The translations under genes and the position numbers were made by a program. The notes beneath the pieces were generated by a model, which made no database searches, was not told where the DNA came from, and saw only the letters and a list, made by a program, of their open reading frames with translations. This document shows, one piece after another, positions 1 through 64,000 of a stretch of 64,000 bases of DNA. Numbering within the stretch: position 1 is the stretch's first letter; every line of letters begins with the position of its first letter. The stretch is from contig JANXSF010000127.1 of NCBI GenBank assembly GCA_025352795.1, positions 1 to 64,000 on the forward strand. The letters are read 5' to 3'. Source of the stretch: Acidobacteriota bacterium (lineage in GTDB: Bacteria; Acidobacteriota; Terriglobia; Bryobacterales; Bryobacteraceae).

Positions 1-134
1 ACATCCTGATCGATTCGTCCGTAGGCCGCCTGTCCCGCTGCCCCTTCCCAAGGAGGTCTGGATCAACAAACCACTAAGCTCAGACGAAAATACTCACTAA
101 ACTCCAACAGGGAGTGTCTCACTATCATTGACAC
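1..134 (+). mobile_element. 3' end of an IS3-family insertion sequence (partial)
   Basis: The window opens inside an open frame whose C-terminus resembles the tail of IS3-family OrfB integrases. About 14 bases after its stop come GTGTC (114-118) and GACAC (130-134), a short inverted pair that may lie in the terminal repeat of the element. The true edge cannot be fixed because the other end lies outside the window. Identification rests on motif memory, not on a database match. Confidence 0.5.
2..100 (+). CDS. IS3-type transposase (OrfB), C-terminal fragment
   Basis: Frame 2 is open from the window edge to the TAA at 98-100 and encodes 32 residues beginning HPDRFV and including LPKEVWINKP. Many IS3-family OrfB transposases end in a similar way: HPERFV, a proline-rich spacer, then LP..xWINPP. 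The integrase core with its DDE residues would lie upstream, outside the window. It is unknown whether the full element is intact. The repeat-like sequence just downstream supports this being the end of an insertion sequence. Confidence 0.55.
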   Translation, partial: HPDRFVRRPPVPLPLPKEVWINKPLSSDENTH

Positions 135-425
135 GCGCCGTCCAATCCATACCGAGGGTAGAGTTTCCTTGCATCCGAACTGGCAAGACCATTTCTTAAG
201 CCAACACTTTTACAATATTGCAATGGAATCGTAATCGGGATTTTGCGTGGGCGGTGTTAAGCTTGTGTATAAGGTCTTTGTGAAACGAACCCTGGCTTCA
301 GTAGTTCAGGAATTGACGCTTTTAACCGTCCCCTGTTGCGACACAGGCCTTTGCGCTAGACCGCTCAGTCTCTAGTGCTTTTCGGATTCACGAATCGCTA
401 AAGTTTACCTTAAAGGAGTTGCCTA
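101..425. other. Intergenic region upstream of the TonB receptor
   Basis: No supportable gene was found between the transposase tail and the receptor start. The first part probably holds the end of the insertion sequence. The rest should carry the receptor's promoter and leader, but I could not pick a convincing -35/-10 pair. The only clear signal is the AAAGGAG ribosome binding site just before the ATG at 426. Confidence 0.5.
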
Positions 426-3400
426 ATGCCCAAACAAATTCCCAGGCTATTGAAGAGCAGGACTACCCTGCTTGCTGCCGCGTGCAGTCTGATGTTTTCC
501 GTTAGCCTCAGCGCGCAAAATAGCGCAGGCTTGTCCAGTATTACCGGAACCGTTCTGGATCAATCCGGTGCCGCCATTCCCGATGCGAAGGTGGTTGTTG
601 ATAATCCGTCCAAGGGTCTGCACCGTGAATTGATGACCAATCGCTCTGGCTTGTTCAGTGCCCCTGCACTTGTTCCTGGAGAAGGCTATCAGGTAAGTGT
701 TACTAAAGAAGGTTTCAACAAATACGAAGTGAAGAACATTGAATTGGCTGTGGGACAGACCATGAATTTGGCTCCATCGCTAACGGTGGGTTCAACTGTC
801 ACTAATGTGGAAGTGAACACGGAAGCGCCACTGGTAGAAAGCACAAAGACAGATGTTTCCATGGTGATTGGCAGCCGCCAGCTTTTGGAACTGCCTATCA
901 ACGGTCGCCGTGTAGATAGTTTTGTTGTGAATACGCCTGGCGCGACATTTGATGGTGCGTTCGGCCTGCTGACCTTCCGCGGCAATCCTGGTGGCAACAC
1001 CTTCCTTACCGATGGCAACGATACCACCAATCAGTGGTACGGTGAAAACGCCGGGCGCACACGTACCTACAATATCTCGCAAGACGCTGTTCAGGAATTT
1101 CAAGTTGTGTCGGCAGGCGGTTCGGCGGAATATGGCCGGGCTTCTGGCGGCGTTGTCAATACTGTTACCCGCAGCGGAAGCAACGATCTGCATGGAACAG
1201 CTTATTGGTTTTTCACCAACCGCACCCTGCGCGCAACTGATCCTTACAACCCCGGCATTAACCCGCCAGAGTGGAGACATCAAGCTGGTGCCAGCATTGG
1301 TGGACCGGCAAAGAAAGACAAGCTGTTTTACTTCTTCAATGGTGAATTGCAGCGCCGTAATTTCCCCATTTCCTCCAGCAATATTTCCAATTTGAGTTTG
1401 TTCGATATTAAGGGCAACTACGTTCCCGGCAACTGTGTAGCGCCAGCCACTGCAACCCAGTGCAACAATGCCGTTGCTTACTTAGGTACGCGTGTAGCAC
1501 CACAATTGATTCCCCGCACAGCCGACGTCAACCTGATGTTCGCCAAGGTGGATTACCGCCTTAACGACAAAAACAGTTTCACCACCAGTCTGAACTATTT
1601 GGACTTCCGCTCTCCTAACGGCATTCAAACGCAGCCATCGCTTACTACTGGCGCGGGCATTGGCAACAACGCTGATACCAACGTGTTTGACCGTACACTG
1701 AAGGTTGGTCTGACCAGTGTGCTAACTTCCAGCATGTTGAACGAAGCCCGCTTCGGCCTGTTCAAGGATCGCCAATATGATCCGGCCAGCCCCAGCCTGT
1801 TACCCAGCATCGGCCCCATTGGCTTAAGCATTGGAGCGCTTGGCAATGTAGGTTATGCAACCGGCTATCCAAGGTTGAATCCCAGTGAATTGCGGCTTTC
1901 TTTTGCTGATACTCTCTCCTACATCGTCAATTCACATAGTTTCAAATTTGGGTTTGAATTCGCTAATATTGAGGACTATCAAAAGCAACTCTCCAACCGT
2001 TATGGCACCTATGCCTACGCTAACCTGACAGCGTTCGCCCAGGATTATACAAATCTTGACGGCGGTAAACGTTGGCAGTCTTACACACAGCTCTTTGGAA
2101 ATCCCATTGTGGACATCACCTTGAAAGAGGTTTCCTTCTTCGCCCAGGACCAATGGAAGGTGACCCCAAAATTGACCATCACGCCGGGTGTCCGTTACGA
2201 GCATACTTCCCTGCCTCAGCCCACCCAAGTGAACTCCGTTTATCCGCAAACAGGCGTGATCCCCAATAATACGGGCAGCGTGGCTCCGCGGCTTGGCATC
2301 GCCTATGGCTGGAATCCTAAGACGGTATTTCGCGCTGGTTATGGCCTGTATTACAACCGCATGCCTGCTTCCACCATTGGCAATTTATTCGTGCAAAATG
2401 GCCTGTATCAACCTTCCTTTCGCTTGAACGGAACAACCGCAGCACAACTTGCTGGTGGCCCGGTGTTCCCAAGTCCACTTGGAACCGCACCTACTTCCGT
2501 TGCGGGAACTGCATCTATTTCCTTTGCCGATAAGGATTTCCGTAATGCTTATTCCCAACAATTGGATGTTGCCATTGAGCGACAATTGAGCAAGAATTTG
2601 GGAGTCACTGTTTCCTACATTTGGAGCCGTGGACTCCATATCATCTCCGGTCGCGATATCAATGCCGCCGAACCGACGTCTAGCTACACTTATGCGGTTT
2701 TGGACAAGAGCAATAACCGTGTAGGTTCCTACACTGCACCGTTGTACACAACTCGCGTCAACCCTGCTTATGGACAGATTACGCTGGTTGATTCCAGTTT
2801 GAATAGCTATTACAACGGCCTGATTGTTCAGGTGAACAAGAAGTTCAGCGGCTGGTTCCAAGCCAATGCCTCCTACACCTGGAGCCATGCTATTGACTAC
2901 AATGTTGGCGGTGGTGGAAACGCCATTTTCTCGCCGGGAATCTCCAGTGTCATCAATGGCAACTATCGCGGAGAAAAGGATTCGTCGTCCACCGATCAGC
3001 GCCATCGTCTTTCGGTCAGCGCAGTCATGCAGCCCAAATTCATGAAGAACGATAGTCTGCTGGCCAAGAACCTGATCAATAACTGGACACTATCTATCAT
3101 CTCCACATTCGCTTCCGCGCAGGCTCTTCCAGCAACCGTGAATGTCACAACCACACCTGCTGGCGTGCTGAACAACAGCCGCTTAACTGGATTGGGCGGC
3201 CCGTCTCGCGTGCCGTTTGAACCCATTGCGCAAGTGGCCATTGATCAGATCTACCGTACCGATGCCCGTCTTACCCGCAACCTTTATTTGGGAGAACGCC
3301 TGAAGGCTTCCCTTTTCTTTGAAGCCTTCAACGTCTTCAACACGCCACTGGTCAGCGGTTCCGGGCCGCGCAACTTCACCAAGTACACAACCACTCGTCT

Positions 3401-3521
3401 AGCCGATGGCACCATTGGACTCACTCCTTTCCTGGGCTTTAATCAGCCGTTGCAAGGTCAGTTAGCAGGTGGAGAAAATTCAGCTCGTCGTGCGCAAGTG
3501 GCAGTTCGTTTCACGTTCTAA
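426..3521 (+). CDS. Oar-type TonB-dependent receptor with carboxypeptidase-like regulatory domain
   Basis: This is a 1031-residue outer-membrane protein. The order is: signal peptide (about residues 1-30, ending near SLSAQ); a carboxypeptidase-regulatory-like Ig domain (about 36-120, with SSITGTVLDQSGAAIPDAKV); a plug domain (about 130-255, with LELPINGR and GRASGGVVNTVTRSG); then a long beta-barrel ending in the aromatic residue of VAVRFTF, as expected for Bam-assembled barrels. Such Oar/CarboxypepD_reg receptors are greatly expanded in Acidobacteria and are thought to import oligomeric or bulky organic substrates using TonB energy. The ATG has a good Shine-Dalgarno (AAAGGAG). The gene stands alone between a probable insertion-sequence end and a strong terminator. 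The substrate cannot be inferred. Confidence 0.92.
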   Translation: MPKQIPRLLKSRTTLLAAACSLMFSVSLSAQNSAGLSSITGTVLDQSGAAIPDAKVVVDNPSKGLHRELMTNRSGLFSAPALVPGEGYQVSVTKEGFNKYEVKNIELAVGQTMNLAPSLTVGSTVTNVEVNTEAPLVESTKTDVSMVIGSRQLLELPINGRRVDSFVVNTPGATFDGAFGLLTFRGNPGGNTFLTDGNDTTNQWYGENAGRTRTYNISQDAVQEFQVVSAGGSAEYGRASGGVVNTVTRSGSNDLHGTAYWFFTNRTLRATDPYNPGINPPEWRHQAGASIGGPAKKDKLFYFFNGELQRRNFPISSSNISNLSLFDIKGNYVPGNCVAPATATQCNNAVAYLGTRVAPQLIPRTADVNLMFAKVDYRLNDKNSFTTSLNYLDFRSPNGIQTQPSLTTGAGIGNNADTNVFDRTLKVGLTSVLTSSMLNEARFGLFKDRQYDPASPSLLPSIGPIGLSIGALGNVGYATGYPRLNPSELRLSFADTLSYIVNSHSFKFGFEFANIEDYQKQLSNRYGTYAYANLTAFAQDYTNLDGGKRWQSYTQLFGNPIVDITLKEVSFFAQDQWKVTPKLTITPGVRYEHTSLPQPTQVNSVYPQTGVIPNNTGSVAPRLGIAYGWNPKTVFRAGYGLYYNRMPASTIGNLFVQNGLYQPSFRLNGTTAAQLAGGPVFPSPLGTAPTSVAGTASISFADKDFRNAYSQQLDVAIERQLSKNLGVTVSYIWSRGLHIISGRDINAAEPTSSYTYAVLDKSNNRVGSYTAPLYTTRVNPAYGQITLVDSSLNSYYNGLIVQVNKKFSGWFQANASYTWSHAIDYNVGGGGNAIFSPGISSVINGNYRGEKDSSSTDQRHRLSVSAVMQPKFMKNDSLLAKNLINNWTLSIISTFASAQALPATVNVTTTPAGVLNNSRLTGLGGPSRVPFEPIAQVAIDQIYRTDARLTRNLYLGERLKASLFFEAFNVFNTPLVSGSGPRNFTKYTTTRLADGTIGLTPFLGFNQPLQGQLAGGENSARRAQVAVRFTF

Positions 3522-3542
3522 CACTTCGCTAATAACCGAACC

Positions 3543-3580
3543 AAAAACCGACCAGGGCTCCAAACCCTGGTCGGTTTTTT
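3543..3580 (+). terminator. Rho-independent terminator of the TonB receptor gene
   Basis: A perfect 10-bp GC-rich stem (CCGACCAGGG, 3548-3557, pairing with CCCTGGTCGG, 3565-3574) has a 7-base loop and is flanked by AAAAA on the left and TTTTTT on the right. It lies 22 bases after the receptor stop codon. This is the clearest intrinsic terminator in the window. Confidence 0.95.
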
Positions 3581-4063
3581 ATGGAATGCATCCTAACTTG
3601 TTCTTATCAGAACTTGAAAATATTATGGGATTGGCGGCAGTCCTCCACAAAAAGTGCCTACCTGCCGATATAGAGCTGGTAATGCGACACTTTCGATTGA
3701 TATCCATGGCGACGATTTGCTGTCTGAACTTGTCCGCTCAAGTTCCAAAAATTACCATTGACCAGGGTTATTTAAGTAAGAACCCATCCATTGGCTCCAA
3801 AGCCCATGGATTTCCATGTTAGTTGGGATAGTTTGTTGGAAATTAGGGTGAAAACTTCGCTCGCAAGCGAGCGGGCCGAGCCGCCTAGCTGGCTTTTCTC
3901 ACACCTTCGAGCGCTTAGGAAACTTTTGGAATTGGAAAAACTACATAACGTTGAGCAGGGTTGAATGCCAGATAAAATGGCCTTCAGCTTTCGTGGGGGG
4001 AAAGACTAATCACCTAGTCAAGGAGGCTTGCCCTACTCAACCACCCAACTTCGGGATTCAGCT
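3581..4063. other. Non-coding region with a small palindrome
   Basis: No convincing gene was found here. A short open frame that begins inside the receptor gene and reads to 3822 has no recognisable domain and runs through the terminator. A 7-bp perfect inverted repeat, CGCTCGC-AA-GCGAGCG (3858-3873), followed by GGGCCGAGCCG, may be a decayed relative of the larger palindrome at 9012-9093; that link is a guess. The region separates two convergent genes. Confidence 0.4.
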
Positions 4064-5188
4064 TTAACTGATTTTAAGCCTGGAACGGCAAGCGATGGCG
4101 GCCCCTCCAGCGGCCAGAAAGGCTAGCAGCGTCGCTGGTTCTGGTGTTGTGACGGGTAGCGATCCAGATGGGCCGATTGTCGACTTCAATGGATCTAATC
4201 GGAAAGCTGTGCGCATGCCGTTGTAAGTTCCTACTCCCACTATTTGTCCTTGGTCGTTGATGTCGTAAGCCTGCTCCAGCGTCCAGCCGGAGTTGTTGAG
4301 CAGGTAGGCATTCAGGTCGATCAGTGCTCCATTGCGGAATAAAAACGCACGATTCAGTCCATCGGCATTGTCAGAATAGCCAACCACGTCGTTCACATTA
4401 TTGAGCCCGTAAGCATAACTATTTCCGCCTCCTAAGGTACCCAGGTCAGCGATGATGCCTCCCATGGAACGAAACGCGTGGGTCCAGCCATAGGGGATTT
4501 GGGAACTGCCAATAACGGTTCCCGCATCATTGATATCCAGTGCGTTGCTATTGCGGCCACCCAATGAGCCGATTTGCTGCATGCCGCCACTGGCCGTCCA
4601 AATGAAAGCACGAAAGGCTCCCGTGGAATTGGTTGCCGTACCCACGATCTGCCCGGTGTTGTTGATGGAAGTTGCCGAGCTCCAGTCGCCTCCGGGCAGC
4701 AGGCCCAGTGCTTGCATTTGCGATCCATTCCAGAAAAACGCTTCTGCATGTCCATCGGCAAATTGAGACGTGCCCACCAATTGGCCAAGGTTGTTGAGAC
4801 CGGAAGAGGAGCCTTCTGTTCCCCCAAAGTTCGATAAGTAATGATCCACACTGTTCCAGTAAGTGGCCTGTGCCCTTGAACCAAAAAAAGTAGTGCCCGC
4901 CACGAATCCACTCTCGTTGATGCGGGCACCACTGCTCATGAACGCTCCATTGCCCAACGGCAAAGCCGTCATTACAAAGCCGTCATGAAGGAAAGCAATT
5001 TCCTGACCAGAAGCGGTGGTGGCCATTCCAGTTACGGCGCCGTGATTGTTGATCGAATAGGCCGTGCTGGATGTGCTCCCCAGAGTCCCCAAGCTTGTGA
5101 TGCGGTACGTCGGAACAATCACCGACGCATTCATTGATGGCGAGATGCCAACAACTGCCAGGGTCATCAGAATACTGATTCGCTGCAA
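4064..5188 (-). CDS. HAF-repeat extracellular protein with PEP-CTERM sorting signal
   Basis: The 374-residue product has an N-terminal signal peptide, then about six tandem HAF-type repeats with the pattern LGTLGG..S.A.sINn.GqvVG.....G...AFlw (for example GDWSSATSINNTGQIVGTA). It ends with TTPEPATLLAFLAAGG, a hydrophobic stretch and a basic tail (RSRLK). That is a PEP-CTERM tripartite signal, read by an exosortase for export and processing at the cell surface. No exosortase gene is in the window. The TTG start is favoured because AAGGAG lies 7 bases upstream and the signal peptide begins there. The gene is monocistronic and faces the terminator of the receptor gene. Its function is unknown; HAF repeats probably form a propeller or solenoid. 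Confidence 0.85.
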   Translation of the reverse strand: MQRISILMTLAVVGISPSMNASVIVPTYRITSLGTLGSTSSTAYSINNHGAVTGMATTASGQEIAFLHDGFVMTALPLGNGAFMSSGARINESGFVAGTTFFGSRAQATYWNSVDHYLSNFGGTEGSSSGLNNLGQLVGTSQFADGHAEAFFWNGSQMQALGLLPGGDWSSATSINNTGQIVGTATNSTGAFRAFIWTASGGMQQIGSLGGRNSNALDINDAGTVIGSSQIPYGWTHAFRSMGGIIADLGTLGGGNSYAYGLNNVNDVVGYSDNADGLNRAFLFRNGALIDLNAYLLNNSGWTLEQAYDINDQGQIVGVGTYNGMRTAFRLDPLKSTIGPSGSLPVTTPEPATLLAFLAAGGAAIACRSRLKIS

Positions 5189-5342
5189 GGGAAGCTCCTT
5201 AGGTTTGGATGAGTAGAGTATGACATTTGAGGTGTTGGAAAACGGGTCAGATAAATCCTTTGAACCGGTCCAATTTCAGGAGTGAGATAAAAGTAATCGG
5301 CCTAATTCGTTGGGGTTAGAATAGGCGACGTGTACGGGTGGG

Positions 5343-6797
5343 TTGGGATGGTATGATGCTCCACTAGTGTCTGAGAATACCCCGCAGTCGCCGAAACGCC
5401 GGATCGCTTCGTTCGCCATCCTCATTGCTGTATATCTTATTTTTTCCTACTTGATTCCTAAGCCAGCCAGTATGAAGCCGGAAGGCTGGCACTTTACAGG
5501 ATTGTTCATCGCCATGGTACTGGGCTTGGTTCTGGAGCCTATGCCCGGCGGCGCATTTGTTTTGCTGTGCGTCACAGTCTCAACCATTGTGGGAGGCATC
5601 CCCATCACCAAGGCTTTGGCCGGTTACGCCGATACTACGGTTTGGCTGGTGATGGCGGCATTTTTCATTTCACGAGCCCTGATCAACACTGGTCTGGCCC
5701 GACGCATTGCGTTGTTTTTTGTGCGCATTTTTGGACGCACTTCCATTGGGGTCACTTACGCATTGGCGCTATCTGATTTTTCACTAGCGGGCATTATTCC
5801 ATCGAATGGAGCACGATCCGGTGGCGTTGTCCTGCCCATTGTGCGCTCTATTGCAGAGCTGTATGGGTCGTCACCAGGGCCTACTGCGGATGTATTGGGA
5901 CGCTATTTGATGATGGCGGTTTACCAGAGCATCTGCGTCACCTGTGCAATGTTTTTTACGGGACAGGCATCCAACCCATTGGCCGCCGGAATGGCCAAAG
6001 AGCTTGGCTACACCATGACCGTAGGGGGCTGGTTTATGGCAGGAATTGTCCCTGGCATGGTGTCCCTGGCGGTAATTCCCTGGGTGGTTATGCGCATGTC
6101 TCCACCGACGATTCGGAAGACTCCGGCTGCTCGTCAATTTGCCATGGAACAACTAAAAGCCATGGGTGGCATGACCGGGCATGAAAAGATTCTCTCCGCT
6201 GTATTTGTTGCGGTCTGTTACCTGTGGGTTTCTAAAGGAAGCTGGCACAACCTGGACATCACAATTACAGCCCTGCTGGGATGTTGTGCCTTGCTGTTGA
6301 CCGGGGTGTTGAAGTGGGAGGATGTACGCAGTGAAAAAACGGCTTGGGACATGTTCATCTGGTATGGCGGATTAGTGAACCTGGGCAAGATTTTGAATGA
6401 GACTGGAGTCACCACGGAGCTGGCCAAAGGGGTGGTTGGCGTGTTTGGATCGCAACCCTGGCCCATTCTTTTTGCCGCCGCCTTGTTGATTTATTTTTAT
6501 GTGCATTACGGATTGGCCAGCATCACCGCGCATCTGCTGGCCATGTATACGCCCTTTGTGGCAGTGCTGAAAGCGCAAGGCGCACCCATTGGATTGGTCT
6601 GTTATGCCTTTGCTTGTTTCGTAAATTTATCGGCGGGGCTAACGCACTATGGAACCACGCCATCGCCCATGTTCTTTGCCCATGACTATGTAAGTTTCAA
6701 GGATTGGTGGCGGGTGGGATTTGTGGTCTCGCTGGTGAACTTGTTGATCTGGTCTACCATTGGCTTCGGTTGGTGGAAGCTGATTGGCATTTGGTAA
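5343..6797 (+). CDS. DASS-family (SLC13-like) anion:sodium symporter
   Basis: This is an integral membrane transporter of about 484 residues and roughly 12 hydrophobic segments, resembling the CitT/SODiT branch that moves C4-dicarboxylates, 2-oxoglutarate or citrate. Two family hallmarks are visible: the first hairpin motif with SNGARSGGVVLPI and the second with LTHYGTTPSPMFF. These sit where DASS proteins bind carboxylate and sodium. The start is uncertain. The TTG at 5343 gives the full frame, whereas the GTG at 5367 gives MSENTPQSPKRR, a plausible short cytoplasmic tail before the first helix. Neither has a strong Shine-Dalgarno. The stop overlaps the acylphosphatase start by one base (TAATG), so the two are probably co-translated. 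Confidence 0.85.
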   Translation: MGWYDAPLVSENTPQSPKRRIASFAILIAVYLIFSYLIPKPASMKPEGWHFTGLFIAMVLGLVLEPMPGGAFVLLCVTVSTIVGGIPITKALAGYADTTVWLVMAAFFISRALINTGLARRIALFFVRIFGRTSIGVTYALALSDFSLAGIIPSNGARSGGVVLPIVRSIAELYGSSPGPTADVLGRYLMMAVYQSICVTCAMFFTGQASNPLAAGMAKELGYTMTVGGWFMAGIVPGMVSLAVIPWVVMRMSPPTIRKTPAARQFAMEQLKAMGGMTGHEKILSAVFVAVCYLWVSKGSWHNLDITITALLGCCALLLTGVLKWEDVRSEKTAWDMFIWYGGLVNLGKILNETGVTTELAKGVVGVFGSQPWPILFAAALLIYFYVHYGLASITAHLLAMYTPFVAVLKAQGAPIGLVCYAFACFVNLSAGLTHYGTTPSPMFFAHDYVSFKDWWRVGFVVSLVNLLIWSTIGFGWWKLIGIW

Positions 6798-7078
6798 TGG
6801 CTATGATTCTGGCACGTCGTTATGTGATTCACGGGCGGGTTCAAGGGGTTGGCTATCGCTACTTTGCCCAGAAGCAGGCGTCCTGTTTAGGCGTCAAGGG
6901 GTATGCACGGAATCTGGATGACGGATCGGTTGAAGTGTACGCCATGGGGTCGGCAGATGCTTTGCTGGAACTGGCTGGATGGTTGCGAAAAGGTCCTTTA
7001 TGGGGAGAGGTTCGCCGCATGGAAGAACAGGAAGCAGTAGTGGATTCCAACTTTCAAAACTTTCGCATAGAACGCTAA
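6797..7078 (+). CDS. acyP: Acylphosphatase
   Basis: A 93-residue cytosolic enzyme hydrolysing acyl phosphates such as acetyl phosphate or carbamoyl phosphate. The signature is complete: HGRVQGVGYRYF (the phosphate-binding loop with the catalytic Arg) and GYARNLDDGSVEVYAMG (containing the catalytic Asn). The length matches the family. The ATG at 6797 overlaps the TAA of the transporter gene by one base, so I prefer it to the longer in-frame extension, which only translates transporter sequence. No functional link to the transporter is obvious beyond coupling. Confidence 0.93.
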   Translation: MAMILARRYVIHGRVQGVGYRYFAQKQASCLGVKGYARNLDDGSVEVYAMGSADALLELAGWLRKGPLWGEVRRMEEQEAVVDSNFQNFRIER

Positions 7079-7156
7079 TGGGTCACTTTAAGGATTAAGT
7101 GACTTGCCCTTTCTCGCTGGTACCAATCTCAGGGCGGCTGAACTGGAGGACAAAAA

Positions 7157-7381
7157 ATGAACGTCAAATATGCTGTGATCTTCGAGCAAGCCAAAGCCAA
7201 TTGGGCGGCGTATGTGCCGGATCTGCCGGGCTGTATGACCACAGGCCGCACGTTAGAGGAGACCAAAATAAACATTCGAGAGGCCATCCAAGGCCACTTG
7301 GACACGCTACGGCAATTCGGCTATCCAATTCCCGAACCATCCAGTTTGGCCGGTGAGGTGGAGATAACAACCGCCGCCTAG
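7157..7381 (+). CDS. Lone HicB-like (antitoxin-fold) protein
   Basis: A 74-residue protein with the HicB partial RNase-H-like fold: KYAVIFEQAK..WAAYVPDLPGCMTTGRTLEETKINIREAIQGHL. The PDLPGC and T..EE...I.EAI.GHL features are typical. GGAGGA lies 6 bases before the ATG. No HicA partner is present: only 78 bases separate this gene from the acylphosphatase, and apt follows. There is also no C-terminal helix-turn-helix or ribbon-helix-helix extension. It belongs to the widespread solitary HicB-like proteins, which may act with a toxin elsewhere or have another role. Confidence 0.8.
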   Translation: MNVKYAVIFEQAKANWAAYVPDLPGCMTTGRTLEETKINIREAIQGHLDTLRQFGYPIPEPSSLAGEVEITTAA

Positions 7382-7479
7382 CAAGACGGACACCCCAGTT
7401 TTAATCCCCAGTTTCCCTTCGCCGTGAGTCCGACCACTCAATTCAGAAAGTGAACGCTAATGCTACAATCAAAAACTCT

Positions 7480-7995
7480 ATGAACCATCTGAAATCGCTG
7501 ATCCGAGAAGTGCCCGACTTTCCCAAACCTGGTATCAATTTTTTCGACATTACAACGCTGATGAAAGATCCTGAAGGCCTACGCGAGGTTATGGTGGGGT
7601 TGTCCAATGCTTACCCGGTGCCCGATGTGGATGTGGTGATTGGCATTGAAGCTCGCGGATTTTTCTTTGCGCCTTCCGTTGCCTATTTCATGGGCAAAGG
7701 ATTTGTTCCCGTACGCAAGCCGAAAAAGCTGCCATCGGTGACTGAATCTGTGGAATATGCACTGGAGTATGGAACCGACATTCTGGAAATCCACAAAGAT
7801 GCTGTGTCGCCTGGCCAGCGGGTTTTGATTGTGGATGATGTGTTGGCCACTGGCGGAACGGCATTGGCTGTGGCTCGCCTTGTGAAGCAGTTGGGTGGCA
7901 CGGTGGCTGGTTTCGCGTTTGTATTGGAACTGGATTTTCTGAAAGGACGGGAGCGGCTGGATGGTTTCAAAATCGCTTCGCTTATCCACTACTAA
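7480..7995 (+). CDS. apt: Adenine phosphoribosyltransferase
   Basis: Converts adenine and PRPP to AMP in purine salvage. The PRPP-binding motif [14 protein letters not shown] is intact, and the family sequences [18 protein letters not shown] and [14 protein letters not shown] are present. At 171 residues from the ATG at 7480 it matches the usual family length of about 170-180. A GTG at 7450 would add ten residues with no better ribosome site, so I chose 7480. Its 3' end overlaps the start of ispE by 35 bases, implying coupled expression of the two housekeeping genes. Confidence 0.93.
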
Positions 7996-8938
7996 CGAAT
8001 CGCAAAAATCTACAGTCAGGCTGATTGCCAATGCGAAATTGAACCTTGGGCTGCGCGTACTTTCAAAGCGACCCGATGGCTTTCATGAGCTGCGTACCTT
8101 GTTTCAAACCATCTCCCTGGCCGATTGGATTGACCTGAGTTACCGGCCCTCCCGCGTGCGCGAAATCACGTTGGAAGCGAACTTGGACATTCCGCATAAC
8201 CTGATTGTGCGGGCTGCTCATGCGTTGCTGGATGAAGCCGGCATAGGGGGGCGGATTCATGCCAAGCTCACCAAGCGAATCCCCATGGGTGGTGGGCTGG
8301 GCGGCGGGTCTGCCAATGCCGCTGCCATGTTGTTAGGGCTTCCAGCATTGATGAAAAGACGCATCCCTTTAGCCGTCTTGTCGCGGATTGGTGCGGGGTT
8401 GGGCAGCGACGTTCCCTTCTTCCTACATGGCGGGCGAGCGATTGGGCTGGGGCGAGGAACTGAGCTTTACCCATTGCCCGATGGTCCCAGTGAAGCAGTG
8501 CTGTTGGTGACTCCGGGATTTCCCATTGCAACGCCTGAAGCATATCAAACTATTTCGGCCAATTTAGGAGCGGAATCGGCATCTACTGCCGCATTCGAAG
8601 CGCAAGTTTGGCAAGGGGAAGGGCGTGGATTTTATGGGGATAAGAGAGGGAGTCTGGTCAATGATTTTGAACCTTCCGCATTTGAGCAATTTCCACAATT
8701 AGCTGCGATTCAAAAACGGTTATGGGCAACGGGCGCATCGCCTGCCGGGATGACGGGCAGCGGGTCAACCATGTATGGAATTTATGGATCGAAGCAGGAC
8801 GCGGAATCGGCAGCAGCGAAGCTTCAGCAATGGAAAACTTTGGTGGTGCATACGGTCATACGACGACGGTTTCGGGCAATGTGGTTTAAGCAGTTGGGCA
8901 AGTTTTCCGATGGAGTAATGTGGCCTCCTGCGGTTTGA
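7961..8938 (+). CDS. ispE: 4-diphosphocytidyl-2-C-methyl-D-erythritol kinase
   Basis: GHMP-family kinase of the MEP isoprenoid pathway that phosphorylates CDP-ME. It shows [21 protein letters not shown] (N-terminal substrate region, with the lysine of AKLN and the Asp-Gly-Phe-His block), the ATP loop [27 protein letters not shown] containing the catalytic Asp, and the C-terminal [10 protein letters not shown]. At 325 residues it is slightly long because of an N-terminal segment overlapping apt and a short C-terminal tail. The ATG at 7961 lies inside apt in another frame. A later start near the ANAKLN motif cannot be excluded. There is no other MEP-pathway gene nearby. Confidence 0.92.
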
Positions 8939-9011
8939 TTGGCGGTAGGAGACAATTCAATGCCGCATAGTTTTCCTTCATCCGCTCCAACCGTTGTTGG
9001 GATTACTGTAG

Positions 9012-9093
9012 TTTCAAGACCGCTCCCTCGCGGTCACGGCTCGGTAACGGACTGATTCTACCGAGCCGTGACCGCGAGGGAGCGGCCTTGAAA
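9012..9093. repeat. Long REP-like palindrome
   Basis: Two 35-base arms (9012-9046 and 9059-9093) are reverse complements except for one position, separated by a 12-base loop. The core CCGCTCCCTCGCGGTCACGG is itself partly palindromic (the CCGCGAGGG/CCCTCGCGG kind of element). As RNA or extruded DNA this would form a very stable hairpin. It sits in the 319-base gap after ispE, where it could terminate or protect the ispE transcript. Similar CGCTCCCT..CGGTC palindromes are, as I recall, dispersed in Solibacter-like genomes; that is not checked here. Confidence 0.9.
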
Positions 9094-9257
9094 AGCCAAG
9101 CTTTTTGCATGCATGCGAGTAGTTTCCGACTGATGCGTGTTTAAGGAAAACATAAATTTCAAGTGGTTGCTTGTGGATTAAGCAGCCCTTCATCATCTAT
9201 AATTCAGAGGATCTAGATCCCCTTAAGGATCCTGAGCGGAGGAGGATACTTACTCAA

Positions 9258-9371
9258 ATGGACGAGACAACTGTAAAAATTATTTCCGGTGTACTAGCTT
9301 TCGCGCTGCTGGGAATTGTGTTCATGCGTAGAAAGAATAAGAGCAAATCAGGTGGAGAAGACGAATTTTAG
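9258..9371 (+). CDS. Small single-pass membrane protein
   Basis: A 37-residue product: a short acidic N-terminus (MDETT), one hydrophobic helix (about residues 8-23), then a positively charged and finally acidic tail (RRKNKSKSGGEDEF). The charge distribution predicts an N-out/C-in single-pass protein. The ATG at 9258 follows a purine-rich GGAGGAGG about 12 bases upstream. A longer TTG-initiated form from 9171 has no ribosome site, and its extra residues look random. The SET-domain gene starts 23 bases later. No family is recognised and its existence is a moderate inference. Confidence 0.6.
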   Translation: MDETTVKIISGVLAFALLGIVFMRRKNKSKSGGEDEF

Positions 9372-9394
9372 CCCTAGCTGATCCATACATAAGA

Positions 9395-9880
9395 ATGCCT
9401 GTAAAAAATCCGTCGAAGTCGAAGTCTGCACCGAAGCAGGCTTCGACTACACCGCAAATCAACCCAAAATATGCTTTCTTCAAGATGAAGATTGCTCCTT
9501 CGGAAATTCACCGCTGGGGACTTTACGCCCTTGAAGATATTCCAGCCAAAAAGAAAGTGATGGAGTACACCGGCGAACGCTGCAATCGCAAAGAAACCAA
9601 GATTCGTGGTGATGCAGAATTGAACTACATGTTCACCCTGAATTCCTACTGGACCCTGGATGGATCCGTTGGCGGCAGCGGCGCGGAGTACATTAATCAT
9701 TGCTGCGATCCCAACTTGTATGCCTGGGTGTTTAAGGAACATATACTTTATATGACCAAGCGGCCCATTGTGAAGGGAGAGGAACTTACCATTGATTATC
9801 ACTTTGCGAAAGACGTGGATAAAGTGATCTGTTCTTGTGGCGCGAAGACCTGCCGCGGGACCATTAATTTATTGAAGTAG
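9395..9880 (+). CDS. SET-domain protein lysine methyltransferase
   Basis: A 161-residue protein. The first 25 residues are lysine/serine/proline rich and probably disordered. A compact SET domain follows: HRWGLYALEDIPAKKKVMEYTGE (SET-I start), GAEYINHCCDPN (the NHxxxPN knot, where NHS is usual and NHC is found here), and GEELTIDYHF with the catalytic Tyr. A post-SET zinc cluster, CSCGAKTCRGTIN, closes the active site. SET enzymes transfer methyl groups from SAM to protein lysines. Bacterial targets are poorly known; histone-like, ribosomal or cytochrome proteins are possible. The gene converges on the enolase gene with a 12-base overlap of 3' ends. Confidence 0.88.
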   Translation: MPVKNPSKSKSAPKQASTTPQINPKYAFFKMKIAPSEIHRWGLYALEDIPAKKKVMEYTGERCNRKETKIRGDAELNYMFTLNSYWTLDGSVGGSGAEYINHCCDPNLYAWVFKEHILYMTKRPIVKGEELTIDYHFAKDVDKVICSCGAKTCRGTINLLK

Positions 9881-11179
9881 CTTCTTGCGACCGGCACGAA
9901 ACTCTCTGCCAGGGTATGGCAGCTTTGCCTCCCGTTCGATTGCAAGAAGCCGGTTGTACTTCGACAATCGTTCTGACCGGGTGATGGAGCCGATCTTGAT
10001 TTGACCAGCGCCGCTGGCCACGGCCAGGTCGGCTAAAAAGCTGTCTTCCGTTTCGCCAGAACGAGCCGACACCACTGCGCTGTAGCCATGGGCTGCGGCC
10101 AATTCCAACACTCGAAACGTTTCCGTAAGCGTCCCAATCTGATTCATTTTTACTAGCACCGCGTTTGCTGCGTTGGTGTCAATGCCATACTGCAAACGCG
10201 ATGTATCGGTGGTAAATAAATCGTCACCAATCAGATTAATATGCTCGCCCAGTTGGGCCGTCAACAATTGCCAGCCATCCCAATCATCTTCGGCCAGCCC
10301 GTCTTCAATGGATACGATGGGGAATTGTTGAGTCCACTGCTGGAACAGGTCCACCATTTCTGCTGAACAAAGGCTACGACCTTCGGAGCGCAAATGGTAT
10401 TCCCCAAATTCAAAAAAATGTGTGGATGCGGCGTCAATGGCAATGCTCACTTGTTCCGATGGTTTGAAGCCCGCAAGCTCAATGGATCTGGTCAGCAACT
10501 GAAGCACTTTCCCATTCGATTCCAACCGTGGACCCCATCCACCTTCATCAGCAACGCCGGTCAGCAGATAGCCGGACTGGTGAATCACCTGGGCTGCCGC
10601 ACGGTGGATAGCCACGGCGGCTTCCAACGATTCGGAATAGGTATCAAAGCCGTGGGGAATGATTAGAAAATCCTGAAACTCAATTTGCCCCCCGGCATGC
10701 AATCCGCCAGAAAAAATGTTGATCATGGGCACTGGAAATACGGCACTGTCCTGGTGTTGCAAAGCTTGGTGTTGCAAGGTCTGCCACAAGGGTTCACGGC
10801 GGGAAGTGCTAAGAGATCGGGCGAGGGCGCAAGAAACGCCGAGCAGGGCATTGGCACCCAGAAAGGATTTGTTGGGAGTTCCGTCCAGGTTGCAAAGGTA
10901 CCGGTCCACTGCCGCAGCGTCTTCTGCTGGATATCCGGTGAGCGCGGCGGCAATGGGGCCAACTACATTGGCAACCGCCTTACGCACTCCTTTCCCCTGG
11001 TAGTGGCTTGTGTCGTGGTCGCGCAGCTCCACTGCTTCATGGCGCCCCGTAGAGGCACCAGAGGGCACCTGGGCGACGCCAAGGGACCCGTCAGATAGAG
11101 TCACGGCAACGGCCAGTGTAGGATTGCCCCTGGAATCCAAAATTTCCCAGGCATCCAGTTTTGTGATTCGTAGGCTCAT
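9869..11179 (-). CDS. eno: Divergent enolase (phosphopyruvate hydratase family)
   Basis: A 436-residue enolase-superfamily protein with AWEILDSRGNPT, VPSGASTG, GVADEGGWGP (general-base Glu region), the metal ligands in AIDAAS, SIEDGLAEDDWDGW and IGDDLF, and the catalytic Lys in LVKMNQIGT. Two positions differ from the textbook enzyme: SARSGETED replaces SHRSGETED (active-site His becomes Ala), and FQDF replaces xQEF (Glu becomes Asp). The ATG at 11179 overlaps the TGA of the upstream kinase (ATGA), so the longer TTG start at 11200 is rejected. It may still be the glycolytic enolase, but the substitutions and the coupling to a sugar-kinase-like gene raise the option of a specialised substrate. 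Confidence 0.85.
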   Translation of the reverse strand: MSLRITKLDAWEILDSRGNPTLAVAVTLSDGSLGVAQVPSGASTGRHEAVELRDHDTSHYQGKGVRKAVANVVGPIAAALTGYPAEDAAAVDRYLCNLDGTPNKSFLGANALLGVSCALARSLSTSRREPLWQTLQHQALQHQDSAVFPVPMINIFSGGLHAGGQIEFQDFLIIPHGFDTYSESLEAAVAIHRAAAQVIHQSGYLLTGVADEGGWGPRLESNGKVLQLLTRSIELAGFKPSEQVSIAIDAASTHFFEFGEYHLRSEGRSLCSAEMVDLFQQWTQQFPIVSIEDGLAEDDWDGWQLLTAQLGEHINLIGDDLFTTDTSRLQYGIDTNAANAVLVKMNQIGTLTETFRVLELAAAHGYSAVVSARSGETEDSFLADLAVASGAGQIKIGSITRSERLSKYNRLLAIEREAKLPYPGREFRAGRKKLLQ

Positions 11180-12171
11180 ATTTTCCTGCGTGCTGACCAA
11201 ACTCCGGCGATGCCGTCCGATGATGGATGGCCGATCAACTGCCTGGCAAACAGCCGTATGAGCTGCTTAGTTTGGTCGTCTTGAATGTATTCGGCGGGTG
11301 ACTTGCCGTCCATGCGGGCCAACAACAGTGCCCCCCAATGACGAATCGTGAAGTCTTCAAATTCATCGGGTGATTCGGGGAGATGTTGGCGCACTTGGTG
11401 AAAGAAGTTGAGAGCTGCTTGTTCCAGCGCATCGAGCAATTGCGGGCAGTGGAATGACTTCAGCATTAAGTGGGTGAGAAGAAAACCGGCATCGAACGAA
11501 GGGTCGCCAAAATGGATTACCTCAAAATCAATGGCCATTACCTGATCGGCGGAGACCAGCAGATTCTTGGGGCTCCAATCGCCATGCACCAGACTGAGGC
11601 GACGTTGGTGGCAACTGAGTATGAGATCTTCGAAAAACGTAGCCAGATCAGAATGTTTGCGCGCCGTTGATTGGTAATACGGTTCCAGGCGGAGTTCCTG
11701 AAATACAGTTTGGTTGCCAAATTCCTGTTCCAGGTGGGGATTGCGCCAACTGGCCGCGATGATACGACCCAGAATGTCCCCTGCCTTGGCTGCGGTGGAC
11801 TGATCCACAATGCCGGACATCAGCAGATGTTTCCAATCGACAAAGCTGTTGGGTGCAGCTTCCATGGCATAGATGAAGTTTTCCTGATCCAGAAGCAAGA
11901 CTTGCGGCACACCGCCGCTGGGCAGGAACTGAGCGCAAGCGTTTAGAGCTTGTGCCTCACGGAGAGTTCTGGCGGGGTCGGAAAACCAATCCTGGGCGAC
12001 GCGCAGCTTGGGTAGGGCCTGTTTTAGAACGATGCTGCCTATGCCGGTATCAATTTGAAGGACAGTGTTTGAAATCCCGCCACCAAGGCTGAGGGGAAGG
12101 CCAAATGGCATCCAATTGGGGCACTGGGCGGAGAGGTAGGCAATGGCATTGGCTTCGGTAATAACCAGCAA
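11176..12171 (-). CDS. Aminoglycoside-phosphotransferase-fold kinase, MtnK-like
   Basis: A 331-residue small-molecule kinase. The N-lobe contains GGGISNTVLQI (nucleotide loop) and SIVLKQALPKLRV with the ATP-binding Lys. That segment recalls methylthioribose kinase (FVVKQALPYVR). The C-lobe has the catalytic LVHGDWSPKNLLV (HGDxxxxN) and the metal-binding AIDFEVIHFGDPSFDAGF. The substrate is not known: methylthioribose, a sugar, choline or another hydroxyl compound are all possible. It starts at TTG, the only good initiator near the domain start, 30 bases after the CpaE-like gene, and its stop overlaps the enolase start (ATGA). Co-translation with enolase implies a shared pathway. Confidence 0.82.
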   Translation of the reverse strand: MLVITEANAIAYLSAQCPNWMPFGLPLSLGGGISNTVLQIDTGIGSIVLKQALPKLRVAQDWFSDPARTLREAQALNACAQFLPSGGVPQVLLLDQENFIYAMEAAPNSFVDWKHLLMSGIVDQSTAAKAGDILGRIIAASWRNPHLEQEFGNQTVFQELRLEPYYQSTARKHSDLATFFEDLILSCHQRRLSLVHGDWSPKNLLVSADQVMAIDFEVIHFGDPSFDAGFLLTHLMLKSFHCPQLLDALEQAALNFFHQVRQHLPESPDEFEDFTIRHWGALLLARMDGKSPAEYIQDDQTKQLIRLFARQLIGHPSSDGIAGVWSARRKI

Positions 12172-12201
12172 GATCTCAGTTTACTTCAGTCAACTGATGT
12201 T

Positions 12202-13386
12202 TCACTTGCGTTTGAACAGGCCAGCGAACATGCCAGAGAAGGTGGACTTCTTTTGCGATGGCTCATCTTTGCCGAACACACTTTCAGCCAAGGCGGTCAT
12301 ACTTTTTCCGAAAGAAGTTGCCGAAGGTACCTGTTTGCCGTCAAGCAGGGCGCGTTGGACGGATTCATAATCGCTGGGAATCAACTGACGAACTTCTGAG
12401 GTTAGCGCCATTTCGATCATATCCTGGGTAAGACCCACTGAATCGTTATAGCGATTGATGACCAGGTTAATTTTGTCTACTGGAATGTGATTGGTTTCGT
12501 AATAACCCATTACGCGCTGCGCCGCTTGCAGCGACGGCAGCTCATTGGTGGCCACCAAAAGAATTTCGTCGGCTAAACGGGCCATGCTCAAGTACCAATC
12601 GCCGTATGCCGACCCGGCATCAATGACCACCATTTCGTATTGGGTGCGTGAGAATTGGATCAACTGGCTGGCGTTTTTCACGGTAAACGGAATTTCCAGG
12701 GCGTTATCGGGCGGCAGCAGTACGTCGACATTGTTGGAAGGAACCACCAGACCGTTCCAGATGCTGGCATCCATTTCTGATTCATGGGCCATGGCGTCTA
12801 CAAAACTGTACGTTGACTTTAACTTGAGTAGGAATGAAATGGTTCCGGTAACCGGATCAAGGTCGGCCAGCAGGGCTTTCTTATTTTTGTTCAGCCGTTT
12901 GGAATAAATGGCCAGATTAGCGGCCACGGTGCTGGCACCGCAAGCTCCTTTGGCAGGCACAACACAAACCACTTTGCTGTTCTCTGCAGCCACCACAGCG
13001 GGGTTGAGGGTGGCCAAACGGGTCAATACTGCTTGAAACTGTTCAGCGGTGTACGGTTGAACCAGAAACTCCGCTGCGCCGTGTCGCAGACATTGCAGAA
13101 TCAGGTCCGGGTCGTTCTTGCCGATGATGGTGACAATCTGCATTGCAGAATTGACCATCAAAAGATCGGGAATGGTGGCCAGCGCCTTGGCCGGGTCGGA
13201 TTCAACATCTAAATAGCACAGGTTCGCGCCACCACTTTGGCGCAACTCCTGTAGGATGCGTGACGTAGGATAGCCGCTGAGTTCGGTGACAGCAGAGGAT
13301 GGAAGTTGTTGCGTGGTAAGCGCAATCACCTCTCCTGCTGTTTTGCGATTCGGGCTGATCAGAAGAATGGTCCAACCCGCGCTCAC
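12202..13386 (-). CDS. CpaE/TadZ-like MinD-family ATPase
   Basis: A 394-residue protein with an N-terminal receiver-like domain (about 1-130) and a C-terminal MinD/ParA-type P-loop ATPase (about 135-360). The ATPase shows the deviant Walker A AKGACGASTVAANLA, the A' motif ALLADLDP, and Walker B-like MVVIDAG. CpaE/TadZ proteins localise Flp/Tad pilus machines to the cell pole. No other tad or cpa genes are in the window. GTG start with GGAGGG 5 bases upstream. It is the promoter-proximal gene of a run that continues into the kinase and enolase genes, and it is transcribed divergently from the response regulator. Confidence 0.87.
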   Translation of the reverse strand: MSAGWTILLISPNRKTAGEVIALTTQQLPSSAVTELSGYPTSRILQELRQSGGANLCYLDVESDPAKALATIPDLLMVNSAMQIVTIIGKNDPDLILQCLRHGAAEFLVQPYTAEQFQAVLTRLATLNPAVVAAENSKVVCVVPAKGACGASTVAANLAIYSKRLNKNKKALLADLDPVTGTISFLLKLKSTYSFVDAMAHESEMDASIWNGLVVPSNNVDVLLPPDNALEIPFTVKNASQLIQFSRTQYEMVVIDAGSAYGDWYLSMARLADEILLVATNELPSLQAAQRVMGYYETNHIPVDKINLVINRYNDSVGLTQDMIEMALTSEVRQLIPSDYESVQRALLDGKQVPSATSFGKSMTALAESVFGKDEPSQKKSTFSGMFAGLFKRK

Positions 13387-13690
13387 TCAACCCTCCGCAA
13401 TACCGGTCCCCTAACTGCTATGAAGTCGAAAATGATGGTATTCCTATTCACCAAGAAAAAGTCCGAAAATATGAAGGTTCGCTGTTAGGAACCGTCTTTG
13501 AATTGCTATACAAATGCTTTTGAATAGTTTTATCGGCAAAAAATCATAAAAACGTGAGAGTTGTTTGATGAATAAATAACTTAAACCTTATGTGGCCTTG
13601 GTCGATATGCCTTTTCAGGATGGGGAAGCAAGGAGTAAGACAATCCGACTACATCCTGGTGCAAATTGGCGGTACGCAAAGGAGAATGCA
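13387..13690. other. Divergent intergenic region
   Basis: About 300 bases separate the CpaE-like gene (minus) from the response regulator (plus). It is noticeably A+T-rich around 13490-13590, as expected for divergent promoters, but I could not assign a confident -35/-10 pair. An in-frame extension of the regulator to GTG 13592 exists here and is judged less likely than the start at 13691. Confidence 0.4.
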
Positions 13691-14401
13691 GTGAGGCAAG
13701 AAGAGGTTCAAGAGGTTTTTAGGCAAGACATAGTAATGACAATGCAAGTGCAATCCATGACGAAAAAGACAGTCTTGATTTGTGAAACACAACCGATAAC
13801 CGCCGCAGGGCTGAGAAGTCTGTTATCGGTATCTGGTGAATTAGAACACATGGCCAGTGTTTCCACACTGGATGAGGCTTCGGAGGTGATTCGCACCTGT
13901 CAGCCGAACCTGGTGATTCTGGATAAGTCCTTGGGGATACAGGCGGTTCTGGAATGGATAACGCGCATTAAACGGGCTTCCTATCTGGATTTGGAAGTGG
14001 TCTTGTGGGGAGTATCCATTACTGAAGCGGAAGCACTGCGGTTTCTGCAAGCAGGGGCCAAAGGCATTGTCCGCAAAACTTCTGACCCAGACACATTGAT
14101 GGCCTGTTTGAGATCGGTTGCCAATGGGTCCAGTTGGATGGCCGATAGCGTTTTCCGGGAATCCAGTCGCATGGAACGATATTCTCGTAGCGAACTGACG
14201 CCACGGGAACAGCAAGTGATGGAATTGGTGGAACAAGGGCTGAAAAACAAAGAGATCGCCAGGGAATTGGGAATCCGCCCTGGAACTGTAAAAATCCATT
14301 TGAAACACATTTTTGAAAAGACTGGCGTCCGCGGTCGCTATGGGCTGGCACTTTCAGTTATGAAGGAAAAAGGGCTGATCGAACTTTCTACTGCCAGCTA
14401 A
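13691..14401 (+). CDS. NarL/LuxR-type response regulator
   Basis: A 236-residue DNA-binding regulator: receiver domain (TVLICETQPITAAGLRSLL; phospho-acceptor Asp in LVILDKSLG; conserved Lys in GIVRKTSDP), then a LuxR/GerE helix-turn-helix (LTPREQQVMELVEQGLKNKEIARELGI..GTVKIHLKHIFEKTGVRGR). The acidic pocket has Glu rather than the usual Asp pair (ICETQ), so phosphorylation strength is uncertain. GGAG lies 6 bases before GTG 13691. ATG codons at 13736 and 13757 are alternatives nearer the domain. No sensor kinase is adjacent. The divergent neighbour encodes a CpaE/TadZ-like protein. Confidence 0.85.
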   Translation: MRQEEVQEVFRQDIVMTMQVQSMTKKTVLICETQPITAAGLRSLLSVSGELEHMASVSTLDEASEVIRTCQPNLVILDKSLGIQAVLEWITRIKRASYLDLEVVLWGVSITEAEALRFLQAGAKGIVRKTSDPDTLMACLRSVANGSSWMADSVFRESSRMERYSRSELTPREQQVMELVEQGLKNKEIARELGIRPGTVKIHLKHIFEKTGVRGRYGLALSVMKEKGLIELSTAS

Positions 14402-14434
14402 ATTTTTTGTCAGGTCCGTGTTGTTGTTCTCCTT

Positions 14435-14459
14435 CGGCTGGAGCTTGTCACTCCAGCCG
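14435..14459 (+). terminator. Perfect hairpin after the response regulator, possible terminator
   Basis: A 9-bp perfect stem, CGGCTGGAG/CTCCAGCCG, has a 7-base loop. It lies 34 bases after the regulator stop and before the next gene. There is no T-tract, so intrinsic termination is doubtful. It could stabilise a 3' end. Confidence 0.4.
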
Positions 14460-14541
14460 CCTCCTTAATCGATATTTGTTCGCTGGTAACACTTTTGATT
14501 GAAGAGCTTCTGTTTGAGCGCGTTTTGCTATTCTAAGCACA

Positions 14542-16224
14542 GTGCATTACTGGAAACGCGTTTCAATTGCAGCGGCTCTTTCGGGATTGGCCTTGTGGGG
14601 TGCCGCTATCAACCCTCCTCGTTTGGTGGACATTCTGTCTTCTGAGCTGGAACGGAACTTCAAGATACTAAAAGAGAAAGGGGAACCACCGCCCTATTTT
14701 GCTGCTTACGCCATCACTGAAGAACAACAGGAATCCATTGATGCTTCGAGTGGCGCAGTGGTGGGCCGAGATTCCACAAATTCCCGAACTCTAGACGTCA
14801 CGGTGCGCGCGGGCACCATGCAATTCGACAATTATCATCGCAATCAGCGCGATCCGGCCTATTTTACTGGCGGTTTGCCAGTGTCTGTGGATAATAATCC
14901 AGACGCAATCAAGCGCTTTCTATGGGCCGAAACGGATCGGGTCTATCGCATGGCCTCCCAACGGTTGTTGCGATTGCGGACCGATCAGGATGTGAAAGTG
15001 AAACCGGACGATCCGTCTGGTGATTTCTCCTTTGCCGAACCGCAAATTCACACAGCCACCCCCGCCTCACTTCAATTTGCCACTCCTCTTTGGGAACCCA
15101 AAGTTCGCGCCTGGTCCAAGATGTTTACGGTATATCCGGAAATTCTCAACAGCCGGGTTTCCGTGCTGGGACGTCGCGAGACCAAATATTTTGTAAATAC
15201 TGAAGGCACCCAGTTGGAACATGGTCGCCAGTTTTCACGCATCACCATCAGCGCCCGGGCCAAGCATGGCGATGGTATGGACCTGATTGCCAGCGAAACC
15301 TTTGAAGCCGATACCATGCAGCGTTTGCCGAAAGATCAGGTGGTGAAGACTGCCGTGGATAAAGCGGCTGCCGATTTATTGGGTCTGCTAAAGGCTCCTG
15401 AAACCGAACCGTTTGTTGGACCGGCCATTCTTTCTGGCAAAGCGAGCGGAGTCTTTTTCCATGAAATTTTCGGACACCGGGTTGAGGGGCATCGTCAGAA
15501 AGATGAAGGAGAAGGGCAGACGTTCACGAAGAGCGTGGGCAAAAACGTACTTCCAGAATTCTTATCGGTTATTTTCGATCCTACCCAACACCATCTTGCA
15601 GGAAGCGACCTGCACGGCTGGTACGATTACGATGATGAAGGGGTGAAAGCGCAACCTGTGAATCTGGTGGAAAAGGGGATTTTGAAAACCTTTCTATTGT
15701 CCCGATCACCGATTCAAGGATTTCCTGCCTCCAATGGACATGGCCGTCGACAACCGGGGGCAGAGATCGTTTCCCGGCAATCGAACCTGATTGTAGAATC
15801 GTCCAAAAAAGTTCCCGAAAAACAACTGCGTCAAATGTTGCTTGCCGAAGTCAAACGGCAGAACAAGCCCTACGGCCTTTACTTTGAAAAGGTCACTGGC
15901 GGATACACAACCACGGGTCGGGCTGGGTTGCAGGCCTTCACTGTGATGCCGTTGATGGTGTATCGCGTTTATACCGATGGACGCCCCGATGAACTGGTTC
16001 GAGGGGTGGATATTGTCGGAACACCGCTAGCGAGTTTTGCGAAAATCATGGCCACGTCAGACACCCCGGAAGTATTCAACGGGTACTGCGGAGCAGAGTC
16101 TGGATATGTGCCGGTTTCGGCCATTTCGCCTGCATTGCTGGTGTCTGAAATTGAAGTGCAGAAGAAGAGTAAGGCCAGGGATTTGCGGCCATTTTTGAGC
16201 CGCCCGGAAGGAGCAAGCAAGTAA
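14542..16224 (+). CDS. Exported TldD-family metallopeptidase
   Basis: A 560-residue protein with a signal peptide (about 1-22) and a TldD/PmbA C-terminal half. The zinc site HEIFGHRVEGHR (HExxxH) is intact, and so are GWYDYDDEG and ASNGHGRR, which are usual in TldD. Known TldD/TldE heterodimers are cytosolic proteases that process microcins, unfold CcdA or help mature peptide products. The secretion signal here suggests a periplasmic version. The N-terminal region (about 25-290) is longer than in E. coli TldD. GTG start. The TAA overlaps the ATG of the next gene (TAATG), a paralogue without the metal site, so the two probably form a catalytic/non-catalytic pair. Confidence 0.87.
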   Translation: MHYWKRVSIAAALSGLALWGAAINPPRLVDILSSELERNFKILKEKGEPPPYFAAYAITEEQQESIDASSGAVVGRDSTNSRTLDVTVRAGTMQFDNYHRNQRDPAYFTGGLPVSVDNNPDAIKRFLWAETDRVYRMASQRLLRLRTDQDVKVKPDDPSGDFSFAEPQIHTATPASLQFATPLWEPKVRAWSKMFTVYPEILNSRVSVLGRRETKYFVNTEGTQLEHGRQFSRITISARAKHGDGMDLIASETFEADTMQRLPKDQVVKTAVDKAAADLLGLLKAPETEPFVGPAILSGKASGVFFHEIFGHRVEGHRQKDEGEGQTFTKSVGKNVLPEFLSVIFDPTQHHLAGSDLHGWYDYDDEGVKAQPVNLVEKGILKTFLLSRSPIQGFPASNGHGRRQPGAEIVSRQSNLIVESSKKVPEKQLRQMLLAEVKRQNKPYGLYFEKVTGGYTTTGRAGLQAFTVMPLMVYRVYTDGRPDELVRGVDIVGTPLASFAKIMATSDTPEVFNGYCGAESGYVPVSAISPALLVSEIEVQKKSKARDLRPFLSRPEGASK

Positions 16225-17993
16225 TGTCTCGCTATCTGATTTTGTTCTTTTCGCCCTTGCTGTTATGTGCCCAGACTGTGGTTGATGACGATCCGGTTTT
16301 GAAGGCGATGGCTGATGAACTAAAGCATTCCAGCGCAATCCGCATTCCAGGCCCTAATCCGTATCCGCCCTATTTCATTGAATATGGTGGGGAACGATCC
16401 AATTCGTTTACGGCATCGGCCACATCCGGCGGCTTGGTGCGGGCGGTGCGAAACCAATCCTTCAATCCACGAGTGATGGTTCGCGTGGGCAGCGCAAAGT
16501 TGGACAATGGAAATTCAGTTTACACAGGCATGGCCGTTGGTGCCAATTACGATTCTGGTCAGTGGGCTTATGAAGGCGGGTACGATTTACTGCGTCAGCA
16601 ATATTGGCTGGCCACGGATCGCGTTTATAAATCGGCTGTGGAATCGTTTAGTCGCAAGGTGGCAGCGCTGAAAGACCTGACCCAAAGCGAACCGCTCAAC
16701 GACTTTGCCGAAGCCAAGCCGGTGGTCAAGATTCTGCCTGAAGCCAACTATAAGCTGGACGAAGAAAAGTGGAAGGCTAAAATTGTTACGCTTTCTCGCC
16801 TGTTCTTGAAGTTCCCGGAAATTTTGCATTCTTCAGTGGATTTCGATGCTATCAGCGATACGGCTTACTACATGAATTCCGAAGGTTCGAAGCAGCGCTT
16901 TCCGGAAGGTGCATTTCATCTTCGTGCCCGGACGCTGGCCCAAGCTGCCGATGGGTCCAACATTTGGGACTATGTTGCCTTTGGCTCTGAACTGGAATCT
17001 GGTCTTCCGTCGGACGCTGAAATTCAACAAGGCATCAACGGCATAGCAGAAAACACCAAGGCATTGCGCGAGGCCAAGGTGGGAGAAGCATATACCGGTC
17101 CGGTATTGTTTGAGCCACGGGCAGCGGCGCAGATGATGGCCCAAATACTGGCTCATGAACTTCGTCCGGTGCGAACGCCAGTGACCCCTCCTGGTAGACC
17201 GGCGACTCTTCCGCAGAGCGATTGGAGCACTCGCATTGGCTCACGAGTTCTGCCAGATTTTTTTGCTGTGAAGGATGTTCCGCACAAAGCTTTTGCTGAT
17301 GGTAAGCCCTACCTGGGCAACTTTGATGTGGATTTGGAAGGCGTAGTTCCTGAACCGCTGACACTCATTGAAAAAGGTGTTTTGAAGACAATGCTGCACA
17401 CTCGTCAGCCGGTTAGAGGGCACGAAGGGTCCAACGGTCGGGCACGATTCCCTGGCGAATTCGGGGCCAAAACTCCCTTCATGAGCAATGTGGAAATTAC
17501 TGCGGGTGATTCCAAACCGATGGCTGCATTGAAAGCCAGTTTAATCGACTTAGTGAAGCAGCGCGGTAAAGCGTATGGGATTCTGGTTCGCAAGCTGGAT
17601 TATCCATCGGCGGCACCGGGTGAGGAACGCCAGCGACTGATGAGTTCGGCACGATCTTCAGGTTCCAACTTTATCTTCAGCCTGCCCTTGCAGATTTACA
17701 AAGTGTACCCGGATGGTCGTGAAGAATTAATTCGCGGCGTGAAGTTCCGAAACATCACCGGGCGATCACTGCGCGATATTACTGCGGCTTCCAATGAGAC
17801 CAGCCTGTTCTCCTATTACGCAACGAGTGCCCCTTTATCGAGCAGCGGCGGTGGCAGTAGCGCTTATGTGAACGGCGTAACTGTGGAATCGCCTGGCGTG
17901 CTGTTTGATGAATTAGAAATTGAACAGCCACAAAGCGACAAGCCGCGACTTCCCCTGGTTCCGCCTCCGGCTTACGAAACAACTTCTAATTAA
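16224..17993 (+). CDS. Exported TldE-like paralogue with degenerate metal site
   Basis: A 589-residue protein with a signal peptide (MSRYLILFFSPLLLCAQ) and the same domain plan as the preceding TldD-like protein (YPPYFIEY, VKILPE, EPLTLIEKGVLKTML, SNGRARFPG). At the place of HEIFGHRVEGHR it has only AHELRPVRTP, so the HExxxH zinc motif is lost. That parallels TldE/PmbA, the inactive partner in the TldD/TldE heterodimer. Overlapping stop/start codons on both sides (TAATG) predict stoichiometric production with the TldD-like protein and the LptFG permease. Confidence 0.83.
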   Translation: MSRYLILFFSPLLLCAQTVVDDDPVLKAMADELKHSSAIRIPGPNPYPPYFIEYGGERSNSFTASATSGGLVRAVRNQSFNPRVMVRVGSAKLDNGNSVYTGMAVGANYDSGQWAYEGGYDLLRQQYWLATDRVYKSAVESFSRKVAALKDLTQSEPLNDFAEAKPVVKILPEANYKLDEEKWKAKIVTLSRLFLKFPEILHSSVDFDAISDTAYYMNSEGSKQRFPEGAFHLRARTLAQAADGSNIWDYVAFGSELESGLPSDAEIQQGINGIAENTKALREAKVGEAYTGPVLFEPRAAAQMMAQILAHELRPVRTPVTPPGRPATLPQSDWSTRIGSRVLPDFFAVKDVPHKAFADGKPYLGNFDVDLEGVVPEPLTLIEKGVLKTMLHTRQPVRGHEGSNGRARFPGEFGAKTPFMSNVEITAGDSKPMAALKASLIDLVKQRGKAYGILVRKLDYPSAAPGEERQRLMSSARSSGSNFIFSLPLQIYKVYPDGREELIRGVKFRNITGRSLRDITAASNETSLFSYYATSAPLSSSGGGSSAYVNGVTVESPGVLFDELEIEQPQSDKPRLPLVPPPAYETTSN

Positions 17994-20311
17994 TGGGACT
18001 GCTTGGACGGTCAATTTTAAGGGAAATTATCTCGGGCTCATTTCTGGGCACGCTGTTGTTCACGTTTGTTCTGTTTTTACGGCAAGTCAATATTCTGTTT
18101 GAGCAACTGGTGCGCGGATCCGCATCGGCCCCAACCGTTGGATATCTGTTACTGCTGATCTTACCCTTCGCACTTACTTTTACACTTCCTTTGGGCGTAT
18201 TGGCGGGAGTGCTGATTGCCCTTAGCCGTATGTCGAGCGATGGTGAAATTACGGCCATGCGCGCTGCCGGAATCCCAAGTCGGCGAGTGCTTACTCCAGT
18301 GATTTTGTTCTCTGTCTTTGGCATGTTACTCACAGCCGCGTGTTCACTCTGGCTGACTCCCTGGTCCATTCGTGAAACGTATCGAGTGTTGAATCAACTG
18401 GCGGCGGCACAGATGACCGCAGAAATTCAAGGCGGTGTGTTTGCGGAGCAGTTTCCCAATAAAACGGTTTATGTGAGCGATGTGATTGCGGGCCCGGTAG
18501 TGCAGTGGCGGAACATTTTTATTGCAGATCTGACTCCGCCAGAACAGCGCAAGAAAAGTACCCAGGAAATGGGCGATGCCCCCATAATCACCACGGCGCG
18601 GGAAGCGATTGCGATTACTGACCCGGGCCAGAATAGAATTCAACTGCATATGAAAGAGCAGCAGACGCACAGTTTGGGTAAAGACTCAAAGCTGTATTAC
18701 AACGTGCGGTCGTCCCCCAGTGATCAGGTGTTGGAAGCGCAGCGACCGGGGGAAACCAAGGCTCAGGCATTTCGCGATATGGACACCATTCCGTTGTGGA
18801 AGCAGATCGCAACATCACGCGAAGGGGCCATTGAATTCCATCGACGTTTCTCACTTCCGCCTGCCTGCCTATTGTTGGCGCTGCTGGGCATCCCACTGGG
18901 CGTTTCTTCCAGAAAAGCAGGCAAGTCCGCAGCATTTGTCATCACCGTGTTTCTCGCGTTCGTCTATTGGATGGCGCAAATCAGTCTGATTCAGTTGGCA
19001 CAACAAGGTAAGCTTTCCGTTCCGCTGGCGGCGTGGTTGCCGAATATAATGTTCGCCACTGGAGCTGTCTTGTTGACGGTAGGTTTGGAAAACCCAGGGG
19101 ATCGCGATTACTTGGGCCGGATCAAGGATTGGTTTCGTTTTCGTTTTGAGGGTATGACTGGTTGGATAAAAGGAACGCAACCCAAAGCCCGACCGCAATT
19201 CGGGTTCGGCCTGCGCATGCTCCCTTCGATTGTGGACACTTACATCCTAAGTGAGTTCTTTTTCTACTTTACTGTTTGGTTAGTAAGCTTCATTGCAATG
19301 ACTCATGTCTATAACTTCTTTGAATTGATGGGTCACATTCTTCGTAACAACATTTCTATGTGGGAAGTGGCCGAGTATCATTTCTTTCTTACTCCTAAGT
19401 TGATTTATGATTCGGCGCCTTACTCGGTTCTTGTAGCTGTTCTAGCTACGTTCGCCATCTTATCGAAACAAAATGAAGTTACTGCGTTCAAAGCTTGTGG
19501 GGTCAGCTTGTACAGATTGTCACTCCCAGTTTTGATGGCCTGCGTAGTGTTGAGTGCCGGTTTATTTGCCTTCGACCATTACATTATTCCCGATGCTAAT
19601 CTGCGCCAGGACGGGCTGCGGAACAAGATTATGGGTAAAGCGACACAGACGTGGTTACGTCCTGATCGTAAGTGGATCTACGGTATGGGATCGCGCATTT
19701 TTTATTACAAACATTTTGATGCGGCTGAAAAAGTAATGGTTGGCGTTCATGTGTATGAGTTGGACAAAGCCACTTTCCAGTTACGTCGACACATTGCAGC
19801 GGATCGGGCTGAATGGCAGGATGGCATCCATAGTTGGATTTTTCAAAACGGTTGGGTGCGTGATTTCAAAGATATTTACGTAGAGGGTTACAACACTTAT
19901 CAGGCCACAACCTTCCCGGAATTAGAAGAGACTCCCGGTTACTTTCTGCAGGAAGAAAAGCAGTATAAGCAGATGAACTTTCTGCAATTGGAAAGTTACA
20001 TTCAGAAGCTGCAACAGATGGGGTTCGATACGGTGAAGCTTCAAGTGCAGTATCACCGCAAGTTTTCCACCCCTCTATTTGCTCTGATCATGGCGGCGCT
20101 GGCGGTACCCTTCGCCTTTCTTACGGGGAGCCGCGGGTCTATGGCGTCCATTGGGGTCAGCTTTATTGTGGCCATTATGTACGGCGTGGTTACTCAGTTA
20201 TTTGAAAAAGTGGGAAATCTTAATCAACTTCCTCCAGCGGTGGCGGCATGGGCTCCGGATGTTGTGTTTGCTCTGTTCGCCGCCTGGTTATTTACTCGCA
20301 TGAGGAGTTAG
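17993..20311 (+). CDS. Fused LptF-LptG lipopolysaccharide export permease
   Basis: A 772-residue inner-membrane protein made of two YjgP/YjgQ-type permease halves (about 1-370 and 410-772). Each half has its own N-terminal helices, periplasmic jellyroll and C-terminal helices. The duplicated signature is visible: DGEITAMRAAGIP in the first and NEVTAFKACGVSLYRL in the second. Separate LptF and LptG normally form the transmembrane part of the LptB2FG extractor that lifts LPS to LptC/A. Here one chain supplies both. It starts at an ATG overlapping the stop of the TldE-like gene. No lptB, lptC or lptA is nearby. Confidence 0.9.
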   Translation: MGLLGRSILREIISGSFLGTLLFTFVLFLRQVNILFEQLVRGSASAPTVGYLLLLILPFALTFTLPLGVLAGVLIALSRMSSDGEITAMRAAGIPSRRVLTPVILFSVFGMLLTAACSLWLTPWSIRETYRVLNQLAAAQMTAEIQGGVFAEQFPNKTVYVSDVIAGPVVQWRNIFIADLTPPEQRKKSTQEMGDAPIITTAREAIAITDPGQNRIQLHMKEQQTHSLGKDSKLYYNVRSSPSDQVLEAQRPGETKAQAFRDMDTIPLWKQIATSREGAIEFHRRFSLPPACLLLALLGIPLGVSSRKAGKSAAFVITVFLAFVYWMAQISLIQLAQQGKLSVPLAAWLPNIMFATGAVLLTVGLENPGDRDYLGRIKDWFRFRFEGMTGWIKGTQPKARPQFGFGLRMLPSIVDTYILSEFFFYFTVWLVSFIAMTHVYNFFELMGHILRNNISMWEVAEYHFFLTPKLIYDSAPYSVLVAVLATFAILSKQNEVTAFKACGVSLYRLSLPVLMACVVLSAGLFAFDHYIIPDANLRQDGLRNKIMGKATQTWLRPDRKWIYGMGSRIFYYKHFDAAEKVMVGVHVYELDKATFQLRRHIAADRAEWQDGIHSWIFQNGWVRDFKDIYVEGYNTYQATTFPELEETPGYFLQEEKQYKQMNFLQLESYIQKLQQMGFDTVKLQVQYHRKFSTPLFALIMAALAVPFAFLTGSRGSMASIGVSFIVAIMYGVVTQLFEKVGNLNQLPPAVAAWAPDVVFALFAAWLFTRMRS

Positions 20312-20468
20312 TTAGGGGTTAGGCAGCCCGAAATCGACTTAATTCCAGGCGACAGCATGACACGATTTTTCAAAGTAATCGCAGATTTAAGGGTTCGGAC
20401 GATTGCTATAGACTGCCTGTGGCGTTTACGATGGAATTTCACGCATTTTTTCTCAGGAGGGTGTCCGT

Positions 20469-21017
20469 ATGTGGAATCGCCGGAAAGAGGATGTGCCGCC
20501 GAATACGAGACCGTCATCGGCGCCGCCATCACCATCAGAATTAGCCAGAGAGGGAATACCTATGAGCACCTTGCCAGCCCGTGGCTTTGATCAACTTGAC
20601 GCCAGCTCCCGCGGTACCGCGGCCATTGGCAAAAGCGTCGTCATAAAAGGAAACATCTTCAGTCGTGAAGACCTTATTGTAGATGGCGAAATTGAAGGGG
20701 CCATTGAAATGTTGGAACACCGCTTGACGGTGGGCCCGAATGGAACGCTGAAGGCCACTGTGAAGGCCAGGGAGATCATTGTAGTTGGCACTATCCACGG
20801 CAATGTGGAAGCCACCGACAAGATTGAAATCCGCAAAGAAGCCAAGCTGGTGGGCGATATCAAGACGCAGCGCATTGTGATTGAAGACGGTGCCTATTTC
20901 AAGGGGTCAATCGACATTATCCGCCCTGAAGTGACCAAGCCAGTGGCCAAGGCGGCAGCGGCAACGGGCGCAGGTCCGACGATCAATGTACCTCAGCCCC
21001 AGACTTTGAAATTGTAA
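20469..21017 (+). CDS. Bactofilin-family cytoskeletal protein
   Basis: A 182-residue polymer-forming cytoskeletal protein. Residues about 50-150 form the bactofilin (DUF583) right-handed beta-helix, with short repeats of the type G.I.g.I.a.ekI.I...A.v.GDI. It is flanked by a flexible proline/serine-rich N-terminus and an alanine-rich C-terminus ending PQPQTLKL. Bactofilins polymerise without nucleotide and organise cell-wall or polar structures. A strong AGGAGG 8 bases before the ATG supports this start over the internal methionine at residue 32. The next gene, a methyltransferase-like protein, begins 27 bases after the stop. Confidence 0.92.
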   Translation: MWNRRKEDVPPNTRPSSAPPSPSELAREGIPMSTLPARGFDQLDASSRGTAAIGKSVVIKGNIFSREDLIVDGEIEGAIEMLEHRLTVGPNGTLKATVKAREIIVVGTIHGNVEATDKIEIRKEAKLVGDIKTQRIVIEDGAYFKGSIDIIRPEVTKPVAKAAAATGAGPTINVPQPQTLKL

Positions 21018-21044
21018 ACGGCACACTTAGGAGATTCCGCAACG

Positions 21045-21752
21045 TTGAGAAGCACTCTACGCAATATTTTTCTGGGCACTGCAACAGAGCCAGCGCCCTT
21101 GGTTGGTGTCAGGGGGGTCTCGCGTTCCAGCTCAGCATCCGGTGCGGCAGTTAAAATGGCCCGTGAAGATCGCTGTATAGATAGCAAGTGCGTGGAACAA
21201 TTTCTGGCGTCGATTCGTGGCCAAGGGTCGCTGAACATTTTGGATCTCACCGGGCTTTGCCAAGCTAACGTCGATGTGATCTCAGGCTTGGGGCATCGCA
21301 TCCATTCCGATGATTTCCTGAGGATGCTGGATGATTGCTTTGGTTCTCCTGGCGATTTTTATGAAAATCAGGCTGACCATGAACGTCTGGATAAATTTGT
21401 TGGGCAGTGCCTGGCTTACGACGATTGGATGTTTGATGGGGCGCTGATTTGGGATTCGCTGGAATATCTTTCACCCGATCTTTTAGAGATGACCGTCAAC
21501 CACTTGTTCGGATTGTTGAAGCCCAGTTCCTACTTGTTGGCAACCTTCCATACAGAAGCGAACAATGGAATGGTTCCAAGCTACACCTATCGCATGGAAG
21601 GGACTCGCAGCTTGCGGCTTAGTCCTAAAGGGGAGCGGCAGGCTGGAAAAATTCTTCAGAACCGCGATATTGAACGCTTGTTCCAACGTTTTAATTCCGT
21701 AAAATTTTTCCTGACCCGCGACAATTTGCGTGAAGTTATCGTCCGCCGATGA
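21045..21752 (+). CDS. SAM-methyltransferase-like protein next to bactofilin
   Basis: A 235-residue protein whose middle looks like a class I SAM methyltransferase: NILDLTGLCQAN at motif I, GALIWDSLEYLSPDLLE near motif IV, and LFGLLKPSSYLLATFH at the post-IV strand. Motif I lacks the usual glycine pattern (DLTGLCQAN instead of D.G.G.G), so it may bind SAM weakly or not at all. TTG start with TAGGAG about 11 bases upstream. It follows the bactofilin gene closely and probably shares its transcript, but a role in cell shape is inference only. Confidence 0.65.
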   Translation: MRSTLRNIFLGTATEPAPLVGVRGVSRSSSASGAAVKMAREDRCIDSKCVEQFLASIRGQGSLNILDLTGLCQANVDVISGLGHRIHSDDFLRMLDDCFGSPGDFYENQADHERLDKFVGQCLAYDDWMFDGALIWDSLEYLSPDLLEMTVNHLFGLLKPSSYLLATFHTEANNGMVPSYTYRMEGTRSLRLSPKGERQAGKILQNRDIERLFQRFNSVKFFLTRDNLREVIVRR

Positions 21753-21809
21753 CTGCGGTTTGAATGTCTGCATCAACTGGTCATACCCACTCTGCCGAGG
21801 TAATTCGTT

Positions 21810-23312
21810 TTGTCTTTAGAACAAGAAATTTTTGAAACCCGTGTTCGCCGAACTAAAGAGCTGGCCGAAGCTGGCCATCTTCCTTATGGCAAGCGCTTTG
21901 ATTTTTCCCATCAGCTTTCGGAAGTGCTGGAAGAGTATTCAGCGAAAACGGCGGAAGAATTAGAGGCCACCAGCATTGCTGTAAAGGTATGCGGGCGCAT
22001 TCAATCATTGCGGGGCAAAGGCAAAGCCGGGTTCTTACACTTGAGCCAGGGTGGTGCCAAGCTGCAGGTCTACATTAAAGTGGATAACCTTTCTGAAAAG
22101 GATTTCAAGCTGTATCAGATGTTGGATATCGGCGATTTTATTGGGGTTGAAGGCAAGTTGTTTCACACTCGCACTGGCGAACTTTCGGTTCAAGCTAAAG
22201 CCCTTGAATTTCTTTCCAAAACTTTGCTGCCCATGCCGGAAAAGTGGAATGGCCTGGAAGATGTGGAAACACGGTATCGCCAACGTTATTTGGATTTGAT
22301 TGCCAATGAAGAAGTGCGCAACGTGTTTGTGATGCGTGCCAAAATTGTTCAATCGTTCCGCCGTCAACTGGATTCGAAGAGCTTTATCGAAGTGGAAACA
22401 CCCATGATGCAATCGCTCTATGGTGGGGCAGCGGCGCGCCCGTTTGTTACGCATCACAACACGCTGGACCTTGATCTTTACTTGCGCATTGCTCCGGAAT
22501 TGTACTTAAAGCGACTTGTGGTGGGTGGGCTGGATCGGGTGTATGAGATCAATCGAAACTTCCGCAATGAAGGGGTTTCCTCGCATCATAATCCTGAGTT
22601 CACCATGCTTGAGTTCTATCAGGCGTACACGGATTATAAGGGCTTGATTGAACTGACGGCGGAGTTGCTGAAGCAGGTGGCCATTGATGCCACGGGGTCG
22701 GAGAAAGTCGAATACGATGGGCAGGTGCTGGATTTCGGTCATATTCGGCAACTGACTATGCGCGAAGCGGTCATTGAATTCTGGAAGGGCGATGCCAAGC
22801 CCACTATGGAAGATGTTCACAATCCGGAATGGTTGAAGCAGCATTCGCACAAAGGTACGGCCGGGGAATGTCTGGCCGATATTTTCGAGCGCGTGGCTGA
22901 AGAGCATCTGTTTCAGCCGACCATTATTTACGAATACCCGGTGGAAGTATCACCGCTTTCAAAGAACAAACTCGACGAACCGTCCATGGTGGAGCGCTTC
23001 GAGATTTACGCTGCTGGTATGGAGATCGGCAATGCATACACGGAGTTGAACGACCCTAATGAGCAGCGTCGGCGCTTTGAAATGCAGGGCGGTATGCGCG
23101 ATCGCGGCGACGATGAAGCGCATCAGATGGATGAAGATTATATTCGTGCGCTGTCGTATGGCATGCCTCCAACCGGTGGGGAAGGGATCGGTATTGATCG
23201 TTTGACCATGCTGTTGACGGGGTCCAAATCGATTCGCGATGTGATTCTGTTTCCATTACTGCGTCCTGAAGGGCACATTGGAATTGCGGATCACTTTCGC
23301 AAGCTGGATTAG
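21810..23312 (+). CDS. lysS: Lysyl-tRNA synthetase, class II
   Basis: A 500-residue cytosolic enzyme charging tRNA-Lys. The N-terminal OB-fold anticodon-binding domain is followed by the class II core. Motif 2 is visible as NRNFRNEGVSSHHNPEFTMLE and motif 3 as PTGGEGIGIDRLTMLLTG. Length is normal. It begins with TTG; GAGG lies about 9 bases upstream, and the first residues (MSLEQEIFETR) align with the family start. The LolC/E-type permease begins 34 bases downstream, the common lysS-lolC arrangement in Acidobacteria. Confidence 0.95.
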   Translation: MSLEQEIFETRVRRTKELAEAGHLPYGKRFDFSHQLSEVLEEYSAKTAEELEATSIAVKVCGRIQSLRGKGKAGFLHLSQGGAKLQVYIKVDNLSEKDFKLYQMLDIGDFIGVEGKLFHTRTGELSVQAKALEFLSKTLLPMPEKWNGLEDVETRYRQRYLDLIANEEVRNVFVMRAKIVQSFRRQLDSKSFIEVETPMMQSLYGGAAARPFVTHHNTLDLDLYLRIAPELYLKRLVVGGLDRVYEINRNFRNEGVSSHHNPEFTMLEFYQAYTDYKGLIELTAELLKQVAIDATGSEKVEYDGQVLDFGHIRQLTMREAVIEFWKGDAKPTMEDVHNPEWLKQHSHKGTAGECLADIFERVAEEHLFQPTIIYEYPVEVSPLSKNKLDEPSMVERFEIYAAGMEIGNAYTELNDPNEQRRRFEMQGGMRDRGDDEAHQMDEDYIRALSYGMPPTGGEGIGIDRLTMLLTGSKSIRDVILFPLLRPEGHIGIADHFRKLD

Positions 23313-23346
23313 ATGGTGAACTGGGATCAGCAAGAGTGGGGCGTCC

Positions 23347-24582
23347 ATGCCGTCCTTTGAATTGTTTGTGGCGCAGCGATATTTGCGTGCGAAACGCAAG
23401 CAGGCGGTCATTTCAATCATTACTGTGATCTCGATCCTCGGCGTAGCGGCTGGTGTTATGGCGCTGATTATTGCTTTGGCTGTGACCACTGGATTTAAAA
23501 ATACTCTGCAGCGAAGCTTGTTAGGAGCTACGGCGCATATCACGCTGCTATCGAAGAACCCGGCTGAAGGAATCGAAAACTGGCGGGAACTTGCTACACG
23601 ATTAAGCAAGCTGCCTCATGTATTGAATGCGAATCCCACGTTGTTTGGCGAAGTACTTTTTGCTGGCCCTTTACGTGGTCAAGGCGGAGTATTGAAGGGA
23701 CTGGACATGCAATCCCCCACAGCCTTTGCCGACCTTTCCAAATACATGAAGCAAGGTTCAATGGATGGACTCGGCAAGGTGGGTGAGCGCTTTCCGTGCA
23801 TCTTGCTCGGCTCCGTTATGGCTGAAAAAACCGGCATGCTGTTGAACAGCGTCATCACCGTGATCAGCCCGCAGGGAGAGATTACGCCGCTGGGTCCAAG
23901 GCCAAGCTCCTATCAGTTTCGAGTGTGTGGCATTTACAAGAGCGACTTCTTTGAACTGGATTCTTTGTGGGCGTTTGCTTCGCTGGAACAGACGCAGCGG
24001 GTGACCTCACTGCCCGGCGTTGTCAGTGCCATTGAATTTCGGGTGGACGATATTTATCAGGCTCCAGAGATTGCTAAGCAAATTGAACAAGCGGCTGGTG
24101 GTAATGTTGCGGCAACGCATTGGCAGGAACAGAATCGCCCCATTTTGAACGCGTTGAAAATGGATCGTGTTGTAACGTTGATCACCATCGGATTGATTGA
24201 GTTAATTGCCGGACTCAATATTCTGATCAGCCTGGTAATGATGGTGATGGAAAAGAATAAGGACATTGCCATTCTGGTTTCCATGGGTGCTCGCGTTTCG
24301 CAAATTCGGAAGATCTTTGTACTGCAGGGGTTGATCATCGGTGCGGTTGGAACTGCTCTGGGGCTCATCGGCGGTTACACGATCAGCTATCTTGCTGGGC
24401 ATTATCATTGGATTCAACTGGACGAAGCGGTCTATTCGCTAAGCTACGTGCCGTTTGAACCACGCTGGACGGACGGTGTTTGGGTGGCTGCGGCGGCGAT
24501 GGTTGTCAGCTATCTGGCTACGATTTATCCTGCTCGCGCTGCCGCTCGTATTCTGCCGCTGGAATCGCTCCGCTACGAATAA
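23347..24582 (+). CDS. LolC/LolE-type lipoprotein-releasing permease
   Basis: A 411-residue MacB/FtsX-fold membrane protein: one N-terminal transmembrane helix after the typical VAQRYLRAKRKQ start, a large periplasmic domain (about 50-270), and three C-terminal helices with IAILVSMGARVSQIRKIFVLQG. LolCDE extracts outer-membrane lipoproteins from the inner membrane and hands them to LolA. The ATPase LolD is not adjacent; the next gene is asnB, three bases after the stop. A single C/E-type subunit may work as a homodimer, as proposed for many non-enteric bacteria. Confidence 0.88.
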   Translation: MPSFELFVAQRYLRAKRKQAVISIITVISILGVAAGVMALIIALAVTTGFKNTLQRSLLGATAHITLLSKNPAEGIENWRELATRLSKLPHVLNANPTLFGEVLFAGPLRGQGGVLKGLDMQSPTAFADLSKYMKQGSMDGLGKVGERFPCILLGSVMAEKTGMLLNSVITVISPQGEITPLGPRPSSYQFRVCGIYKSDFFELDSLWAFASLEQTQRVTSLPGVVSAIEFRVDDIYQAPEIAKQIEQAAGGNVAATHWQEQNRPILNALKMDRVVTLITIGLIELIAGLNILISLVMMVMEKNKDIAILVSMGARVSQIRKIFVLQGLIIGAVGTALGLIGGYTISYLAGHYHWIQLDEAVYSLSYVPFEPRWTDGVWVAAAAMVVSYLATIYPARAAARILPLESLRYE

Positions 24583-24585
24583 CCT

Positions 24586-26478
24586 ATGTGCGGAATTGCG
24601 GGGTTCACTCATCGAAAGGCCAGGGCACCGGCGGGGCGCATAGAACGTGCTACTGCGACTATTCATCATCGCGGACCAGATCAGACAGGCGTATGGGAGT
24701 CCGATACAGTTTCCCTGGGTGCGGTGCGGCTGCGCATCATCGATCTTGCAGGTGGTAAACAACCCATCGTAAGTGAAAATGGTGATGCAGTAATTGTGTT
24801 TAACGGCGAAGTATATAACCACAATGAAGTGCGTCGTGAACTGGAAAGTTTAGGACATAAGTTCCGGTCCCGTTGCGATACAGAAGTAGTCCTGCGGGCT
24901 TTTCTGCAATGGGACACCGCTTGTTTCAAACGCTTTCATGGTATGTTCGCCGTGGCACTCTGGATGGAATCGGGCAAGCGTCTGGTGATAGCCAGAGACC
25001 GCATGGGCATCAAGCCGCTGTACCTTTATCAACAAGGCGAAGATCTCTATTTTGGATCTGAAATGAAGGTGCTGTTTGAGCATCCGGAAATTCCCCGGCG
25101 CTTGTCATTGAACGGTCTAAACTACTTCCTTTCGCTGAACTATATTCCAACGCCGCACACATTGGTTGATGGGATCACGAAGTTGGAACCTGGCCATTGG
25201 TTGGAATGGCGGGACGGGCGCATCACTAAAGATGCTTACTGGAAACTGCCCTGTAATCCTGATCCAAAATGGACGCTTGATTCGGCGAAAGAAGCGTTGG
25301 ATGGGTTGTTGAAAGCATCTATGAAGGAGCACTTGATCGCCGATGTCCCGCTAGGAATTTGGGCATCGGGTGGGGTGGATAGTTCGGCAATTCTCCACTA
25401 CGCTTCAGAGATAGCAGGACGAAAGCTGAAGACATTTTCCGTATCCTTCCTTGGTCGTAAATTCGATGAGAGCCCCTATTTCCGCATGCTTGCAGAGAAG
25501 TACGAAACGGATCACCATGAATTTGATTTGAATCCTGATGTGGAACTTGCCCCTGCAATTGAGAAAATGGCTTGGCATTCTGATGAGCCCAGTGCTGATG
25601 CCGGTGCGCTTCCGGTATGGTTCCTTTCCCGTATGAGTCGCCAGCACGTGACTGTTGCTTTGAGTGGCGAAGGGGCCGATGAACTGTTCGGTGGATACTA
25701 TACATACTTGGCGGATCGCTATGCTGGCTCCATGCGCGGTGTGCCCCGGCCATTGCGACAACTGGGCCTTCAAGCTGCCAACCTGCTTCCTGTTTCAGAT
25801 GACAAGATCAGCCTGGAGTACAAAGCGAAACGATTCCTGAAAGGTTCGTTATTGGAGCCGGGCGAAGCGCATTGTTTCTGGAATGGCACTTTCACTGCCA
25901 CCGAACGGGCTCAGCTTTTATCGCAAGCCAACTTCAAACCAACGGTGGGATTGTTGTCCACCATTGCACCGGAATTTCTGGCCTCAGGAAAACTGAATCC
26001 GTTTATCTTTCTTGATCAGCACTACTATTTGGTCGACGATATTTTGTACAAGTGCGACCGCATGAGCATGGCGCATTCACTGGAAGTGCGGCCTCCGTTC
26101 CTGGATCATCGCATTGTAGAATTCGCTGCTTCGCTACCGGAATCATTAAAGATCAACGGCAGTGCCTTGAAATACGTATTGAAAGAAACACTGCGCGGTA
26201 AACTTCCAGAGGCGATTTTGAATCGTAAGAAAGAAGGGTTCGATATTCCGGCGCATGACTGGTTTCGCAATACGTTGAAGCCATTGATCACCGATACGCT
26301 AACGCCGCAGGCTGTGCGTGAGTGCGGACTGTTTCGCGAAGGGGCCATCGGCAAACTGATGGATGATCACTTTGCGCGTCGAGCGAATTATGGGTATCAC
26401 CTGTGGGGACTGCTCACTTTGTTTTTGTGGATGAAGCAATGGAAAATCACCGTGGGCGATGCCCGCACTACCAACTAA
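24586..26478 (+). CDS. asnB: Glutamine-hydrolysing asparagine synthase
   Basis: A 630-residue two-domain amidotransferase. Cys2 (MCGIAGF) is the class II glutaminase nucleophile, and HHRGPDQTG and FNGEVYNH are in place. The synthetase half has the PP-loop WASGGVDSSAILHY and the downstream SGEGADELFGGYY. It makes Asn from Asp, Gln and ATP. Relatives amidate sugars in exopolysaccharide or exosortase loci, a possible role because the next gene is a lipid-linked sugar transferase. The ATG lies just after the LolC/E stop, and the 3' end overlaps the next gene by 40 bases. Confidence 0.9.
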   Translation: MCGIAGFTHRKARAPAGRIERATATIHHRGPDQTGVWESDTVSLGAVRLRIIDLAGGKQPIVSENGDAVIVFNGEVYNHNEVRRELESLGHKFRSRCDTEVVLRAFLQWDTACFKRFHGMFAVALWMESGKRLVIARDRMGIKPLYLYQQGEDLYFGSEMKVLFEHPEIPRRLSLNGLNYFLSLNYIPTPHTLVDGITKLEPGHWLEWRDGRITKDAYWKLPCNPDPKWTLDSAKEALDGLLKASMKEHLIADVPLGIWASGGVDSSAILHYASEIAGRKLKTFSVSFLGRKFDESPYFRMLAEKYETDHHEFDLNPDVELAPAIEKMAWHSDEPSADAGALPVWFLSRMSRQHVTVALSGEGADELFGGYYTYLADRYAGSMRGVPRPLRQLGLQAANLLPVSDDKISLEYKAKRFLKGSLLEPGEAHCFWNGTFTATERAQLLSQANFKPTVGLLSTIAPEFLASGKLNPFIFLDQHYYLVDDILYKCDRMSMAHSLEVRPPFLDHRIVEFAASLPESLKINGSALKYVLKETLRGKLPEAILNRKKEGFDIPAHDWFRNTLKPLITDTLTPQAVRECGLFREGAIGKLMDDHFARRANYGYHLWGLLTLFLWMKQWKITVGDARTTN

Positions 26479-28229
26479 TCGTCCTTCTCGTTGCGGCGCT
26501 GATTTACATCGGCTGCATTATAAGTCCACCTGCCTTGATGGACGATGTGGATGCGGTGCAGGCTCAGATTGCGCGCAACATGCTGGAATCTGGCGACTGG
26601 GTTACCGCCCGCCTGAACGGCATCGCTTACCTTGAAAAATCGCCGATGGTTTACTGGCTGATGGCCATCAGCATGAAGATGTTTGGCGTCTATGATTGGG
26701 CTGCGCGCATGCCACTGGCTCTATCTGTAGTGCTGCTCTGTTGGTTGTGCGCACTCTTTGCCGCTTGGGCCTTTAACGAATTGGCGGGACTCTATGCAGG
26801 CTTGATCCTGGCATCTTGCATTGGACTCTGGTTGTTTACGCGCATCCAAATCCCTGATGCAATGGTGACGGCGACAATTACGCTGGCCATGTGGAGTCTG
26901 CTGCGGGCGCTTGATGAATCGGAATCGCGACCCTGGTTATGGAGCGGATTGCTGGCCGCATCCATTGGCGTAGGATTGTTGCTGAAAGGTTTGATTGCGG
27001 TCCTGTTCCCCATTGCAGGCGGAGTTATTTATCTTTTTTCAACGAAGCAAGTTTTCGTGAAGCGCACCTGGCAGCGGCTTCGACCCTTCACCGGACTGCT
27101 GATTATCCTGGTCATCGCTGCGCCCTGGCACATCCTCGCGACCCTGGCCAATCCACCGTATTTCGATTTCACCATGAAGAGTGAACCTGGCAAATATCAT
27201 GGCTTTTTCTGGTTCTACTTCTTTAACGAACATGTATTCCGCTTCCTGAACATGCGCCATCCTCGCGATTACAACACTGTTCCGCGCCATCTGTTCTGGT
27301 TGTTTCATCTGCAATGGCTGTTCCCTTGGAGCGCCTACTTTCCTGCGGCGATCCGGCAACCAATAGTTGGGACGTCACGGGCCGCACTTACTCGAAGGTT
27401 AGCTCTGTGTTGGGCTGGCTTCCTGATGCTGTTCTTCACATTTTCAACGACGCAGGAATACTACTCAATGCCTGCTTACCCGGCCATCGCACTTTGGCTG
27501 GCGTCGGCTTTGTCAAAAGAGAAGGCACAAGAAGACAAGTGGCTGGACTGGGGTTCCCGTGCGATTGCTATTGTAACGACAATCGCTTCAGCGGCGATTG
27601 TATTCCTGATCTTCAGCGTTTGGAGCCTGCCGACGCCTGGTGATATTTCGCGAGCGCTGACCCAGAATCCCGATGCCTACACACTATCGTTGGGCCACAT
27701 GGGCGACCTTACTATCGCCTCATTTGCTTATCTGCGCACGCCCCTGATATTGGCCGGTATAGCAACCATCATGGGTACTCTTTGCGCGTTGCGATTTCGT
27801 GGAAAGCGGCTGGTGCTTGGTCTTACAGCGATGATGGTATTGTTCTTCCATGCTGCCCGGTTGGCGCTCACCGTGTTTGATCCTTACATGGGGTCGCGGC
27901 CTATCGCTGAAGCTCTGAACCGTGCACCGCAAGGCAGTCTAATTCTGGGAGCACAGTACTATACTTTTTCATCGGTGTTCTTTTACACCAATCGAAAGGC
28001 GCTGATTCTGAATGGGCGCGTCAACAATCTGGAGTATGGTTCCTATGCGCCCAATGCTCCCGGTGTATTTATTGGCGATGAGGAATTCAAGAATTTGTGG
28101 CTATCGCCGCAACGGTTTTATCTGACGCTGGAAAGTCCTGAATTATCTAAAATTGAAAACCTGGTAGGCAAGCAGTCGTTACATACGGTGCTTGAAAGCG
28201 GTGGCAAATACTTATTCACCAACAAATGA
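26439..28229 (+). CDS. ArnT-like glycosyltransferase (GT39/GT83, PMT_2)
   Basis: About 596 residues with some 12 hydrophobic helices and the GT-C architecture. The first periplasmic loop holds the acidic pair PALMDDVDAVQAQIARNMLESGDWVTARLNG, split here between the DD of the active site and the GDW block typical of ArnT and PMT enzymes. EKSPMVYWLMA and TQEYYSMPAYPAIALW also fit. It should transfer a sugar from a polyprenyl phosphate to lipid A, protein or glycan at the periplasmic face. The ATG at 26439 lies within asnB. The longer start at 26403 adds only residues read from asnB DNA. The 3' end overlaps the convergent methyltransferase gene by 18 bases. Confidence 0.82.
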   Translation: MENHRGRCPHYQLIVLLVAALIYIGCIISPPALMDDVDAVQAQIARNMLESGDWVTARLNGIAYLEKSPMVYWLMAISMKMFGVYDWAARMPLALSVVLLCWLCALFAAWAFNELAGLYAGLILASCIGLWLFTRIQIPDAMVTATITLAMWSLLRALDESESRPWLWSGLLAASIGVGLLLKGLIAVLFPIAGGVIYLFSTKQVFVKRTWQRLRPFTGLLIILVIAAPWHILATLANPPYFDFTMKSEPGKYHGFFWFYFFNEHVFRFLNMRHPRDYNTVPRHLFWLFHLQWLFPWSAYFPAAIRQPIVGTSRAALTRRLALCWAGFLMLFFTFSTTQEYYSMPAYPAIALWLASALSKEKAQEDKWLDWGSRAIAIVTTIASAAIVFLIFSVWSLPTPGDISRALTQNPDAYTLSLGHMGDLTIASFAYLRTPLILAGIATIMGTLCALRFRGKRLVLGLTAMMVLFFHAARLALTVFDPYMGSRPIAEALNRAPQGSLILGAQYYTFSSVFFYTNRKALILNGRVNNLEYGSYAPNAPGVFIGDEEFKNLWLSPQRFYLTLESPELSKIENLVGKQSLHTVLESGGKYLFTNK

Positions 28230-28952
28230 TTTCGGATTGCGCAAAACGGCGGTAATGCCATCCTGTAGGTTTCCGGGCAGCGCGAGGCAAAGCCAATTGT
28301 AGATTTGATTCTTGAATCCATCGGGGCCGAAATAATTGGTCAGTTGAAGGTCAGCCACTTCAAAGCCAGCCCTCTTTGCTACTGAGGAAAGATCTTCCAC
28401 TGTGTACTCGCAAAAGTGCCCAGGATTGGTGCTGTGCTCCCGAATGATTTCGAATGGGGAGTGCCCACCCAGCAGTTGGATTCGTTTGCCTAAGCTAACG
28501 GGATTTGGGGTCTGCAAAATCAATGATCCGCCGGGCTTCAACCACTTTCGGATTCTTGTCAAAACCTGCGTAGGAGGTGCGTAAAGATGCTCCAATACTT
28601 CTGCCATCACAATCAGATCGTACCCTGTGATGTCTGGTTGGTCTGCCGAGTTGAGGTCTGTTTCAAAATGAGCTTCGCCAACCCGTGCTGGAAAGCGGCG
28701 ATCAACGAAGCCTGCCGTATCCACCTTGGCATTAGGATAGGCGGCGCGCAAAAGGTGAGTTTGAAATGCAGGACCAACGTCCAGGAATCGCCAATGAAGG
28801 TCCAGCGCGCCTTGCAGTTCGCCGCGAATTGTTTCCAGCAGGAATGCATAGCGTCGCTTATGGAATGTTAAATACTCGTCGCCCGGCAGTGCTGAAAAAT
28901 CCGGCGAAGGTATGGAATGCATTTTTACCATTTTAACCTGGACGGTGTTCAT
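28212..28952 (-). CDS. Class I SAM-dependent methyltransferase
   Basis: A 246-residue protein with a Methyltransf_11/UbiG-like core: RFLDVGPAFQTHLL (motif I, unusual because GPAFQT replaces the glycine-rich loop), GYDLIVMAEVLEHLYAPP (motif IV, with the E-V-L-E-H signature), and WLKPGGSLILQTPNP (post-motif). The substrate is unknown. Alternative starts at 28931 and 28922 are possible; no start has a clear Shine-Dalgarno. It is divergent from the GAF gene, only 20 bases away, so promoters must overlap the coding starts. Confidence 0.78.
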   Translation of the reverse strand: MNTVQVKMVKMHSIPSPDFSALPGDEYLTFHKRRYAFLLETIRGELQGALDLHWRFLDVGPAFQTHLLRAAYPNAKVDTAGFVDRRFPARVGEAHFETDLNSADQPDITGYDLIVMAEVLEHLYAPPTQVLTRIRKWLKPGGSLILQTPNPVSLGKRIQLLGGHSPFEIIREHSTNPGHFCEYTVEDLSSVAKRAGFEVADLQLTNYFGPDGFKNQIYNWLCLALPGNLQDGITAVLRNPKSFVGE

Positions 28953-28972
28953 TTCAGTGGGATAATAACGGA

Positions 28973-29572
28973 GTGGCCAATAAAGCCCGTGATCTTGAAA
29001 CCCGCCTGGAACGGATTGACCAGGAGTTGCGTTTGTTGCAGCGTATCAGCCGTTATCTTTCCACTGAAAAAAGTCTTGGCCAATCTTTGGATTCTATAGT
29101 TGCGCGCGTTGTGGAATTCACCAGTTGCGATTCTTGCCTGATTTATTTATTAGACAAGAAGGAACTGGTTCTTTGCGCCGCCAGTGGTGAGAAAAATGAA
29201 GAGTCGCTGGGAAAAATCAGATTAAAAGTGAATGAGGGGCTAACCGGCTGGGTGGCCCGTGAAAAAACATTTCTGGCACTCACTTGCGAAGCCTACAAAG
29301 ATCCGCGATTCAAATCGTTCAGTCAACTTGTGGAAGATACGTATGAGGCATTTCTTTCGGCACCGATTATTGCACGTGGCAAGGTGGTTGGTGTGATCAA
29401 TGTGCAGCATCGCCAACCCCACCATCACAGTGGCGATGAAATGGAGCTGCTCTCCACAATTGGCGAAATGATTGGCTGTTTAGCTCAGGTGGTGCACACT
29501 CGTCCTGAAGATTTAGCGATGGCCGCTACTATTGAATTAGCTCTTTCCACTGCTGTTGTGCGCCAATCTTAA
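28973..29572 (+). CDS. GAF-domain protein
   Basis: A 199-residue cytosolic protein: a short N-terminal coiled-coil (about 1-30, ARDLETRLERIDQELRLLQ) and one GAF domain (about 30-175; DSCLIYLLDKKELVLCAASG, EGLTGWVAREKTFL, SAPIIARGKVVGVINVQH). GAF domains bind cyclic nucleotides, haem or small metabolites, or mediate dimerisation. No output domain is attached, so it probably acts through a partner. It starts at GTG, preceded by GGAG at a spacing too short to be optimal. The next gene begins seven bases after its stop. Confidence 0.82.
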   Translation: MANKARDLETRLERIDQELRLLQRISRYLSTEKSLGQSLDSIVARVVEFTSCDSCLIYLLDKKELVLCAASGEKNEESLGKIRLKVNEGLTGWVAREKTFLALTCEAYKDPRFKSFSQLVEDTYEAFLSAPIIARGKVVGVINVQHRQPHHHSGDEMELLSTIGEMIGCLAQVVHTRPEDLAMAATIELALSTAVVRQS

Positions 29573-29579
29573 TTTTCCT

Positions 29580-30689
29580 ATGTCTTATTTATTGTTGGTC
29601 TTCTTATCCTTGCTGATGTTCACAGCCAGCGCTGCGGAGCGCTGGAAAATCAATTACTATTTCGACAAGCCCGATTCTGCTTTTGAAATGAGGGGCATTC
29701 AATTCCCTTCAGATCAACGTGGTTTCGTGTTTGGGGTAATCAATAGCACCAAAGAAAGGGAGAAGGCGGTGATGCTGATCACCAGCAATGGTGGTGCCAA
29801 GTGGACGGAAATTCCGTTAAAAGAAAATCCGGTGGCGCTTTCCTGCATTGATGATTCGCAGTGCTGGCTGACCACGGAAAAAGGGATTTGGAAAACGGAA
29901 GAATCTGGCAGAGATTGGAAGAAGCTGAAAAAGCAGGATGGACTTTCTGCAATCCACTTTAGTTCTGCCAAGGAAGGCTATGCTTGCGGTTATCCAAAAG
30001 CTGTTTGGAAAACCACAGATGGGGGATTAACCTGGGTCGCTCTTCCAGCGGCCAAAGCCTTGGAATCGAATCCTGAAACTTCCTCGTACGATGTAATTGC
30101 GCAGCACGAAAAGAATCTGATCATCGTCGGCACCAGTCGACCCAAGCGCATGGATGGAGGGCTTTTTCCTGATTGGATGGAACCGGAGCGGGCATCCAGG
30201 CGACGACAATGGCCGTCGCTTTCGTTGATGCTGGATAGCCGCAATAGTGGGGAATCGTGGACTGCTTCCAGTGCTTCCTTGTTCGGTCGCATTCAAGCGG
30301 TGGTACTAGGAGACAAGATTGGTGTCTCACTGCTGACGTTCGAAGAGAGCTTTGAAGTTGCCAGTGAAGTGTTGCAAATCGACTATATCACGGGCAAAAG
30401 CGCGAATATCTATCGCGACAAGAATCGTACGATTACCTCAATTTATATGGATCAAAAAGGTATGTCAACCATTGGGGGGACTGAGACGATTGGTTCCTTT
30501 CGGGCGAATCCAACCCCATCCAAAGTGCATATTTTACGAGCTCAGTTATCAAAGAACCAAACTGCAATTTGGGAAGAAATGCCGGTGGACTATCGCGCTG
30601 TGGCTCATCGTGTGATAGTGACTGGTTCGCCATCGGGCAAACTTTGGGCTGCTACAGACGCGGGCATGATTTTGGAATGGAAGAATTAG
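29580..30689 (+). CDS. Exported Ycf48/BNR-type beta-propeller protein
   Basis: A 369-residue protein with a signal peptide (about 1-18, ending FTASAAE) and BNR/Asp-box-like repeats of the form S.NGG..W, T.dGG.TW, S.nsGesW, as in Ycf48/HCF136-like and sialidase-type propellers. There are no catalytic sialidase residues that I can recognise. It is most likely a periplasmic binding or assembly protein. The ATG at 29580 gives a clean signal peptide; an earlier start at 29556 adds eight residues that spoil it. It may be co-transcribed with the GAF gene. The stop overlaps that of the convergent MFS gene (TTAG). Confidence 0.75.
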   Translation: MSYLLLVFLSLLMFTASAAERWKINYYFDKPDSAFEMRGIQFPSDQRGFVFGVINSTKEREKAVMLITSNGGAKWTEIPLKENPVALSCIDDSQCWLTTEKGIWKTEESGRDWKKLKKQDGLSAIHFSSAKEGYACGYPKAVWKTTDGGLTWVALPAAKALESNPETSSYDVIAQHEKNLIIVGTSRPKRMDGGLFPDWMEPERASRRRQWPSLSLMLDSRNSGESWTASSASLFGRIQAVVLGDKIGVSLLTFEESFEVASEVLQIDYITGKSANIYRDKNRTITSIYMDQKGMSTIGGTETIGSFRANPTPSKVHILRAQLSKNQTAIWEEMPVDYRAVAHRVIVTGSPSGKLWAATDAGMILEWKN

Positions 30690-31867
30690 GCTGACTTTCT
30701 TTCCGCTGCAACCCCAGCCATCCAGGCACACACAATGGCCACGGCGATGCCAACAAATGGTCCTTGAAAAGAATGGGTCTGGTCCGTCACTCTTCCTACA
30801 ATCCACATGAGCACCGCTCCGGCCAGGGAACCGATTCCGCCCGCCAAACCCATAGCCGTGGATACAGATTGTTTCGATACTTCCTGCGTCAATGTCAGAT
30901 ACATTGACATCCACATTCCCAGCCCCAGGTTAGACGCCATTAGGACTGCTGTCATAGTCGTGCGATCCGCGATCCATGGGACACTTGCCGCCAATGCTAC
31001 CAATGCCGTAGCCACGCTGAACACTGCGATTCTAGGCATCCGCAAGCATGCCAGCCCAAAAGTTAGATATCCCAAGTCAAGCCCCAGATAGATTAGAGTA
31101 AGTATCCATTTCATGTCTGATGAGCCTGGTGCCATGCCCCGTTCCTGATTGAAATATGTGGGCAACCAGTTCACGTTGTAATAAAGAATTGGGTTCACGG
31201 TGGATGTGATTACAGCCACTAACCAGAACTTTGGTTGACGCAAAACTTCTCCGTAACTGGCTGTTGCGCTGGCCATGGGAACGGCAGGCCACAGGTCTTT
31301 GAATTCTTCTCGCCGCGTAAACCAGACCCATCCCACAAACCAGGCGAGTCCCATCAATCCAACGGTCACGAATCCCATGCGCCAGCCCGAAGCATTGGCG
31401 ATGGTCAAAATAATCAACGGTGCGGTGAGTGCCCCAATGCTTTGGCCACTAGTGAAAATTCCATTGCCGATGGCTCGTTCCTTTTCAGGAAGCGCGCGCG
31501 AAACTATTTTCAGCGCCCCTGGCCAGTTGGGTGATTCAGTTATTCCCAACAAAACCCGGAACACTCCCAAGCTGAAAAATCCGGTGGTGAAGGAAGTCAT
31601 CAATCCAACCATGGACCACAGTAAAACGGCTCCTCCATAAGCCCATCGCAAGTTGGAACGATCTACCAGTCCACCGGCTATGAACTGCGCGCCAGTGTAG
31701 GAGAAGTAGAAGAGTGAGAATAATAATCCCAGTCGCTCATTGGTTAAGCCCAACTCTTGTTTCATCAATGGGGCCATCAGACTAAGCGTCTGTCTATCCA
31801 GGTAGTTGATTGTGGTGCCCAACAATAGGAAGACACACAGCGCCCAGCGTGAGCGAGTTTGAAGCAT
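30686..31867 (-). CDS. MFS transporter, anion:cation symporter (ExuT-like) type
   Basis: A 393-residue major-facilitator protein with about 12 helices. Features typical of the hexuronate/glucarate/phthalate (ACS) branch are visible: TTINYLDRQTLSLMAPLM in helix 1, GITESPNWPGALKIVSRALPEKERAIGNGIF in helices 4-5 (broken here at the A-motif), and LGYLTFGLACLR later. Likely substrates are sugar acids or other organic anions, imported with protons. It lies 18 bases downstream of the PAP2 gene on the same strand. The extreme C-terminus is short. Confidence 0.83.
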   Translation of the reverse strand: MLQTRSRWALCVFLLLGTTINYLDRQTLSLMAPLMKQELGLTNERLGLLFSLFYFSYTGAQFIAGGLVDRSNLRWAYGGAVLLWSMVGLMTSFTTGFFSLGVFRVLLGITESPNWPGALKIVSRALPEKERAIGNGIFTSGQSIGALTAPLIILTIANASGWRMGFVTVGLMGLAWFVGWVWFTRREEFKDLWPAVPMASATASYGEVLRQPKFWLVAVITSTVNPILYYNVNWLPTYFNQERGMAPGSSDMKWILTLIYLGLDLGYLTFGLACLRMPRIAVFSVATALVALAASVPWIADRTTMTAVLMASNLGLGMWMSMYLTLTQEVSKQSVSTAMGLAGGIGSLAGAVLMWIVGRVTDQTHSFQGPFVGIAVAIVCAWMAGVAAERKSA

Positions 31868-31885
31868 GAGGGTTAGTGTATAACT

Positions 31886-32794
31886 TTATCCAGCTTCTGG
31901 ATAGCTGGCTGCGACGTCTTCTGATTCCACATCGCCCCGACGCAGATATAAAGTGATGCAGAGGGCGGTCAAGCTGATAGCCAATCCGGCGATTCCGTCG
32001 GCAGCATAATGATACCTGCCATAAACAGTAGCCACAAGAATTAGGAAGGAGTTGATCAACAGGATGCGTCCAAACCATGGGCGTTCCGGCAGCGCCAGCA
32101 TCATGCCAAACGCTGCAGAAAATGCCGCTGTAACGTGCCCACTAGGAAAGACACTGGTTTGGATATCGCCATGGTTCAAGATCCAGATATTGAATTGTCT
32201 CCACACAGTAAAGATATTGGGTAAGTCCAACCCTGCATGTTCCACGCGTGGTGAACCAGATGGGAAATGCGAAATCATGGCGTAGGCGGAAAGTGTTCCC
32301 AGCAGGAACGGAAACATGTATTGTTCAATACGGTCACGCTTACGCAGAATGTAAAATGCAGCAATGGAAAATGGAGGTACAACGTACATCAGCAAGTAGG
32401 AGATCTCAATCAAGGAAGGGATCACTGGACCTAAGCTTTCCACCGCCGCACGCAATCCTAATTCATTCAGCAGGTAGCGATCCCACGTCAGCCACAAACG
32501 TTCCAATTCTTCCAGGTGGTAATCTACGCGGAACCAATTTACTTGCCAATAGGCTGCTAATACTAATGGAGCAGGAAGCCAGTCTCTAACCATGCTGGTC
32601 CAACGTCGGCGAAGGAATGATGAGTCCAGATAGCCAAGCGCAAAAAGCACCAACGGCACTGCCAATCCAAGAACCTTCTGCCCTGCAGGCAAATTGTATT
32701 GGAATGCAAGAATACCGGTGTAGCTGAAATAGGCTAGCAGTACCCATTCGCTAGGCCGGAACATTTCCGGTATGTTGCGGTTTGGTTCACTCAT
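31886..32794 (-). CDS. Membrane PAP2-superfamily phosphatase
   Basis: A 302-residue polytopic protein with a C-terminal PAP2 (type 2 phosphatidic acid phosphatase) domain. Motif 2 is FPSGHVTAAFSAAF and motif 3 is YGRYHYAADGIAG (Arg, His and Asp of the catalytic triad). The first motif, KxxxxxxRP, is not evident, as in the Aur1/inositol-phosphotransferase-like subgroup. It could dephosphorylate undecaprenyl-PP or phosphatidate, or transfer a head group. It is probably co-transcribed with the MFS gene downstream. The 66-base gap to the next TonB receptor must hold divergent promoters. Confidence 0.78.
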   Translation of the reverse strand: MSEPNRNIPEMFRPSEWVLLAYFSYTGILAFQYNLPAGQKVLGLAVPLVLFALGYLDSSFLRRRWTSMVRDWLPAPLVLAAYWQVNWFRVDYHLEELERLWLTWDRYLLNELGLRAAVESLGPVIPSLIEISYLLMYVVPPFSIAAFYILRKRDRIEQYMFPFLLGTLSAYAMISHFPSGSPRVEHAGLDLPNIFTVWRQFNIWILNHGDIQTSVFPSGHVTAAFSAAFGMMLALPERPWFGRILLINSFLILVATVYGRYHYAADGIAGLAISLTALCITLYLRRGDVESEDVAASYPEAG

Positions 32795-32860
32795 CTGGGA
32801 AGAAGTTTAATAATACCGTGTTTCATCGTTCTTCCTGTTGAATTGTTATAGGCTCTTAAT

Positions 32861-35800
32861 ATGCTTTCTCGCTTTTTCCACATCACTGCATTTGTGACGT
32901 TTTGCTTCACGCTGTCTGCTCAGACCGGATCGATTCAAGGTAGTGTCAAAGATCAATCCGAAGGCGTCATTCCTGCGGCCAAGGTAACGCTCACTAATCT
33001 TGAAACCGGTCTGCGTCGGGAAGTCACAACCAATGAATCGGGACTCTATAGTGTCCCAAGCCTGCCGGTCGGCCGCTACAAAGTGGGGGCTTCCAATAAA
33101 GGATTTTCTACGTCTGAAGTCCCCGATATCAAGCTGGACGTTGGCCAAGCCGCCCGTGTCGATTTCATATTGAAGCCTGGCACCTTGACGGAGAGTGTCA
33201 GTGTTTCAGCCACCGCAGCGCTGCTTGATTCCGAGACTTCCACCGTTGGCCAAGTGATCGATAACAAGCGAATTGTGGAGTTGCCTTTAAACGGTCGTAA
33301 TTTTCTGGAACTGGCGCGACTCACAGCAGGTGCCGCTCCAGCGCGTGGGTCCCGCCCGCAAAGTGAAGGAGTCTTCTCCGCTGGCGGGCAACACGGCTAT
33401 CAAGTACAAGTGAATATTGATGGGGTGGATAACTCGGGAACTTATTCCGGTGGCCCGGTGGGATTTGAAGCGCAAGCAGTGAAACCGTCAGTGGATGCGG
33501 TTGGTGAATTTCGCGTGGTCACCAATAACTTGTCGGCAGAATATGGCAATCGCATGGGTGGGCAGGTTTTCGTGAATATCAAATCAGGCACCAATCAAGT
33601 GCATGGTTCCGCCTATGAGTTTTTGCGCAATGCAAATTTGGATGGTACAAATTTCTTCGCCAATCGTGTTGGTGCCAAAAAACCTCCTTACAAACAGAAT
33701 CAGTTTGGTGGGACGGTGGGTGGTCCAGTCCGCAAAGACAAAACATTTTTCTTCGCTTCATTCGAAGGCACGCGAACTCGCCTGGGACGTAGTTTTACTT
33801 CAACTGTTCCTGTCTTAGAAGAACGTAACGGAGATTTCAACCGCATCCGCCCTGTCTACGATCCTGCTACCACTTTGGGAACTGCCGCCAGTTTTACGCG
33901 TCAGCCGTTTGCTGGAAACATTATTCCCAAAACTCGTTGGGACCCATTGTTTCCTAAACTGCTCAACTTGTATCCAACACCCACTGACAATTCAAAGATA
34001 GTGAATAACTATTTTTATTCGCCCAGCGAATCGAACGACGTGGATACTTACGACTTGAAAGGTGACCATAACATCAGCGATGGCAGTAGGCTTTCCGTGC
34101 GCTACAGCCGACGCAATCGCGACCGTTACGAGCCTGGTCCGCTGCCGTTGCCTGCCGATGGGGCACTGGCTACCACTACTAAGATTCGCAGCCAGAGTCT
34201 TGCCGCTGCCTACAATCTATCGCTTACTCCAACCATCGCCAATGAATTTCGGTTCGGCTTCACCAACATGCCAACCAGTTTCGATATCCCTTATGACACA
34301 GCCAATTTCGCTGATTTCGGCATTAAAGGAATTCCCAAAACCAACTTCGACGTATCGAACAACCACGGCCTTTCGCGATTCTCTCCGGGTGGGTATTCGG
34401 AATTGGGCGCACGTTCGTTTTGGCCCAATACCAATAACTTGAAGGTCTATCAATTGAACGACACACTGTTCAAAGCCTGGGGCAAACACAATACTCGTTT
34501 CGGTGCTGAATTCAAGCGCGAAAATGTGTTCCGCAATGCTGCCCGTTTCGCCCGCGGCCAGTTTGTTTTCGCCCGGGAGTTCACTGCTAATCCAGCGAAC
34601 CGAGGGGCCACCGGGGATGGACTTGCCGAGTTCATGTTGGGTTTGGCCAGTGGCGGCACCATCGGCAACGAAAATGGCGAGAACCTGTGGGTAAACAATT
34701 TCGCAACTTTTGTTCAGGACGATTGGAAGATCACTCCGCGTCTGACCTTGAATCTGGGCCTTCGTTACGACATTTTCTTTGCACCCACATTCCCCGATGG
34801 CGGTGTTTCTACATTTGACCTGGACTTTTCCCGCACTGGATCAACAGATATCCAATTGAAGCAGACAAACATTAAAGGATCATGCGGTTGCAAAAATGAT
34901 CTGAACAATCTGGCGCCCCGTGTGGGACTTGCCTACCTTTTAACAAATAAAACAGTGGTTCGTTCTGGCTTTGGTCTGATCTACGCGCAGGCAGATGCGC
35001 TGCAAACACAATGGGCTCGTGTCCAAAATCAAGCGCCGGATTTCGTTGAAATTGGCTTTGGTACCATTGACCGCATCAACCCAAGATTGACTCTTAGTGG
35101 AGGGTTCCCGGCAGTGCAACTTCCCGCAACTTCTGTGCCCGGGCCCAACTCAGTGGCGATTGATGCGCCCAACAAATTTCTTCCTGCGCAATATTCCAAC
35201 CAATGGTTTTTTGACCTGCAACGCGAACTTATTCTGGATACGCTGTTAACGGTCGGGTACAGCGGCAACAGCACTCACAAGCTGCTCACCGGCATTAACT
35301 ACAATATTCCGTTTAATATTGTTCCCTCTTCGATTCCCGTCGCCAACCTTCGGCTGTGGCCTTTCTACACAGCCGTCAATCGACAGGAACCTTTGGGCAA
35401 CTTGAGTTACAACGCGTTAATGGTCCGGCTTGAAAAACGCTTTTCTAAGGGCTTGACGTTTCTTTCCGCCTACACTTGGTCGCATGCCATTGACAATGTG
35501 GACGAAGTGGGTAACAACGATGCAGGCGCGGTCTTGAAGCCATGGGATCGCCGGTTGAATCGGGCCAACTCCCTTACCGATGTGCGCCACAATTACGTGC
35601 TCAGCACAACTTACGAATTGCCTGTTGGCAAAGGAAAACATTTCCTTGCCACTACGAATCGTCTAACAGATGCGGTCCTTGGTGGTTGGCAAGTGAGCGC
35701 AATCGTCGGCCGCACCAGTGGGCTGCCCTTTACCGTTACTACCAGCGGTGGCATTACGAATGCGGGTGGAGCGGATCGACCAAATCGACTTGGTGTGGGC

Positions 35801-36118
35801 ACTGTACCTGCCGATCAGCGGACCATTGATCGTTGGTTCGATGTAGCTGCCTTCCAGGTGCAACCCAACTACACCTACGGAAACTCTGGACGAAATATTC
35901 TCACTGGCCCAACCTTGAAAAACGCGGATTTTTCATTGGCAAAATCCTTCGCCATTATCGAACGCGTCCGTTTACAGTTCCGTGCAGAAGCCTTCAACGC
36001 CACCAATACTCCGTTTTTTGGACTACCTGGAACCAACATTAACGGCGCTGGGGCGGGACAAATCACCAGCGCCGGGGAACCACGTCGTGTTCAGTTCGCA
36101 TTGAAACTGCTGTTCTAA
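32861..36118 (+). CDS. Oar-type TonB-dependent receptor with carboxypeptidase-like regulatory domain
   Basis: A 1085-residue outer-membrane protein with the same plan as the receptor at 426: signal peptide (about 1-20, TLSAQ), regulatory Ig domain (GSIQGSVKDQSEGVIPAAKV), plug (IVELPLNGRNFLELARL and NRMGGQVFVNIKSGTNQVHGS), and a beta-barrel closing with VQFALKLLF. A short insert with two adjacent Cys-containing turns (KGSCGCKND) lies near residue 670. It precedes a run of exported propeller and oxidative enzymes, suggesting that the cluster takes up and processes one class of substrate. ATG start with no strong ribosome site. Confidence 0.92.
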   Translation: MLSRFFHITAFVTFCFTLSAQTGSIQGSVKDQSEGVIPAAKVTLTNLETGLRREVTTNESGLYSVPSLPVGRYKVGASNKGFSTSEVPDIKLDVGQAARVDFILKPGTLTESVSVSATAALLDSETSTVGQVIDNKRIVELPLNGRNFLELARLTAGAAPARGSRPQSEGVFSAGGQHGYQVQVNIDGVDNSGTYSGGPVGFEAQAVKPSVDAVGEFRVVTNNLSAEYGNRMGGQVFVNIKSGTNQVHGSAYEFLRNANLDGTNFFANRVGAKKPPYKQNQFGGTVGGPVRKDKTFFFASFEGTRTRLGRSFTSTVPVLEERNGDFNRIRPVYDPATTLGTAASFTRQPFAGNIIPKTRWDPLFPKLLNLYPTPTDNSKIVNNYFYSPSESNDVDTYDLKGDHNISDGSRLSVRYSRRNRDRYEPGPLPLPADGALATTTKIRSQSLAAAYNLSLTPTIANEFRFGFTNMPTSFDIPYDTANFADFGIKGIPKTNFDVSNNHGLSRFSPGGYSELGARSFWPNTNNLKVYQLNDTLFKAWGKHNTRFGAEFKRENVFRNAARFARGQFVFAREFTANPANRGATGDGLAEFMLGLASGGTIGNENGENLWVNNFATFVQDDWKITPRLTLNLGLRYDIFFAPTFPDGGVSTFDLDFSRTGSTDIQLKQTNIKGSCGCKNDLNNLAPRVGLAYLLTNKTVVRSGFGLIYAQADALQTQWARVQNQAPDFVEIGFGTIDRINPRLTLSGGFPAVQLPATSVPGPNSVAIDAPNKFLPAQYSNQWFFDLQRELILDTLLTVGYSGNSTHKLLTGINYNIPFNIVPSSIPVANLRLWPFYTAVNRQEPLGNLSYNALMVRLEKRFSKGLTFLSAYTWSHAIDNVDEVGNNDAGAVLKPWDRRLNRANSLTDVRHNYVLSTTYELPVGKGKHFLATTNRLTDAVLGGWQVSAIVGRTSGLPFTVTTSGGITNAGGADRPNRLGVGTVPADQRTIDRWFDVAAFQVQPNYTYGNSGRNILTGPTLKNADFSLAKSFAIIERVRLQFRAEAFNATNTPFFGLPGTNINGAGAGQITSAGEPRRVQFALKLLF

Positions 36119-36121
36119 AAA

Positions 36122-36151
36122 GGGACAAGCGAAAGAATGGCCCACTATAAT
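36122..36151 (+). promoter_or_regulatory. Probable sigma-70-type promoter for the propeller operon
   Basis: A perfect -10 hexamer, TATAAT (36146-36151), follows a partial -35, GGGACA (36122-36127), with an 18-base spacer. It lies just after the TonB receptor stop and about 60 bases before the ATG at 36211. It would allow the downstream genes to be transcribed independently of the receptor. Confidence 0.5.
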
Positions 36152-36210
36152 AGAGGATGTTCCGTAACGCTGCTGCTGGAAATGCCGTCATCTCTTATAC
36201 CTGGAAAACT

Positions 36211-38385
36211 ATGAAGAAGTTATTGTGTCTAACTATTGTTCTGACTGCTGCAATTCCGCTGCTTGCAGGCGATTGGCCCGATTGGCGCGGTCCTAAACGC
36301 GACGGTAGCTCGCCGGAAAAGAACCTGCCCAACACCTGGTCTCCCAAAGGGGAAAACCTGTTGTGGAAAGTTCCTTTTGGCGGCATCTCCGCACCAGTGG
36401 TGCATAAGGATCGGGTATATCTGTTCAATACCGAAGGCACAGGTGCCAAAATGAAAGAGCGCCTGATGGCCTTTGACGCATCCACAGGTAAGCTTGTCTG
36501 GGAAAAGAAATGGGCCATCTTTCTTTCCGATGTTCCTCCGCATCGCATGGCCTGGAGCTCTCCGTCCGTTGATCCTGAAACGGGCAATGTATTTGCCTTC
36601 GGCGGACACGGGCAACTCTGGTGCTTCACGCGTGATGGCAAAGAAGTGTGGAATCGTTCCCTTGGTGAAGAGTTTGCATGGGTAACCACACACGGTGGTC
36701 GCACTCCCGCACCGGTAATTGATGGCGATCAGGTGATGATCAGCGGCGTTACCACTGGTTGGGGTGCGCAATCCCGAGCTGCGCATCGCTTCTTCGCTTT
36801 TGATAAACGCACTGGTGAAAATATATTCGTCACTACTCCTGGTGGTCGCCCTTACGATACGACGTATTCCCCGCCGATGATTGCGGAACTGGGTGGGCAG
36901 CGGCTGTTCATTGTCGGCGGTGGCGATGGCACTGTGCATGCCGTCAAAGCGCAAACAGGTGAGCCTGTATGGAAGTTCACTATGTCTAAACGCGGCATCA
37001 ATACTGGTGTGGTTGTGAATGGGTCCACCGTCTATGTCAGCCACTCTGAAGAAAATCTGGGTACCAGTGAAATGGGCTTGCTGGCCGCTCTGGACGGCAC
37101 CTTCAAAGGTGAAATGGGCAAGGCGCAAATCAAGTGGCAATCCGTTGGATTCCAAGGTGGCGTCAGTTCACCGTTCATTGACGGAGATCGTATTATTCAA
37201 GTGGACAATGGAGCCAATGTTTTTGCTTTCGATCTGGTCACTGGTCGCCAGATTTGGAAATTCAACATGGGGACAATTCAGAAGTCTTCCGCCGTGTTCG
37301 CTGATGGCAAAATTTATGTCGGCACAGAAAATGGCAAGTTTTTCATCTTGAAGCCTCACAATGATCGTTGTGAAAAACTCAGTGAGGTCACCTTCCGCCA
37401 ACCTGCTCCCGGTCAGGAAACTGGTGAAAAAGTGATCGGCTCCGCAGCAGTTAGTGATGGCCGCGTGTTCATTGTCACCAACGAAAGTCTTTACGCCATT
37501 GGCAAGAAGAATGTTACTCCAACGGTGTATCCATCTGCGCCGAAAAAAGGTGTTGGCGACCCAGCCTACCTGCAGGTTGTTCCTGCTGAAATCATGACAG
37601 CGCCGGGGCAAACTGTAAACCTGCGCGCCCGTCTGTTTGACGCGCAAGGCAACTTTCTTCGCGAAGAAAAGCAAGTGGAGTGGAACGCAGGAACGCTGAA
37701 GGCCACAGCCGTTAACGGGAACCTGACCATTGATCCGGCTTCCCCCAGCACCGCTGGTATCATCACTGCCAAAGTAGGAAACTTAACCGGACAGGCACGG
37801 GCGCGCGTCATCGCCACGCTCCCCTGGAGTTGGAACTTTGACGACCTGAAAAATAAAGCCGTTCCACCAGAATGGATCAACTGCAATACCAAGTTTGAAA
37901 CTCGTCCTGAAGAGGGTGGCAACGTGCTGGTGAAGTTGGCGGATAACCCCGCCACCAAGCGCGCTCGGGCATTCTTCGGACCCGTAGACATGCACGATTA
38001 CACAGTGGAGGCGCAAACCCGCTTTGCGCAAAAGCGTCGTCAGATGGGTGATGCCGGGCTTGTCGCTCAGCGCTATAATTTGGTGCTGTTTGGCAATCAG
38101 GATAAGGTGGAACTGCAATCCTGGCAGCCGGAAACACAGCGAACCACCAGCGCCCCTTTCAAAGCCACATGGGACGTTTGGTACAAAATGAAACTTCGAG
38201 TGGAATCCCTGGGCGGAACCAAAGTTCGTGCTCAGGGCAAAGTGTGGGCCGCCACTGACCCCGAACCTGCTGACTGGACGGTGGAACGAATTGACGACGA
38301 TGGAAACCTGATCGGCGCTCCAGGCATTTATGCCGACGCACCCTTTGAAGTATTTTTCGATAACCTGAAGGTGACCAAGAACTAA
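36211..38385 (+). CDS. Exported PQQ-type beta-propeller protein
   Basis: A 724-residue protein with a signal peptide (MKKLLCLTIVLTAAIPLLAG), then DWPDWRGPKRDG, the typical opening of PQQ-like repeat proteins in Acidobacteria and planctomycetes. Several PQQ_2 blades follow (AFDASTGKLVWEKKW, AFDLVTGRQIWKFN), then an Ig-like stretch (about 455-540) and a concanavalin-like C-terminal domain (about 545-724). No calcium/PQQ-ligand set of true quinoprotein dehydrogenases is clear, so it may be a binding protein. The ATG at 36211 gives a proper signal peptide. The stop overlaps the next start (TAATG). Confidence 0.82.
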   Translation: MKKLLCLTIVLTAAIPLLAGDWPDWRGPKRDGSSPEKNLPNTWSPKGENLLWKVPFGGISAPVVHKDRVYLFNTEGTGAKMKERLMAFDASTGKLVWEKKWAIFLSDVPPHRMAWSSPSVDPETGNVFAFGGHGQLWCFTRDGKEVWNRSLGEEFAWVTTHGGRTPAPVIDGDQVMISGVTTGWGAQSRAAHRFFAFDKRTGENIFVTTPGGRPYDTTYSPPMIAELGGQRLFIVGGGDGTVHAVKAQTGEPVWKFTMSKRGINTGVVVNGSTVYVSHSEENLGTSEMGLLAALDGTFKGEMGKAQIKWQSVGFQGGVSSPFIDGDRIIQVDNGANVFAFDLVTGRQIWKFNMGTIQKSSAVFADGKIYVGTENGKFFILKPHNDRCEKLSEVTFRQPAPGQETGEKVIGSAAVSDGRVFIVTNESLYAIGKKNVTPTVYPSAPKKGVGDPAYLQVVPAEIMTAPGQTVNLRARLFDAQGNFLREEKQVEWNAGTLKATAVNGNLTIDPASPSTAGIITAKVGNLTGQARARVIATLPWSWNFDDLKNKAVPPEWINCNTKFETRPEEGGNVLVKLADNPATKRARAFFGPVDMHDYTVEAQTRFAQKRRQMGDAGLVAQRYNLVLFGNQDKVELQSWQPETQRTTSAPFKATWDVWYKMKLRVESLGGTKVRAQGKVWAATDPEPADWTVERIDDDGNLIGAPGIYADAPFEVFFDNLKVTKN

Positions 38386-39746
38386 TGACCAATAAAATTG
38401 CTCAGCTCCTTTGCTTTGCCGTCAGCATTCACGGCTTGTTCGCTTCCGATCCAGCGAAAGATTGGCCCATGTGGGGTGGCACCAACGACCGCAACATGGT
38501 CAGCTCCATGAAAGGTGCTCCCATCACCTGGGACCTCACTAAGAAAATCAACACGAAGTGGATGGCGACCCTTGGTTCGCAAACCTACGGCAATCCCGTT
38601 GTTTCCGATGGCGTTGTTTTAGTCGGCACCAATAACGAAGGATTGCGCAATCCCAAAGAAGGTGGCGACCGCGGCGTAGTGATGGCCTTCGATGAAAAGA
38701 CAGGCGCATTTTTGTGGCAAATTACTCATGAAAAGGTAGCCAGCGGTCGTGTGAACGATTGGCCCTATCAAGGTGTCTGTTCATCACCAGCCGTTGAAAA
38801 TGGCATTGTTTATTACGTTTCCAATCGTGGAGAAATTGTTGCAGCCACTCTCAAAGAGGGCAAGATTATTTGGAAGTTCGACATGATGGAAGAAGTGGGC
38901 GCATTCCCTCACAACATGTCCAACAGTTCGCCGGCCATTTATGGGGATCTGCTTTTCGTTTCCACTTCTAACGGGCAGGATGAAACTCATGTGAATGTTC
39001 CCTCACCGAAGGCGCCATCCACTATCGCAGTGAATAAGAAGACCGGCAAGTTAGTCTGGGAAGCGAATCAGGTGGGCGATAAAATTCTGCACGGTCAGTG
39101 GTCTTCCCCTGCCGTTGCCAAAATCGGCGATGTGGTGCAGATGATCATCGGTCAAGGCGATGGTAAGACTCGCAGCTATGAGGCTCTTACCGGCAAACTG
39201 CTGTGGGAGTTTGACCTGAATCCCAAAGAATCCGTCTGGCCCAAAACACGGAACGAAGTAATTGCCACTCCCATCATCATTGGCAATGTGGTGTATCAAG
39301 CCAATGGCCAGGATCCGGAACATGGTGAAGGCGTTGGCCATCTCTACGCCATTGACGCAACCAAGCGCGGTGACATTACGCAGACCGGTCGTCTGTGGCA
39401 TTACGATAAAATCCGCCGCTCCATATCAACAGGTGCCTACTACAACGGCCTGCTGTTCTATGCTGATTTCTCTGGTTTTCTGCATTGCCTGGATGCCAAA
39501 ACTGGAACGGCTTACTGGACTTACGACATGCTGGCTGCCGTTTGGGGCTCTCCTATTGTGATTGACGGCAAAGTATATCTGGGCGATGAAGATGGCGACG
39601 TAGTCGTCCTGGAAGCATCCAAAACCAAAAAGTTAATTGCGGAATCCAGCCTCGGTAGCTCTGTCTATGCAACTCCCGTTCCTGCCAACGGGGCCATCTT
39701 TATTGCTAACCGGAATCAACTGTGGGCACTCGAAAACAAAAAATAA
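38385..39746 (+). CDS. Exported PQQ-type beta-propeller protein, shorter paralogue
   Basis: A 453-residue protein with a signal peptide (about 1-21, ending GLFAS), then KDWPMWGGTNDRN and seven or so PQQ-like blades (AFDEKTGAFLWQI, AVNKKTGKLVWEANQ, ALTGKLLWEFD, CLDAKTGTAYWTYD). It starts within the stop codon of the larger paralogue and its end overlaps the amidohydrolase by 25 bases, so all are likely made from one message. Catalysis cannot be shown. Two tandem propellers of different size suggest a complex at the periplasmic side. Confidence 0.82.
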   Translation: MTNKIAQLLCFAVSIHGLFASDPAKDWPMWGGTNDRNMVSSMKGAPITWDLTKKINTKWMATLGSQTYGNPVVSDGVVLVGTNNEGLRNPKEGGDRGVVMAFDEKTGAFLWQITHEKVASGRVNDWPYQGVCSSPAVENGIVYYVSNRGEIVAATLKEGKIIWKFDMMEEVGAFPHNMSNSSPAIYGDLLFVSTSNGQDETHVNVPSPKAPSTIAVNKKTGKLVWEANQVGDKILHGQWSSPAVAKIGDVVQMIIGQGDGKTRSYEALTGKLLWEFDLNPKESVWPKTRNEVIATPIIIGNVVYQANGQDPEHGEGVGHLYAIDATKRGDITQTGRLWHYDKIRRSISTGAYYNGLLFYADFSGFLHCLDAKTGTAYWTYDMLAAVWGSPIVIDGKVYLGDEDGDVVVLEASKTKKLIAESSLGSSVYATPVPANGAIFIANRNQLWALENKK

Positions 39747-41167
39747 TCACCAGCCTGTTATTCGGGCTCAGCATCGCAACTGTATCTGCACAAACCGCTC
39801 CACGCCATGCTGTCAGGCCGGAGCGGTTTCTGATTCAACATGCCCTTCTAATTGAAGGCAACGGTACGCCCACATCAGGCCCGGTCGATATTCTGATTGA
39901 AAACGGCGTCATCACGCGCATCGGCAATATTCAAGCCACAGCGAATGACACCCTGATTGATGCGGCAAAGCGTTACGTGATTCCAGGCTTGGTAAATCTG
40001 CACGGCCACCTGCATCATGAACGCGGTGGCATGCCCATGGATCGCGATTACGTGTTGAAGCTGTGGCTAGCCTGCGGCATCACAACAGTCCGCAACGTTG
40101 GCGATAGCGATACCCCAGCTACTTTGGCCATCCGCGACGATCCCAAACACATCGCCCCTCGCCTCTTTGTCTACCCTATGCTTGGCCGCCCCGCCACCCC
40201 TGATGCCGCCCGTGCCCGTGTCCGGCAATTCAAAGAACAAGGTGCCGATGGCGTCAAGTTCATGGGACTGCATCGCGACATTATGGAAGCTGCACTCGAT
40301 GAGGCGCATCTGCAAGGTCTGCCCGTAGCTCATCATGTCGGCGTGGAAGAAACCAATGCCTGGGACGATATCAAATTCAAGACTCGCACCATTGAACATT
40401 GGTACGGCATCCCAGACGCTGCTTTGGACGAAGGTGTCCAACGATTCCCAGCCAATTACAACTATCAAAACGAGGCCGACCGTTTTCGTTATGCCGGTCA
40501 CCTGTGGCGCGAAGTGAATTGGGAAAAGCTGGGTAAAGTGTTCGACGGCATGATTGCAGCCGGTGTTGCCTGGGACCCTACACTTACCATCTACGAGGCT
40601 TCACGCGATAAACAGCGTGCTCAAAATCAACCATGGTTCAAAGAATATCTCCATCCGGCATTGGAAGCTTTCTTTCGTCCAAACTTAGAAAATCATGGTT
40701 CCTACTTCATCAATTGGACTTCCACCGACGAAACATTCTGGAAGGAAAACTATCGCCTTTGGATGAAAGCTGTCCGCGAATTTGGAAGTCGTGGCGGGCT
40801 CATCGGCATTGGTGAAGATGCCGGATATATCTATCAGATGTACGGCTTCGGTTATTTGCGCAATCTTGAGTTGCATCAGGAAGCAGGATTTCCGCCCATC
40901 AAGATCATTGAACAAGCCACTCTAAACGGTGCCAGAATCCTCGGGCAGGAAAAGAAATTCGGACGCGTCAGAGCAGGTTGGTCGGCTGATCTTCTCATCG
41001 TCAACGGCAACCCGCTGGAAGATTTCAAGGTCCTTTACCCGACCCATGGCAATGGCGGCATTGAATGGACCATCAAGCAGGGCATCCCCTATCATGTGCC
41101 CACGTTGATGCGCGAAGTGAAACAGATGGTGGATGTGGCCAAGGCCAAGGCAGCGCAGAGTAAGTGA
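39722..41167 (+). CDS. Exported amidohydrolase-family metal hydrolase
   Basis: A 481-residue amidohydrolase (imidazolonepropionase/prolidase-like). It has a signal peptide (about 1-23, ending TVSAQ), the metal motif VIPGLVNLHGHLHHER (HxH), a Lys in GADGVKFMG, His in PVAHHVGVEE and RTIEHWYG, and Asp in GIGEDAGYIY. Related exported enzymes cleave cyclic amides or dipeptides. The substrate is unknown. It starts at GTG 39722 inside the preceding gene and ends in a GTGA overlap with the alcohol dehydrogenase. Confidence 0.83.
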   Translation: MGTRKQKIITSLLFGLSIATVSAQTAPRHAVRPERFLIQHALLIEGNGTPTSGPVDILIENGVITRIGNIQATANDTLIDAAKRYVIPGLVNLHGHLHHERGGMPMDRDYVLKLWLACGITTVRNVGDSDTPATLAIRDDPKHIAPRLFVYPMLGRPATPDAARARVRQFKEQGADGVKFMGLHRDIMEAALDEAHLQGLPVAHHVGVEETNAWDDIKFKTRTIEHWYGIPDAALDEGVQRFPANYNYQNEADRFRYAGHLWREVNWEKLGKVFDGMIAAGVAWDPTLTIYEASRDKQRAQNQPWFKEYLHPALEAFFRPNLENHGSYFINWTSTDETFWKENYRLWMKAVREFGSRGGLIGIGEDAGYIYQMYGFGYLRNLELHQEAGFPPIKIIEQATLNGARILGQEKKFGRVRAGWSADLLIVNGNPLEDFKVLYPTHGNGGIEWTIKQGIPYHVPTLMREVKQMVDVAKAKAAQSK

Positions 41168-42264
41168 CTCTCGCATCTTTCGATTTCAAGCTTCACCCGA
41201 GACTTGTATTCGGACTGGGTGAAATCAAACAGCTTGGGGATTTAGCCAAGGGCTTGGGCTTTACAAAAACTTTGCTGGTGGCCGATAGCGGTTTGGTCAA
41301 AGCAGGGCATGTAGCCCAAGCTACTACACTGCTGGAAGCATCGGGAATCGTGGTCACGCATTTTCAGGACTTCAGTGAAAATCCTGATACCAACATGGTG
41401 GAGCATGGTCGCCAAGTTGCTGCGAAGTCACATGTGGATTCCATCATCGGCCTGGGCGGCGGCAGTTCGCTCGATTGTGCCAAGGCCATCAACTTCGTCC
41501 ATTGCGGTGGCGGCAACATGCGTGATTACTGGGGTCACAACAAAGCCACCCATCCGCTGCTGCCGATGATCGGCGTTCCCTGCACCACCGGAACCGGCAG
41601 CGAAGCGCAAACGTATGCGCTTATCTCCGATGCGGAAACGCACATCAAAATGGCTTGCGGAGATGACAGGGCGGCCTTTCGGATCGCATTGCTTGATCCA
41701 GAACTTGCCGTGTCTCAACCGCATTCAGTCCGTGCCACCGCTGGTTACGATGCAATTTCCCACGCGGTAGAAACTTTCGTCACGACGAAACGCAATGCTG
41801 TCAGCGATGCATTTTCCCGTCAATCCTGGCGTCTGCTATCGCGCGCATTTCCCAAATTGATTCTAGAACCAGGGAACATGGAAGCCGTCGGCGAAATGCA
41901 ATTGGGTGCATGGTTCGCTGGCTGCGCGATTGAGGCATCCATGTTGGGAGCCACGCACGCTACGGCCAACCCCTTGACCGCACGTTATGGCACAGCTCAC
42001 GGTGCCGCCATTGCGGTGATGCTCCCTCATGTTGTGGAATGGAATCAACTGCGCCAGTACGAACAGTTAGCACCGCACCTGTCCCAACACTTGGCAGATT
42101 TGGCAATGTTAGCAGGCCTTCCAGGCTCTCTGAAGGAATTGAACGTCCCCAGTGAAGACCTGCCACTTCTAGCCCAAGCCGCCGCCGAACAATGGACAGG
42201 CCGCTTCAATCCACGAACCTTCGATGCCGCCGCAGCTCTGGCACTTTACCAACGCGCCTATTAA
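41164..42264 (+). CDS. Iron-containing alcohol dehydrogenase
   Basis: A 366-residue type III alcohol dehydrogenase. The NAD site has GGGSSLDCAKA, and TTGTGSEAQTYALI follows. Metal ligands are recognisable: Asp and His in AGYDAISHAVE, His in ATHATAN and His in TAHGAAIAV, spaced as in FucO. The extra His of FucO (HxxxH) is Asn here. It is cytosolic, with no signal peptide, and would oxidise an alcohol or reduce an aldehyde. It is translationally coupled to the exported amidohydrolase (GTGA). Confidence 0.88.
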   Translation: MTLASFDFKLHPRLVFGLGEIKQLGDLAKGLGFTKTLLVADSGLVKAGHVAQATTLLEASGIVVTHFQDFSENPDTNMVEHGRQVAAKSHVDSIIGLGGGSSLDCAKAINFVHCGGGNMRDYWGHNKATHPLLPMIGVPCTTGTGSEAQTYALISDAETHIKMACGDDRAAFRIALLDPELAVSQPHSVRATAGYDAISHAVETFVTTKRNAVSDAFSRQSWRLLSRAFPKLILEPGNMEAVGEMQLGAWFAGCAIEASMLGATHATANPLTARYGTAHGAAIAVMLPHVVEWNQLRQYEQLAPHLSQHLADLAMLAGLPGSLKELNVPSEDLPLLAQAAAEQWTGRFNPRTFDAAAALALYQRAY

Positions 42265-42296
42265 AAGTGGCACAGGCATCCCGCATAATAAAAAGT

Positions 42297-43151
42297 ATGT
42301 CCTTTTCCGGTCTGCGTGTCCTTGCTCTTGAAGCTCGTCGCGCCAATGAAATAGCTCAGCTCATCCGCATCAATGGTGGCGATCCAATTGTTGTTCCTGC
42401 CTTGCGTGAAGTACCCCTTGATGACAACAAAGAAGCCTTCGCTTTTGCCGAACGATTATTCGCCAATCAGTTCGATATGATGATTTTCCTCACCGGCGTT
42501 GGCGCGCGTGCGTTGGATTCAGTGATCTCCGCCAAGTACCCCAATGGCCCAGCTCTGCGTGACGCGTTACGCAAACTTACGGTGGTTGTCCGCGGGCCTA
42601 AGCCCATGGCTGTTCTTCGTGAATGGGAAGTTCCAGTGGCAGCTACGGCGGCTGAACCCAACACCTGGCGTGAGCTCTTAACCGCCATAGAAGGCAGACC
42701 AGAACGTCGTATTGCGATTCAGGAATATGGTCGGCCCAGCACTGAACTTTACAGCGCACTTCAGAAAAAGGGTGCGTCAATCATTGCCGTGCCCGTCTAC
42801 CAATGGGCCATGCCGGAAGATTTGGAACCGTTACGATTCACCATTCGCAGTCTGATCAGTGGAGAGTACGATGTGCTGGTCATCACCACCGGCCTGCAGG
42901 TCACGCATCTAATGCAAATCGCCAGGCAGCAAGGCGTGGAAACACAGGTTCGCTCAGCGCTGGGTCGCATTGTGGTTGCATCCATCGGGCCCTCCTCAAC
43001 GGAAACAATGCAAGAACATGGCATCACTCCTGATATGATGCCTACTCACCCTAAGATGGGATTTCTTATCAAAGAGGCTGCTGAGCAGGCTCCTGGAATT
43101 CTGGAAAGGAAGAGTGTTCATGACAACCACCCGACGAAACGCATTACGTAA
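42297..43151 (+). CDS. hemD: Uroporphyrinogen-III synthase
   Basis: A 284-residue HemD-fold protein that cyclises hydroxymethylbilane to uroporphyrinogen III for haem synthesis. The two-lobe pattern is visible: FSGLRVLALEARRANEIAQL at the start, DMMIFLTGVGARAL, then DVLVITTGLQVTHLMQIA and VASIGPSSTETMQEHGI near the end. Sequence identity in this family is low, so the assignment rests on pattern. The ATG at 42297 is preferred to an extension from 42192 that reads through the dehydrogenase gene. Its 3' end overlaps the next gene by 32 bases. No other hem gene is near. Confidence 0.83.
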   Translation: MSFSGLRVLALEARRANEIAQLIRINGGDPIVVPALREVPLDDNKEAFAFAERLFANQFDMMIFLTGVGARALDSVISAKYPNGPALRDALRKLTVVVRGPKPMAVLREWEVPVAATAAEPNTWRELLTAIEGRPERRIAIQEYGRPSTELYSALQKKGASIIAVPVYQWAMPEDLEPLRFTIRSLISGEYDVLVITTGLQVTHLMQIARQQGVETQVRSALGRIVVASIGPSSTETMQEHGITPDMMPTHPKMGFLIKEAAEQAPGILERKSVHDNHPTKRIT

Positions 43152-44283
43152 CTTACTAGCCTTTACCGCTGGCTCCCCACTGTTCGCCCAATCACCCGAT
43201 GCCCTCAAAGAAAAAGTGAATGATGAAGATGTATTGGGTCCTGTGAACATCCACGAATTTGAAATTGTGGCTCGTAAAAAGTTGCACAAGCTGGCCTACG
43301 ATTTCATAGCCGGTGGTGTGGAAGATGAACAAACATTGCGAGCCAACCGCTCTGCCTTTGAGCATACCGTGTTGCTTCCGCGGGTCATGGTGGATACATC
43401 CAAAGTAGATTTGCACCTAAGCTTTTTGGGTATGGAACTGGATTCGCCCATCATTATTGCACCCAGCGGTGGAAAAAATCTGGTACTTCCCAATGCCGAT
43501 GAAGTAGTGGCCGCAGCGGCTCTCGTATCGAAAACTGCTGTCTGTTCAGCCACCGGGGTACAACTACTTTTGTCTGAAGGCAAGCCGCTCAATTGGTGGG
43601 CGAATACAATTGGTTCCCCCACTGAGGCTTCAGCAAAAACTTACGCCAAGCGCGTGAAAGAAAGTGGTGGCAAGGCCATTGTGCTCACGGTTGACAATCA
43701 ATATCAATCGAATCGTGATCGGAATAATCGCAATAAATTCGACTATGGATACATGCAAACTGGCGTCCCTCCCACTGCTGGGCAAAAGCCGCGACGTCCG
43801 GCCACTGCAGCAATGTGGGAGCCGCACACCCCTGGCATGACGTGGAATTACATTGGCTGGCTGAAATCCGGAGCGAATCTTCCGGTAATTGTGAAAGGTA
43901 TTTTAAACCCGGAAGACGCTGCGCTGGCAGTTCAAAACGGAGCTGATGCGATTGTTGTTTCCAATCACGGGGGTCGGCAAATGGATACGGTCATTGCCAC
44001 GCTGGACGCTTTGCCCGCTTGTGTAGATGCCGTAGGTGGCAGGATTCCGGTGCTGATGGATGGCGGAATTCGCCGCGGTACCGACGTCGTAAAAGCCTTG
44101 GCATTGGGGGCCAAAGCAGTGTTGATCGGCAGGGCACCACTCTGGGGATTAGGGGCTTTCGGTCAACCAGGCGTGGAGCGCGTGCTCTGGATGCTCAACG
44201 CTGAATTGAAGCTGGCAATGGGTTTGGCAGGCACTCCTACGCTTGCATCCATCAATCGTAAAATTGTCAAACAGCATCGATAA
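43120..44283 (+). CDS. Tat-exported FMN-dependent 2-hydroxy-acid oxidase homologue
   Basis: A 387-residue TIM-barrel flavoprotein of the glycolate oxidase/lactate dehydrogenase family. The twin-arginine start TTRRNALRNLLAF predicts export of the folded, cofactor-loaded protein. FMN and substrate residues kept include the Lys in VKGILNPED, the His and Arg in SNHGGRQMD, and DGGIRRGTDVVKAL. The tyrosines that correspond, by my alignment from memory, to Y24 and Y129 of glycolate oxidase are Phe and Thr here. The ATG at 43120 has AAAGGAAG upstream and is preferred to GTG 43114. It overlaps hemD. Confidence 0.85.
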   Translation: MTTTRRNALRNLLAFTAGSPLFAQSPDALKEKVNDEDVLGPVNIHEFEIVARKKLHKLAYDFIAGGVEDEQTLRANRSAFEHTVLLPRVMVDTSKVDLHLSFLGMELDSPIIIAPSGGKNLVLPNADEVVAAAALVSKTAVCSATGVQLLLSEGKPLNWWANTIGSPTEASAKTYAKRVKESGGKAIVLTVDNQYQSNRDRNNRNKFDYGYMQTGVPPTAGQKPRRPATAAMWEPHTPGMTWNYIGWLKSGANLPVIVKGILNPEDAALAVQNGADAIVVSNHGGRQMDTVIATLDALPACVDAVGGRIPVLMDGGIRRGTDVVKALALGAKAVLIGRAPLWGLGAFGQPGVERVLWMLNAELKLAMGLAGTPTLASINRKIVKQHR

Positions 44284-44299
44284 CAAGCAAAATAGAATC

Positions 44300-44842
44300 A
44301 TGGGTCTTTTGGATTGGCACAAAGACACCGATGGGATTGATATCACCTCCCTCGGTCTTATAGAGCGCGTCTTGCTAGCGTGCGATGGAACTTTGACAGA
44401 TACAGTGGAAGCTGTTTTTCTTGAGTCCATCGCGTTGGTGAAGTTGAACGTCACTTCCTACCTTTCCCCTGCCCCAGTGGAAGATCTCGCTCTTAAAAAA
44501 GGCGCTCCTGTCATGCGCCGAGCCGTCTTGTTGCAAGGGGTAAACACTAAAACCAATTATGTGTACGCTCAAACTTTGATCGCGCTTGATGCCCTGCCCG
44601 AGCAATTCCGATTGGAATTGGAAAGTTCCGATAACCCGATTGGGCGCTTGTGGGTGCAACATAAATTGGAAACCAGGAAAGAGTTGGTGAAGATCTGGCG
44701 TGTACCGGCCAGCGATGTTTCCCTATATTTCGGAGAAGCGGGGCAAGCTGGTTTGCTTGCGCGAAGTTATCGTGTGTTCAATTCGGAGAAGCCGGTCATG
44801 CTGATCACCGAGTATTTTCCGGCCACGTTGACCCCACGATAA
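44300..44842 (+). CDS. Chorismate pyruvate-lyase-like (DUF98) protein
   Basis: A 180-residue protein. The pattern RVLLACDGTLTDTVEAVFLE, then APVMRRAVLLQG, VYAQTLIALDALP, IGRLWVQH and LLARSYRVFNSEKPVMLITEYFP, matches the DUF98/chorismate lyase fold, which makes 4-hydroxybenzoate from chorismate or a related ring product. No ubi genes are nearby. It starts at the ATG at 44300, 16 bases after the oxidase stop; the longer frame from 44243 reads through that gene. Its stop abuts the stop of the convergent YkgJ gene. Confidence 0.78.
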   Translation: MGLLDWHKDTDGIDITSLGLIERVLLACDGTLTDTVEAVFLESIALVKLNVTSYLSPAPVEDLALKKGAPVMRRAVLLQGVNTKTNYVYAQTLIALDALPEQFRLELESSDNPIGRLWVQHKLETRKELVKIWRVPASDVSLYFGEAGQAGLLARSYRVFNSEKPVMLITEYFPATLTPR

Positions 44843-45127
44843 TTATTCGGGTCGCGTCGCCACTTCAATTTGAGTCAGCCGCACAAACGCCTCTTCATTC
44901 GTTGTCCCGCACATCTCCAGTGTCGGACGCAAACTTCTGCAAACCAATGGACGATGCTGCGAATCAAACAGCAGGCATAGGTTTTCAGCACTCAGTTGGA
45001 TGCAACGCACATAGGCTGGCTTACCATTCGGCATGCCCGGTATCGCCGACGAGATGGACGGTACAACGCAGCAGGCAGCGCAACCTGATCGGCACTCCAT
45101 AGTCCCCTTGCCCATTCCGGAACTCAT
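44843..45127 (-). CDS. YkgJ-family cysteine-cluster protein
   Basis: A 94-residue protein with the YkgJ metal-binding cysteine pattern: ECRSGCAACCVVP near the N-terminus, YVRCIQLSAENLCLLF in the middle, and RPLVCRSLRP and MCGTTNEEA near the end. The function of YkgJ proteins is not settled; a zinc or iron-sulphur cluster is likely. The ATG at 45127 overlaps the TGA of the upstream membrane protein gene (ATGA), so I reject a longer start near 45280. Confidence 0.82.
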   Translation of the reverse strand: MSSGMGKGTMECRSGCAACCVVPSISSAIPGMPNGKPAYVRCIQLSAENLCLLFDSQHRPLVCRSLRPTLEMCGTTNEEAFVRLTQIEVATRPE

Positions 45128-46194
45128 ATTTTGAAGAACACCTTTCTTTGATACAGCCAATAGCAGGCATACCAAATCACACATAGAGTCGCGCAGGAGT
45201 GGACCACTGGGGCAAGCGTCCCGGCCCATGGAAATCCCCATCCGAACACCCCCACCGCCCGATGAATAGATCCACGGCACAACTGTGAAATCACGTAGAC
45301 AAAAATCGAATTCGTACCAACCACCACTAACGGGAACGCCAGTCTTTTATGATTCCGCATATCCACCCACCACAGCATGATCGCCAGCCCCAACACCACC
45401 AATCCTCCACTAGTCAATGTGAACGATGTGGTCCAAATACGCTTCACCATTGGGTTCCAAGTAGTCAACAACAGTCCTGCCGCTATCAATCCGCTGCCCC
45501 AAATGCAAAGCAGTTTCAACTTTTGTTCGGCAGCTAAATCCTTTCGTAAAAGATCCCCTGCCCACACTCCAAGTATTGTTGTGACTGTGCTGCTTAGAAA
45601 GTTGATGGTCACATAGTATCCCGAATAGTTGCGACCCAGCAGCCACCAATCCAAACTTTGCCCAACGTTCCCTGTCTTTGAAAACGGACCTTCCGGGCTG
45701 TGGAATAAAACAAATAATGCCCAGTGTGTTGATAAAAGTGCGACGGCCGAGGCAACTTGCCATCGAATGGATAAATGCATCAGCAGGAAACAAATCACGT
45801 AGGTGAAGGCAATCTGGCTTAACACGTTGATCAATCCAAACTGAAATCCCCCTTCCTGCACAATCACAAACAACTGGCTGAGAAATACCAGCTTTGCAGC
45901 GCGCAGCAATACTTGCGCTAAGTTCTCAGAAAAGCCACCTGCACGGCCCGCCAATGAATACGGCATCGCCACGCCCACCATAAACATAAAGGCAGGTTGG
46001 ATCAAGTCCCATAAAACCATTCCTTCCCATGCCACATGGTCTACTTGATTTGCAATTACACCCCATACAGGGTGGCCTTTCAAAGCATCGAACCCAAATC
46101 CATGCGACACCAGAACAATCATGATCAATCCGCGATACGCGTCCAGAGATGTCAACCGTTTGGGCTCCGCTTCGTTCATTGATCCAGAAGGCAT
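45124..46194 (-). CDS. HGSNAT/NagX-like membrane acetyltransferase (DUF5009)
   Basis: About 356 residues with some ten transmembrane helices. The beginning, KRLTSLDAYRGLIMIVLVSHGFG, is typical of heparan-alpha-glucosaminide N-acetyltransferase-like proteins, including the conserved His after the first helix. These enzymes move acetyl groups from cytosolic acetyl-CoA to amino sugars across the membrane. The start is uncertain: ATG codons at 46194 and 46179 are both close to the domain. An upstream extension to 46275 would overlap the divergent acyltransferase gene. The protein is coupled to YkgJ by an ATGA overlap. Confidence 0.75.
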   Translation of the reverse strand: MPSGSMNEAEPKRLTSLDAYRGLIMIVLVSHGFGFDALKGHPVWGVIANQVDHVAWEGMVLWDLIQPAFMFMVGVAMPYSLAGRAGGFSENLAQVLLRAAKLVFLSQLFVIVQEGGFQFGLINVLSQIAFTYVICFLLMHLSIRWQVASAVALLSTHWALFVLFHSPEGPFSKTGNVGQSLDWWLLGRNYSGYYVTINFLSSTVTTILGVWAGDLLRKDLAAEQKLKLLCIWGSGLIAAGLLLTTWNPMVKRIWTTSFTLTSGGLVVLGLAIMLWWVDMRNHKRLAFPLVVVGTNSIFVYVISQLCRGSIHRAVGVFGWGFPWAGTLAPVVHSCATLCVIWYACYWLYQRKVFFKI

Positions 46195-46203
46195 TGCGTT
46201 GAG

Positions 46204-46232
46204 TTGTATCACAATTAAGCTATCGTTATAGG
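46204..46232 (+). promoter_or_regulatory. Possible promoter of the acyltransferase gene
   Basis: TTGTAT (46204-46209) and TATAGG (46227-46232) are separated by 17 bases, about 20 bases upstream of the ATG at 46250. It sits between two divergent starts. The match is partial and the assignment is tentative. Confidence 0.35.
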
Positions 46233-46249
46233 AAGCATGAGGCAGAACC

Positions 46250-47263
46250 ATGAGGCTAGTATCAGAGACACCCACTCATCTTCTTACGCTCGATGGTTGG
46301 CGTGCCGTAGCCATCTTGATGGTGCTAGCGGCTCACCAACACTATCCCAATGCGATGCAAAATCTGGCACCTTATGGTGCGGTTGGGGTTCATCTGTTTT
46401 TTGCGTTGTCAGGATTGCTCATCACGCATCGTCTGATTGAAGAGAACCGATTAACTGGCGGCATCTCGTGGAGCCAATTTTACCGTCGAAGGACACTCCG
46501 CATTTTACCCGCAGCTTTGCTTTACCTTGCGGTCATGGCACTGGTAACTTCGCCAACGCCACGGCAAATGCTGGCCTCGCTCTTCTTCTTCAGAAACTAT
46601 ATTGAAATTCCAACAGCCGAAGGTTGGTACACCGGCCATTTTTGGTCGCTTGCTGTGGAAGAACATTTTTACTTACTTTGGCCTGCTCTCATCGTCGCCT
46701 TCGGACTTAAACGCGCGCCAGTTCTTGCAACTGCCCTTGCCCTGTTGGTGGTGCTGTGGCGCGCTGTAAATCCAGCTACGGGAAGCGACATTTACCATAC
46801 AGACTTCCGACTGGATGGACTATTCTGGGGATGTTGCGCAGCTTTTCTATGGTCCCGCTACCAACATATTTTGACTAGACACGCTCGCCCCTGGCATTTG
46901 CCCGCGTTGATTGCTGCCATCATAGCCCTTCTTCGATTTCCATTCCCCGGATCCATTGCAATCTTCTCGTTGCTGATGGCTGCGGTCCCACTGACAACCA
47001 TGGCCCGTCCACTTTCATTGCTGGAATATCCACCGATTGTTTGGATTGGTCGCGTGTCCTACGGCATCTATCTTTGGCAGCAACTCTTTATGCCTCCGCA
47101 AGATTTGCCTCATCCACTGGGTAGCCTACAACTGTTCCCCTGGAATGTTGTGGCAACATTTGTTGTCGCCGTCTGCAGCTTCTATTTCCTGGAGAGGCCA
47201 CTTTTGGATTGGTATCGCGCTGCTAGAACAGCCCCTTCATGCTATTCTTCGGGTCATGTCTGA
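46250..47263 (+). CDS. OafA/Acyl_transf_3-type membrane acyltransferase
   Basis: A 337-residue polytopic protein with the family start LTLDGWRAVAILMVLAAHQ (catalytic His region, R/D pair), GVHLFFALSGLLITHRLIEE, FYRRRTLRILPAALLYLA, and HFWSLAVEEHFYLLWPAL. It probably acylates a sugar of the O-antigen, capsule or peptidoglycan. It starts at the ATG at 46250 with GAGG 7 bases upstream. Its end overlaps the RNB nuclease gene by eight bases. It is divergent from an unrelated membrane acetyltransferase-like gene. Confidence 0.85.
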   Translation: MRLVSETPTHLLTLDGWRAVAILMVLAAHQHYPNAMQNLAPYGAVGVHLFFALSGLLITHRLIEENRLTGGISWSQFYRRRTLRILPAALLYLAVMALVTSPTPRQMLASLFFFRNYIEIPTAEGWYTGHFWSLAVEEHFYLLWPALIVAFGLKRAPVLATALALLVVLWRAVNPATGSDIYHTDFRLDGLFWGCCAAFLWSRYQHILTRHARPWHLPALIAAIIALLRFPFPGSIAIFSLLMAAVPLTTMARPLSLLEYPPIVWIGRVSYGIYLWQQLFMPPQDLPHPLGSLQLFPWNVVATFVVAVCSFYFLERPLLDWYRAARTAPSCYSSGHV

Positions 47264-48704
47264 TTTCGATTTAGCCGCTGCTGCACGTCGTGAAATGGCC
47301 ACCCAAGGTTTCAACCCCGCCTTCCCATCTGAGTCCGCTGCGCAGCTTGCTTCTATTGCCGCCAAGCCTGCCCCCATTGCTTCCGATGCAATTCAGGACC
47401 TGCGCCATTTGCCCTGGTCTTCTATTGACAACGATACTTCTCGCGATCTGGATCAAATTGAATTCGCCGAACGTACCCCTGCTGGCATTCGTGTATTAGT
47501 GGGCATTGCCGATGTCGATGCCGCAGTGGACATTAATTCTCCGCTCGATCAACATGCCACTTCCGAAACAACGTCTGTCTATACCAGTGTCCTCACGTTC
47601 CCAATGCTGCCAGAGCAGCTTTCAACGGATCTCACTTCGCTCAATGAGCAAGGCGGTCGCTATGGCATTGTCATTGAATACACCGCCGGTACCGATGGCA
47701 GCATTGTTCATTCCGACATTTACCGCGCCGTGATGGCCAACAAAGCGCAGTTGACTTATAGCGCTGTGGGGCCTTGGTTGGAAGGAACGGCGCAGGCTCC
47801 AGCTAAACTGGCAGCTTCTCCAGAACTCGCCGCTCAGGTGAAATTGCAGGACGAAGCGGCCTGTGCCATGCGCAACCTTCGCCATAAAATGGGAGCCCTT
47901 GATTTTGATCGTACTGAAGCGCAAGTATCTATCCACAACGGTAAAGTAGAAAGCTTGTCAGCCCGCAAAAAGAATCGTGCTGGCGACCTTATTGAAGACT
48001 TCATGATTGCTGCCAACCAGATCATGGCCCAATCACTGGCCCGTTCTGGCAGTGCCTTTATTCAGCGGGTTGTGAAGTCACCGGAAAGGTGGAATCGTAT
48101 CGTGCAACTGGCCGCAGGTTTTGGAGAAACTTTGCCCACAGACGCCAATTCCTCTTCACTGAATGACTTCTTAAAGAAGCGCAAAGCAGCGGATCCAGTG
48201 CACTATCCAGACCTATCATTGGCTGTTATGAAGCTGATGGGTCCCGGTGAATATGCCGTCACTCGTCCCGGCGAAAGTTCGCCTGGGCACTTCAGCTTGG
48301 CTGCGCAAAGCTACTCCCATTCCACAGCACCCAACCGCCGCTTTGCCGATATTGTAACCCAACGTCTAATCAAAGCTATGCTCGCCCACCAACCGTCCCC
48401 CTACAGCGACGCTGAGTTGGAAGCCATTGCTCTCAATTGCACCTTGAAAGAAAACGCCGCCCGCAAGGTGGAGCGCAATATGAACAAGCGGATTGCAGCA
48501 GTAGCCCTCACCGGGCGCATCGGCGATTCTTTCCGTGCCGTTGTCACTGGAGTTACTCCCAAGGGAACTTTCATTCGCGTACTGGAACTGCCCGCAGAAG
48601 GTCGTTTAATGCAAGGCGAGCATGGAGTGGACGTGGGCGATCAGATTACTGTGAAGTTACTGCATACTGATCCCCAAAGCGGCTTTATTGATTTCGGGCG
48701 GTAG
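47256..48704 (+). CDS. Short RNB-domain exoribonuclease (RNase II/R family)
   Basis: A 482-residue 3'-5' exoribonuclease. The RNB core begins with SIDNDTSRDLDQIEFAE, containing the Asp residues that bind magnesium, and includes HSTAPNRRFADIVTQRLIKA. A C-terminal S1-like domain follows (about 420-482, AVVTGVTPKGTFIRV and LMQGEHGVDVGDQITV). The usual N-terminal cold-shock domains of RNase II/R are absent, replaced by about 50 residues, so RNA channelling may differ. The ATG at 47256 is inferred because the longer frame reads through the acyltransferase gene. The vapB-like gene begins seven bases after its stop. Confidence 0.87.
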   Translation: MSDFDLAAAARREMATQGFNPAFPSESAAQLASIAAKPAPIASDAIQDLRHLPWSSIDNDTSRDLDQIEFAERTPAGIRVLVGIADVDAAVDINSPLDQHATSETTSVYTSVLTFPMLPEQLSTDLTSLNEQGGRYGIVIEYTAGTDGSIVHSDIYRAVMANKAQLTYSAVGPWLEGTAQAPAKLAASPELAAQVKLQDEAACAMRNLRHKMGALDFDRTEAQVSIHNGKVESLSARKKNRAGDLIEDFMIAANQIMAQSLARSGSAFIQRVVKSPERWNRIVQLAAGFGETLPTDANSSSLNDFLKKRKAADPVHYPDLSLAVMKLMGPGEYAVTRPGESSPGHFSLAAQSYSHSTAPNRRFADIVTQRLIKAMLAHQPSPYSDAELEAIALNCTLKENAARKVERNMNKRIAAVALTGRIGDSFRAVVTGVTPKGTFIRVLELPAEGRLMQGEHGVDVGDQITVKLLHTDPQSGFIDFGR

Positions 48705-48710
48705 GTGTTG

Positions 48711-48989
48711 ATGCTCAAGATGTTAAATCGAAGCATCATCAGTATCAGAACCACCGTCACCCTTGATGACGATATTGTTGATCGTGTAAAAGCTGAAAGC
48801 CGCCTCCGTGGCAGTTCCTTCCGCGATACGTTGAATGATTTGTTACGAATTGCCTTTGTCCATCTACAAGCCAGCAAGCCCCGGCCCCGCTTAGTGGTGA
48901 AGCCCACAGCGATGGGCGTAAAGGCTGGCATCAACTACGACAGCATTGAATCACTGCTTTCCTATGCCGAAGGTGAGTCGCACAAATGA
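48711..48989 (+). CDS. VapB-like antitoxin
   Basis: A 92-residue protein with an N-terminal ribbon-helix-helix-like DNA-binding segment (SIISIRTTVTLDDDIVDRVKAESRLRG, split by the antitoxin beta-strand) and a C-terminal tail that would wrap the toxin. It is directly followed by, and overlaps (ATGA), a PIN-domain toxin gene, which fits a type II VapBC operon. Starts at 48705 (GTG), 48711 (ATG) and 48720 (ATG) are all possible. It sits right after the RNB nuclease. Confidence 0.75.
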   Translation: MLKMLNRSIISIRTTVTLDDDIVDRVKAESRLRGSSFRDTLNDLLRIAFVHLQASKPRPRLVVKPTAMGVKAGINYDSIESLLSYAEGESHK

Positions 48990-49414
48990 CCTTGCTCGAT
49001 GCCAATATTCTTCTCTATGCCTACAATAAAAGCGCACCTGAGCATAAGAAAATAGCTGCGTGGTTGGGGGCGTTGCTCAGTGGAACCGAACCAGTTTGTC
49101 TGCCTTAGGTAACTCTATGGGCATTTATACGCATCGCCACAAATCCAAGGATTTGGCCGAATCCAAAATCAAGCAATGAATGCTTTTCCATCATCCGCCA
49201 ACTACTTACGCAGCCCGGTGTAACCATCATTGAGCCAGGGGAACGTCATGCGGAAATTCTCGAAACAGTTCTAATCGAACAACGTGTAGCGGGGCCGCTA
49301 GTTACCGATGCGGTGGTGGCCGCACTTGCGATTGAACTTGAGGCCGTGCTCTCATCTACAGATCGGGATTTTAGTCGCTTCGGAAATCTACGCTGGTTGA
49401 ACCCGTTGTCCTAA
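48986..49414 (+). pseudogene. VapC-type PIN-domain toxin interrupted by an in-frame TAG
   Basis: One continuous frame of 142 codons encodes a complete PIN-domain protein except for an amber codon at 49106-49108 (codon 41). Before it: MTLLDANILLYAYNK with the first catalytic Asp, ending VCLP. After it: VTLWAFIRIATNPRIWPNP, IEPGERHAEIL, GPLVTDAVVAALAIE and STDRDFSRF, ending RWLNPLS. These are the conserved blocks of this VapC subfamily, in which a Trp normally follows LP. A single G-to-A change (TGG to TAG) would explain the break. All visible catalytic acidic residues remain, so the lesion is recent, a sequencing error, or read through. Confidence 0.87.
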
Positions 49415-49445
49415 GTTCCGCAGTGCCGAATCAGTGTCGCCGCAA

Positions 49446-50854
<1,409 letters not shown>

Positions 50855-50858
<4 letters not shown>

Positions 50859-53128
50859 GGCCGTGTTAAAAACTCATCCAAATTGAATAAGATTCTGGCC
50901 ACCGCTTGCCACGGATCACGACCGGAATCTTTCTGGGTTTTTATAAATCGCATCATACGTTCTGTTTCGTCTGTTCGAGGCAGGCGGCTCAATGCCAACT
51001 GATAGGTTGTGCGCAATCGCGACCCATCATCGGCATTGGATTCCTTCACCACACGCTTGCTCAATGCTGCCGCCCATTCCGACGCTCCACTGTCATTCAA
51101 CTGCGTCAATGCCTGCAATGGCGTATTGGAACGGGTTCGTCTGGTGCAAGTCACCGAAGCATCAGGCGCATCAAAAACCACCAGGCTGGGATGCGGTGCA
51201 GAACGTTGGAAGAAGGTATACATTCCCCGACGAAAGCGATCGTCACCTGTGGAAGTTTTCCATTCTCTGCGCACTTGTGTCACTTGATAGACGCCAGGAG
51301 GTTGCGGTGGATATACGCTGGGGCCGCCAACCTTTGGGGCGAACAAACCACTGGCCACCAGCGATTCATCCCGAATAATTTCGGCATCCAACCGGATACG
51401 ATTCTGCCGCGCTAGCAAGCGATTCTCAGGGTCCACCTTCGCAGCATCGGGCCGATGCAAAGAGCTCTGACGATACACTGCGGATGTAACAATCATGCGA
51501 TGAAACGCTTTCTGGCTCCATCCACTCTCCATAAAATCAACCGCCAACCAATCAAGCAATTCCGGATGCGTGGGCTTGTCCCCTTGCGTTCCAAAATCAT
51601 TTTCAGTATCCACCAGACCTTTGCCAAAATACTGTTGCCAGTAGCGATTCGCTGTAACTCGGGCCGTCAATGGATTCTTTTTATCCACCAGCCATTTGGC
51701 AAGATCCAGCCGGTTCGCTGTTCCCGTAATTTTCTCCAACGAATTTAAAACACCCGGAACACCTGGTTCCACTGACGAACCTTTACGCAGAAAATCACCG
51801 CCCAAGTGGATAAAAGCGGGCCGCGGTTCTGGCAGCTCCTTCATCACCATCGTGGTTAGCAGCTTCGGCTCACGGACTCGAATCATGCGGATAGTATCCA
51901 AACGTTCGCGGATGCCCGCGTCATCAGCAGCAACGGTGGTCTTGCGGTATGCCGCCAACTCTTCTTGCAATACTTTCGATTGGGCATCGTATGCAGCCTT
52001 ACGCACTAAATCTTCCGGCGTTGCCAGTTCCAGAAAGGGACGGTTGAAATACTTGCGGTCGTCCTCCTTATCCACCTCAGCAACGTTATTGAAAAAGGCA
52101 TACATCTGATAAAATTCACGCTGGCTGATGGGATCAAATTTATGATCGTGGCATCGTGCACAACCCATGGTGAGCCCTAAATACGCGGCTCCCGTGGTGG
52201 CCACACGGTCCACCACCGCCTCCACACGATACTGCTCAAAGTCTATGCCACCTTCAAAGTTGCTCGGTGTGTTGCGGTGAAATCCCGTGGCGATCAATTG
52301 ATCCTGTGTTGGCTGTGGCAACAAATCTCCAGCTATTTGTTCAATGGTGAATTGGTCAAACGGCATGTCTTTGTTCATTGCCGAAATCACCCAATCACGA
52401 TACTTCCAAATATCACGAGGCGCGTCGATTGTATAGCCATCCGAATCAGCATAGCGGGCAACATCCAACCAATGCCGGCCCCACCGTTCGCCATAGTGTT
52501 CAGAAGCCAACAAGCGGTCCACCACCCGTTCGTAGGCACCCGGCTTGTCGTCTTTTTCAAAGGCCGACAGCTCCGCCAAAGTTGGCGGCAAGCCTCTCAA
52601 ATCCAGGCTCACCCGACGCAGCAGCGTGGCCTGATCCGCTTCCGGTGATGGCCTCAAATTAGCGGCTTCCAAACGTGCCAACACAAAACGGTCTAACGGA
52701 TTTTTCACCCAAGCCGTTTGCTTCACTTCAGGCAGAGCCGATTTTTTAGGAGATTGATAAGCCCAATGATCCGCACCAAGGCGCTTGGCTTTCAACATCC
52801 GCTCAGGCATAGGCAACCCATCTGTAACCCACTTTTCAATCGCGCTGACTTGCTCAGTTGTAAGCCGCTTTCCGGGTGGCATTTTTAGCTCACCGGCCTG
52901 CTTCACCGCTTCCAAAATCACTTTCGGATCAGCCCCACGATTCCCACCCTTCAAAATCATGTCGCGCGATTGCAAAGATAGACCACTGGTTGGATTCTTA
53001 TCCGTGTGGCAGGCTAGGCAATTAGTTTTAAGAATTGGCAACACAGTGGATTCGAAATGTTCCACTTGCCCAAAAGCCGCAACGGCAATGGCGAAAGATG
53101 TGACAAAAATGCAGTATTTCATGGGCAT
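50855..53128 (-). CDS. Cytochrome c-like protein with DUF1549 and DUF1553
   Basis: A 757-residue exported protein. A signal peptide (about 1-20) leads to a planctomycete-type cytochrome c domain (PSCyt1; haem site CLACH near residue 37, then MPPGKRLTTEQVSAIEKWV with the possible axial Met). DUF1549 follows (about 145-340, LRRVSLDLRGLPPTLAE, ERWGRHWLDVARYADSDGY), with a second haem-like site CARCHDH. DUF1553 ends the protein (TARVTANRYWQQYFGKGLVDTENDFG). Start 53128 or 53122. It probably passes electrons from its partner DUF1501 protein; the reaction is unknown. Confidence 0.88.
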
Positions 53129-53252
53129 CTACATCATATCTCAATACGAAACTGTACTTTCAACAGGCACTTGAATCGCCAGCTATCAAATTGAAACCCT
53201 GAAAACTTCTCGCAACTTTTTCAACATGTAAGGGTTACCCAAATATCGGCGA

Positions 53253-53258
53253 TATAAT
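53253..53258 (+). promoter_or_regulatory. -10 box before the second DUF1501 operon
   Basis: A perfect TATAAT lies about 18 bases before the ATG at 53276. I see no good -35 at 16-18 bases upstream. The 147-base divergent gap (53129-53275) must drive both operons, so shared regulation is likely, but no operator symmetry was recognised. Confidence 0.35.
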
Positions 53259-53275
53259 CACCGAAGAGCCCAACG

Positions 53276-54643
53276 ATGAAACTAAACCCCTGCTGTTCCG
53301 GACCCGTCTATTCCGCTGGCTTAGGAAGGCGGAGCTTTGTGCAAGTGGGCATGTTGGGAGGGCTTGGCGTTTCTCTCGGTGATGTTTTGCGCGCCCAGAG
53401 CCGCGTTCGCGTGGAAGGCGATAAAACTGTCCGCCCGGAAGGTCGCGCAAAGAGCGTGATTCAAATCATCTTTCCCGGAGGCATGTCGCACCAGGAATCC
53501 TGGGATCCTAAACCTGATGCGCCTATTGAATATCGTGGGCCCCTTGGCGTCGTTAGAACCAGCATCCCGGGCATTGTGTTCAGCGAGAATCTGGAACGTA
53601 CTGCTAAGATTGCCAACAAAATATCGGTGATCCGGTCCATCTCTGGACGAGTGCCCGACCATAGCCAAGCCACCTATCATATGTTCACCGGCTACGTGCC
53701 GTCGCCTGCTATATCGCATCCTTCCATAGGATCAGTGGTGGCTCACGAGTTTGGTTCGCGCAATAATTTACCTGGCTACATCGGCGTTCCGCGAATTCCC
53801 GTGCAAGGCGGCACAGGGTACCTCAGTTCCAAATATGGAGCTTTCGAGTTGGGTGCAGATCCCGCTCAAAAATCATTTCAAGTTCGCGACGTCGCTCTGC
53901 CGAAAGGTGTCAGCGAAGAACAATTTGCCCGTCGTCGCACTGCCCGCCAAGCGATTGAAGATCATTTTCGTGAGGCAGAAAATAACCCCACAGTGCTAGA
54001 CACTATGGATGAGTTTTATCAGCAGGCCTATAAGTTAATCAGTTCCCCAGACGCACGCAAAGCCTTTACGCTGGATGGCGAACCGGAATCGATGCACAAG
54101 CTTTATGGCACCGACATGAATAATCCAAAGACCAAACAACCCTCTGGCATTGGTCGCCGGTTGATGTTGGCCCGTCGTCTGGTGGAAGCAGGCGCGCGTT
54201 TTGTCACGGTGCAGCATGAATCCGGGTGGGATAATCACGTCCGCATTAAGGACGCGTTCAACAACAACATGCCGCCCTTTGATTATGCTTTCGCCGGTCT
54301 AATTACAGATTTGGAACAGCGTGGCTTACTGGATACAACGTTGGTCATGGTTACCACCGAATTCGGTCGAACCCCGAAGATCAATGATACAGCCGGTCGG
54401 GACCATTGGGCTCGCTGCTTCTCTTTAGTACTTGCTGGCGGTGGCATTACGAAAGGCCAGATTTACGGGTCTTCCAACGCAACAGCGGCTGAACCCGATC
54501 AGAATCCCGTGACAATTGAAGATTACCTGTTCACCGTTTATCATCAGTTGGGTATCAACGCAAGTGACCGTCTGGTTGCCCCCGGTGGCCGCCCCATAGA
54601 CATTATTCGTGGTGGCCAACTGGTTCGCGGACTGATTGCTTAA
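53276..54643 (+). CDS. DUF1501 exported protein (second copy)
   Basis: A 455-residue DUF1501 protein with a Tat-like start (GRRSFVQVGMLGGLGVSL). It shows the family blocks SVIQIIFPGGMSHQESWDPKP, the metal-type His in VQHESGWDNHVRI, VMVTTEFGRTPK and GRDHWARCFSLVLAGGG, and an end in RPIDIIRGGQLVRGLI. It diverges strongly from the DUF1501 gene at 49446, so this is not a recent duplicate. The next gene's ATG touches its TAA, and the downstream genes follow without gaps, indicating one operon. Confidence 0.88.
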   Translation: MKLNPCCSGPVYSAGLGRRSFVQVGMLGGLGVSLGDVLRAQSRVRVEGDKTVRPEGRAKSVIQIIFPGGMSHQESWDPKPDAPIEYRGPLGVVRTSIPGIVFSENLERTAKIANKISVIRSISGRVPDHSQATYHMFTGYVPSPAISHPSIGSVVAHEFGSRNNLPGYIGVPRIPVQGGTGYLSSKYGAFELGADPAQKSFQVRDVALPKGVSEEQFARRRTARQAIEDHFREAENNPTVLDTMDEFYQQAYKLISSPDARKAFTLDGEPESMHKLYGTDMNNPKTKQPSGIGRRLMLARRLVEAGARFVTVQHESGWDNHVRIKDAFNNNMPPFDYAFAGLITDLEQRGLLDTTLVMVTTEFGRTPKINDTAGRDHWARCFSLVLAGGGITKGQIYGSSNATAAEPDQNPVTIEDYLFTVYHQLGINASDRLVAPGGRPIDIIRGGQLVRGLIA

Positions 54644-57052
54644 ATGCGAAAATTACTCTGCTGCACGCTGCTGGTGTTTCGAGCTTACGCGGAACAACAC
54701 ATGGTGGAATATCTGTTGCCTCGCGGTGCAGGTCGCGGTGAGATTGTGGAGGTCATCTTTCATGGGCTGGATCTGGATGATCCGCGCGAAGTGGTCTTCT
54801 ATCGTCCCGGCATACGGGCAGTAGGTTTCACTTCGGAAACTCTCAATCAAACAACGCGCACCGCCAATGGAGGTTCCATTTCCAAGGCGGCCAAAGTACG
54901 CTTTGAAATTGCCGGCGATTGTCCTATAGGGGAACATCCCTTGCGTTTACGGACAGGCACGTCACTCAGTGAAGTGGTGACGTTTTGGGTTGGTCCGTAT
55001 CCTACCGTGAAGGAATTGGAGAAAAACTCAGGGCAGAATGATTCTATTGAAACAGCTCAACTGGTAAGTTTTAATTCTACCGTCAACGGTGAAATCCTTC
55101 CCGGTGAAGGGATGGATCGGGATTACTATCGAGTTGAAGCGACCAAGGGTCAACGAATCTCGCTGGAAGTGGAAAGTGTTCGTCTGGGAACGTTGCACTA
55201 TGGTGGTGAAAACGACCTCAGCATTCGGCTGCTGGATGCAAAAGGTAACGAAACTGCCGCAAATAGCGACAATCCGCTGCATGGAATGGATCCTTTGTTG
55301 ACGATACTGGCACCCACAACCGGATCTTATTACGTCGAAGTGATGCAACAAATATTCAGCGCTCCACGGCAAGGATTCTATAGGCTTCACATCAGCGACA
55401 AGCCCCGACCGTTGGCTATTTATCCAGCAGGTGGGCAGGTAGGTGAGAATCTTTCAGCCACACTGTTGGGTGATCCTAGTGGCGAATTGAAGGAAACAAT
55501 TCAACTACCCAACGCGCCGGGAAACTTCGAATATTCTGACGGCGCACCTTCCTCAAATACGTTGCGGGTTTCCTCTTACAAGAACGTGTTGGAAGGAGAA
55601 CCGGTCACGTCATTACCAGCGGCCTTGAACGGAATCATCTCCACCAAAGGTGAGGCCGATGTTTTCAACTTCATCGCAAAGAAAGGTGAATCCTGGCGAA
55701 TGCGGGTGTATGGCCGAACCTTGGGCTCACCCGTTGATCCAAAGATCTCTATTCGATCCAGCAACGGAAAACTACTGCAGCAGGCCGACGATTCCACATT
55801 GGCGGAATTGGGCTTCGTTTCTTCGCGCAGCACATGGCACATCAAAGATACGCTGGACCCCATCTTGGTATTCAAAGCCCCTGCCGACGGTGATTACAAC
55901 ATCACAATCGAAGACACGCGCGGCCAAGGCGGCGCGCTGTTCGTGTACCGCGTGGAGGTGGAACCCTTAACAAACTCTGTGCTCACGCACATTACATATC
56001 GCGAAGGCTACCAGATTCCACGCCTCACCGGATTGATCGTTCCACAAGGAAATCAATGGACACTGGACGTACAAATCGCACCGGGATTTGGTAACCAGTA
56101 CAAAGGCGATATAGAACTGGAAGCCATTGGTTTGCCGCGCGGCGTCACCATGCAGGCACCCCGATATAAGGCCGGAACCACAGTGATGCCAGTGCAATTT
56201 ACTGCTGCTCCCGATGCTGAACAGCAAGCGGCACTCATTGAGATTTTTGCCAAAGCTGTGGAACCGGGTGTGAAGCTGGAAAGCGGATCGCGTTACGGAT
56301 TGGCCTTGGTAAATCGTCGAGGACTGTTGCCGTGGCACATGGTATTTCTAGAAACATATGCACTTGCTGTAACCAAACCTGCACCGTTTCATATTGAAAT
56401 TGAACAGCCGCAAGTCCCCCTTGCACAGAACGGAGAGCTGACTCTACAAGTGAAAGTTGTGCGGCACAATGCTTTTAATGGGGCCATTGAGATGCAACCG
56501 GACTGGTTGCCACAAGGCTTGTCCAAAGAAAATACAGTGACCATTCCTGCTGGTAAGAACGGTGCCAAATTTACGGTCAGTGCCGATTCAAAAATCAAGC
56601 CAGGTGAATATCAGATCGCGATGAATGCATCCACCGTTGGCGGTGATGCGTTCAGCGGCGTGGGCCGAATTCGTGTTTCTTCTCCATTCATTAAAGTCCA
56701 GGTGACTGAACCATACCTGACTGTAACTCTGCTCCGCGCATCGGTTGAACGGGGTCATCGCGGCCAAATCACTGGCACATTGAAACATCTGAAACTCTTT
56801 GACGGCAAGGCGGCAGTGACATTGAAACGATTACCGAATGGTGTGAAACTTGTCGGCAGTATTCCGGAAATCATGTCCGGTGATACACAAGTCGTGTTCA
56901 ATGTAGAAGCGTCAGAAGATGCGCTGGCTGGGCTTTACAAAGAAATTACGTGCGAAGTTACCGTGAAGGAAAACGGGCAATTAGTGAAGCAACAGACCGG
57001 ATCGGGGATCCTGCGCGTTGATCCTGCCAAGGCAAGGTCGGCTACAAAATGA
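54644..57052 (+). CDS. Exported PPC-domain / Ig-like protein
   Basis: An 802-residue protein: signal peptide (about 1-16), then at least two bacterial pre-peptidase C-terminal (PPC) domains with the pattern D.D.Y.v.a..Gq.i.leV (MDRDYYRVEATKGQRISLEVES, ADVFNFIAKKGESWRMRVYG), followed by several Ig-like or beta-sandwich segments. No catalytic motif is recognised. PPC domains are usually appended to secreted proteins for surface binding. It sits between DUF1501 and DUF1549 genes with no intergenic bases, so it is probably a scaffold or substrate binder of that complex. Confidence 0.78.
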   Translation: MRKLLCCTLLVFRAYAEQHMVEYLLPRGAGRGEIVEVIFHGLDLDDPREVVFYRPGIRAVGFTSETLNQTTRTANGGSISKAAKVRFEIAGDCPIGEHPLRLRTGTSLSEVVTFWVGPYPTVKELEKNSGQNDSIETAQLVSFNSTVNGEILPGEGMDRDYYRVEATKGQRISLEVESVRLGTLHYGGENDLSIRLLDAKGNETAANSDNPLHGMDPLLTILAPTTGSYYVEVMQQIFSAPRQGFYRLHISDKPRPLAIYPAGGQVGENLSATLLGDPSGELKETIQLPNAPGNFEYSDGAPSSNTLRVSSYKNVLEGEPVTSLPAALNGIISTKGEADVFNFIAKKGESWRMRVYGRTLGSPVDPKISIRSSNGKLLQQADDSTLAELGFVSSRSTWHIKDTLDPILVFKAPADGDYNITIEDTRGQGGALFVYRVEVEPLTNSVLTHITYREGYQIPRLTGLIVPQGNQWTLDVQIAPGFGNQYKGDIELEAIGLPRGVTMQAPRYKAGTTVMPVQFTAAPDAEQQAALIEIFAKAVEPGVKLESGSRYGLALVNRRGLLPWHMVFLETYALAVTKPAPFHIEIEQPQVPLAQNGELTLQVKVVRHNAFNGAIEMQPDWLPQGLSKENTVTIPAGKNGAKFTVSADSKIKPGEYQIAMNASTVGGDAFSGVGRIRVSSPFIKVQVTEPYLTVTLLRASVERGHRGQITGTLKHLKLFDGKAAVTLKRLPNGVKLVGSIPEIMSGDTQVVFNVEASEDALAGLYKEITCEVTVKENGQLVKQQTGSGILRVDPAKARSATK

Positions 57053-59220
57053 AGTATTTGATCCTGTTTATTTCAGCATCAGTATTCGCCGCCACGCCGA
57101 GTTTTCGCCTGGACGTAATGCCGGTATTTTTTCGTGCAGGCTGCAACAGTGGTGGATGCCACGGCGCTGCTTCGGGTAAGGATGGGTTCCGCCTATCTTT
57201 GTTTGGATACGACCCCGCAGGTGATTATTACCGCTTGACACAACAGATGGTGGGTCGCAGAATTGATGTGGCTGTGCCCGAACAAAGCCTACTCTTGATG
57301 AAGGCCTTGGGCAAAGTACCTCATACCGGTGGTCAACGTTTTAAGATAAATAGTGAACACTATCAAACGCTTTTGCACTGGATTGAAGCGGGCGCTCCAG
57401 ATGATACGGAAACTGTTCCCACCGCTACCGGCCTTGCCATTGTGCCCGATAAAATCCTGTTTCAAGGCAAGGACAAGACTCGCAAGGTAAAGGTGATGGC
57501 AACCTATTCCGATGGGTCAGAACGGGATGTGACTCGTCTCGCTTTGTACTTAACCAACAATGCAGCCAATGCTGGGATTGACGATCAGGGCAATGTATCG
57601 GCTGGAACTAGTGGGGCTACCAATGTGTTTGCGCGCTTTGCCAAGTTCACTACCGGTGCTGAAGTGATCGTGTTGCCGCAGAATTCTGCCGGGTACATAA
57701 AGCCTTCTGTGAAACCAGCAAACTATATTGATGAACTGGTTTCTTCCCGGTTGGACAAGTTGCGAATTCTTCCCAGTGGCCTGGCTGACGACCAGCAGTT
57801 TCTTCGGCGCGTTTATCTTGACCTGATTGGATTGCCGCCGTCCACCGATGAATATCGCCGCTTCATGGCGTCCAAAAATCGTGCCAAGCTGATTGACGAA
57901 TTGATGGAGCGCGATGAGTTCGCTGACGTCTGGGCTACCAAATGGTCAGAGATGGTGAAGGTTCGGGGAGATACAAATAGCGGGTCAGGCACCGATCCGA
58001 AAGTCGCCCAGATCTACTATAAATGGATTCGAGAACAGGTGAAGAAGAATACGCCATTGGACCAATTTGTAAGGGCTCAAGTGCAAGGCAGCGGCAGTAA
58101 TCTGTCCGATCCGCAAGCCAACCTCTACACCATGCTGCCGCAAGGAAATTATCAAGCCAAGGCAGTTGCTCAGGATGTGGCCCAGGTATTTACAGGTGTG
58201 CGAATTCAATGTGCAGAATGCCACAACCATCCGTTTGACCGTTGGACCATGGATGACTATTACGGCTTTGTAAGTTTCTTCACCGGAGTGAAACGCAAGT
58301 ATGGTGCCGATGCCGTGGAGTTCTACATCTATAACGATCCCAATGCGCCCACTGCGAAGCATTTGTTAGATGGCCGTCCGATGGCTCCAAAGTTTTTGGG
58401 CGGACAAACGCTGGACACGAAAGGTGTCCAAAAGAAAATGCAAGATCCACGCGATGCGTTGGCCGATTGGCTCACTTCACCAGACAACGTAATGTTTCGG
58501 CAAAATCTGGCGAATCGAATTTGGGCTCATTTTTTCGGGCGAGGAATTGTGGAACCAGTGGACGATGTTCGCATCAGCAATCCGCCAAGCAATCGCGATT
58601 TGATTGAAGCTCTGGGGCGAAAGTTGGCAGAATATCACTTTGATTCAAAGGCATTGATCCGCGACATTTGTAATTCGCGAACCTATCAGGCGGCGTCACT
58701 GGGCAACGCTAGCAATAAATCAGATGACCTTCAGTTTTCCCATGCCGCCGTGCGTCGGTTGCGGGCAGATGTCATGCTGGACGCCATTTCCCAAGTCACC
58801 GGAGTGAAGACTACTTTCAATAATTTCCCCACTGGATATAGGGCTTCACAGGTGTTTGATGGAGGGGCTCATTACGGGCATTATTTCTTGAAGACCTTTG
58901 GCCTGGCGTCTCGCGAAACGGTGAGCGCTGCCGATACCAGAATGGAGCCCACGCTTTCGCAAGCCCTGCATTTAATCAACGGCAACACCATTGATGAGAA
59001 GGTTGCAAAAAGCACTGTGATTTCCGGAATGTTGAAGGCAAATAAATCGCCAGCGGAGATGCTGGATGAACTGTATATTCGGGCCTTGACCCGCGTTCCT
59101 ACTGTCATTGAAAAGAAGAAGTTATTGGCCATGACAGACGCTGATCCTAAAGATCGTAAAGTATACGAAGATATTTTCTGGGGCTTGCTGAACTCCACTG
59201 AGTTCGCATTCAATCACTAA
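57049..59220 (+). CDS. DUF1549/DUF1553 exported protein with Cys-rich haem-like site
   Basis: A 723-residue protein with a signal peptide (about 1-14). The N-terminal Cys motif CNSGGCHGAASGKDGFRLSL resembles the haem or metal region of planctomycete-type cytochrome domains. A Big_2/Ig-like segment follows (about 125-205, ATYSDGSERDVTRLALY), then DUF1549 (LRRVYLDLIGLPPSTDEYRRF) with CAECHNHPFDRWTMDDYYG, and DUF1553 (RQNLANRIWAHFFGRGIVEP). The start overlaps the previous stop (ATGA). It is the electron-transfer-like partner of the DUF1501 protein two genes upstream. Confidence 0.87.
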   Translation: MKYLILFISASVFAATPSFRLDVMPVFFRAGCNSGGCHGAASGKDGFRLSLFGYDPAGDYYRLTQQMVGRRIDVAVPEQSLLLMKALGKVPHTGGQRFKINSEHYQTLLHWIEAGAPDDTETVPTATGLAIVPDKILFQGKDKTRKVKVMATYSDGSERDVTRLALYLTNNAANAGIDDQGNVSAGTSGATNVFARFAKFTTGAEVIVLPQNSAGYIKPSVKPANYIDELVSSRLDKLRILPSGLADDQQFLRRVYLDLIGLPPSTDEYRRFMASKNRAKLIDELMERDEFADVWATKWSEMVKVRGDTNSGSGTDPKVAQIYYKWIREQVKKNTPLDQFVRAQVQGSGSNLSDPQANLYTMLPQGNYQAKAVAQDVAQVFTGVRIQCAECHNHPFDRWTMDDYYGFVSFFTGVKRKYGADAVEFYIYNDPNAPTAKHLLDGRPMAPKFLGGQTLDTKGVQKKMQDPRDALADWLTSPDNVMFRQNLANRIWAHFFGRGIVEPVDDVRISNPPSNRDLIEALGRKLAEYHFDSKALIRDICNSRTYQAASLGNASNKSDDLQFSHAAVRRLRADVMLDAISQVTGVKTTFNNFPTGYRASQVFDGGAHYGHYFLKTFGLASRETVSAADTRMEPTLSQALHLINGNTIDEKVAKSTVISGMLKANKSPAEMLDELYIRALTRVPTVIEKKKLLAMTDADPKDRKVYEDIFWGLLNSTEFAFNH

Positions 59221-60612
59221 ATGATACGCTGGCCTGCTTGCTTATTTCTCATTGCAACTGTTCGTGGGCAAGCTCCAGTAAGTTATGAAGTGGAAATTAA
59301 ACCACTCCTGCGGCGGCACTGTTTTACTTGTCACAGTACAGAAGAAAAGAGGGCTGGCCTGGATTTGGAAAGCTTCGCCGGACTGATGAAAGGCGGTGGT
59401 TCCGGTGAGATTGTGAAGCCCGGCCGTCCCGGTAGCAGTATTCTTTTTCTGGCAATTTCGCACGAAGGAAATGGTGTGCCGAACATGCCGCAGGGTCAGC
59501 CAAAAATCTCTGATGCGGACATCGCTTTGATCCGCGAATGGATTCAGCAAGGGCTTCTCGATAGGCCCGGCGGAAAATCGCGAGTTGCCGATAGAGGCAA
59601 CCTGGAAGTGGCCGCCAGTCTGCTTCCGAAGCCGAAAGGCGCGCCTGCCATGCCCGGTCAACTCCCGCTGTTGGATGCGCAAACCTTACAGGCAGCGCAA
59701 CCGATAACGGCGATTGCAGCCAGCCCCTGGACACCGCTGTTAGCAGTAGCTGGGCATGATCGAATTGCTTTATATAATTCTTCAACGCGCGAAAAAGTAG
59801 GAGCTCTGGCGTTTCCTGAAGGCATCCCTTATGTGCTGCGCTTTAGTCGCGATGGTGCTTGGTTGCTTGCTGGTGGCGGTCGCGGGGCGGTGTCAGGAAA
59901 AGTGGTGTTGTTCGATGTGAAATCAGGCAAGCGGCTGGGTGAGTTCGGTGGTGAGCGTGATGTTGTGCTGGCTGCCGATGTCAGTGCTGACGGAAAGTTA
60001 GTGGCCTTGGGAGGTCCCGGCAAAGTGGTTCGCGTTTTTGCGGTCAGCCAGCCAGGAACAAAGCCACTGTATGAAATTAGCAAACATACCGATTGGATAA
60101 CAGCATTGGAATTCAGTCCCGATGGATTACGTTTAGCGACTGCCGACCGTGCTGGTGGCGTGCATATTTGGGAGTCTGAAAGCGGAGGTTTTCTGGTGAG
60201 CCTTGCTGAGCATAAGGATGCCATCACTTCCTTAAGCTGGCGTTATGACGCGCTGATGCTTGCCACCGCAAGTGAAGATGGTCAGTTGATTTTGTGGGAC
60301 ATGCGCGACGGCTTTCCCGCTGCCACGTTAACTCCGCATCAACAAAAGCCTCCACCAGGAAACTTCGGAAAGTTACCGGGTGGCGTGCTCAGTGTTCAAT
60401 TCGGAGTTGATGGCAGGCTATTCAGTACTGGTCGGGATCGAGCGCTAAGAGTGTTTTCAACTTTAGGAAAAGCGTTGGGAGCATTGCCACCGGGCCCTTC
60501 CATGATAACCAGGATCACAGTTAGTTTCGACGGCAAGATGGCTATTGCTGGTGACGCGTCTGGAAAAGTGCACTTTTGGGACGGCAACAAAGATACGCTG
60601 TTAGTACCTTAA
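59221..60612 (+). CDS. Cytochrome c-WD40 fusion protein
   Basis: A 463-residue exported protein: signal peptide (about 1-16), a planctomycete-type c-type cytochrome domain (about 20-115; CFTCHS, MPQGQPKISDADIALIREWIQQG), then a WD40 propeller (about 160-460) with blades such as DWITALEFSPDGLRLATAD, DAITSLSWRYDALMLATAS, and GKVHFWDG. Such fusions are found with DUF1501/DUF1549 clusters. The ATG immediately follows the previous TAA. The stop is shared as a palindromic TTAA with the convergent fabH gene. Confidence 0.86.
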   Translation: MIRWPACLFLIATVRGQAPVSYEVEIKPLLRRHCFTCHSTEEKRAGLDLESFAGLMKGGGSGEIVKPGRPGSSILFLAISHEGNGVPNMPQGQPKISDADIALIREWIQQGLLDRPGGKSRVADRGNLEVAASLLPKPKGAPAMPGQLPLLDAQTLQAAQPITAIAASPWTPLLAVAGHDRIALYNSSTREKVGALAFPEGIPYVLRFSRDGAWLLAGGGRGAVSGKVVLFDVKSGKRLGEFGGERDVVLAADVSADGKLVALGGPGKVVRVFAVSQPGTKPLYEISKHTDWITALEFSPDGLRLATADRAGGVHIWESESGGFLVSLAEHKDAITSLSWRYDALMLATASEDGQLILWDMRDGFPAATLTPHQQKPPPGNFGKLPGGVLSVQFGVDGRLFSTGRDRALRVFSTLGKALGALPPGPSMITRITVSFDGKMAIAGDASGKVHFWDGNKDTLLVP

Positions 60613-61598
60613 TAGGACCATCGCCAAAGCGTCGACCCAATCGTAAATCCCGCACCGACTGAAGCAAATACTACTAAATCACCCTTGTTCAAACGACCTT
60701 CGGCAATTGCATCTCGCGTGGCCAATGGAATGGTAGCCGCTGTAGTGTTGCCGTAACGATCAATGTTCACCATTACTTTATCCATAGGCAGACCAAGCCG
60801 ATCGGCAACTGCCGTGATGATTCGCAAGTTGGCCTGATGGGGCACAAACAATTGAATGTCGTTAGCCGATAGATTGTTTTTTTCCAGCAGCACCTTCGTC
60901 GCTTCATACATTTTGCGCACCGCGTACTTGAACACCTGCGAGCCATCCTGATGAACATAGTGCAACCCACTGGTAACTGTTTCTACTGTTGAAGGCATGC
61001 GACTGCCACCTGCGGGCATCTTCAGAAAGTCACCACCAGACCCATCAATTTCATTATGAAAGCCAATGAAACCGCCCTCATCTTCACCCGATGGCTCAAT
61101 CAAAAATGCTCCAGCACCATCTCCAAACAGCACGCAGGTAGCTCGATCCTGATAGTTCAGGATGCTGGACATTTTGTCCGATCCAATCACCAAAACTTTT
61201 TTATGGCTACCGGATCGCACCAGTTGTGCACCAGTCGTAATGCCGTACACAAAGCCGGAACATGCCGCAACCAGATCGAACCCCCAAGCTCCCTTTGCTC
61301 CAATCTTGTCCTGCACCAGGCACGCTGTGGATGGGAAAAACATGTCTGGCGTAACGGTGCAGACAATAATCGCTTCCACTTCCGCTGCGTCAATGCCGCG
61401 TTGCGCAAGGCAAATCTTCGCTGCCTCAATGGCCATGTCGCTAGTGGCGATTTCAGGACCGGCGATGTGCCGCTCCCGTATGCCAGTGCGATCCACAATC
61501 CATGCATCGTTGGTTTCAACGAGTTTTTCTAAATCCTGATTGGTTAAAATCTTCGGGGGAACCCAACAGCCAACAGAGCTAATTTTTGCGCTTACCAA
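60609..61598 (-). CDS. fabH: 3-oxoacyl-ACP synthase III
   Basis: A 329-residue KAS III that condenses acetyl-CoA with malonyl-ACP to start fatty acid synthesis. The triad is visible: Cys in LVAACSGFVYG, His in VPHQANLRI, and Asn in RYGNTTAAT. TGIRERHIA and GAGFTIGSTLWRW are standard. TTG start with AGGA about 7 bases upstream; no ATG is near the family start. No fab cluster surrounds it. Related enzymes make other acyl chains, but all diagnostic residues fit FabH. Confidence 0.94.
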   Translation of the reverse strand: MVSAKISSVGCWVPPKILTNQDLEKLVETNDAWIVDRTGIRERHIAGPEIATSDMAIEAAKICLAQRGIDAAEVEAIIVCTVTPDMFFPSTACLVQDKIGAKGAWGFDLVAACSGFVYGITTGAQLVRSGSHKKVLVIGSDKMSSILNYQDRATCVLFGDGAGAFLIEPSGEDEGGFIGFHNEIDGSGGDFLKMPAGGSRMPSTVETVTSGLHYVHQDGSQVFKYAVRKMYEATKVLLEKNNLSANDIQLFVPHQANLRIITAVADRLGLPMDKVMVNIDRYGNTTAATIPLATRDAIAEGRLNKGDLVVFASVGAGFTIGSTLWRWSY

Positions 61599-61635
61599 TT
61601 GATCCTCATAGAGTGTGCAACAAAACCGTCTTCCT

Positions 61636-62337
61636 ATGTTACATTCGTGGGAAATGCATGTACAGACCGAAGTCTACCATCAGGTGTTCCGGACCCTTCG
61701 TCCGCGCACGCCAATGCCAGAGATTTCAGTTGAATACTGCAAATTTGCCAACGCCAACAGCTTCATAAAAATGTCCGGCGGAAAGTTGGAAGTGCGCATC
61801 ACTGACATGTTGGAGGGCGCTCCCTGTCCCATTCTCGAAGCGCTGGCGCACATTCTTTTGTCAAAACTATTTCGGCTCCAAGTCCCGCGACTCTATACCA
61901 GCCGCTACCGTTCGTACTTCAATCGCAGTGAAATGAGCCGTACCTTGCACCTGGTGCGCCAACAACGCGGTCGAAAGCATGTTTCCGGCCCCCAAGGCGA
62001 GTTTTACAACCTTATGGAAATCTTTGAATCCATCAACCAACGATTCTTCAATGGCCTGATGGCTAGGCCGGAATTAGGCTGGAGTCTGCGCCTATCGCGC
62101 ACTATTCTGGGTCATTTCGATCCTTCGCACAATGCCATCATTATCAGCCGAATTTTTGATCGTGCGGAAATCCCTCTGCTGGCTTTGGAATACGTGATGT
62201 TCCATGAAATGTTGCATCTACGTTTTCCCATTGAAAGCCGTGGTGCCCGCAGATGTATCCACACTCAAGCATTCAAGGCTGAAGAGAAAACGTTTCCAGA
62301 ATATAAGAAGGCTAAGGAATTGTTGAAGTCACTTTGA
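61636..62337 (+). CDS. SprT-like zinc metallopeptidase
   Basis: A 233-residue protein with a zinc-peptidase site VMFHEMLHLRFP (HExxH) and a third His in RCIHTQAFKAEEK, as in SprT/Wss1-like and related DUF-class enzymes. The middle region (FESINQRFFNGLMARPELGWSLRLSRT) resembles the SprT-like lead-in to the metal site. It is cytosolic, with no signal peptide. The start is unclear: GTG 61615, ATG 61636 and ATG 61654 are all possible, none with a convincing ribosome site. It is divergent from fabH across a short gap. Confidence 0.78.
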   Translation: MLHSWEMHVQTEVYHQVFRTLRPRTPMPEISVEYCKFANANSFIKMSGGKLEVRITDMLEGAPCPILEALAHILLSKLFRLQVPRLYTSRYRSYFNRSEMSRTLHLVRQQRGRKHVSGPQGEFYNLMEIFESINQRFFNGLMARPELGWSLRLSRTILGHFDPSHNAIIISRIFDRAEIPLLALEYVMFHEMLHLRFPIESRGARRCIHTQAFKAEEKTFPEYKKAKELLKSL

Positions 62338-62405
62338 TACTGGTACTTTTCATACTGGAACAGAAACAAGGTTTCGATTTAAGATAGAAGCAGAGGATTT
62401 CCATT

Positions 62406-62849
62406 TTGTTTAAGCAACTCCGCGTTCTGTTCAGCCTAATTCTGCTTGCGACATTAAGTGTCCAGGCCGCCACTCCAGAAGTAAAGGTATTCAAAACCAG
62501 CACCTGTGGATGCTGTGGCAAATGGGTGGAACACTTGCGCGCGAATGGGTTCACTGTGACAGTAACCGATGTACCCAGCACTGCTGAATACCGCGTGAAA
62601 TATGGCGTGCCAGAGAAATTAGCATCCTGCCATACGGGTGTGGTGAATGGTTATGCACTTGAAGGTCACGTGCCTGCTCGTGAGATCAAGAAGTTGTTGG
62701 AATCAAATTCCAAAGCCAAAGGACTTGCTGTTCCTGGTATGCCTGCCGGATCACCCGGTATGGAAATGGGTCGCGCCGACGCGTACGAAGTTCTGCTGTT
62801 CGACGCCGACGGCAAGACCACAGTGTACGGCAAGTACGAAGCCAAATAA
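62406..62849 (+). CDS. DUF411 metal-binding exported protein
   Basis: A 147-residue DUF411 protein with a signal peptide (about 1-21, ending VQAA). The CGCCGKW motif and the downstream CHTGVVNGYALEGHVP are family hallmarks and likely bind copper or another metal. DUF411 proteins are often linked to metal resistance. TTG start with AGAGGA about 10 bases upstream. It appears monocistronic. Confidence 0.86.
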   Translation: MFKQLRVLFSLILLATLSVQAATPEVKVFKTSTCGCCGKWVEHLRANGFTVTVTDVPSTAEYRVKYGVPEKLASCHTGVVNGYALEGHVPAREIKKLLESNSKAKGLAVPGMPAGSPGMEMGRADAYEVLLFDADGKTTVYGKYEAK

Positions 62850-62884
62850 GCACTTTAATATCGGGACGTGACTGAAGTGAACCC

Positions 62885-63073
62885 TTGAAAACTCGTCAAG
62901 GGTTACCTGTGGAGCAACCTATTCGTGCACAAAAGAAGCTAGGGTTGCCTTTTGGTATTGCTCAGAAGTCGGTATTGGTTCCAGAAGGTGGTGCTTGGTA
63001 GGCACCGCTTACAGATGAAGAGGCTGATGCCTGGATTGAGGGTAACTGTTCCCTACAGGCACCAATGAAATAA
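62885..63073 (+). pseudogene. Possible decayed small gene with an in-frame TAG
   Basis: From TTG 62885 the frame reads LKTRQGLPVEQPIRAQKKLG and on to VPEGGAW, meets TAG at 62999-63001, then continues APLTDEEADAWIEGNC to TAA at 63071-63073. The second part resembles the ends of small antitoxin-like proteins, but I do not recognise a family. If real, it is a broken gene of about 60 codons. It could equally be chance; confidence is low. Confidence 0.3.
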
Positions 63074-63111
63074 TATGCGCTACCCCTCCTTGCACCGTCA
63101 TCCATTGACTA

Positions 63112-63258
63112 ATGCGAGGAGTCAAAAAACAACACCTGCCTACTAAAATCTGCCTCAGTTGTGGACGTCCCTTCACTTGGCGCAAGCGTTGGGAACGTGT
63201 CTGGGATGAGGTGAAGTATTGCAGTGATCGCTGCCGTGGGAACCCGAAGGCAGCATGA
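63112..63258 (+). CDS. DUF2256 small zinc-ribbon-like protein
   Basis: A 48-residue protein matching DUF2256: [19 protein letters not shown], then [13 protein letters not shown]. Two CxxC-type pairs probably bind zinc. DUF2256 genes commonly precede photolyase/cryptochrome genes, as here: the next gene's ATG overlaps its TGA (ATGA). The function is unknown. Confidence 0.88.
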
Positions 63259-64000
63259 ACCTTCGAAAAGATTTTACAGATCAGGCCGACATGCTCGCCT
63301 ATTTACGTGAGCAGTTTCCCGATGCAAGCGGTGCCCTTAGCCCCTTTCCCGGTGGTCGAGCCGCAGCCGACCAGTCCCTACATTCCTTCAACGCCTCGCG
63401 CTATGCTGCTTCCCGAAATTATCTAAACGGAACTGTTTCCAGGCTAAGCCCATACCTTCGACATGGCGTGATCACGTTGCGCGAAGTCATAGTGCATTTC
63501 GCAGGACAGAATCTGCCTAAGTTCACGCAGGAACTTGCCTGGCGTGATTACTGGCAACGTGTATATGCGGAAATCGGCGATGGTATTTGGCAGGATCGCG
63601 AACCGTCCAAAACTGGTACCACTTACTCCACAGAAATGCCCATTGATTTGGGTCATACCGGACTTGCCTGCATGGATGGTTTCGCGGTAGAGTTGGAATC
63701 CACTGGGTACCTTCATAACCATGCCCGCATGTGGATGGCGGCATACGTGGTTCATTGGCGAAGGGTTCGCTGGCAAGCTGGTGCGCAGTGGTTCCTGCAG
63801 CATTTAGTGGATGGCGATCCCGCGTCGAACAATCTTTCGTGGCAATGGGTGGCCTCTACATTTAGTCACAAACCTTACATCTTCAATCGCGAAAATTTAG
63901 AGCGTTACACTGAAGGTCGCTACTGCGGCACATGCCCCCGCCGCGACGATTGCCCTTTCCAAAATAGCTATGAGAATCTGAACGTCCAGCTTTTTCCAAT
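63255..64000 (+). CDS. Photolyase-like FAD-binding protein without antenna domain (partial)
   Basis: The frame is open from the ATG at 63255 to the window end (248 codons seen). It corresponds to the C-terminal FAD domain of photolyases: [14 protein letters not shown], the FAD-binding [15 protein letters not shown] and [20 protein letters not shown]. It ends in a cysteine cluster, [14 protein letters not shown]. The N-terminal antenna (PHR) domain of classical photolyases is missing; the protein starts directly with the helical domain. The four-Cys pattern may bind a metal. It is coupled to DUF2256 (ATGA). Confidence 0.85.

Follow-up and report, generated by a model that had tools for sequence, protein, structure and literature searches.

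The window analysed here, a 64,000-nucleotide stretch of a genome from the acidobacterial order Bryobacterales, carries three consecutive genes on its forward strand, which the list of open reading frames places at the coordinates of the original prediction. The first (A; 14542-16224) starts with GTG and encodes a protein of 560 residues that its reading frame, Pfam and phmmer matches and structural model identify as a putative exported TldD-type metallopeptidase subunit. The second (B; 16224-17993) starts with ATG and encodes 589 residues, and its reading frame, Pfam match and model make it a putatively exported TldD paralogue that lacks the metal site and is probably a structural partner. 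The third (17993-20311), also with an ATG start, encodes a 772-residue LptF-LptG fusion recognised by Pfam and NCBIfam. The TAATG overlaps that had been described at both junctions were found at 16222-16226, where the stop codon of A meets the start of B, and at 17991-17995, where the stop of B meets the start of LptFG. An overlap of 1 or 4 bases between A and B recurs in 51 of 68 pairs examined in relatives. The overlap between B and LptFG is peculiar to the window; the LptFG gene of relatives usually starts some 4-50 bases past the end of B. Scans for promoters and terminators gave scores no better than those of shuffled sequences.

Each of the first two proteins begins with a Sec-type signal peptide recognised by its hydrophobic core, of about 22 residues in A (VHYWKRVSIAAALSGLALWGAA; 14542-14607, forward strand) and about 16 in B (MSRYLILFFSPLLLCA; 16224-16271, forward strand), both with a predicted cleavage site. 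A core, defined as an N-terminal stretch of 10 residues with a mean hydropathy of at least 1.8, was present in 74 of 77 relatives of A (96%) and 73 of 75 relatives of B (97%), compared with 6% of internal windows of the same proteins; note that the N-terminal start was the best candidate chosen by one rule, which favours positives, and that controls were scored without such a choice. The canonical TldD and TldE proteins of the window genome and of Escherichia coli did not exceed 1.71, and those of E. coli carry no signal peptide, in keeping with the statement that known TldD/TldE complexes are cytosolic. Conservation of the signals of both A and B extends from Acidobacteriota to a second phylum, Myxococcota, where several A proteins have lipobox-type signals. 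The original prediction depended on such conservation among homologues, and on this point it stands. An artefact of start choice was considered as a source of the signals and is unlikely given this conservation, the canonical controls and the lipobox variants.

By predicted fold and Pfam domain, A and B are members of the TldD/TldE superfamily (M103). Pfam recognised the PmbA_TldD_3rd domain in A (7e-29; 101 bits against a cut-off of 22) and in B (5e-12; 45.9 bits, same cut-off), together with the second PmbA_TldD domain in A (2.5e-5), and E. coli TldD matched A in phmmer searches (3e-12). AlphaFold2 monomer models had mean pLDDT values of 92.3 (A) and 90.9 (B), and their significant Foldseek matches were exclusively TldD, TldE and PmbA entries, the model of B scoring 1e-24 to TldD and 1e-23 to TldE/PmbA. 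VIA-align superposed the model of A on TldD (5nj5/5njc) with Z 38 and rmsd 3.3 over about 445 residues. Capping protein and MHC folds, which appeared in lower Foldseek and VIA-align rows, ranked under the TldD/TldE entries and were dismissed as background. Scores against the NCBIfam families lay far under their cut-offs: A reached 42.5 bits with the TldD equivalog PRK10735 (cut-off 513) and 94.5 bits with archaeal TldD NF040952, its best NCBIfam match (cut-off 635), and B reached 10 bits with the TldE (PmbA) equivalog (cut-off 438). The best reading is that the pair is orthologous to neither TldD nor TldE and forms an exported subfamily of M103.

The catalytic site is intact in A and lost in B, so that the description of two signal-bearing TldD-family proteins, one with its site and one without, holds by reading frame, Pfam domain and site alignment alike. 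The HEIFGH motif of A (15460-15477, forward strand) supplies the putative metal ligands H307 and H312 and the putative general base E308, and Cys516 (16087-16089, forward strand) would be the third ligand. Across an alignment of 55 relatives, H307, E308, G311 and H312 do not vary, nor does the C516-G517 pair; H307, H312 and C516 correspond to the ligands His262, His267 and Cys454, and E308 to the base Glu263, of E. coli TldD (PMC5810440). In B the motif is replaced by AQILAH (17139-17156, forward strand), with A306 and Q307 at the matching positions and no cysteine; the remaining H311 is missing from most relatives and is a chance remnant. Neither HExxxH nor the matching cysteine occurs in any aligned B protein, and in every relative inspected the site is kept in A and missing in B. 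E. coli TldE is likewise devoid of metal ligands (PMC5810440). Among the anchors of the E. coli clamp, Glu270 is retained in A as E315, but Asp272 and Lys456 are replaced by His317 and Ala518, and consequently the second-shell chemistry of A differs from that of E. coli TldD.

The taxonomic distribution of the family was examined in an even sample of Acidobacteriota, where it occurred in 46 of 297 genomes and 23 of 167 genera, and in 66 named loci drawn from a collection of species genomes. The A and B genes adjoin in almost every one of these 46 genomes; in one (G051) they lie on separate contigs, and another (G033) encodes a single divergent A-like protein. A locus labelled Proteobacteria F1-80-MAGs037 pointed to a second phylum, in which 126 of 284 genomes matched the A profile. 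We read this phylum as Myxococcota because MYXO-CTERM domains were found in 15 of 15 of its genomes and in 0 of 14 controls. Among 20 Myxococcota loci, taken mostly from the best matches and not representing frequencies in the phylum, 13 had adjacent A and B genes with signal peptides and 7 had an A gene without an adjacent B, indicating that B is not always needed. A search of plasmids for the exported form returned partial matches of less than 30% identity, which were TldD or TldD/PmbA where annotated. Overall, judged from gene sequences, the exported pair is widespread in both of the phyla that the survey reached, Acidobacteriota and Myxococcota. The exported pairing of a catalytic with a non-catalytic subunit that had been proposed is thus supported, its signals, adjacency and site pattern being conserved through both.

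Phylogenetic trees that included the canonical TldD and TldE proteins of the window genome and of E. coli united A and B in one clade (100/99). Constraining all HExxxH proteins to group together, A with cytosolic TldD, cost 66.7 log-likelihood units and was rejected (AU p = 0.0008). When Myxococcota were added, the exported clade was recovered with support of 100/100 and all B proteins formed a single group (99/96). Orthology of B with TldE was ruled out by the grouping of B with A and by the AU test, and since B is nested in the exported clade, its loss of the site seems to have an origin apart from that of TldE. If the root is placed among the canonical proteins, it is well supported by the sequence data that B arose as a duplicate of an exported A, the duplication taking place inside the exported lineage and the site being lost there, separately from TldE. 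This reading is not beyond doubt because long branches divide the exported clade from the rest.

The Myxococcota A proteins that lack a B neighbour diverge outside those A proteins that have one, and B was perhaps derived from such a lone exported ancestor. These proteins, several of them with lipobox-type signals, may be homodimers by analogy with the TldD of Sulfolobus solfataricus; a homodimeric Sulfolobus TldD was reported active, as discussed in PMC5810440, and the motif of its catalytic subunit, shared with archaeal TldD (NF040952), is that of A, although A is exported and scores far under the cut-off of that family. The same observations could suggest that A acts alone as a homodimer, with B as an independent binding protein or regulator that adjoins it by tandem duplication and nothing else. 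We regard this as improbable, since the A-B gene overlap persists throughout the phylum, the two co-occur in almost every family-bearing acidobacterial genome, and the heterodimer is the more stable assembly in E. coli (PMC5810440).

Characterised TldD/TldE proteins are cytosolic processors of peptide antibiotics or labile proteins. The E. coli pair (TldE also being named PmbA; MEROPS M103; PDB 5nj5 series) is a hollow heterodimer with one active site, in TldD (PMC5810440), and shortens unfolded peptides from their N-terminal end irrespective of sequence (PMC5810440; PMC10885120). It shares with A its fold over some 445 residues, at 18% identity, and with the A-B pair the presence of HExxxH and a remote cysteine in one of two paired subunits. 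In contrast to the E. coli proteins, A and B both carry signal peptides, are about 80-140 residues longer, and have an N-terminal domain that Pfam PmbA_TldD_1st does not recognise; their genes are adjacent and overlapping whereas tldD and tldE lie far apart; and their inactive subunit has a separate origin from TldE in the trees. The shared fold, metal ligands and pairing of an active with a dead subunit make it most likely that A and B carry out this chemistry outside the cytoplasm. By this analogy we consider it probable that A and B make up an extracytoplasmic, ATP-independent, chambered heterodimeric peptidase, its export, dimerisation, catalysis and substrates all being predicted.

Such an enzyme would be translated from A and B as a coupled unit, and each subunit would leave the cytoplasm by its own Sec signal peptide. 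The two would then assemble into a hollow heterodimer whose only metal is held in A by His307, His312 and Cys516, with Glu308 as general base and B closing the chamber. If the analogy with E. coli TldD/TldE extends to substrate handling, unfolded or short peptides would be admitted by a narrow opening, be bound as a beta strand whatever their sequence, and be shortened from the N-terminal end with no need for ATP. The substrates would probably be remnants of signal peptides, misfolded exported proteins or imported peptides. There is an even chance, in our estimate, of a broader proposition, namely that in both phyla this peptidase is a second catalytic/dead TldD heterodimer, evolved separately from a lone exported ancestor, so that the architecture would have evolved twice.

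Peptidase activity is nevertheless not certain, because the TldD/TldE family includes N-deacetylases, according to the title of a review cited in PMC10885120. These enzymes and the divergent second shell of A would fit an extracytoplasmic amidohydrolase that uses this metal site to strip an N-acyl or amide group from an envelope glycan, a muropeptide or a small molecule. This alternative appears unlikely: the overall fold and metal ligands of A are those of the peptidase, and no genes of natural-product or cell-wall pathways recur beside the pair.

The neighbourhood of the pair bears on the suggestion that it acts on the Lpt bridge or is otherwise tied to LPS export. The last of the three genes does encode the fused LptFG permease that had been described, since the LptF_LptG Pfam domain occurs twice in the protein and its halves score 311.7 bits for NCBIfam LptF (cut-off 230) and 314.6 bits for LptG (cut-off 240). 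The window genome has no other LptF/G gene, and LptFG comes after B at 27 Bryobacterales-type loci (counting the window, L135 and L136), whose A proteins are mostly about 52-62% identical to that of the window. Taken by themselves, the order A-B-LptFG held with short gaps in these loci and the presence of a single LptF/G gene would suit a protease for quality control or maturation of the Lpt bridge (LptFG, LptC, LptA, LptD), matched to it by the operon in dose and place. However, LptFG was absent next to the pair at all Acidiferrales and other non-Bryobacterales acidobacterial loci read and at 0 of 20 Myxococcota loci was it present. Even within Bryobacterales, LptFG is missing beside the pair at two loci (L083, L123). 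A further such pair (L090) looks like a second copy in the SbA3 lineage, because another locus of that lineage (L091) does have LptFG. Neighbours elsewhere include a cation efflux protein, an M1 peptidase, FecR and a photolyase, with no common theme and none of envelope biogenesis. Consequently, the order of A and B is conserved beyond close relatives, but that of the three genes, seen at Bryobacterales-type loci only, largely is not, which leaves the proposed action on the Lpt bridge unsupported. We hold a dedicated Lpt protease to be very improbable, and a tie to LPS export as a general function of the pair is rejected by the neighbourhoods of other lineages. The linkage is inherited within one order, and the function of a pair that occurs elsewhere with no LptFG beside it cannot be defined by this linkage; in Bryobacterales, the joining of the pair to lptFG may be relevant to co-expression and would lie outside the mechanism of the predicted peptidase.

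The window genome encodes eight proteins with PmbA/TldD domains, arranged as four adjacent pairs. One of these (contig C125) is an ordinary cytosolic TldD/TldE pair that groups with the E. coli proteins, and the exported pair is consequently an addition to the canonical one and not its replacement. The pairs on C125, C12 and C11 resemble A and B in having PmbA_TldD_3rd and adjoining catalytic and non-catalytic genes, but they fall outside the exported clade. Furthermore, the C125 and C12 pairs have no signal peptide, and in the C11 pair the catalytic subunit alone carries a signal, which is Tat-like.

To our knowledge, envelope proteolysis in Acidobacteriota and Myxococcota has been little studied. 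If our reading is correct, a class of extracytoplasmic protease would be added to these two large soil phyla, and nature would offer a second instance in which a dead partner subunit evolved. The purpose of the dead subunit could then be addressed by comparing, in one assay, exported A proteins that stand alone, A paired with B, and TldD/TldE. In the open literature, the Vobruba 2022 family review aside, we found no direct description of an exported or periplasmic TldD/TldE pair. As a lead, the uncharacterised Myxococcus xanthus protein MXAN_2519 ('Peptidase U62'), detected by mass spectrometry in outer-membrane and vesicle fractions (PMC4158809), may be a member of the exported clade, which it resembles in its TldD-family annotation, its envelope location and its phylum.

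In the tree of A, B, canonical TldD and TldE and Myxococcota relatives, the lone exported TldD-type proteins of the three myxococcal loci that were included (L203, L204 and L205) branch off outside those A proteins that have a B partner. The exported TldD-type proteins of these loci and of a fourth from Myxococcota (L207) carry lipobox-like signals (..GC) and have no neighbouring B gene. The public labels of three other loci, L102, L114 and L131, are Betaproteobacteria, Bacillota and Proteobacteria. Judged from their A proteins and neighbouring genes, these loci look like Acidobacteriota or Myxococcota, and the public labels look wrong.

The LptFG gene directly downstream of B in the window (17993-20311) encodes a single protein in which LptF and LptG are fused, and this fusion seems to be conserved among the Bryobacterales relatives. 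Beyond it lie more envelope-type genes (20469-24582): one for a bactofilin (20469-21017) and, past a lysyl-tRNA synthetase-like ORF, one for a permease of the FtsX/MacB type that resembles LolC/E (23347-24582). In E. coli K-12, tldD is adjoined by yhdP, an envelope phospholipid transport factor (L159, 3388000-3396000); the likeness of this setting to the Lpt neighbourhood may be coincidental.

In some genomes or lineages the exported pair seems to be present twice (L089 and L090, the latter lacking LptFG, against L091, which has it; and genome G298, at L110). Where both two exported pairs and LptFG linkage apply, just one of the pairs appears to adjoin LptFG.

The genome of the window holds another TldD-type/TldE-like gene pair on contig C11 (L157, 7403-8968 and 8982-10388). 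In about 7 of the 22 readable relatives, a TldD-type gene other than A has an N terminus that resembles a Tat signal, such as SRRTFIQ or RRDFLR (loci L157, L213, L214, L219, L220, L227 and L228), and its adjoining TldE-like partner has no evident signal peptide. Such pairs may be exported by Tat in folded form, the TldE-like partner travelling as a hitchhiker.
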